Of a DNA stretch of 40,246 nt, positions 1-40,246 are shown in pieces. The notes beneath the pieces are model-generated. The model did no database searches. It was not told the DNA's origin and saw only the letters and a list, made by a program, of their open reading frames with translations. The position numbers were made by a program, and so were the translations under genes. Each line of letters begins with the position of its first letter. Position 1 is the first letter of the stretch. The stretch comes from Phlyctochytrium arcticum (taxonomy: Eukaryota; Chytridiomycota; Chytridiomycetes; Chytridiales; Chytridiaceae): assembly GCA_025602905.1 (NCBI GenBank), contig JAHLKI010000068.1, positions 1 to 40,246 on the forward strand. Reading direction: 5' to 3'.

Positions 1-1240
<1,240 letters not shown>

Positions 1241-2546
1241 TCACCCCCTGTCGAACTGCCCGCCCCAGCATCGAGGCGGGCCAACGTTCAGCATCGAGTT
1301 CGATCCACTAGAACCTTGAGCAGAGATTGAGGACCGCCCTGGACTTCCCGGTCGCATGCCAGATTTGATCCCCACGTTCAGTCCTCCACCGGCGCCCACA
1401 TGATGGCTACCTGACGGCGGAATCCTCCGACGTTGTACATCTGGCGTCGCAGTGTTTAGGTGCGCACTTCCCATCCCAGCCCCTCCAAAGCCCGCGTGCG
1501 GGTGTAGATGACCTCCACCACCTCCTGCGACATTCAGGCTAGATCCACTTCCATAAAGCAGATTTCCTTGCGATCCAGATCCAAAGCTGGTGGGGGTTGC
1601 AGACGTCGAAGACAGAGATGATGGGCCGTGTAAGTTTTGCGATTTGGAATCCAAAACTGACGAAAAGAAAGAGTCTATCCGGTCAGAGGATGGATTAAAT
1701 GATAATGGCTGGGTATTTGACTGCGTTATCCAGATCGGATTAGACATATTATAGGTAACCAATGTAAAGCACTCATTACCATTGTAACGCACTCAGCGTT
1801 GTATTCTTCGGCAAGACTACTCCGCCGGCGCAGAGCCGCTTCATCTGCCAAATCGGATTTGGTTCCAACAACTAGTACTGGAATGGTTGGTCGCATGTCG
1901 CCAACCCTCACGTCCAGCTCAAAATCTGAGAAGAAAGGTCAACCTTCGCTTTCCTCTGTCAGAAAGAGTAAGGCCACCTACCCCTTCCCACTGGCCCTTC
2001 CCAACTTACGGGACTTGACCCGCTGTCTCCCCGCCCGCTACGCAATTGTCCGGAGTTGAATACTTCAACGACCCATTTCCATAAATTGTGATATGATTTC
2101 TTGTTCGTAGTGTCGTACACCAGAACTAGGCCATGAATGTGACTGTAGAACAGGCTCCGTGATGCTCGGTGTTTGGTTGTGCCTGCGACATCGATGAATT
2201 CCAGAAAGTGTGGGCGGCCAGTTGATGGATGTTCAAAAATCTGCTCGTGTGATATTACGCTCTGGTTCATCTTTCATGAAGAGATGATGCGCACCTTGAC
2301 ATCAACGTTGCATCCAACAGTATGCACTGGTCGCTTGAGTGGTGTACCCTGGCAAATTAGATGAACCCAGCTTGTTTTTCCCACACCTCTCAAATGTTCA
2401 GGAATGATATGATCCTGTTAGCATCCGTAAATCGGAAGCGTACTACAGACCATAAACTCACCAGGATCACCTACAACAAGGACACGGGCTTTATCGACGG
2501 GATCAAAGGTAGAGAGTGTTAGATCGCGGGGTTGATATCGCGACAT
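1241..2546 (-). CDS. RABL3: RABL3-like small GTPase, five exons
   Basis: Rab-like small GTPase, expected to bind GTP and act in membrane traffic or signalling. Proposed exons on the minus strand are 2546-2462, 2386-2295, 2240-2042, 1925-1780 and 1720-1241, giving 333 residues. The P-loop GDPGVGKTS is at residues 26-34, VGCNVDVK and FLEFIDVAG form the switch region, DTTNKKSY matches the RABL3-type 'TNKKS' motif, and the base-recognition motif TKSD is near residues 147-150. The family is about 236 residues in animals; this copy adds a Ser/Gly/His-rich C-terminal tail of roughly 130 residues. Two splice sites are weak. The exon 2-3 intron (donor GTGCGC, 54 nt) is needed to remove an in-frame TGA. 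The exon 3-4 donor (GTAGCG) was chosen over a nearby GTAAGT because only it keeps the frame. Either could instead mean a frameshift or gene decay. Confidence 0.78.
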
Positions 2547-2953
2547 AGATTTCAGGGCGGATTCGATTTTGCATGTTTTCCAAAGTGTACACGTCAGAAC
2601 GCCGATGATTATCCTGCGACTGCGCCACGCCACATAGAGCGTCAATACTGAAGAGGGAGCCGGAAGAAGGCCAGTGCCCGGACAGCTGGTCATCATAAAA
2701 TCCTGAATGGGTGTGAAGAATAAATGTATATATTTACAGATTGTAGTGATCTGGCAAAAGCGCTTCCATTTGGCACTGGAGTAAGTGGAAGATAGCCGCG
2801 GTGGGTTAACGGGTGAGGGCGGAGTGTGGATGTGACCCGACCAATGCCACTCAGAGAGCCTGCTAGTTTACTTTTTGAGACTAACTGTACGAGCAACTGC
2901 AAGATATGGAACCTTGCCTGATGACAAAGCCTGGGTATGGTTTGGGTGGTCAC
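2547..2953. other. Intergenic region between two minus-strand genes
   Basis: This 407-bp gap holds the promoter side of the RABL3-like gene and the 3' flank of the DUF3128 gene. No conserved coding sequence, RNA gene or repeat is visible. Confidence 0.5.
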
Positions 2954-3524
2954 TTAGATTGTTGGCGGAAAGTTTGGCGGAGGTTGTGAGCGGAGCTATA
3001 CGAAATGAAAAGGGTTAGATACTGCTGCTGAAAGCGGCTCCTCTTTGCTACATACCTCCCACACTGCCTTGGATGGCCGATCCTCAACCTTCCTGTCATA
3101 GAGCTCCTCCTCTCGGTGCGCAATCAACCTCTGATGGAATACAAATCACTGTAAGGAAACGATTCAGGTAGAAGATGGCAGCAAAGGACATACGTTCGCT
3201 TCCGCTTTAGACTTTGTCTTCATTGCAAAGCAGAAGGCAAAGTCGGATCGGATTTGGCTGCAATCGCGCAGCTTTCCGTATCGATAGTAATACTTGGCTT
3301 GAGGAATAGCGGCTATTCACGTTATTGGCTATCTTTTCCAATATTGTTTGTGCATAGGCAGAGTTAGGATACTTACTGTAGCAGAGCTGAACTTTGTCAA
3401 AGGCCGTCCACATCGAGCATGTGTATTCAACTTTGCCATCCTTCTCAGTACGAAAGACGCCACTGGTTGAGCCGGCAGTGGTGACTGTTTCCCCTGGCCG
3501 TGCCGCTGTATTTGTGTCGGACAT
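2954..3524 (-). CDS. DUF3128 / PANTS (C22orf39)-family small Cys-rich protein
   Basis: Small eukaryotic protein of the DUF3128 (UPF0545) family; the human member is C22orf39/PANTS. Biochemical function is not established. Exons on the minus strand are 3524-3377, 3297-3194, 3130-3056 and 2995-2954 (122 residues), with introns of 79, 63 and 60 nt and consensus-like donors (GTAAGT, GTATGT). The family signature is clear across the first junction: C-x2-W-x-AF-x4-LC, then a YYYRYG segment and two more cysteines (DCS, FCF). A charged C-terminal part (AHREEEL) and a proline-rich tail ending PPTI follow. The start is the ATG at 3524; the frame is open further upstream but only with non-ATG codons. 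It is divergent from the eIF1A-domain gene with about 197 bp between start codons, so the two probably share a promoter. Confidence 0.8.
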
Positions 3525-3720
3525 TGCTGTTGATAGACTCGTGCTGTGATCGACGGAAAGTGTTTCGTTGGCCAAAAGTTGGCAGAAAGTTCTGACTATC
3601 TGAGTTTCAAGGTGTGGCTGTGGACCTGATTTATTTACGCCAAATTTCCCAAAAATTTGAATTTTGATGACCTCTTGAACTATTTCAACAACCGTTCATA
3701 CAAACCTTGTACATATCGCC

Positions 3721-4410
3721 ATGGGTCGCAAGCAAACTACCCAAACACAGCTGACCACGCTTCCAACGCCTACCGATACTCAACTTATAGCCAAAGTTCT
3801 GGAACCCCGGGGAGGATCGTTTTTGGTTGCATTACCTAGCAAAGAGACGATTTTGGTAATACTTCCAAAAAAGTTCCAGAAAGTTATATGGGTGAAGCGG
3901 GGTGAGTATCTAACTGCCTTGTATTTTACCTTGACCGGGTTTGGTGGGCCTAACAGCTGGAACAAGGCAACTTTGTCATTATAGACAGATTTGATTTAAC
4001 AGCGACTAAAATCGAAGGTGAAATTGCTCAAGTTCTCTTCACCGACCATATCAAGTATCTACGCTCACTCAACATATGGTGCGGGCTGATCTTTCCGTTT
4101 ATATTTATGTTTTTTAAATGAGCTTTCTAGGCCAACGGAGTTTGATGACAAGGACATTGAAACAAACGGGGATTCTGATGCAGACGAGCGAGAGGAAGAG
4201 TGGGATCCAATGAATCCACCTTATGAAGGATCCGAGTCCGAGGAAGAAGAGGAGGAGGAGGGCGATCTTTTGGGCAACACCGGCATGACTGTTGCTGAAA
4301 CTGACAATGCTGAAGAAAACGACGAACGCAATCTCGAGGGATCACCAGGGTCACAGGTTGACGCATCAAGGGCAACAACGACGCTCGATAGTATACCAAA
4401 TACCCGATAG
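3721..4410 (+). CDS. EIF1AD: eIF1A-domain protein (EIF1AD-like)
   Basis: Protein with an S1/OB-type eIF1A domain; the animal homologue EIF1AD is a mostly nuclear, presumably RNA-binding protein. Exons 3721-3901, 3967-4078 and 4131-4410 encode 190 residues. Family hallmarks: VLEPRGGSFLVALPS, LPKKFQKVIWVKRG followed after splicing by NFVIIDRFD, and IKYLRSLNIWP, which match the strand order of the EIF1AD OB fold. The C-terminal half is acidic (a run of Glu after GSESEE) and low in complexity, as in other family members. Introns are 65 and 52 nt with GTGAGT and GTGCGG donors. The start ATG (3721) gives the expected short basic N-terminus. The gene is convergent with the mL46 gene (about 190 bp between stops). 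Confidence 0.88.
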
Positions 4411-4602
4411 ATTAAAAGTGCTTAAAAAAATCCCACGCCGGGCTACCTGCCCAATCCCCTCAACCATTCATGATTATCGGACACTAATCGATTGCGATGG
4501 ATAATTCAGAAACCAAGAGACCTATAAATTATGTGTATATGAACAATGCACCTTTGGTACTTCCACCCCCTCACGCGTAGCTTGCCACATGCGATGGGAA
4601 AT

Positions 4603-5522
4603 CTACAGCTCTGCCAACATCCCCTTGACTTTGTCGTAATAACTCTTCTCCAATGTGGTGGAAAGCTCTTGCTTTGTCAACCAAGCGTGATCTGTGACTT
4701 TTTCTTTGCTTGGCGTAATCCGCCCTGCGATAATATGGGACTTCATGAAAAACGTCTAACGTAAAGTGGAGTGTTAGGGGAGCGCCGCTATACGAGGTAC
4801 AGGATTACGTTGACGAACCTGCTTTTTGGTGGACGGTGATACAGCATGACCAACGGGTGTGCGTCCTACTACCCAGTTTTCCAGATTGGCTCCTACTTCG
4901 GTATGCAGGTGCCGGGTTGCAGCCTATATTTCATTTGAGAAAACAATATAAACAAAAGAAGCAGATCTCCCAAGTTGATGCAATCTTTGATATGTACCTC
5001 ATGTAGTACTTCTGCTTCTTCAAGTGGTCCCGCCGGGAACTCCCATTCTCCACTTGGTCGCTTCACAACTAGATATACCGTTCGCTCCAACATACGCTCC
5101 AAACTCTTCTTGTCGCCCGATCGATCCGCCTCCGTTTCCCTCCCGGCCAATTCTATATGCGACAACTCCTCATCCCGGGGTTGCACCGGAACACCCAGCT
5201 TCTTGATCTCTTCATCAGCAGCTTCCTGTGCCGCAAACCACCTCTGTTCGGCTGTTGAACCTTTCTTGAAGTAAAACTCGAGTTTAAAAGAACTAGCTTC
5301 GGACAGTTCGAGGGATTCACGGTAGGCGTAGTAAGCGGATTCGAATGGTGTGAGTGTGCGGAGGATAACTGGGGACCGTTTGAGAAGGATGCCGACGTGT
5401 ACGCTGGAGGTTGACTTGGTCGTCGTGGGGGTGGGGGAACTGTACTGCCGGACGCAGCGATTCGAAAAGGGCGCTCGACGAATGCACCTCAAAGTAGCTC
5501 TGGTTGCTTCTATGCCTAGCAT
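4603..5522 (-). CDS. MRPL46: Mitochondrial large-subunit ribosomal protein mL46
   Basis: Component of the mitochondrial 54S/39S ribosomal subunit with a degenerate Nudix-like fold. Exons on the minus strand are 5522-4998, 4923-4819 and 4755-4603 (260 residues; introns 74 and 63 nt). The N-terminus (MLGIEATRATLRCIRRAP...) is Arg-rich with no acidic residue beyond position 5, as in a matrix-targeting presequence. Landmarks: RSPVILRTLTPFESAYYAYRE, typical of the N-terminal mL46 segment; VKRPSGEWEFPAG before the Nudix-like helix; GANLENWVVGRTPVGHAV; and the closing TFFMKSHIIAG plus HAWLTKQEL block. The length fits fungal and animal orthologues. It is divergent from the Nudix hydrolase gene with about 290 bp between start codons. 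Confidence 0.9.
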
Positions 5523-5812
5523 TGTATTTCTCTTGACGAATTGCGGTCAAAATTCTTTCCGATAATCGTCCAAGCCAAACTTGAATTGATCTCCCGTCGT
5601 TATGCGCTGTGCCACAGACAGCGACTTCGAGATTTGCTCCACAATTTCGCAAGCAGATCGCAGAATCCTCCCACAAGATCAGTCTCTACTTCTCCTTTTG
5701 TTGAGACGGCGAGACCGGTAAACCTTTTGCTTGTTGCGGTTTGGAAATTCTGGAGTGTTACCGCTGGGTGCGGAAGCCTGACAGACTTTGTACTATATTT
5801 ATAGACAACATC

Positions 5813-6772
5813 ATGACACCCATGTCAACTTTGCCGTATGTATCATAGGAAGACCCCTCCAAATACATGCAATACTTATCGTGCCAAGTATTCTGAGTGC
5901 TGCCGACATAACCAATGCGATAAAGGCCCATCCCACATTAACCTATGCACCACTATCAAATCCAAAATGGCTTTCTCTGTCTGAGATTAGCTTCGACGAT
6001 CCTAGTGGATTGCCCCGGAAATGGGAAGCCTGTGAAAGAATCCACAATAGGAGTAAGAGGGATGTGGACGGTAAGAACATCCTGTCGAGATTTTGTCAAG
6101 GACAAGAGTATTCAACTCCAAAGTAGCTGTGGATGTGGTCGCAATACTGGAAAAAAGTACCAGCCCCGATCGATATCCACAAGAGAAGACTTTGTTGCTT
6201 GTCCTCCAGTTCCGGCCAGCAACTGGCGGCTGGACGTTAGAGTTTCCTTCTGGTATGAATGACTATCCAAGAAATGAATCAGCTGGCCCCCGCCCTGAGA
6301 TGCTGTAACAGGTCTGCTGGATGGAGACGAGGCCATTGAGATAGCCGCGCTCAGAGAGTTGCATGAGGAAACGGGCTATCATGGGAAAGTCACTGGCATC
6401 GGGCCAATTATAACCTATGAGCCGGGAATAACCAGTAGCTGCACCCGTGTTGTCACTGCAGAGGTGGGTTAATGCTCGGGCTGTCGGAAGCATCGCTCTC
6501 TGTTGTTGAATCATGGACAGGTGGACCCAGATGCGCCCGAAAATCTGCACCCCCAGGCGCAACAAGAACCAGATGAGTGGAGTCTGCAGCCTGTTGGCCT
6601 CCCGTTCAGAGATCTCCATCAAACATTGGAAAGTAAGTCCTCTTCTTTTTCATTCTCAATAGGTCTGCCATGCAGATGATGCTACGCTGCAGATTTGCAA
6701 AAGTTACATTCCCAGTTGCGTATTGATTCCCGTCTCTACTGCTTCGCGGCCGGTTTGCATCTTGCAAACTAA
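5813..6772 (+). CDS. YSA1: Nudix ADP-ribose pyrophosphatase (YSA1/NUDT5-like)
   Basis: Hydrolyses ADP-ribose and related nucleoside diphosphate sugars to AMP plus sugar phosphate. Proposed exons 5813-5835, 5898-6070, 6124-6252, 6312-6463, 6521-6632 and 6693-6772 give 222 residues, close to the family's usual 200-230. The Nudix box GLLDGDEAIEIAALRELHEETGY matches G-x5-E-x7-RE-U-x-EE-x-G exactly and is completed only after splicing at 6252/6312. Upstream, LLLVLQFRPATGGWTLEFPSG is the typical substrate-entry segment. The last exon gives IDSRLYCFAAGLHLA, the YSA1-type C-terminal helix. The short first exon (donor GTATGT, 62-nt intron) is the least certain part; the protein could instead begin upstream without that intron. 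Confidence 0.85.
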
Positions 6773-7434
6773 AATGTTCATCTTGGATACTAGTATTTGA
6801 ATCAGTGCGCATAAATTACACTAGTGGAAGGAGATTTGTATGTTAAGCATGACCCGTTGATATGCCGTAGTGGTGCAAAGAACAAACGTGCGTGCAATAC
6901 GACGACGCATATATGCATGCAATGCCATGCATGGTGTCGAGACTGTCCTGCCCTCTTTCGTGGGCCAAGCTCCACCAACGGAGTTTGAAATGGGAACCAC
7001 GTTCGCCCGCGCCACGCTGCTGCGCCGGCACGCACAATTATTCCGATTTGGGACGTTCCTGCGCAGCAGTCGTCCCGGAGCTTGTTTTGGCGGTTTCGCG
7101 AGGAGGCCATCTCTCAATCGCTGTAGTCGACCGCAAGACATTTCAACGCCTTTCTGCAGTTGCCCAACTTCTTGTTGTCAGAGGCATACATATCTGAGGT
7201 CGATTTCAGCTGCGCGGTCGTTGCCTTTTGCTCGTGCGGTTCTACTTTCTGCAAAAGTTCGGCACTTTTGGTGTATATCTGCGGGCTGTTATCTGAGAGC
7301 GCACCACGAGCGCCGAGTCCTCAGCAACACAACAGATTTTCGCAGAATTTTTGACAGGAACACGTTTTGTTCTACATTTCGCCCGGTTTTACCCACAATC
7401 GGACTTGTGCAACTTGTAAAGTCAAAAAAAAACC
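6773..7434. other. Intergenic region upstream of the alkaline phosphatase gene
   Basis: Open frames occur on both strands (one of about 200 codons on +), but they overlap each other and show no recognisable domain or splice logic. The region probably holds the promoter and 5' leader of the PHO8-like gene. Confidence 0.5.
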
Positions 7435-9574
7435 ATGGCCAACAACACATCTCAAGTGCCCGCACGCTCGTCGCGTGAACCGCTTCTCGGCTACATAAGA
7501 CCCCCCCACCATCACTCCTCCGCTGATCCCGAAAGCGCCTCTTTACTTCCTCATCGAACCCCGGCTGATTTCGCCGTTGAGGAACAGAAACGTCGTCGAA
7601 AACGAAAGATGGTTTACGGACTCTTCGGAACAGCATTTGGAGTGCTTGTGGGGGTGGTGGTAGCGGGAGCGGTGCATGTTCAGCGCTCGCCGGGTAAATG
7701 TACATTCTTACAAATCTATCAAGGTCAACATTAGCGACTAACTCTCAAATTTTTCCGTCTACGCAGGTCCAGGAAATCAAAGAAATGTCATCCTCATGAT
7801 CTCGGACGGGTTTGGACCCGCTTCCGAGACGCTGGCCCGAAATTATAAGCAATACACGGACAATTTGCCTATTGGCTTTCAGCTTCCACTCGACACCATT
7901 CTAGGTATTTTGTGAGCTAATCTACTTACATTTACGCGTTTCTGACAATGCTTTGCCTTTTAGTTGGATCAAGCCGGACGCAGAGTACTGACAGTTTGGT
8001 GACGGATTCAGCGGCAGGCGCAACGGCCTTTGCATGTGGCATCAAGACTTACAATGGAGGTATTGCTGTGGTAAGTAACACCTTCAATGTCAATGATCAG
8101 GTTCGCACATCTGAACAAACGCGATTTTAGGATGCGGATGCTAAACCATGTGGCACCGTTCTCGAATCTGCCAAGGAAAAGGGCTACTTTACTGGAATGG
8201 TTGTTACGTCACGTATTACCCATGCCACACCCGCTTCTTTTGCTGCGCATGTGGCCTCTCGCGCGTCTGAGAATGATATCGCCCTGCAAGAGATTGGCCA
8301 TTATCCATTGGGACGCCGTGTTGATCTGATGTTTGGGGGCGGTGCGTGCCAGTTCCGGCCTCGGTCTCAAGTCGCCAGTTGCCGAAAAGACGATTTGGAT
8401 CTGTTTGATATGGCACGCAAAGAGGGTTGGAATGTCGTCAACGACCTCAAACCCTTCCAGGAGATGTCATCTGACGAGACCACGTAAGAATCATGATATG
8501 TTTGAGCGATATTGCGAATTTTCTGACACACGTCGTTCCCTTTTCTAGTCTTCCTATTCTTTCACTCTTTACGCCAGATCATATGTGTAAGTTTATCATC
8601 AGTATCATTTCTCTCGCGTACCGTCACTGACTCTTTTCCCGTTTTAACAGCTTACTCCATTGATCGCGACGCAGCAAAGGAACCATCGCTCAAGGAAATG
8701 TCTGTCAAGGCGCTTGACATTCTCACGGCCGCCAATCAGAAGAAGCCAGAGTCTAAAGGTTTCTTTTTGATGATTGAGGGCAGCAGGATTGACATGGCTG
8801 CTCATAACAATGACGGAGCTGCACATGTTCGCGAGATTCTTGCCTACCAAGAGGCTGTCGCTGCAGTCAAGGCTTACGTCGACGCTCACCCTGACACCGT
8901 CATGATTTCTGTCTCCGACCACGAAACTGGTGGACTATCTGTGGCCCGTCAAGTGAACCGCAATTCCTACCCCGATTACTTGTGGAAGCCCCAAGCTCTT
9001 GTCGGCGTTGCTCGCTCCGTTGAGATGATTGCTCCCGACATTGTCACATTCCGCAACAAAACCACCTCTCTCAGCGACCGTCGCGAATGGATCAAGACAA
9101 CGGTTGTCCAGCAGTGGATGAACATCAAGGACGCAACCGACGCTGAGATTGATAGCATTGAGAAGGCCGCTGAGGCTGATCGGGGTGTCGTTTTCGGCCG
9201 GCTCATGTTTGCATTGTCCGAAATGCAAAGTATGCGTGCGCAGCTGGGCTGGGCGACGGGCGGCCATTCAGCTGTTGATGTCAATTTGGTAAGTCCTTGG
9301 TATTCATTTGGGCACTCGGCGAAGTCAGATGCTAACTAAATCCTTCTCTCATTCCGCTTTTCAGTATGCACATGGTCTGAACGCGCACAAGTTGACCGGC
9401 AACCGCGAAAACACCGAGATTGGGCACTTTATTGTTCAACAACTCAAGCTCGACTTGGACTCGGTCACTGAACGCTTGCGACAGAGTACTGTCAACGGAA
9501 CTTTTGCTGGCGTTGATCGCCGCGGAGGAAGTGTCGGCCCGGCTCCCTACGAGATTATCCATTACCACCACTGA
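7435..9574 (+). CDS. PHO8: Membrane-anchored alkaline phosphatase (PHO8-like)
   Basis: Repressible, probably vacuolar alkaline phosphatase that releases phosphate from monoesters. Exons 7435-7693, 7767-7904, 7964-8070, 8131-8483, 8549-8586, 8651-9288 and 9365-9574 keep frame at every junction and give 580 residues. Topology is type II: an N-terminal cytosolic tail, a basic stretch (KRRRKRK), and one membrane span at about residues 60-82. The tail carries an acidic di-leucine motif (ESASLL), which in yeast Pho8 is the kind of signal used for vacuolar sorting. Active-site elements: metal ligand Asp100 in SDGFGPAS, nucleophile Ser148 in TDSAAGATA, IEGSRID (Glu341, Asp346), SDHETGG (Asp388, His389) and GGHSAVDV (His504). 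All key residues are present. The start sits in a CCATGG context. Confidence 0.95.
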
Positions 9575-10892
9575 GTTACTCCCCACAAGATCAAGCATTG
9601 TCATTCCTACCTACTCTTTCCAAGATCAAGCATTATAACCACTGAGCTGTCCTATCCGAAGCACTCTCGAAATGTATGCCAGTAGCGCCTCTATGTAGAT
9701 TATATATTTTTGTCAGTCTGGGATTACCTGTAGTGTAAATCGAAACTGAATGATGACCAAATGGAGTGCCTTTCAAATGATGGTTCCCCGCTTAATCGGG
9801 TTTTGATGATTATGCAGCACATGCACGATGGCGATAGCCTTTGCTTACCAACATCGAATGGGTCACGGACCGTAGTCACTTACAAGTCCATTTACATGAG
9901 CAATTCATGTTTGACGCGTTTAGTATCGGTCGAAACCGGTCAAAAGTGAATGATCGTGGATCACAGCGCTCATGCCATAATGTTCAACTGGGATGTGATT
10001 GTTTGGAAAAGAAAAAATGCAAATGGTGTCAGGAAGTGATTGATTGGTTAGCCCTTTCGCACCCTTTATCGGGCCCCTCTAGCCCTCACGGTACAAATAC
10101 ACCGCCTCCCTTCTACAGTGTCTCATTTCATTCAGTGGCGTCAGCAGAGGTTTGGTTCCTTGAAAACAGGAGGCCCAAAAAACGAACTGCATGTACGTTT
10201 ACCAGAGACAGGAGACAGGCCATCACGTAGATTGTCACTAATGTGGGTTGGGTGGAAACCGCGGTTGGATTTAAGACTTGTGTCTGCTATCGGAAAGTCT
10301 GAAATTGCCCATTATATATAGCTCAGTAATTTGGAGAAAACACTTGGGGAACAGGCCTCTTCATGTTGAGTAGGATACCGTCGGAAAGGTGGGAAACAGG
10401 TGGGAAAGTCACCGTCACATGATTCAACTGACTGGATTCAGTGGCTGTGTAGATCTGATTGGTGTTGTTGCCACGGTGACCAAAGCTCAAATTCCACTTT
10501 GCGGATTGTGGACTGGATTGTGGAGCATTCTAATCCTCGTTAGCGGATCTGCTTGAATAGCAAGAAGGAACTCTTCTTCCTGTTACAAGGCAAACGACAG
10601 TTTCGGTACTACTACTCTGCTGAGAGTTTTTGTTTTACTGCGGTCGGAGCTCGGAAGTACCTTTGCTTCACCAAACTCCGCCAGGACGTCCACTCTGGCC
10701 GGCTTATTACATTTTTTGGCAACGCCAGGTTTTACGATTTTACGGCGTGCGGCGTTAGCAACAACCCGAAACGCTCTGCCACCCATCTTCAAGTCTCGTC
10801 ATTCTCGATTCAGTAGTACTGGATCTTTTGGACAAGCCAGTGGACAGACAGATCAGCCTTTGGTGAACTCATCCGCAGGAGATATTGCAACA
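9575..10892. other. Intergenic region and 5' region of the LeuRS gene
   Basis: The left part is the 3' flank of the phosphatase gene. Nothing coding is convincing between 9,640 and 10,550. From 10,557 to 10,892 a frame open without stops leads directly into the LeuRS start and has presequence-like composition (see Findings). No upstream in-frame ATG exists in that open stretch. Confidence 0.5.
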
Positions 10893-13800
10893 ATGGCTAT
10901 TGCGAGCGACATACCGGTAGAGGTGACGACAACGTCGACAAGCACGTCGGTGAATGTTGCAGAAGAGAGAAAGGTAATGAAATGTTTGACTTTGTTTATA
11001 ATTGAATTACTGACGGGATTTCTGCACTGTTTAGGGTACGGCCAAGTTGGAAGCGTTGCAAAAGTCAGAAGTCTGGGCCCAGCAGAAATGGGAAGCCGAG
11101 AAAATTTTGGAGGCCAATGCCCCGGCACCTGGTGAACCGGTTCCTGAGAAGTTCATGGGTACTTTCCCTTTCCCCTACATGAACGGTCTGCTGCATTTGG
11201 GACACTCATTCTCGCTTTCCAAGCTGGAATTCGCGGCGGGTTACCAACGTTTGAAGGGAAAGCGTGTCTTGTTTCCCTTTGGATTCCACGTTACGGGTAT
11301 GCCGATCAAGGCATGTGCGGACAAGTTGAAGAAGGAGATTGAGATGTTTGGACCCGAATTTGAGGGTTTCAAGCCGGAGACGGAAGAGGAAGCTGCTGCC
11401 AAAGCCAATGAGGCAAAGCCAGTCACGGCGTCGTCGGCGGATATTGATCCTTCCAAATTTGTCAAGAAGCACGGCAAGGCCAACTCCAAGAGCACTGGAT
11501 TGACCTACCAGTTCCAAATCATGCGGCAAATGGGAATTCCAAATGAGGAAATCAAGAATTTCGCTGATTCAAGGCATTGGTTGTACTACTTCCCCCCTCG
11601 TGCCATTGAGGATCTGAAAGCCTTTGGACTATCAGTTGACTGGCGCCGGTCCTTCTTCACCACGGACATCAACCCTTACTTTGATTCGTTTGTGCGGTGG
11701 CAGTTCAACAAGTTCCGAGCCGCAAATAAGGTCAAGTTTGGCGAGCGATACACAATCTACTCACCGCTGGATGGACAGCCATGCATGGACCACGATCGAG
11801 CCACGGGAGAAGGTGTTGGTGTGCAGGAATACACTGGCATCAAGATGGAAGTCTTGATGAAGGAGCTCTTGGATGTGCCAGAAGCCGAACGCGACCAAGT
11901 CAAGGGTGTCCCAGTTGGTCAAGTTTTGACGTCTAGCAAGACTCAAACTGCCCTGACTGGTCGGAAACTCTACCTTGTTGCTGGCACCCTGCGTCCCGAA
12001 ACTATGTATGGTCAGACTAACTGCTACGTAGGCGTAGACATTACCTACGGCATTTACGCTGTTAGCGACAAGGAGGCTTGGGTTTGCACAGAGCGATCAG
12101 CGAAAAACATGGCCTTCCAGAAGCTATTCGAAGAACCTGGTGTTGTTAAGAAGCTGGGTGAGGTCAAGGGCATCGATCTGATTGGTGTTCCACTGCACGC
12201 TCCTCTTTGCCCCTACGAAAAGGTTTACACCCTCCCCATGGAGGGTGTGTTGGTTAACAAGGGAACTGGTGTAGTTACTTCCGTCCCATCTGATTCTCCT
12301 GATGATTACATTACCCTGCAAGACCTGAAGAAGAAGGCTGCATACTACAATGTCCAATCCAAATGGGTTGAACCCTTCTTTGATACGTTCCCCAACATTA
12401 TCCGCACTCCCAACCTCGGTGACCGCGCCGCTGAAGCTGCCATCAAAAAATACAAGATCAACAGTCAAAAAGACAAGGCTCAACTGGCCGAAGCCAAGAC
12501 TGAGGTCTACCGTGAAGGTTTCAACCACGGTACCTTGATAATTGGTGATTTTGCCGGCACACCTGTCCGTGATGCCAAAGCCTTGATCCGCACCAAGCTG
12601 ATTGAGGAAGGTCTTGCATTCCCATACTGTGAGCCTGAGGGTCTCGTCATTTCTCGTAGTGGAGATGAATGTGTCGTGACTCTGGCCCCGCAGTGGTACA
12701 TGAACTATGGTGAGGAAGGATGGAAGAAGCTCGCCGCTCAGGCCCTTGCGGATATGGAGTTGTACAGCTCGGAAGCCCGCAACCAGTTTGAAAAGACGTT
12801 GGATTGGTTGGGCCAGTGGGCGTGTTCCCGCAGTTTTGGTCTCGGTAGTCGTTTACCCTGGGACCCCCAATACCTGATTGAATCCCTGTCAGACTCGACC
12901 ATTTACATGGCCTACTACACAGTTTCGCACTTGTTGCACGGTGGAAATTTGGACGGTTCCAAAATGGGCGAAGGCAACATTCCTGCTGACCAGCTGACCG
13001 ATGAAGTTTGGGATTACATTCTTATGGATGGACCCAAGCCCACCACCACCACCATCAGTGCCGATATTCTCGAACGTGCCCAGCGTGAATTCAAGTACTT
13101 TTACCCACTGGATCTCCGAGTGTCGGGCAAGGACTTGATCAACAACCACTTGACCTTTTTCATCTACAACCACACGGCCATTTTCCCTCGAGAACAATGG
13201 CCCCGTGGCGTCCGCGTAAATGGTCACTTGCTCCTCAACAGTGAAAAAATGTCCAAGTCCACCGGAAACTTTATGACCATCCATGATGCCCTCAAAGTTT
13301 ATGGTGCCGATGCAACCCGATTCTCCCTCGCGGATGCCGGTGACAGTGTCGAAGACGCCAACTTCCTGGAGAAAACCGCCGACGACGCCATTCTCAAGCT
13401 CTACACAGAACGCGAATGGATTGAAGAGACCCTTGCGCTTTGCGACCAAGGAAAGCTGCGCACCGGCGAGTACACATGGAACGACCGAGTCTTTGAGGCT
13501 GAAATCAACCAGTTCATTGGTGAAATCGATGCGGCGTACCAGCAAATGCTCTACCGTGAAGCCCTCAAACTGGGATTCTACGAATTGTCCAACGCACGAT
13601 CCGAATACCGAAAAGCCACGACCGGCCAAGGCTCTGGCACTTCGGCTGTTGAAGGCGAATCTTACGAAGGGATGCACCAAGATTTGGTCAAACGATACAT
13701 CGAAGTATTGTCTCTCGTCCTTGCCCCCTTCATTCCTCACTGGAGTGAGCACGTCTGGTCCAACCTCCTCCACAAACCCGAATCCATTAAGAAGGCCCTG

Positions 13801-14373
13801 TGGCCTACCTTGACCCGCGACCCGGACGCATCTATCCTGGCCGCCGCTTCCTACATTCGGGCATTGGCATCCAAAGTTCGATCAGCCGAAGACCAATTGG
13901 CCCGCAAGAAGACCAAGAAGGGTGCTCGGCCAGCTAGTCCGGGTCCCGAGAAGCAAGGCCTGCTGCGTTTGTTCGTAGCAACAAGTTTCCCCGAATGGCA
14001 GGATGAAGCTGTTGCGCTCCTGAAAGAAACTTGGGACGAATCCACCAAAACGTTTAACAATACCGAGAAACAACTCCTCATCTCCCGAGGATTTATGAAG
14101 AACAAGCAAATCATGCCGTTTGTTGCGTCTGTGAAGCAAAACGTGGAGCAACTCGGTCCGGCGGCGTTTGACCGGAAGCTCAAGTTTGACGAATTGGCCG
14201 TTCTGTCGCAAAACCGGGATTACATCAAGCGGGAATTGATGACGCTCAAGGTCAACGAGGTGGAGATTGTCGAGGTTGACAAGGTCAAGAGGGGCGGTGA
14301 GGACTGGAAACCAGAGGATGTTAAGAAGGCCGATATGGCTTTGCCTGGTGCCCCTACGTATAGATTGTTGTAA
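10893..14373 (+). CDS. LARS1: Leucyl-tRNA synthetase, cytosolic type
   Basis: Class Ia aminoacyl-tRNA synthetase that charges tRNA-Leu. From the first in-frame ATG (10893) exon 1 ends at 10973, a 61-nt intron follows (10974-11034), and exon 2 runs to 14373, giving 1,139 residues, similar to the roughly 1,090-residue yeast cytosolic enzyme. The HIGH-type motif HLGH is at residues 81-84 after PFPYMNGLL, the inserted CP1 editing domain contains GTGVVTSVPSDSPDD, and KMSKS is at 765-769. The C-terminal region ends with the archaeal/eukaryotic-type extension, so this is the cytosolic and not the bacterial-type mitochondrial LeuRS. The reading frame remains open 336 nt upstream of the ATG and there encodes an Arg/Ser/Ala-rich, acid-poor sequence, raising the possibility of a second, mitochondrial form. 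Confidence 0.95.
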
Positions 14374-15036
14374 ATGTGACGATTTTATGTACTACTTTTT
14401 GATTGCCTCTTGTTCTCATTTTCTCAATTTTTATTTTCACACTCTATTTGAAATGCTCCTCTGCCACATACCATGGGGCCACATCTCTGTTGACAGTGAG
14501 AGCCAAGTGACCTATTGATGCTAAAGGCTATTGGGAAGAGAGTTTCATAAGAGGTGCCCTGCACACCCCAGTGAGAGTCTTCTCGAGCAACGCAAAGTCA
14601 TAGGAGACCTGAATGACAACAATGCGCAGCAAAGTAGCTGGTCCCATTTCTTTTCACCAACCACCATTATAAGCGGTACTTATTCATCATTGCAAACTAA
14701 CATCCTAGGTTCAGTTCAGAGCATTATCAAAAAGTGATCTTGGAACTCGACCTGTTCTTTGATCAGGCAAGGGACGAGTGAAAGAAATTATCATCCAACC
14801 CGGGTGGGGGATGATAACCAAAACAGCATAGAGCTCCGAGTTCGAATCTCGAATAAAGCAAGATTCTTTTTTTGCGTATTTGAGCTCGTACTGGTTCTGA
14901 CCTGTTTTATGACCTGATTGAACCCCAGTGGACCCCCGTTTTGGGCATGCCAAAAGACGCGTCGTGGCACTTCTCCACACTTTTGGCAGTCTAAATAGTA
15001 CGGTAATGAGAATCAAAATTCCAGTCAAACAACAAG
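14374..15036. other. Intergenic flank with a fragment of the tRNA-like repeat
   Basis: Downstream of LeuRS nothing coding is visible. At 14,829-14,850 there is a lone 3' end of the tRNA-like family: GAGCT, T-stem CCGAG, loop TTCGAAT and CTCG, after which the acceptor half is lost (AATAAAGC) but a T-run follows at about 14,866. The conserved upstream block of the next unit (TTCTCCACACTTTTGGCAG) lies at 14,971-14,989. Confidence 0.5.
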
Positions 15037-15317
15037 GCATTGGTGGCGGAATGGGCAAGCCTACTGACACCCATATTGACTGGGAAGGGGGGAATATAAT
15101 ATCCCCTGTCTTATAAGGCATATGTATGCTTTATAGCTGCGGTTCCCAAGGGAGGCGAATCTCCGCTTGTAGTTGGATAACTATCATGGGCTATGGGAAT
15201 ATGGCCCCCGTGTTATCGTGCGGGTGCACCTAAGCAGTTGGTTAGGGAACCATTCTCCTGTGGGAATGGCCCCGTTGCGTTGAAACAGAGCTCCGAGTTC
15301 GAATCTCGGCCAATGCA
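15037..15317 (+). ncRNA. tRNA-like-capped hairpin RNA unit A (281 nt)
   Basis: The unit begins with GCATTGG and ends with CCAATGC plus discriminator A, a perfect 7-bp acceptor stem. TGGCGGAATGG right after the 5' half fits the Pol III A box (TRGYNNARNNG), and GTTCGAATC in the T-loop fits the B box. The T-arm is CCGAG-TTCGAAT-CTCGG. The central about 220 nt contains hairpins such as CATTCTC-CTGT-GGGAATG and GGAG-GCGAAT-CTCC. A T6 run (15,331-15,336) follows 14 nt after the end. The internal closing helix is imperfect here (AGCCT versus GAGCT). Expression is inferred, not shown. Confidence 0.65.
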
Positions 15318-15521
15318 CCCACGACCCATCTTTTTTCGCACTGACCTCTTACACATTCTGACCCTGGTTGATTGGAACAAAACGACACCCCACGTTCTTG
15401 ACATGCCAAAAGACCCGTCATGGTCCCTCTCCACACTTTTATGCCAGCGTCAATGGTAGTTGCCCCTCCACACTTTGGCCCGAGTCATTATGGGAACCAA
15501 AATACCAATCAGATATCAAGA

Positions 15522-15906
15522 GCATTGGTGGCGGAATGGGCAAGCTCATTGACCTCGTTATTGACTTGGTCCCCCATTTATCTCCTCTGGGGAGATTGCT
15601 ACATCGCATGATGTACAGTAGTTACTACCATATCAGGGTGGTATAACTCACTCCCAAGGGAGTCTCCTCACCTTGGGGAGAAGTTGCTGCACCGCAAGGT
15701 GCAGTACTCACCTTCATTGGTGATCACATTCCCGTGGGAATGTTTGCACACCGTCTCTTGTGGGACGGGGTGAGAAGTTGCTGCACCGCAAGGTGCAGTA
15801 CTCACCTTCATTGGTGATCACATTCCCGTGGGAATGTTTGCACACCGTCTCTTGTGGGACGGGGTAAGCCTGAACAGAGCTCCGAGTTCGAATCTCGGCC
15901 AATGCA
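15522..15906 (+). ncRNA. tRNA-like-capped hairpin RNA unit B (385 nt)
   Basis: Same termini as unit A: GCATTGG/CCAATGC acceptor halves, A box TGGCGGAATGG, intact T-arm, discriminator A, and a T9 run at 15,914-15,922. The closing helix AGCTC/GAGCT is perfect. The central region is almost wholly made of short perfect hairpins, for example TACATC-GCAT-GATGTA, ACTCC-CAAG-GGAGT and CTGCACC-GCAA-GGTGCAG, and it contains a 94-bp four-hairpin module in tandem. It lies about 200 bp downstream of unit A in the same orientation, separated by the family's conserved spacer. Confidence 0.68.
15683..15865 (+). repeat. Tandem duplication of a four-hairpin module inside unit B
   Basis: Two near-identical copies start at 15,683 and 15,777 (period 94). 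Each holds, in order, CTGCACC-GCAA-GGTGCAG, TCACC-TTCATT-GGTGA, CATTCC-CGTG-GGAATG and CCGTCTC-TTGT-GGGACGG. The first has a GNRA tetraloop. The copies differ essentially only at their 3' edges. Confidence 0.85.
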
Positions 15907-16292
15907 CTATATCTTTTTTTTTCATTGTGTGCTAAACCACCAGCGTCAAGTGATGCCATATCTGGAAGACACCGTTATGACTATGCGGGACTGCAACTAT
16001 ATTAAAATACCAGTATATTCCTCCATATCCCGCCCGACGCACAGTTTGCGCAGTCGGTGCATGGATGTGTTTGGGAGCATACGGGTCGCAAAGAGCAATG
16101 CGTCGTGAAATGTTTTTTTTTAACTGTGATGAACAACACAAATTCGATTCATACTTTCCGATCAACAGAAACAAACAAGAAACAAAATACAAATGTTGCA
16201 TAGACAAAAGAAAACGGTATTAGTACGTGATATCGGGGGTTATTGGAGGGACATAGAGAGAGAGATCTGTTGATGTTTTTTTTTTGGTTCCT

Positions 16293-18486
16293 CTACTGGG
16301 TGATGGAGGCATACATGGCCGTCAAATGTTCTTGGTAATGTTTTTTAGCTTCATGACGCTAAAAGAAAATAAAGGGTTAGTTGGTGTGTGACAAAAATCT
16401 GTAGGGTTAAAGAGGACGTACTTTGAGCTTGAATGTAGGAGTCATAAGCCCAGACTCGGGGGTCAAGAGAGTAGGGGACAAGTGGACGCTCTTGATGTTT
16501 TCGAAGCCTTTGAGGCCTTCAGCTTTGCCAAATGTTTCCAACTGTTTCAGGACGAATTTGGTGACCTCGGGGTCAGCGCAGAGTTCGGCGAATGATTTGC
16601 CGGTGGTTGGGAGGCCTTGGGCGGCGACCCAGGTTGGGAAGACGTCTTCGTCGGGGACAATGACGGCAACGAGGACGGCTTGGAGAGAGTCACCGTAGAC
16701 AAAGCTCTGGGCGACAATTTCGTGCTTTTGGTAGACGAGTTCGATTTTCTCGGGAGCAATGTACTCGCCTTGAGCCAACTTGAAAATGTTCTTGACACGG
16801 TCAATGATTTGGAGGCGGCCGTTGGCGTCCCATTGGCCTACATCACCGGTATGACACCATCCGTCCGCGTCAAGAGTTTCGGCAGTCTTTTCGGGGGATT
16901 TGTAATAGCCCTTAAAGACGTTGGCGCCGCGAATAAGGATCTCGCCGCGTGGGAAGGGCTTGTCTTGGGAAGTGTAGGACATGGAAGGGACGTCGAGGAG
17001 TTTGACTTCGCAGTGGGGAGATGGGGAACCAATGTGGCCCGAGGAGAGATCTCGGCCATCGGTTTGGGTTGCGCCACCTGAAGTTTCAGTTTGACCGTAG
17101 CCTTCGCAGACCATGGCGGAAAAGCAAACGCGGAGGAAAGTAATGACGTCGCCAGAAATGGGGGCAGCGCCTGTAAGCATGAGACGGACTTTTCCGCCCA
17201 GGCGGGCCCGAACCTTGTTGAAGACTAGGTTGTCCCACAGGCGGTGGGTGGTGTAGCCTTGGGCGAGGTAAGCCTTTTTGGCGGAAAAGGCTTGGTTGAA
17301 CAGGATGGCGCCAATACCACCCTTGGCCTTGACAGACTGTTGGACCTTGTCGTAAATGCGGTTGTAAAGACGCGGGACCGAAGCAAAGATGGTAGGTTTA
17401 AGCTCGGCAACATCATCGAGGAGTTTGAGCGTGTCACCCTGGTAGAAACCGATGCGGCCGCCAACATAAGTAAGACAGACCTGAACGATGCGTTCAAAGA
17501 CGTGGGCGAGAGGCAAGTAGGAAATGTAGCAATCGTCCTTGTTGTAATCGACGAGGGATCCGCCGATCACCAATTGCCGGGTGGCCGCTGTGAATGACAA
17601 CAAGTTGGAGTGGGCAAGCATGACACCCTTGGGCATACCGGTAGTACCACTGGTGTAGCAAATGGTGCAAATGTCGCTGGGTTTGGGGGCGCTGCCAAGG
17701 TGAGGGGTAGCGGCACCTTCGCGCTCTAAATCCAAGTAGGAAATGACTTCGACGTCGTGCTCACGACCAAGGGTGATGAGAGCCTCATCGGGGGTATCCA
17801 TAATGACGAGATGTTTGAGGGAAGGGAGCTTGTCTTTGACTTGGAGCAAGAATTTGGCCTTGTCACAGGTGGCCGTCACGAGGCGGAGCTCTGTTTGGTT
17901 GATGATGTATTCGAGGGCTTCGACGCCGAGGGTATCGTACAAGGGGACAGTAATGAGATTGTTGCAGAAAGAAGCCTGTTCGGCAATGATCCACTCGGGG
18001 CGGTTAATGGAAAAGAGACCGACCGCAGATTCGGGAGTCAAGCCTCGGATGGCAAAACCGGCTCTATTTACAGTTTTGTTTGGTATTTTTGCTGATGCAT
18101 GCATGCACAAAGGACAATGGCCCACTTACGCTAGATTCTTGACTCTCTTGTGGATTTCATTGTAGGTCTGCCAGACGTAAGGGCCGGGGACACCATTGGT
18201 GAGGGGGCGGCTGCCGAGGAAGGGGGAATCGCCCGAAATGCTGACTCCGCGCAAAAAGTTCTCCCAGAGCGTGGTAGCACCTTCGGGATGCACAGCAATG
18301 GGTTTGTCGGCATGGAGGTAGTGTCGGCGGGGCTAACAATTCCCGAAGGGTCGTTAGCAAAATGGACGATTTCGGAGGACGCGTTTTGACGCCAAACCAT
18401 ATCTATCTCACCTTGCCCTCGCCAGGAATATCGGGAGCGCCGGGCGACTCGACCGTGTACATGATCTCGTTGTGGTTTTTGGTCAT
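16293..18486 (-). CDS. ACSL: Long-chain acyl-CoA synthetase (AMP-forming)
   Basis: Activates long-chain fatty acids to acyl-CoA through an acyl-adenylate. Exons on the minus strand are 18486-18412, 18332-18130, 18063-16422 and 16358-16293, giving 661 residues, typical of eukaryotic ACSL/Faa proteins; all junctions keep frame. The AMP-binding P-loop YTSGTTGMPKG starts at residue 229, GYGQTET is at about 414-420, and the acyl-CoA synthetase signature GWCHTGDVGQWDANGRLQIIDRVKN follows, ending in the fatty-acid type FKLAQGEYIAPE. The last exon adds RHEAKKHYQEHLTAMYAS, the usual C-terminal helix. No peroxisomal SKL-type ending and no clear signal peptide are visible. The start is the ATG at 18486 in a CACC-ATG context. 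It lies on the same strand as the fatty acid synthase but 6.7 kb away. Confidence 0.93.
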
Positions 18487-19059
18487 GGTGGGCAGTGTTT
18501 ACAGGTCCAAGATCCTCGGGAGGACAGCTGGAGGAAGGTGAGGAGAAGAAAGAATCTTAGCCGTCGGAACCGCCTTTTGTGGCTGCCTTGCTTTGCTTTG
18601 CGGCTGGCTCGTTGATTTATAGGAATCAAAGACTTAGACTTGAAGGCTGGAGATTGACAAGATTGCTGCTGGCAATGAGCTGGGAAATAAAAGCAGGAGA
18701 AAGTGGAGGGGGGGGGGGGGGGGGGGGGGACTGGTCGGGGCCTCCTCTTTATACACGAGTGTCACGCGCACTATTGTTTGTTTTCCACAAAACCCTTGGC
18801 TCCTCCTTGAATTAAAATGGCGACCACAGGTTCAGCCATAAGTCAGCGGCCCAAAAACTTTATTTCGCCGTCTCGAGATTTCTGTACAAGTACATTTCGG
18901 GCATAGTACTCGAGTATTATGGGCACGCGAAGAGCATTAGGCAGCATGCTGCTGAGGTGCTCGCAAGACACGGGTGGGACATCTCAAGACTTGGGAAATC
19001 TCTGTGGTCAGGATCTGTCGACCGTGGAAACCAAACAGGATGTAGAAAGGAAAGAGTAT
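18487..19059. other. Promoter flank of the acyl-CoA synthetase gene with a G22 tract
   Basis: No coding sequence is recognised. A run of 22 G (18,708-18,729; C-run on the gene's strand) lies about 220 bp upstream of the ACSL start codon. The remainder is unremarkable. Confidence 0.5.
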
Positions 19060-19239
19060 ACATTGCCTGAAATTCCAACTCGGAGCTGGTTGACGCTTCG
19101 GTACTATAAAGAAGAGAGGGTGATCAAGCCTCGCAACTTTTACCATTTCACGACAATCGGCGGTAACTGACACCAATTCATGACAACCTCATCACTTCAA
19201 GGTTGGCCGCCGTGCGCTTGTCCATACCTCCACCAATGC
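19060..19239 (-). repeat. Degenerate copy of the tRNA-like unit (I)
   Basis: On the minus strand the 5' end reads GCATTGG followed by TGGAGGTATGGACAAGC, a decayed version of the family start. The 3' end near 19,060-19,087 reads GAGTTGGAATTTCAGG followed by a damaged acceptor half. No T-run follows. It looks like a decayed, probably inactive copy. Confidence 0.5.
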
Positions 19240-19325
19240 GTGTCCCATTGAGGGGGATTCCACCTTTTATAAACACTGCGTTGGTAGTATGGAGGCGCAT
19301 TAGGACGTGTGCGTCAAAATGAGGT

Positions 19326-19628
19326 CCTAACGCCGAACTCGAAGCTTCTACTGCTCTACTGTGTCATCACCGCTCCTCCTAAATAACTGGGTGAGGGCGA
19401 GTCTCCCGACTCTGGGCTACATGAATGTAACTAGAGATCGTCTGAATATAGACCATGGGATAGTCGGAAATTCGTTCTGCATGAAGGGGACGTAAGTCCG
19501 ACCAGTTGTACTCTAATCACAATTGGCTTTACATCCTTCGCGCCATAAGAGCAAGCATGGTGAAGAAGCATATACAATAAGAGGGTTTGACATTGCCGCA
19601 TGCATGTCGAGCGCTTTACCATCAATGC
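19326..19628 (-). repeat. Degenerate copy of the tRNA-like unit (J)
   Basis: The 3' part shares CAGTAGAAGCTTCGAGTTCG with intact unit D but has lost the acceptor half. The 5' part near 19,628 reads GCATTGATGGTAAAGCGCTC, a decayed form of the start. It is divergent from unit C, just as D is from E, so J/C and D/E appear to be two copies of one divergent pair. Confidence 0.4.
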
Positions 19629-19752
19629 TTGATAGGAAATCCACGCTGCGTTGTATCAGGTCTCTGAGTTTCGGCCGACGCGTCTCTCCACCTGTCAAAA
19701 CGGGGTGCATTTCACCCACGCGCATCAGTAAAGGGACGTCTCTGGCATGAAA

Positions 19753-20327
19753 GCATTGGTGACGGAATGGGCAGGCTCACCGGCATTTGCGAAAATGCAG
19801 GGCATTCTCACTGCTGTGTGCCAGATTTTAGGCTATGATTATGTCCTGAGATCTATACCACAAGACGACTCGCTGCTGGTCTCCTTTCACATTCGTGAGT
19901 TGCGGCCCGCGGTGATAAATTCATCCAGTGAAGACAACCCACTATTGTGAACTGTATGCGTTAGCAACTAACGAAGTAATCCGATGAAGATATACCACTA
20001 CAGTGGATGTCTTCATTGAGACAATTCAACTACTGAAGTAATCCAATGAAGACGTCCCATCAGGGTGGGTCGTGTTCGATGGAGACGCTGCAGCTAATCA
20101 GTGATTCAATGAAGACAACCCAGTGGGTTGTGTTCGTTACTGTCACTACAGCTATTGAAGTAATCCGATGAGGATACTCCGTTGATATGGGTGTGTTCGC
20201 CTGAGATACTGCAGCCCGTTCATAAGCTGATCATCCCTGCATTTGTATAGCACTAGCTACACGCAATTGTGCGGATATAAGCATCGCACACAGGACGAGC
20301 CTCCGAGTTCGAATGTCGGCCAATGCA
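19753..20327 (+). ncRNA. tRNA-like-capped hairpin RNA unit C (575 nt, longest)
   Basis: Termini GCATTGG/CCAATGC pair perfectly. The A box has one change (TGACGGAATGG), the B box is intact, and the T-stem has one mismatch next to the loop (CCGAG/GTCGG). The internal closing helix is GGCTC/GAGCC where other copies have AGCTC/GAGCT, a compensatory double change. The 5' part carries GCATT-TGCGAA-AATGC, shared with D, E and F apart from its loop. The centre consists of about five imperfect units of 58-64 bp. A T4 run (20,342-20,345) follows 14 nt after the discriminator. Confidence 0.62.
19920..20216 (+). repeat. About five tandem ~60-bp hairpin units within unit C
   Basis: The phrase GAAGTAATCC(G/A)ATGA recurs at about 19,973, 20,035 and 20,157, with a variant near 20,099 and an outlying first unit at about 19,920. 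Each unit carries its own short hairpin: CCAC-TACA-GTGG, CCCA-TCAGGG-TGGG, ACAACCC-AGT-GGGTTGT, and a weaker one in the last unit. The hairpin sequences differ while pairing is largely kept. Confidence 0.65.
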
Positions 20328-20616
20328 ACTTAGACATCTTGTTTTGCATGATTTTGCCCTCTACACATCCATATCGATGGAACAAACACCAGGCGCTACG
20401 GGGTCTCCACACTTTGCCGGAGTGCTGACTATAATGCCTTTTCATTGACACCTTCAGTAGATCACGGGCTGCTCTCAAATCTGCGATTGACGGTTGTCAA
20501 AAGCTGCAAGACGCGCGTGGTTGTCTCCCCATGCTGCGCAAAAATGACGCGTGTCAAAAACGGGGTGTTGCGTTCCAAGGTGAGAGCTAACCCACCCAAA
20601 AAAACTGTAATGTAAG

Positions 20617-20957
20617 TGCATTGGCCGAGATTCGAACTCGGAGCTTCTACTGTGATACTTATCATCCGCGCAGTTGCGTGGATGATAAGCGTTATCCGTC
20701 ATCTCACGAAAATCGTGAAACGACGGGTATGCATCCCGCAGCCGGGAACTAACCCAGCTGGGGGACGAGGCAGTACGTCTTGCTGATGGCGAGAAGTAGT
20801 GCTGCGATGAACATCGCCCAACGCTCGCGGCGTGGCCGAGTTCAATTGATATAATATCCGGGCCAGGTGAGTCCCTAGCCTGGATTTATAACACAGTAGT
20901 GAAATATGCCTGCATTATTGCAAATGCCGGGGAGCTTGCCCATTCCGCCACCAATGC
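20617..20957 (-). ncRNA. tRNA-like-capped hairpin RNA unit D (341 nt)
   Basis: Minus-strand unit with perfect GCATTGG/CCAATGC ends, discriminator A, A box TGGCGGAATGG, and T-arm CCGAG-TTCGAAT-CTCGG. It shares the 5' hairpin GCATT-TGCAAT-AATGC with E and F. The closing helix is AGCT/AGCT (4 bp). A T7 run (20,598-20,604 on +) lies just downstream. It is divergent from unit E with 165 bp between 5' ends and convergent with unit C. Confidence 0.65.
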
Positions 20958-20998
20958 TTTTGTTGTCTGACTGGTTAATTTGGTTCTCATATCATTGA

Positions 20999-21018
20999 CT
21001 CCGGCAAAGTGTGGAGAG
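20999..21018 (-). promoter_or_regulatory. Conserved upstream block of the tRNA-like units
   Basis: On the minus strand this reads CTCTCCACACTTTGCCGGAG, 42-61 bp upstream of unit D. Close variants lie upstream of A (14,971-14,989), B (15,465-15,484), F (23,269-23,288), G (23,856-23,876, displaced by an extra ~70 bp) and H (about 24,399-24,410). Fixed position and conservation suggest an external promoter element or simply shared ancestry of the spacer; the sequence cannot separate these. Confidence 0.45.
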
Positions 21019-21122
21019 GGGACCATGGCGCGTGGCTTCACCTGTCAAACTGGGTTGCGCACAATTTTACTTTAGTCACGCGAATCATTAGGGGTACTGG
21101 AGAGCACACTCCTAACATGAAA

Positions 21123-21549
21123 GCATTGGTGGCGGAATGGGCAAGCTCGCCGGCATTTGCAATAATGCAGGCATATCTCACTACTGTGTGATAATTCGGG
21201 CTATAAGTATATCTTATACTCTGAGTTCTAAACTGGACGAGTCCTCCCACTACTGGGTGGCATTCGTTCAGAGAATCTGAAGGACTCTGCTCACAATGGG
21301 GAGTAGGATCCCTCAGCGATCCTGATGAACGACGTCACGCGATATCGCCGCTGTCGCTATAGCGGGCGGCTGCGCTATATCGCGGGCCGGCGTTCACAGC
21401 AATACTGTTGAAATCATTCCCAGGATCCGGGTTTTCTATCAACAGCGATACTAGTGGGTGTCTTCCCACGACACGAACGTGGGTTAAGACCTCCAATAGT
21501 AAAAATCATACTGTAGTAGGAGCTCCGAGTTCGAATCTCGGCCAATGCT
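21123..21549 (+). ncRNA. tRNA-like-capped hairpin RNA unit E (427 nt)
   Basis: GCATTGG/CCAATGC ends pair perfectly; the discriminator is T rather than A. A and B boxes are intact, closing helix AGCTC/GAGCT is perfect, and the D-stem-like GCG/CGC also fits here. The centre holds TTCAGA-GAA-TCTGAA, GGATC-CCTCAGC-GATCC, a long GC-rich palindromic structure (21,326-21,396) and GTCTT plus CCCACG pairing with CGTGGG plus AAGAC. A T4 run lies at 21,561-21,564. Confidence 0.65.
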
Positions 21550-22994
21550 CTCACACTTTATTTTGCATCACTTTGCACTTTACACATTTCTGTATGGATG
21601 GAATAAACCGCTCCGTTTCTGACATGCAAAGAGACACGGTTATGGTGCGTGCGCTCCACACTTTGACTGGGTTCGGACTTTGATGACTTTGATTGCGCAC
21701 GACGTCCACGAAGCACCAGGTAAACGGGACACACTCGCACTGGCTGTAGTATATAACATTGCATTCTCCGTGTACAATGTACAAATGCTACACGCATGGC
21801 GTCTCTGGTACTGTTTCTCCCACGGGATCCATCCCGGGGAGCGCTATTCATTGGCAGCCCCGTAGTGACTCAAAAAGTATCAAGAAAGAAATTATTATAC
21901 CAGAATCGTCCAAGAAATCGGTCTCTATACACGTCCGATTTCCGTAGCGTATGTTAACGTCCCTGGCCGTAGAAATCCCACGGTGTCCATCTCAAGGTGA
22001 GCCGAAAACCATTCGCTGGCAGCCCACATTAATTCAAAAATTATCAAGGAAAGAAAGCTCTATACCAGAATTGTCTAAGGAATCCATTTCTAGCCACATC
22101 TGGTGTCCGTAGCGTATGTGCATATCCCTGGCCGCCGAAATGCATGTCAAAACTGCGATGAACATTTTGGCAATTTTCGCGTTGCTGGCATACACGAAGA
22201 CTCCGACGCGACAAGGTTTTATTCCGGTTTTGGAAGCAGCAGTCTCCAATTGGAATTTTTAACAACCCAAAATGAAATAAATGACTATGTCGCGGTGAGT
22301 GCTCGTCTGGCCCAGCTGGGCCAGCGGAGTTTTAAAATCTGTATAGTCGGAGCATATCGGAAGTCGGAAAGTATCGGAAGAATTATGTGAATGGGCAACT
22401 TGGGCAAGGCTCTCAGCAAGGCTGCTCTCACGTACCAACTGACGATTGGAGACTTACAGGGAGCAAGGGATGAATAGCTGGGCAGCTGAACACCGTTATA
22501 GAGGCGAGAGCTACGCTTTTTTCTAGTGTCAAGAGTGTCATTGCCCTTTAATTCGAGTGTCAGAGCATGCTATTTCTGTTTGGAGTAAACCCGACTGAAC
22601 AGCGTTTGTTCCTATTGTTATCACAACTGCTCTCCCAGCTCTTGGACCTTCTCAAACATACTAGCCATCATCATAGAAACATACTCTATCTGAGCCTTGA
22701 GCACAGCATCGTCTCAAGATCAAAATATAGTTGCTACTCAAACGACAATTTGAACGCATTGGAAGCGGTGGTATGGGCGGAAACCGCCCAATTGAGCACC
22801 TTCAGTCACGTTCAGTGGATCTCCGGGCTGGTACCAAAACTGTGCTTGGCAAATTTCAAAACGGTCCAGATATTGATGGTTTCCCATTAGTGCTGCGCAA
22901 AAATAGAATACTCGAGTCGGACGCGTCTCGCGTGCATGTCAAAATGGGGAGCATGACTAGTCAAAAAAAAGACAGTGGGAAAAAAAGAAGATCG
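21550..22994. other. Gene-poor region between tRNA-like units, with a direct repeat
   Basis: No convincing gene. The left end is the family's downstream spacer, including CTCCACACTTTG. An imperfect direct repeat occupies 21,851-21,976 and 22,015-22,141. A short open segment at 22,621-22,713 (-) reads like a protein C-terminus but has no supported upstream exon. Confidence 0.5.
21851..22141 (+). repeat. Imperfect direct repeat, two copies of ~126 bp
   Basis: Copies at 21,851-21,976 and 22,015-22,141 share GGCAGCCC, TATACCAGAAT, CCGTAGCGTATGT and CCCTGGCCG in the same order, with many point differences. Origin unknown; no coding sequence or terminal inverted repeats seen. Confidence 0.7.
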
Positions 22995-23217
22995 TGCATT
23001 GGCGGAGATTCGAACTCGGGGCTCCGGGTGGTACTTATAAATCACACAAAGGTATGGATGATAAATGACGGCCCTCGCTAGGCCATACTTAACCCAGCCA
23101 GGGGGGCAATGCAGTATGTTTTGCTTGATATCGAGAACTACTTATTTGTCACACAGTAGTAAGATATGTCTGCATTATTGCAAATGCCAGTGAGCTTGCC
23201 CATTCCGCCACCAATGC
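22995..23217 (-). ncRNA. tRNA-like-capped hairpin RNA unit F (223 nt, shortest)
   Basis: Minus-strand unit with perfect acceptor halves, discriminator A, A box TGGCGGAATGG and B box GTTCGAATC. The T-stem has one mismatch (CCGAG/CTCCG). The closing helix is reduced to GCTC/GAGC. It shares with D and E the hairpin GCATT-TGCAAT-AATGC and the following TCAC/GTGA-like segment. A T7 run follows at 22,980-22,986 (on +). This shortest copy is the best model for the minimal fold. Confidence 0.62.
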
Positions 23218-23268
23218 TTTCAATATCTGATTGGTATTTTTGGTTCCCATATCGTTGCCTCCGGCAAG

Positions 23269-23288
23269 GTGTGGAGAGAGACCTTGAC
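23269..23288 (-). promoter_or_regulatory. Conserved upstream block of unit F
   Basis: Minus-strand CTCTCCACACCTTGCCGGAG, 52-71 bp upstream of unit F, followed by ATATGGGAACCAAAAATACC and then the unit start. The same order of blocks precedes units B and D. It lies in the 139-bp spacer between unit G's 3' end and unit F's 5' end. Confidence 0.45.
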
Positions 23289-23356
23289 GCGTTTCTTCCA
23301 TGTCAAAAACCGGGCCCGTTTGGAACATGCTCCAGTCCCCAAAAAAGTATTGTGAG

Positions 23357-23746
23357 TGCATTGGCCGAGATTCGAACTCGGAGCTCTGTCAGAAGACTCG
23401 GAACTACCACTACGGATATAATCACCACGAACCACATTTGTAATAAATGTGGGGTACGTGCCATAACTCTTGTTATCGCACGGAAAACCATTCATCACAT
23501 TAATGAGTGGGAAAGTGCAGATACTGTGCGCATCTGCGAAACTATGTTCGATCGTTTCGATCGGATGGAACCGAACGCTCATTGCGTTGCGGTGAATTTG
23601 ACCGTGCATCCAAGTACACGGTCAAGGGGGGCGATTGGCATTGAAGCCAATCAGTTGGGTGATACGTGATGGACGTCCGACAAGAGGGGGTTGCTTTATG
23701 ATCTAAGATCAATAAGTTGAGAGCTTGCCCATTGCGCCACCAATGC
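23357..23746 (-). ncRNA. tRNA-like-capped hairpin RNA unit G (390 nt)
   Basis: Perfect GCATTGG/CCAATGC ends, discriminator A, T-arm CCGAG-TTCGAAT-CTCGG, closing helix AGCTC/GAGCT. The A box has a G-to-C change at a free position (TGGCGCAATGG) and still fits the consensus. The 5' region differs from C-F: it carries the palindromic GATC-TTA-GATC hairpin shared with H. A T6 run follows (23,341-23,346 on +). It lies head-to-tail with H and F. Confidence 0.65.
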
Positions 23747-23974
23747 TTTCAGTGTTTGTGAATGAATTTTGGCACACTTAGAACTGACGCGATAAGTGCG
23801 GCGAAACAGGGATGCTTTTGTTGTCTGAGTGGCATGTTCGGTTCTCTATCATTGTCTCCAGCACAAGTGTGGAGAGCGCCACGTCTCTCCACCTGTCAAA
23901 AACGGGGTATTTTGTTCCAAACAGGTCAGAACATGCTCAGACCTCACCCAATTCAAAAAAAAATGTATTGTGAG

Positions 23975-24350
23975 TGCATTGGCCGAGATTCGAACTCGGA
24001 GCTCATCTGTGCGTTATCATCATCAAGCACCCGGCCCACACTAGGGCCAAGGTGCCACCTCAACCAAGGTGAAAATCACCTGTACCCACATGTTGACATA
24101 GGGGCACCCTACCGATCTTGGATCGCCAAGGTGCCACCTCATCCGGTGAAGATCCCCTATACCCACATGTTGACATAGGGGCACCCTACCGATCTAAGAT
24201 CGGTAAAGTGGATAATAAGTTACAGATTGTGGATTTTGGCAACGGTTGCTTTGGGGGCTAAGCCCGCAATGCTGGTGTTGCCAGAGTGAGGATTGCATTT
24301 ACGATCTAAGATCAATAAGCCGGAGAGCTTGCCCATTCCGCCACCAATGC
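23975..24350 (-). ncRNA. tRNA-like-capped hairpin RNA unit H (376 nt)
   Basis: Perfect acceptor halves, discriminator A, A box TGGCGGAATGG, intact T-arm and closing helix AGCTC/GAGCT; T9 run at 23,955-23,963 (on +). The 5' region shares the GATC-TTA-GATC hairpin with G. The centre contains a duplicated 79-bp hairpin module. First unit of the minus-strand array H, G, F. Confidence 0.66.
24047..24205 (-). repeat. Duplicated 79-bp hairpin module inside unit H
   Basis: Two copies start (on +) at about 24,047 and 24,126. Both contain AAGGTGCCACCTCA, CCCACATGTTGACATAGGGG and CCGATCT. One copy forms ACCGATC-TAA-GATCGGT and can pair CCCCTAT with ATAGGGG; the other forms GGTGA-AAA-TCACC. The two copies differ mostly in stem sequences. 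Confidence 0.7.
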
Positions 24351-25195
24351 GTTTTGTGTTTGTGAATGATTTTTGAGACACTTATGACTGACGCGCCGAG
24401 TGTGGAGAAATGGAGTTGCGCAGTACGAGATGGGTGCACTGGTACGCAAAGACAACCAAACCCGGACGTAGAAACAGAGCTGTGGCCCCGTTTTCAATTA
24501 GGCCCTTGGTCTTTGATACTGCATTTGTAGAGTATGTGAACCGAAAGCTACGCGGTATGACCTGTTTGCGTTGCAAATGTATACTGCGCGCGTTAATCGC
24601 AGCTTGAAAAACGTGATATTGGCGACGGGTTCGCTGGGAAACTACCACATTGTGCTCGGGTTTCAACGCACTGGTTTTCACGCCTTGTTGGGTAGGTTGG
24701 TTGGTCAAGTGGGTCTGATGGGGAGGTAATGAGATGCGATGGGCTGCGTCAGTTTATGCCGCATGTGAGGTGACTAACACGGACGTTCATGGAAAACAAA
24801 GAACCAGATCGAAAGACCGGAAAGCCAACAAGAACAGTATGTGCAACAAAATCCAACTCTCTCAATTTGAATATAGTTACAAAAACAGAAGAATGATAAA
24901 AAACAACAAAATAAAATGATACAAAAAAAAAGTGTCTCTCAAAGAAAATAGTGTCATCTCAACCAACGTAAAAAATAATCTAAACTAAAGGCTCTTGGTG
25001 TCAAAGCAGGTCGAAAAGGTCTCTCTTCCTTTTGTTCCTTTTCCGTTTCCAGTTCCCATAGTATGCTTGTTTGTCATTTGGGTGGTGAGGAATGATGGGA
25101 CAATGAAATAAACGAAAAAAATGGGTGGTATATGGGATACGCCTTGTTGTGTTGGTGTATGCGTGCGTGAGAATGCGTGAATGGTGATAATGGTC
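24351..25195. other. Intergenic region and 3' flank of the fatty acid synthase gene
   Basis: The left end is the upstream spacer of unit H. The A-rich stretch 24,780-24,990 and the remainder up to the FAS stop codon are probably FAS 3' untranslated and terminator sequence. No gene recognised. Confidence 0.5.
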
Positions 25196-28100
25196 CTAGT
25201 TGGCCGAGGCCATGGCGACAGCATATGATCCACTGTGGCTAATGGTGACCTTGACGGACTTGATTCCGGCTTTTTCGACAGCGGCCTTGGCATCACCGTG
25301 CAAAACGACAACGGGAGCGTGACCGGCCTCGCGGCGGATTTCAATGTCTTTCAGTGGAGCAGCGGCACCTTGGGTCCAGACGACTTGCTTGTCACCGACG
25401 GCCGAGCTGACTGCCTTCACAACAGCCTCCTTGGCGGCCCAACGACCCGCATAGCTTGATCGCGCATCGGGTGCTGAAGAACAGTATTCGCGTTCGGCAT
25501 CGGTAAAGTTGCGGGAAAGGAACGTGTCGTTTTCGGTTGGGATCTCGGAAATGAGCTGCACATCGACACCGAGTCCCTTGGCTTCAGTATCAGCACTACC
25601 GGCAAGTCGTTGGGTAGCCGCAATGAGGGCCGCAGAGACATTCACGTCGGGGTTGGCCTTGACTTTGACTTGACCGTTAAAGTTCCATGATCCTGAAGTC
25701 TTGTCATAGCTGGCACGGGCCAAGGGGTTGAGGTAAACACCAGATTGTTGGGCATCCGTGTACGGAGCGGCATTCTTGACGCGAACAAACGGTTTGGCTC
25801 CCGTCAACATCTCGTGGTAGAATCGGTACGAAGCCGTTTCACGCTTTTGGCGGAGGGTGAGGTACGTCTTGAAATCGCCTTCCTCGAGGGCGGCAAACAG
25901 GTAGTCGGGGTGAACCACCAAAATCTCGCCTCCAGCCTGTCCGAAACCGAAACTCTTCAATAGACCAGCCCGGATACCGTCAGTCTGAATGGTGCGAGAT
26001 GGGTAAAGCAGGTACTTGAATTGACGCAATCGGTCTTCTACATTGTCCAAGTTGCGGTTTCCAGGAATGAGACCCGTCTCGAGAACTTGTAAGACTCCGT
26101 TCAACATCCAGGCGGCAGCGGCTCCCTTGGGGTGACCCGTCAAGTGCTTTTGGAAAACGGCAGGAATCAAGTTACCGGGAGCACGACCCAAATGGGCCAT
26201 TTGCTGGTTGACAGCGGAAGACTCATTGTAATCGTTAGCCTTGGTACCGGTTCCGTGGAAAGATGCAACACCGATATCGTCAACCGACAGACCGAAAGTA
26301 GCCAACGCACCGCGAATAGGAGCAATAGCAGGGTCGTTGCGCCACCAGTCATGGCTCCAGGTAGACAGAGCAGCACTCTCTCTTCGCTTGGTTTCCTTCT
26401 CGATAAATGCGGTACGCTCGGCAATGAACTCTTCATCAACCTCTTCACCCGACTTCTTGAGCTCTTCAACCTCATCCGACAAGGCCTCGTATTCTTTGCC
26501 GACCCACTGCTTGATATGGTCTCGCTCACGACGAAGTTGCTTGGCGCGGTAATCAAAGTTGAGCAGAGGGGACTTGTACTTGCCAGGGGCCTCGCGAGCT
26601 GTCGTCAAGATACCCTGTCCAGGCGCTGGAACCGATCGACCATTCTTGTCCGTAGCCGTGTTGGTGCAAGCAATAATACCGCGGATAGGAACTCCCATCT
26701 TGACAGCCAGATCAGCCGACATGAGAACGTGAATACCAGCACCTTGGGCTTCCATGAATCCAGCTCGTGTATCGGTAGCAGGTCGGCACATATCGCGCGG
26801 TTCACGGCCCCGGGCAAATTCTTCAACAGAGTTGGAGGTAGCCTTCATGTTGGCAAACTCATATGACCCTTCCTCCTGGAAATCATCATATCCTCCACAG
26901 AGAACAACCTTGGCTTTGCCCGACATGATGGTATCGACAGCAACTTCAACCGACTCGGCAGCCGTAGCACAGGCGCCAACGGGAGTCTTGATAGGTCCCG
27001 AAGACGACAAGAGCAACATGTTGATCCAGGCTGGCATAGTGTTGATGAAGGATTCTTGCAAGATATCGGCCTGAACGGGCTTCTCCAACATTCGCTCACG
27101 GAAAATACGCTGCATGGCACGCATACCACCCATACCACCTCCAGAAGTGTTGCCGACCTCAGATACATGAACATATTGGTAAAACTCGTAAGGATCAGTG
27201 ACACCGGAAGTAGTCAATGCCTCAACGGTGGATACGAGGGTGTACAGAGTAATAGGGTCAACTTGCGACACAATATCTTCAGGAACTCCGTAGCGCTTGG
27301 CATCCCATCCAGTAGGAATCTGACCAGCAACAAGACGATCGAATCGAAGCGCTTTGGGCATGAAAATCGTAGCACCCTTTTGAAGACGGACAAAGTACTG
27401 GTCTCCGCGGTGCTCAATCACCGCCGCATCTCCATGTTGACGCTTGAGTGCCTCGGATTCCTCCTTGGAGACTTCAATGGGCGCCATCTCGGTGTCAACA
27501 GCAATTTCCTGCAAGAACATCTTCTTCTCGGGATCATAGCCTTGGAACAAGTCTGGCTCAATCAACCGAATACCGCTGTGCTGCAGAATCTTCTTTTCGT
27601 ACTTGGCCTTGACTTCGTGGTCTTTGACGGGTTCCATGGTCTTGGCATCAATCCAGCCCGAGTAGGTAGGAATCTTCTTGAGTGGTCCAGTGTGGAACTT
27701 GATGAATCCCATCATCCACGCCATCTCAATACAACCCTCGAGCGAGAACTCGCCGTAAGCTTCCAATTCCCAACGCGTACGCGATCCACCAAATGGTCCA
27801 ACTTCACCGAATCCGGTGACAACAACCACCTTCTCCAAATCGAGCAGACCACGCAAGTGAGTCAACTTTTGAGCCTTGAGGGGCGGGAACTCAAACTTCA
27901 TGTTGGCACGGGGGGTGACACGAACATCTTCATGCTTGATGGGTCCATTGATGGTAGCCTTGTCCAAAGCAGCCTCACGCGCAACAGCACGACGAATCTC
28001 ACTGGTCTCCAAAAGATCCTTGCGCAATCCAGACGAAATCTTGTTCAAATCAGCGACAAAGTGCAATCCACCGTTCAGGTCCGCCCAGATCGGGTCAGAC

Positions 28101-31100
28101 TCGGACAATTTGACAATATCCTGGTGCAACAATCCAACCAAGTTGAAGGCCATCTCGTGGCTCGAGAACGTTCGGGCACCTAGGGATTCAATTCCCTCAG
28201 CAACAATGTTGTTAGCGTTCATGAGTCCAGTTCCACGGGTCCACCCAATAACGGCTCCAATAATGGTCAAGTAGGAACTCCAGCTCTCGGCATGGAAACG
28301 GTTCAACAATGTCTCCAGAGCAAGCTTGGCCTCTCCGTATAATCCATCACTGCCAAAGGTTCCGTGGTTGGGCGACAAGGGCAACACAACTGCAGCGGGA
28401 CGGGTATCATACTTCATGGCCTGCTTCTTGGTCTTGACACAACCCATCAACCGCAACACATTGGTCAACATAACACGGTGCGCAAGCTCCGCCAACGAGT
28501 CCAAGTTGTCGAGTTCTTTTCCATTGACGGGGATAGCAGCAAACGGAATAACAAAGTCCAAATCCCAGCCGAGTCCACCCTTGGTATCGTAAATGTAATC
28601 AACCAAAGCACGCGTATCCTGCAGCGAAGCTCCGTTAAACGGCACAACGACCAACTTGGATCCCTTGGACCCATGACGCTCGTAAATGGTTCGGTAGAAC
28701 TCGGTGACGGCCTTGCTGAATCGCGACGTGGTGACAATGACCTTGGCTCCACCCGACAACAACGCCTTGAGCACTTCACAACCAATGGATCCCTGTCCAC
28801 ATCCGGTAATCAACGCATGGCGGCCCTTGAACGAAATACCCTCGTTGGCCATGTTGGTCAAGGCATTCAGGTACAAATCGCTCATTTCCGCATCAGGTTC
28901 CCATTGCGAAGGGTCGAGAGGCGACCGACGCTTCAAAAACACAAAAGGCAAGTTTCCGCCCTTGAAGGTGGACGCTGACGCCGGCAAGTTCTTTTGGATC
29001 TCACCAAACAGGGCATCGACTTGAGTCTTGGTGGACGCATCAACCTCCTTGGCATTCTTGAGCAAAATCGCCAACTCCTGGAACTTGTTGACCAACACAT
29101 CCGTGTCCGGAATTTGCGTCAGCTTGGATCCAGCCCGCATTTCCTCAACGTAATCCTTCATGTTGCTTGCCTTGCGGCGTTCCTCCACGTAGACCAGCTC
29201 GCCGTTGTCCTTGATGTGAGTCTTGGGGCGAGTGGGGCGGTACGCCAAGTTCTTGTAGACGGGATCGTGGTTGAGGGCTTCCCGACAGTTGTCCAACAGA
29301 ATCTTGGAGAGGGACTTGGCCTTGACGAAATTCTCACCCTTGGCTTCGGGAGAGTTTTCGATGTAGTATTCCATAAACTGAATCAAAGACTCGGCGTCCT
29401 CGGCACGGTTCATGAGGTGGACACACTGGTTCATGAGTTCACGGTCAACAGTCGAAATCCGGCCGAAAATCATGTCATAGTACAATTGCAAGGCATCTTG
29501 ACGGGACCAGTTCCAGTACGAATCAAACGAGCGAGCCTTCAATCGGTCAAAGGCAGGCTTGACACCTTCACCGTACACATCACCGTGTTCCGCGACCCAG
29601 TTGTCGACTTCACCCTGGAGAGCGTTGCGGGCATCCCGTTCGGTCGCAGCGACACGAGCCTCGGAAAGTAGGTTAACATCCAAGTACTTGGCTGCAGCCT
29701 CCAACTGCTGACGCACAAACAGATCCAAAGTCAACTTGTGCTTATCAAACTCTTCACTGTTGATGGCAACGGCACTTCCACCGGCCGCACCACCCGCACC
29801 ACCCGCATCACCAGCTCCTCCACCGAGCGTGATTCCAACCTTGTCTGCATACGACTTGGCCGTAGCGTCCAACCATGCCTTGGCATCCGCCTCACCGGCC
29901 ATACGCGCCGCAGGCTCCGTCAACAGACCATGCAAAAGAACCGCCTGACTCCGTTTGGGTCCCAACCCATGAGCTGACGTCAAATAAGCCTTGACTTGTC
30001 CCATGCCGAATCCACCAGGCATCTTGGATCCCACCAACTTGTTGGTCAGACCGGTACTTGTCTTGCCCAGCGCACCCGAATGTGCGTCCTGGAGTGCAGC
30101 AGCGACCTCAGACAACGGCAACTCTTCAGCCTTGTCAGCAAGCACATTGCCAAACTCGGCCGCCAAATCACCCAAAATCTCGTTTTGCAGAGTCGATTTT
30201 CCACCCACGAGGTCCTTGATGGATTTGCTGAGAGGAACATCCGCCAATGACTTCTTCAATTTCTGGCAAATGAGAACCAGGAGCACTTCCTTGGCCGACA
30301 CATTCTCATCCGTGACAGCCGCAGCGGGACCAGCTCGAGGGGCACTGGCAGCAGCCGCCGCAACCGGAGCAGCCGCAACCGCAACCGGCGCAGCAGCAGA
30401 CTCCTCAGCCTCTTCGACAACCTCATCCTGCAGATCATAGTAAATCTCCTTCTTGTCCTTGGTAGTACACAACTGCTCCCGACGATGCGTAACAGCATCA
30501 TCATACGCCTCATACTTGATCTTGAGCGTGCGTGCAGCCATGCCACACAGTACCGGGGACGGTCCAACCTCAATCATGCGCTCAACCTGCACATCCCTGA
30601 ACAGCCTGTCCTGGGTCTCAATCCATCGCACGGGGCTCGCAAACTGGTGAGCAAGCAATTCAATCAGGAGGAGGTATCCCAACTGTTGTTGAGCTTCAGG
30701 CGTCTGGTTCCGCGATTCGTCCCAGTCCGCAAGTACTTGCTTGAGTAAAGCCGATTTGGTGGAAGCATACACATCTTGGAAGTAATCCTTGTCGAGACGG
30801 AAAGGCTGGGCCGTCAAATTGGGGATATACTTGCCAACCAACAAGCTGACATTGATGAATTTCGCCTCCAGCTTTTTCCGCAGAATCTCACGGAAGGGAA
30901 CGACACCATTCAACAAAAAGCTCGAGTGGAAAGGAACATCAATACCCGCCAATGGAATCGTAGCAACTCCACGTTCCTGGGTAACATATTTGCCATCCCC
31001 GCGCTTCTTATTAGCAGAAGCGTAACCGTCCTGCACCAACTCGGTCAAAACAGCCTCAATCTCATCCATCGATTTTGTCTTGGCCAGTTCCTTGAAATTG

Positions 31101-34100
31101 ACATTGAGCCCCTTAATCTTGTTCAGAACGACTCGGAGGGTTTCGAGGTTGATCAATTCGCCGGCAACGACATACTGGAAGTTTTCCACGTTGTAATTGA
31201 CAATTTCCAGGAGAGCTTGAGAGTGGCCCGCAATCCCTTCAACCACAAACTTAAGGGCCTGCTCGCTAAACGTGGGTCCGACTCGAATGGGGTTGACAGC
31301 ACACATGCCGTAATCAGAACGGCCTTCAGCATCTCGCTGAACCGCAACTTGCATTGTCATACCACGGTAAAACACGACATCCACCAAAGCCTCGACGGAG
31401 AGTACTTCACCGACAGAAGCGAGTCCAGCATATTCACCCAAAGAATGTCCCGCAAATGGACAATCCTGCTGCACGAGTCCATTGGCCCGCATATCCTGGA
31501 ACGATCCAATTTCCATCAGCGTCAATGCCGGCTGCGTAAACTGAGTAGCACTCAATAACCCATTGGGGTGCGAAAACGTATAACTGAGGGTATTGTCCTT
31601 GATGGCCGCAAAGAGGGGCAACGATTTCAATTTCCCATTCTCGATGATATCGTATGTCATGCTCTGGTAATTCTTGCGGATGGCCGCACCCTTCTTGCCA
31701 CCAAAGTGAACGGTAATGTCCTTGGGGTTGGTTCGCACAATGTTCAAGATGGAGACACCGTACGTTTGGAGCATGTGGGTATCAGCCCGGTCCCATATTT
31801 CCTTGGCAATCGGAGAAGCCTCGTAAAGGTCCATACCCATACCAACTTCCTGGGATCCCTGACCGGTAAACACATAGGTGGTGGCGGGTTGTTCGACTTC
31901 AGCACTACCCTCCAGGATCTTGACACCCTTGGAGTTCTGGGTCACGACCTTGATGAGTTTCTTGCCGTTGGACATGCCAACATGGTACAACTTGGTCTCG
32001 AGCTGATCACCGGGTAAAACCATATCCAAGAATGCAACATGGTATTCCTTGACCCGCTCAGGATGGTTATTGGCCGCAAAGATTTCCACAAATTTACGGG
32101 TAGAGGCCGATGTCCACATGCCGTGCGTAATCGTTCCAGGCAGGTTGGCCAGGTCGGCAAAGTAGGGGTTGGTGTGGATCGGGTTCAAATCGCCAGATGC
32201 AATCGCGTAGGCGTTGTTGGTCGTGGGAACTGTGACGGTGGCAGGGAACACCTTGGGATCCGGCAGGACCGAGTACCCGCCCGTCTTAAAGTAGACTGGT
32301 TGCTCAATGGACGCACCATGACGGTTCAAGTACTCCAACACAATGTTGCCATGCACATTGGTCGCCTCATGTTCAACCCGGCCAACCGTGATCGTCTCCC
32401 GCGTAGTCTTCAGTGAAATGGATCCAGTGGTGCGAACCTTGGCCAATACCTTGGCATCCCGGTTCTGGGCATACGTTTCCAATCGGAAAATCAAAACAGC
32501 ACCTGGAGCCAACTTTTCTTTGCTGGCAACATCATCCCATTTCAACCACGACTTGCTCTGCAAGACTTCAATATCCTTGCGGGAAGACAAGACCACTTGA
32601 ACCGGCTGCTCCGTCGTCCTCAAAAAGGTGTTTTCGTAATCGGTAAATGTTCCGCGGTACAAGAATGTCGAAACAACCTCAACTAACGGCCGGCCCTGCA
32701 GACTGACGGTAGCCTTGACTTCAACGGCCTTCCCCGACTCGTTGATGACAACTGACTCAACAACGGCTTCCGTATCAACCTTGTCCCCAACATGCAACAT
32801 CTGGTTGGCATCCAGCATGCGGAACTGGTTCGACAAGTGCACCAATTTGAGCAAATCGCCGTCAATCTCTTTGGGCAAAATAGCAGTCACCAGCGATTTC
32901 CACGCAGCAACAATGGCGAAATCCATGGGCGCAGCACCTTGAGCGGGGTTACTGGAGGTAGCCGGCGCAGGAGCATACAATTCAGCCGCATTGCCCACAG
33001 TCGTGGTGAAATCACGCACCCGGTCCGAGGACACGGTGAACGACGACCGGAAAGTGTCTTGCGGGGTAATGGTCTGACTCTGGGATGCATCTACGTACCA
33101 CAATGCACCGTAGAAGTCCTTGATGCGCTGGTTTCGCCCGTCCATGATTTCGTGGATGGGGTTGTGACCTTGCCATGGGACGTACGTGAACAAAAACTCG
33201 AGTGGGACATACTCCTTTTCGCGCTTCTGGAACAATGACACCTTGATCTTGTCTCCCTCTGAAGAAATAACGACGGCAGGGTGGCGGTCAGGCGTGATAC
33301 GGTCTTCATCACGGTCGTGGACAGTCAAGACTTGGGGTTGTCGTCGCGCATCATACTTGATGAAGATCGTTTGGGCGGGACGGGGTCGCAGTATCTTGGC
33401 AAGAGGGTTGGGCACCAAATGCTTGCCTTGAACAATGGCCGATGAAGTCAAGAGAGCACGCAACCACGTGTGTTCTGGTCCGGCAATATGTTGCATCCAC
33501 GCCTCGGTAGCCGGCAACAAGGCCGACTCACGCGACAACTCAAACATGCGCGTGCCTTCCTGCAACTCTGTCACAGTCGACCCCGACAACTGGTTATCCA
33601 CCAACTGCACATGGCGGGCACCAAGGTACTCGACGACAGGGATAGCCACATCCGAATCTCCATAGTACAGTTTCTTGAGGGCAGCAATATGACCCGAGTA
33701 AATATCGCCCAGGATCTCCTTGACGGGTTGGTCAACGCGGGTACAATGACGAACCGCAACAGGACCCTGAAGAATAGCGACACGCCCAGCATCCTGGCCA
33801 ACAATCGCCTCGACGTTCTCACTCTGCCACAAAGAATCCTTCTTGAACCAGAACTCAAACTTTTCATCAATGACAGGGATGAAGGGAACAGGTTTGCGCC
33901 AGGGGATGGAAGAAATGGTCAAAAAGTAGAACACATCCTCCTGAGTCAAAGTCTGTTCGTCGGCCAGGGGGTACGTCTCCAAAAAGGCGTCCAAGAACGA
34001 TTCCGGATTTTCAATCAAGGTATCAAAGTTTTGCAAGAGCGACAATGTCTCGGACTGCACAAATCGCTCTTCAACCCGACGCACGAAATCGCCAAATGTC

Positions 34101-37100
34101 TCTCGGTACGTCACATCAATCCAGGCAGACATGTGCTTCATGTACATCAACTCGAGCATACGACGCAGGACTTCAGTGTACGTCATATCGTTCAAGTCGC
34201 AGGGTTTGCCATCCGTCTTTTGACCAAACCATGGTTTCTGGAAATCAGCGTTGAGGCGCTCGATAATGTAATCCTTCTTCTTCAAAAGGGCTGGAAGACG
34301 CTTTTCACGAGGAAGAGAGAGGAACGAGTCATCGACTTCACGCCAAAAGTGGACTCCACGGTTGGCAATCTTGTGGATAGGTTCGCCCAATTCGGATTTG
34401 ACGGTCAGGATACCGCCAATTTCGCCCTTGTACGTTCGCTCCCACAGCGATTCGTCGGTGATTCCGGGGGCACGGACAATCAGTTCCTTGACAGCAGGGG
34501 AGGTCAGACATTCTTTGGCGACCATGACACGCGATCCAAACAAGAGACCGTCAAAGGGCATGGGGGGGTGATCAAACTGGGTGGACCATTCACCAGTCAA
34601 GTAGGGCAGAGTACCGAGGTCATCACCGAATCCAGAACCGACGACCAAAATCAAGTTCTCGACACGGCGAATGGCACCATAAGTCTCGAGCATGGGCTGG
34701 TGGAAATCTTCAAAAGAGTGGTGACCACCGCCTCGACCACCGGTCCATTGCAGGATAATGGGCATGTCGGGGTTGTTGCGGGCAATCGTAATGACGCGAC
34801 GAATCGTCTCGACACTGCCAGGCTTGAAGGCGACATGGCGTAATCCGGCGGCGCGCAAGTTCTTAATGACTTCATCGGCGACATCCATGGAAGGCACACC
34901 GGCGGCGATACAGACACCTTCCATGGGGATACCCTCACGACGCATGGCTTGGACGGCAGGGTACTGAATTCCCCACAGACGCGGGTTCAGAAACAAAATG
35001 TTGAGAGTAATGCCTTCACCGGGTGCAATACGGTCCATGATTTTCTTGACGCGATCACGGAGGTACTGTTCAGTGTGCTGACCTCCACCAGCCAACTCGA
35101 CGTGGAATCCAGCATTGGTAACGGCACTGACAAACTGCTCACTGGCCGTGCAAGGCGTCATACCGGCCACCATTAGCGGAGCTTTGCCCAAGAGACGACT
35201 GAATGGCGTGTCGACGTGAATCTCTCCGGTGCTGGCAATGCGAATCAGCTTGGGGCGGAACTTTTCGGCCCAGTTGGGAGCAAAGCGAACCGAGTGGACA
35301 TCACGGTCGAAAATGTAGGACCGATCCAAGAGTTCAGCGGGGACATTCTCTAGGGTTCCGGCCAAAATGACCTGAACACCAGTTCCTTCCTTGTTGCGGT
35401 GGGTCAAAGATCCGACACCAGAGGCACCACCGGGACCAAAGTCCAAAACATGGGTACTCTTGTGAGTCGCCTTTTCCCAGTAGACGGGCTGCAAGCAAAT
35501 TTGGTGAACAAGGGAAGAGGTCACATTGTCAGACTGGCGGAGATCCTCGCCGGTGTGAGTGTGGTAGACAGGGACAGCAAGCTTCTTGGCCTCGAATTGC
35601 AGGTTGTGAGCCTTGATATCGGCCTCGAGAATGCTGGGGACATCCTTCAAGTACTCGGAGTGGAAAGGAACGGCCACAGGCAAGAAACGCGAGGAAAAGC
35701 GCACTTTACGTTGCGAGTGGGGAATGCGACTTTGGTCCTGACCAGTCTGGGCCTTCAACTTGCGGAGAGATACGTTGAGACCGTAGAGTGATTGAGGTGG
35801 GCCGGTAAAGATGGTTGAGCGCGGACCGTTCACGAGAGAGAGATGAACGCGTCGGTCGGCGGGCAAGAACGAGTTTGTGGTTTCGGCGTGTTGCTGGACC
35901 TCTGAGTAGCGAAGACCGTTGACGGCCAACATGGGCGTGGGAACTCCTTCGCTGTTAGCGAGCGAGTCTTGCAAAATGTTGGGGTTGAGAGTGGTGGCGG
36001 GACAAGCGCTCTGCGAACGGAGACCGAGCCAGTACAACAAAGTAAGCGCCTTTTGGGTGTTTTCCAAAAACTCCTTTTCCGTCTCGGAAGCTGAAATGAC
36101 CACCGAAGACACAATTCCCTGAGAGTGACCGGTGGTTCCTGTTGGATGAGGGTAAGTCATCTGACCTCAAAGTATAGAGAAAAAGAGATACATACCAGCT
36201 AAGATACTGCGGAATTCTCCAGGAGTTTTGTTGAGCAGCTTAAAGGTAATGAAGTAGTTGGCCAATTGGGTCAATCCGATGAGCGGCAAACTGAGATGAG
36301 TCGCCAACAAGTTTTCGGTGCTGGGTCGAGATTCGGGGTTTTGAAGCCACCCCATGACATCAATCTTGGTCGAGTACTGAGCCTGAGCCTCGGACGAGGA
36401 AGAGTGCTGGGCAAGGGTGAGAGCGGCCTGAGCCAAAAAGGGGCGGGCAAAAGCCTCGTAGGTGGTAAAAAGGGAAACCAGTTCGTCAAAGTACTCTTCG
36501 ACGTTGCCCTGACCGCCAAAGACAGCCATGATGGTGGCGCGACCGGCCTGAGCTGCGGAAAAGAGGGCAGACTCCTTGCCAATGCTAGTGTTTGATGTGA
36601 TGGATGATGATGTGTTGTTGTTGTTGTTGTTGATGCTAGTGGTGGATTGAGCCATGGCCTCGTCGTAAATGTTGTGACGCTTGAGAGCGACCACAGCCAG
36701 GTAGTAAGAGCGCAGGACGGCGGTCCGGGCGTCAACGGGAGTAATGTCGCGGGTTGCAGCGTGAATGTCATTGGACTTTAGTTTTCGCTGCAACTGGGAA
36801 AAGATGACTGCGACAAAAGCGAGCAAATCACCAGTTCCCCCGGGAGTAGCGGCGGCATTGGCATTGTTGGTAGAGTTGGACGTAGCGCGGCGCAGCGAAA
36901 AGTCGAGAAAGCTGGCCAAGAGCTGAATCTTTTGGGCATTGATGGCGGCGGCGGCGGTAACCTCGGCCGACTTTTGAGCGTCATCAGCAAATTCGTCGTC
37001 GTCGTCGTGCGCAGCAGCGGGAACAATCAATGTCTCGGAGAGAGTAGCGGGCACGAGCGAGGCATAAGATTCCTTGAAGGCTTCTGCGACGGGCCAGAGA

Positions 37101-37195
37101 GACAAGGGAACGGGGAGCGTGATTTGGATTCCGTTCTGCTTGATGGCCAGACGGCGGATCTGCTCGTGTTGGTGGGTTCGGTAGGATTCCGCCAT
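25196..37195 (-). CDS. FAS: Fused type I fatty acid synthase (beta-alpha), complete
   Basis: Cytosolic enzyme that makes long-chain acyl-CoA from acetyl-CoA and malonyl-CoA. Exon 1 (37195-36196) and exon 2 (36138-25196) are joined across a 57-nt intron; splicing restores TTGHSQG, with acetyltransferase Ser339. The protein is 3,980 residues, the usual size of fused fungal FAS. Domain order: acetyltransferase; enoyl reductase (MVAGMTP about 657, GSGFGDD about 833); dehydratase (GDLNPIH, His1655); malonyl/palmitoyl transferase (GHSLGEYAG, Ser1899); Ala/Pro-rich linker (about 2238-2278); acyl carrier (GGKSTLQNE, Ser2315); ketoreductase (ITGCGQGSIG, about 2775); ketosynthase (GACATA Cys3390, His3628, His3669); phosphopantetheinyl transferase (GLGVDV, Asp3859) to the C-terminus. 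In two-subunit fungi the break falls inside the transferase domain; here that domain is continuous. Exon 1 has a poly-Asn/Thr/Ser stretch. All catalytic residues are present. Confidence 0.97.
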
Positions 37196-37231
37196 GATTC
37201 GTTTGTTTATTTCGGTGGGATTTCGATGATC

Positions 37232-37295
37232 TGTCGGGGGGAGAAAGAGAGAGGGTTTAGAGATGGGCTCCTGTCAAAAGTCCGGGGATACATAC
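37232..37295 (-). other. Probable intron in the FAS 5' leader
   Basis: On the minus strand a GTATGT donor (37,295) and a CGACAG acceptor (37,232) bound 64 nt just upstream of the FAS start codon. Donor context (CTGGTATGT) is the same as in the FAS coding intron (GCTGGTATGT). The leader exon upstream is CT-rich. Confidence 0.55.
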
Positions 37296-38472
37296 CAGTT
37301 TCAAGAGTGTTTTTACGATGACAAACACACACAAGACAGAGACAAAGCGACCGAGAGAGAGAGAGTCGGGTTGTCGTTGCGTGTTGGTGGTCGTCGGGTC
37401 GAGTTCTAGAGATTCCTTTCACTGCTATCCGGCCTGAGAGAGAAGCAGGCGGCGGCTGGGAAAAAAAAAGAAGAACAAGAGAGGGAATGGCCGAGGGGCA
37501 GGAGGGTCTTTATGCGGGACAGGTACTACGGGGGATGATCGATGCTGTTCAGGCCGTGCCGGAGGGCAGTAACATGGCTGTGCCTCTATTATTGTGACTG
37601 TGCCATGGTGCTTGGGCAGGGCCTGGCTAAACTGCCAAATTCTTTGCCTCCAGGGCCCCTCGCAAGAACGATCCAAGGCTTCACTGTCATGTATCGATTC
37701 TGAGTCGTTCTGGTGTTCCCTCAGACCTGTCAGTCAGCTCGGTACTTCCGTACTTTCCCTACTTTCCCCACTTGGGGACATGGTTCATCTATAGTGCATG
37801 CATAGCCCAAGCAAGAGCCTTGAGTAGGAGGATCTACCCCACACTCGAGGTAAGACGGACTCGTAGTAGACACACCAAGTCACGCTTCTGCGACTGGAAT
37901 AAAGGTGGAATTGCAAAGTTCCCGGCTGTCCGGATGAGCCACTATCAACGATAACACCCATTCTACACTCTCCACTTCGTACACGAGTACACCACATCAC
38001 GAGTATCCTTGGGCGGGAACTTTGGGCAACTCTTCTCTTTTCGCTCGACCTGACAGCCAGACCTGACCCGAAAGACATTTGCCCAGAACAACAAGGCCGC
38101 GTAAATTAAAGACCCAAAAGCAACACAAGGCAAACACCCCTTGTGGGACCTGTACAAGCAATGTGCGCTACCAGTCCATAGGGTGAAACCCCCTCCGGTT
38201 TTCGCGTTCTCCCGAATTACCCACCGATCCGCCCTGCGATCCGCCAAACACCGCCGCTCAGCGCCATCACTTTTTAGTAAGTTTCTATCTGCGTTCTATG
38301 AGGGGAGTACCCAACTTCATGCTGGGATACGTTTCTACCATATTCATGCATCAAAATTAAACGTTTGTAGTTGTTCCAGAAGCTGTGGCGATTATTACGA
38401 AGATTGCTCCTGATCGTACCTGGTCTACTCGTTATAACCAGCAATTCCAGCTCGGTTTTCATCGAGAAAACA
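37296..38472. other. FAS promoter region and intergenic sequence
   Basis: Contains the presumed FAS leader and promoter (CT-rich on the minus strand near 37,330-37,370) and otherwise nothing recognisable. Short open frames lack any domain similarity. Confidence 0.5.
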
Positions 38473-38546
38473 GCTTCCGTGGCGCAATTGGCTAGCGCGT
38501 CCGACTGTTAATCGGGAGGTTGCCAGTTCAAGCCTGGCCGGAAGCG
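38473..38546 (+). tRNA. tRNA-Asn(GUU): tRNA-Asn (anticodon GTT)
   Basis: Full cloverleaf of 74 nt. Acceptor GCTTCCG pairs with CGGAAGC, discriminator G. D-arm GGCGCAATTGGCTAGCGC, anticodon loop CTGTTAA (anticodon GTT) in a 5-bp stem with one G-U pair, T-arm GCCAG-TTCAAGC-CTGGC. A T5 run (from about 38,550) follows as a Pol III terminator. No intron. It is a useful contrast to the expanded tRNA-like units elsewhere in the window. Confidence 0.96.
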
Positions 38547-39662
38547 ATTCTTTTTCTTCTTTTCATTTTTGATCATCGCACTTCCAGAAGGACTTGGGGG
38601 CGAGACTGCTAGGAATAACTGTCGTCCTTGGTATCAATCAAAGAGGTGTCTGACGCTTCTTATGCACATGCGTACAAATATCCCTGCATACGGCACCAAT
38701 ATATGTTTGCTGAAACTATCACTCATTCTCTGAAAGGCAGGGAACAGGCCGGCAGTGATGGGAGCTCAGAAAAGACCAAAAAGAAAATGTAAAGAATCAA
38801 GCTGAACTAGAACAAAAAGGAAGGCCTTGGAAAAGAAGATTGCATAGTTTACAGGAATCAAGGGTGCAGCAAAAAAGGAAATCCTGGATATAAAGCGTGA
38901 GAAAAAACACTGCAAAATCGTGTAAGTGTCGAATATAGATTTGAAGGCCCTCTCAGAGTCTGTCAAGTGGAGAGCTGCAAAAACAACTTGGGGGCAGCAG
39001 CAACGTGACATATTCAGGGAGCAATCGAGAGATTAATCGCCAAAAAGTTCAGATCCTGAGTTCCTTCGCCATGCAAACCTTCCATTATCTGCACGAGAAG
39101 TGGGGTGGGTCCACATGTGGGAAAAGAGGGTTCTCGTTCAGATGATCAAGGGTTCACAATTCCACCATTGTGCACGTTTATATTCATGCTTCACCCACCC
39201 CGGCATGGTTAGGGTTACTCCTTCTTCATCTGAGAGTAAGATGTCCAAAATTGGTGCGATTAACATTTCAAGCTCTCAGCAGTCTACTCTCGCATAGCTT
39301 CTAAAGCCTGGCAAAATGCAACTCTCTGAGACTCGAATCTCTGCTCTGGGTTTTTGGAAACTACATTTAGTCCCGGTGTCTGGATGGGGGACGTGGATCA
39401 CAAGGAAATGGCGGACCATCATTCTAAAAGTGTGAGGTATCATTAAACCTTTGCATTTTTCGGGTCCATTTATCTTACAGTCAAAATGGCAAAAATGCTT
39501 GACAGATACGGAATTGATCTGTTGCAAGGTTGCGCAGCACATCGGAAATGCCCAGCGGATGTTTGTCATGAAACCGGAACCGTGTTATATACCTCACAAG
39601 CGGGAACCTGTACCAACAAGAGTGATACACTACTGTCAAAAGTACCACGGTGGATACAACAG
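38547..39662. other. Intergenic region, nothing recognised
   Basis: Downstream of the tRNA the sequence is AT-rich with only short open frames. I see no gene, repeat or structured RNA up to the target duplication of the MITE-like element. Confidence 0.45.
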
Positions 39663-39670
39663 TACATTAT

Positions 39671-40127
39671 GGAAATTGTTAAATGTACGCCCTTTTGTTG
39701 TTAAATGGACGCCTTCCCAACGGTATTTATTATTCTGGTTATTCTGGTTAAATGTACGCCCTTTTGGGAAAACGCTTTACCACTTCAACGGATGAAAACG
39801 GCATAGTAACGAGCCGAGGCCTGTTACTATCTAGTGACTAGAATCAAAGTTGGTAAATATTGGATGACCAAAAGTTGTGGAAGGGAAGCTATTCCAATGA
39901 AGACGAGCTGCTTAATGTGCCATCGCTAAACGTGCATGAGCTCGATTGCTCCAACCCGTCCTGGTCTAGACACGTCTTAGCGTTGTACCCAGGCCCTCGT
40001 TTTTTACAGGAACTACAGTCCCACCCCGGTAGAGGCCTCAACCGGATCAAATTGCGCAGCTGGGCAAAGGCGTCCTTTGAACAGGGCGTCCATTTAACAA
40101 CAAAAGGGCGTACATTTAACAACTTCC
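39671..40127. mobile_element. MITE-like non-autonomous DNA transposon with 8-bp target duplication
   Basis: A 457-bp element flanked by the direct repeat TACATTAT (39,663-39,670 and 40,128-40,135). Its ends are inverted repeats of about 43 bp, beginning GGAAATTGTTAAATGTACGC on the left and GGAAGTTGTTAAATGTACGC on the right, and containing TTAAATGGACGCC. An extra direct copy of TTAAATGTACGCCCTTTTG sits just inside the left end (39,749-39,767; the terminal copy is 39,679-39,697). No transposase is encoded. An 8-bp duplication fits hAT, P, Merlin or KDZ-type transposases; the termini do not let me choose. Confidence 0.85.
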
Positions 40128-40246
40128 TACATTATCCGTTATACTCCAGACAATAATAATTCATCCCACTCACCCAGCCATAGTCCTTTTATTTTTCCAC
40201 GGAAAAACTGCGCATGTCCCAGGGGCGTTCGCCAGATGATCATTTC

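Follow-up and report, generated by a model that had tools for sequence, protein, structure and literature searches.

In tmRNA, a tRNA-like acceptor and T-arm are combined with a poor D-stem, and a structured insert of a few hundred nucleotides replaces the anticodon arm. tmRNA belongs to bacteria and some organelles. The A and B boxes stand close together in tRNA-derived SINEs, BC1 and 4.5SI RNAs, whose 3′ end is unrelated to tRNA. tmRNA is described in PMC3753655, and the same paper describes artificial tRNA scaffolds, in which the anticodon stem-loop is replaced by another RNA and the acceptor, T- and D-arms are kept. Neurospora milR-4, as described in PMC3547838, is transcribed by Pol III and includes a tRNA part, and RNase Z is involved in its processing, and PMC7279448 assigns type 2 Pol III promoters to tRNA-derived SINEs, BC1 and 4.5SI RNAs.

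Here we analyzed tRNA-ended units in one genome, that of the fungus Phlyctochytrium arcticum (a 31.5-Mb assembly of 91 contigs), using DNA sequence alone. The window, i.e. the whole stretch of DNA analyzed, is 40,246 nt long and belongs to contig C68; C2, C5, C8 and similar labels denote other contigs of the same assembly. Window positions 170-27684 aligned to C5 in two blocks (99.9%), so each window unit is also present on C5, and C68/C5 twins were counted once. The two contigs do not differ within the eight window units. Their differences cluster at the contig start and near a G-run at 18.7 kb, look like assembly noise, and are therefore uninformative about selection; G runs occupy positions 4-201 and 18708-18729, and the C5 differences close to them are probably noise of this kind.

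The family consists of 12 two-ended units genome-wide, eight in the window (u1 to u8) and four elsewhere, plus decayed copies. The eight coordinate pairs given by a first-pass annotation of the window were right; a decayed copy (19239-19060, minus strand) and a lone 3′ end (14831-14852) had been overlooked.

15037..15317, plus strand: u1, 281 nt; tRNA-like 5′ end, interior, T-arm and acceptor complement
15522..15906, plus strand: u2, 385 nt; 94-bp tandem duplication in the interior
19753..20327, plus strand: u3, 575 nt; contains five hairpin modules related to one another; single-base deviations in the A box, the B box and the T-stem
20617..20957, minus strand: u4, 341 nt; interior has a diverged relative on C8
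21123..21549, plus strand: u5, 427 nt; discriminator is T, not A
22995..23217, minus strand: u6, 223 nt; single T-stem mismatch
23357..23746, minus strand: u7, 390 nt
23975..24350, minus strand: u8, 376 nt; 77-bp tandem duplication in the interior
C2:827926-828161: two-ended unit outside the window
C2:828256-828493: two-ended unit outside the window
C5:798416-798724: two-ended unit outside the window
C5:823165-823519: two-ended unit outside the window
19060..19239, minus strand: decayed copy, about 180 nt; both ends mutated yet recognisable
14831..14852, plus strand: isolated 3′ end in decay, with a T-arm that lacks the acceptor complement
C5:798301: decayed relative; lone 3′ end
C8:359.5-359.9k: decayed relative; interior 71% like u4, both ends damaged
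C8:776601: decayed relative; 3′ end

We consider it probable, though well short of assured, that the units are non-coding Pol III RNA genes of P. arcticum whose transcripts would mature like tRNAs and in which a self-folding insert replaces the anticodon arm. All eight window units begin with GCATTGG and end with CCAATGC plus one base. In a profile of pairwise identity over the 12 units, ungapped from each end, the 5′ side scored 1.00 at nt 1-7, 0.97 at nt 8-18 and 0.84 at nt 19-24; outside the cap, values were 0.37 for nt 25-60 and 0.40 for the 40 nt upstream. The 3′ side scored 1.00 in the acceptor, 0.98 in the T-arm and 0.69 in the five nucleotides before the T-arm, with 0.25 in the 30 nt further inward and 0.36 in the 40 nt downstream. 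The annotated pattern of conserved ends around a variable middle is therefore borne out, with both acceptor strands at 1.00 and the sequence just inside and outside at 0.25-0.40. Neither Pol III box includes the acceptor strands, so their identity calls for more than promoter function; an end-processing or structural role would account for it.

The same profile bears on the view that the units are functionless tRNA-derived repeats, SINE-like or tRNA relics with insertions, that persist through local duplication. In keeping with it, copies are clustered, tandem duplication enlarges interiors, and decayed copies exist (window 19239-19060, C8:359k and lone 3′ ends), indicating that members of the family also die. 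However, the ends are invariant while flanks and interiors have lost most similarity, two-ended copies number only 12, and the interiors fold far beyond chance. The first-pass annotation had named transposition with target duplications as a sign against RNA genes: no consistent target duplication was found, and short matches of 5-6 nt occur in 3 of the 12 units. We consider the repeat explanation improbable.

The units are few and clustered in the genome. A generic scan of the window for any T-arm (stem ≥4/5) followed directly by 7 nt that could pair fully with a 7-mer ≤800 nt upstream returned 11 rows: the eight units, a cross-pairing of two neighbours, the tRNA-Asn at 38473, and one hit without an A box. 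The same scan of 100 window shuffles gave a mean of 0.74 hits, none with an A box. Genome-wide, the 5′ 24-mer (≤3 mismatches) occurs at 21 places and the 3′ 24-mer at 32, 11 among those listed being tRNA-Gly sequence. The D-arm 17-mer (≤2 mismatches) occurs at 29 places, 19 of which are family (8 on C68, 9 on C5, 2 on C2). As for units with other acceptors, the B box was absent after the D-arm 17-mer at all six places examined out of the 10 non-family ones (those on C4, C10, C18 and C44 being left out); at the C36 place, the complement of the seven preceding bases is found 137 nt on.

By tRNA numbering, the units retain nt 1-25 and 44-73, i.e. a tRNA without its anticodon arm. The acceptor pairs 7/7 in every unit. 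The T-stem is complete (5/5) in 10 of 12 units, with one mismatch each in u3 and u6 that we count against the favored explanation; a T-arm had been annotated in all eight window units, and its stem is intact in six. The D-stem is degenerate, with 1-3 of 4 pairs across the 12 units. An inner helix between the 3′ strand of the D-stem and nt 44-48 forms, in a fixed register, 5/5 pairs in five units, 4/5 in four, 3/5 in two and 2/5 in one, and its completeness in only 5 of 12 units likewise counts against our reading. By eye, the inner helix of u3 is AGGCTC/GAGCCT, both strands being altered, and in the C5:798416 unit a GAGCT is found nine bases deeper inside. Retention of nt 1-25 and 44-73 would also suit tRNA genes interrupted by very large introns whose splicing yields ordinary tRNAs. 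Yet the D-stem is degenerate, ordinary tRNA-Gly(GCC) genes are present at no fewer than 11 places (5 of the 11 listed were confirmed by ARAGORN), and no unit has an anticodon stem of 5/5 pairs at the insert borders (mean 3.50 versus 3.61 in shuffles), a test that is weak because a true tRNA-Gly control reached only 4. We regard such introns as highly improbable.

The tRNA identity of the cap can be stated more sharply than in the first-pass annotation: P. arcticum's own tRNA-Gly(GCC) has the same first ten bases, the same acceptor complement and the same A73 as the units, and what the units lack is the anticodon arm. Over the last 25 nt, 22 match tRNA-Gly, and two of the three changes are the two sides of one T-stem pair. 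In the first 26 nt, comprising the D-arm, 19 positions match the window tRNA-Asn versus 17 for tRNA-Gly, and the exact T-arm is found at seven other genome places, one of them inside a tRNA; the descent of the cap is therefore Gly-like, though not with certainty. The units might also be imagined as a tmRNA-like RNA charged (with glycine) and acting on ribosomes. The plan resembles that of tmRNA (an acceptor and T-arm, a D-loop lacking a good D-stem, a long folded insert and, where it forms, an extra helix), and G1-C72 and C2-G71 occur in 12/12 units and A73 in 11/12. Glycine identity in yeast, as given in PMC9976931, includes C35 and C36. Both are missing from the units, which makes glycine charging less likely, and no excess of open frames, as expected of a tag frame or small protein, was present in any of the 12 units, with a very short frame still possible. 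We consider a charged RNA of this type very unlikely.

The A and B boxes lie within the two conserved ends. The A box (TRGYNNARNNG at nt 8) and the B box (GTTCGAATC) are each present in 7/8 window units and 11/12 genome units, u3 (19753-20327) being the exception in both cases, so that the boxes annotated for all eight units hold for all but this one. The annotated T-run past the discriminator was recovered throughout: a run of at least four T begins 8-15 nt beyond it in 12/12 units, with a length of 4-9, against a background chance of 0.126 for such a run within 20 nt. Within the units, T≥4 runs number 7 versus 13.4 in mononucleotide shuffles, of which 4/300 were that low. Two features count against the favored reading: internal T4 runs occur in 7/12 units, and the spacing between boxes A and B is 195-547 bp. 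The usual spacing given in PMC7279448 is 30-40 bp; at yeast SNR6, widely separated sites are brought together by a nucleosome, according to PMC9136082.

Interiors are about 170-520 nt long. Their folding z scores against shuffles range from -0.9 to -10.8 in the 12 units (mean -5.7; some values may be accentuated by the tandem duplication within u2, u3 and u8), compared with -1.9 to +1.4 (mean 0.0) in 20 control stretches of the window's plus strand; whole units score -2.1 to -9.7. The annotated richness in hairpins therefore holds for the family, and u1, not significant on its own (z -0.9), is its exception and another point against our reading. Antisense interiors have a mean z of -4.1, and the sense strand is lower in 10/12. 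Between u4 and its C8 relative, a single pair of copies of which the C8 one is damaged, 76/92 pairs are kept versus 64.1 expected had the same substitutions been placed at random (p 0.0004), or 73/92 versus 65.0 by the other structure (p 0.009). Double-sided pair changes between these copies show no excess (4 versus 2.3, p 0.19; other structure 4 versus 2.1, p 0.16). In u3, one hairpin is common to five modules and 3/14 of its pairs are changed on both sides, with no net covariation energy among the modules; in the two modules of u8, 0/24 pairs are. Covariation across the compared interiors is weak, which we also count against our reading.

Sequence sharing among interiors (BLAST, E 0.01) is confined to u3-u6 plus C8, u7-u8, and the C2 pair, and interiors grow by tandem duplication (94 bp in u2, 77 bp in u8, the modules of u3). 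Searched against the whole genome, 10 of the 12 interiors (two other C5 units were left out) matched the family only, one of these comparisons covering 40 of 51 candidates; the queried interiors therefore do not look like pieces of genes or transposons.

Hairpin strings of this kind raise the possibility of miRNA-like or siRNA precursors: a tRNA-capped transcript would be made by Pol III, cut by Dicer and loaded by Argonaute, with changing targets driving turnover of the interior. Piwi domains are encoded at five or more genome places (at least eight matches; C1, C2, C7, C9 and C16), so P. arcticum probably has RNA interference, and, since Pol III milRNAs are known from fungi (PMC3547838), small-RNA production is the main rival. 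On the other side, predicted stems of ≥20 bp (bulges allowed) are found in only 3/12 units, and a small-RNA source would presumably not need to keep both an exact tRNA-like 5′ end and an exact 3′ end. We judge this rival unlikely.

The cap is kept exact, whereas the interior varies freely in sequence and length but not in its tendency to fold. This pattern suits a division of labor in which the cap provides for transcription, processing and stability and the folds of the interior do the acting. For the favored reading of the units as tRNA-like Pol III RNA genes, we infer the transcription, processing, elbow and role of the insert as follows. TFIIIC would bind the A and B boxes within the two conserved ends, and Pol III would read through the insert and stop at the T-run. 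Cleavage ahead of GCATTGG and behind the discriminator would fall to RNase P and tRNase Z, guided by the acceptor, T-arm and elbow, giving a predicted RNA of 223-575 nt that runs from GCATTGG to CCAATGCA. The 3′ strand of the D-stem would tend to pair with the bases before the T-arm, so that the insert would be mounted on an additional helix in the manner of tmRNA. The tRNA-like cap would supply promoter, processing signals and stability, making it a natural ‘tRNA scaffold’. The effector would be the hairpin domain, which changes fast and most likely offers a surface for binding protein or RNA, as a decoy or sponge. End-confined conservation, boxes, terminators, folds and clustered copies speak for the RNA gene family first proposed from the annotation; T-stem mismatches and decayed copies detract from it.

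The unit cluster is flanked by a cytosolic leucyl-tRNA synthetase (LeuRS) gene (11047-14373) and a fatty acid synthase, and an AMP-binding-enzyme gene sits between u2 and u3. The window LeuRS is 100% identical to a P. arcticum protein and 77% like a Spizellomyces sp. ‘palustris’ protein, the next among the matches listed. The array lies directly downstream of the LeuRS gene, which may be coincidence; a tie between the two was considered and dropped because the caps are Gly-like. In the spacers, CCACACTTT occurs 54-62 nt upstream of the 5′ end in 4/12 units (u1, u2, u4 and the C5:798416 unit), with an additional occurrence in u2 at -91, and TGACATG elements are repeated between units; these may be upstream elements or relics of duplication. 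The u5-u6 spacer (about 21702-22537) contains a dispersed repeat that is not tRNA-like, with at least about 50 genome match rows at 65-82% (short pieces up to 100%) and several rows per place.

Searches for relatives were largely negative. At the gathering threshold, the sole Rfam match in the whole window was the tRNA-Asn at 38473, and at E up to 2 there was none in window 14700-24500, including the tRNA (RF00005) and tmRNA models, or in the four loci L065, L068, L070 and L072. The exact 20-nt 5′ and 22-nt 3′ patterns matched 0 viral contigs; the 5′ pattern matched one prokaryotic contig, where the 251 available bases that follow contain no GTTCRA, and the match was taken as chance. Among the matches listed in open-licence PMC papers, no title or abstract start described such RNAs.

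Should transcription and maturation proceed as predicted, the RNAs would represent a natural tRNA scaffold in a eukaryote: for Pol III expression and tRNA-type processing in vivo, RNAs of several hundred nucleotides would need no more than acceptor, T-arm and D-loop, even where up to about 550 bp separate the A and B boxes. In shape, the family would be a eukaryotic analogue of tmRNA, and it would add rapidly evolving RNAs to a fungal lineage that has received little study. More tentatively, and as a possibility we would not put forward with confidence, the units may form a multigene class of tmRNA-shaped RNAs in a eukaryotic nuclear genome, with a tRNA-Gly-like cap selected for promoter function, processing and perhaps CCA addition or charging, and with a hypervariable folded domain in place of the anticodon arm whose hairpin modules duplicate in tandem in an arms-race-like manner (e.g. 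with RNA-binding proteins, ribosome-acting factors or parasites).

The units differ from each described system in part of their plan. Like tRNA-derived SINEs, BC1 and 4.5SI RNAs, they carry a tRNA-derived type 2 Pol III promoter, whereas their boxes are 195-547 bp apart and their 3′ end is the tRNA's own. With Neurospora milR-4 as described they share a fungal host, a tRNA part, Pol III transcription and RNase Z processing, the last two here predicted from sequence; in milR-4, however, whole tRNAs stand beside a hairpin, and in the units two halves of one cap enclose the insert. The units look like the biochemists' trick for stable RNAs, the anticodon arm being swapped in them for a long, fast-changing, hairpin-rich insert that occupies the place of the anticodon stem-loop; the artificial scaffold of the published account is engineered in bacteria, whereas the units are natural and eukaryotic, with a degenerate D-stem. 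Unlike tmRNA, they are encoded by multiple genes of a fungal nuclear genome, carry Pol III boxes, T-runs and a Gly-like acceptor, and show no tag-frame evidence, no conservation of the interior between members and no Rfam match. Like tmRNA, they have a tRNA-like acceptor and T-arm, a poor D-stem and a long folded insert for the anticodon arm, and on our best reading tmRNA is the nearest architecture.
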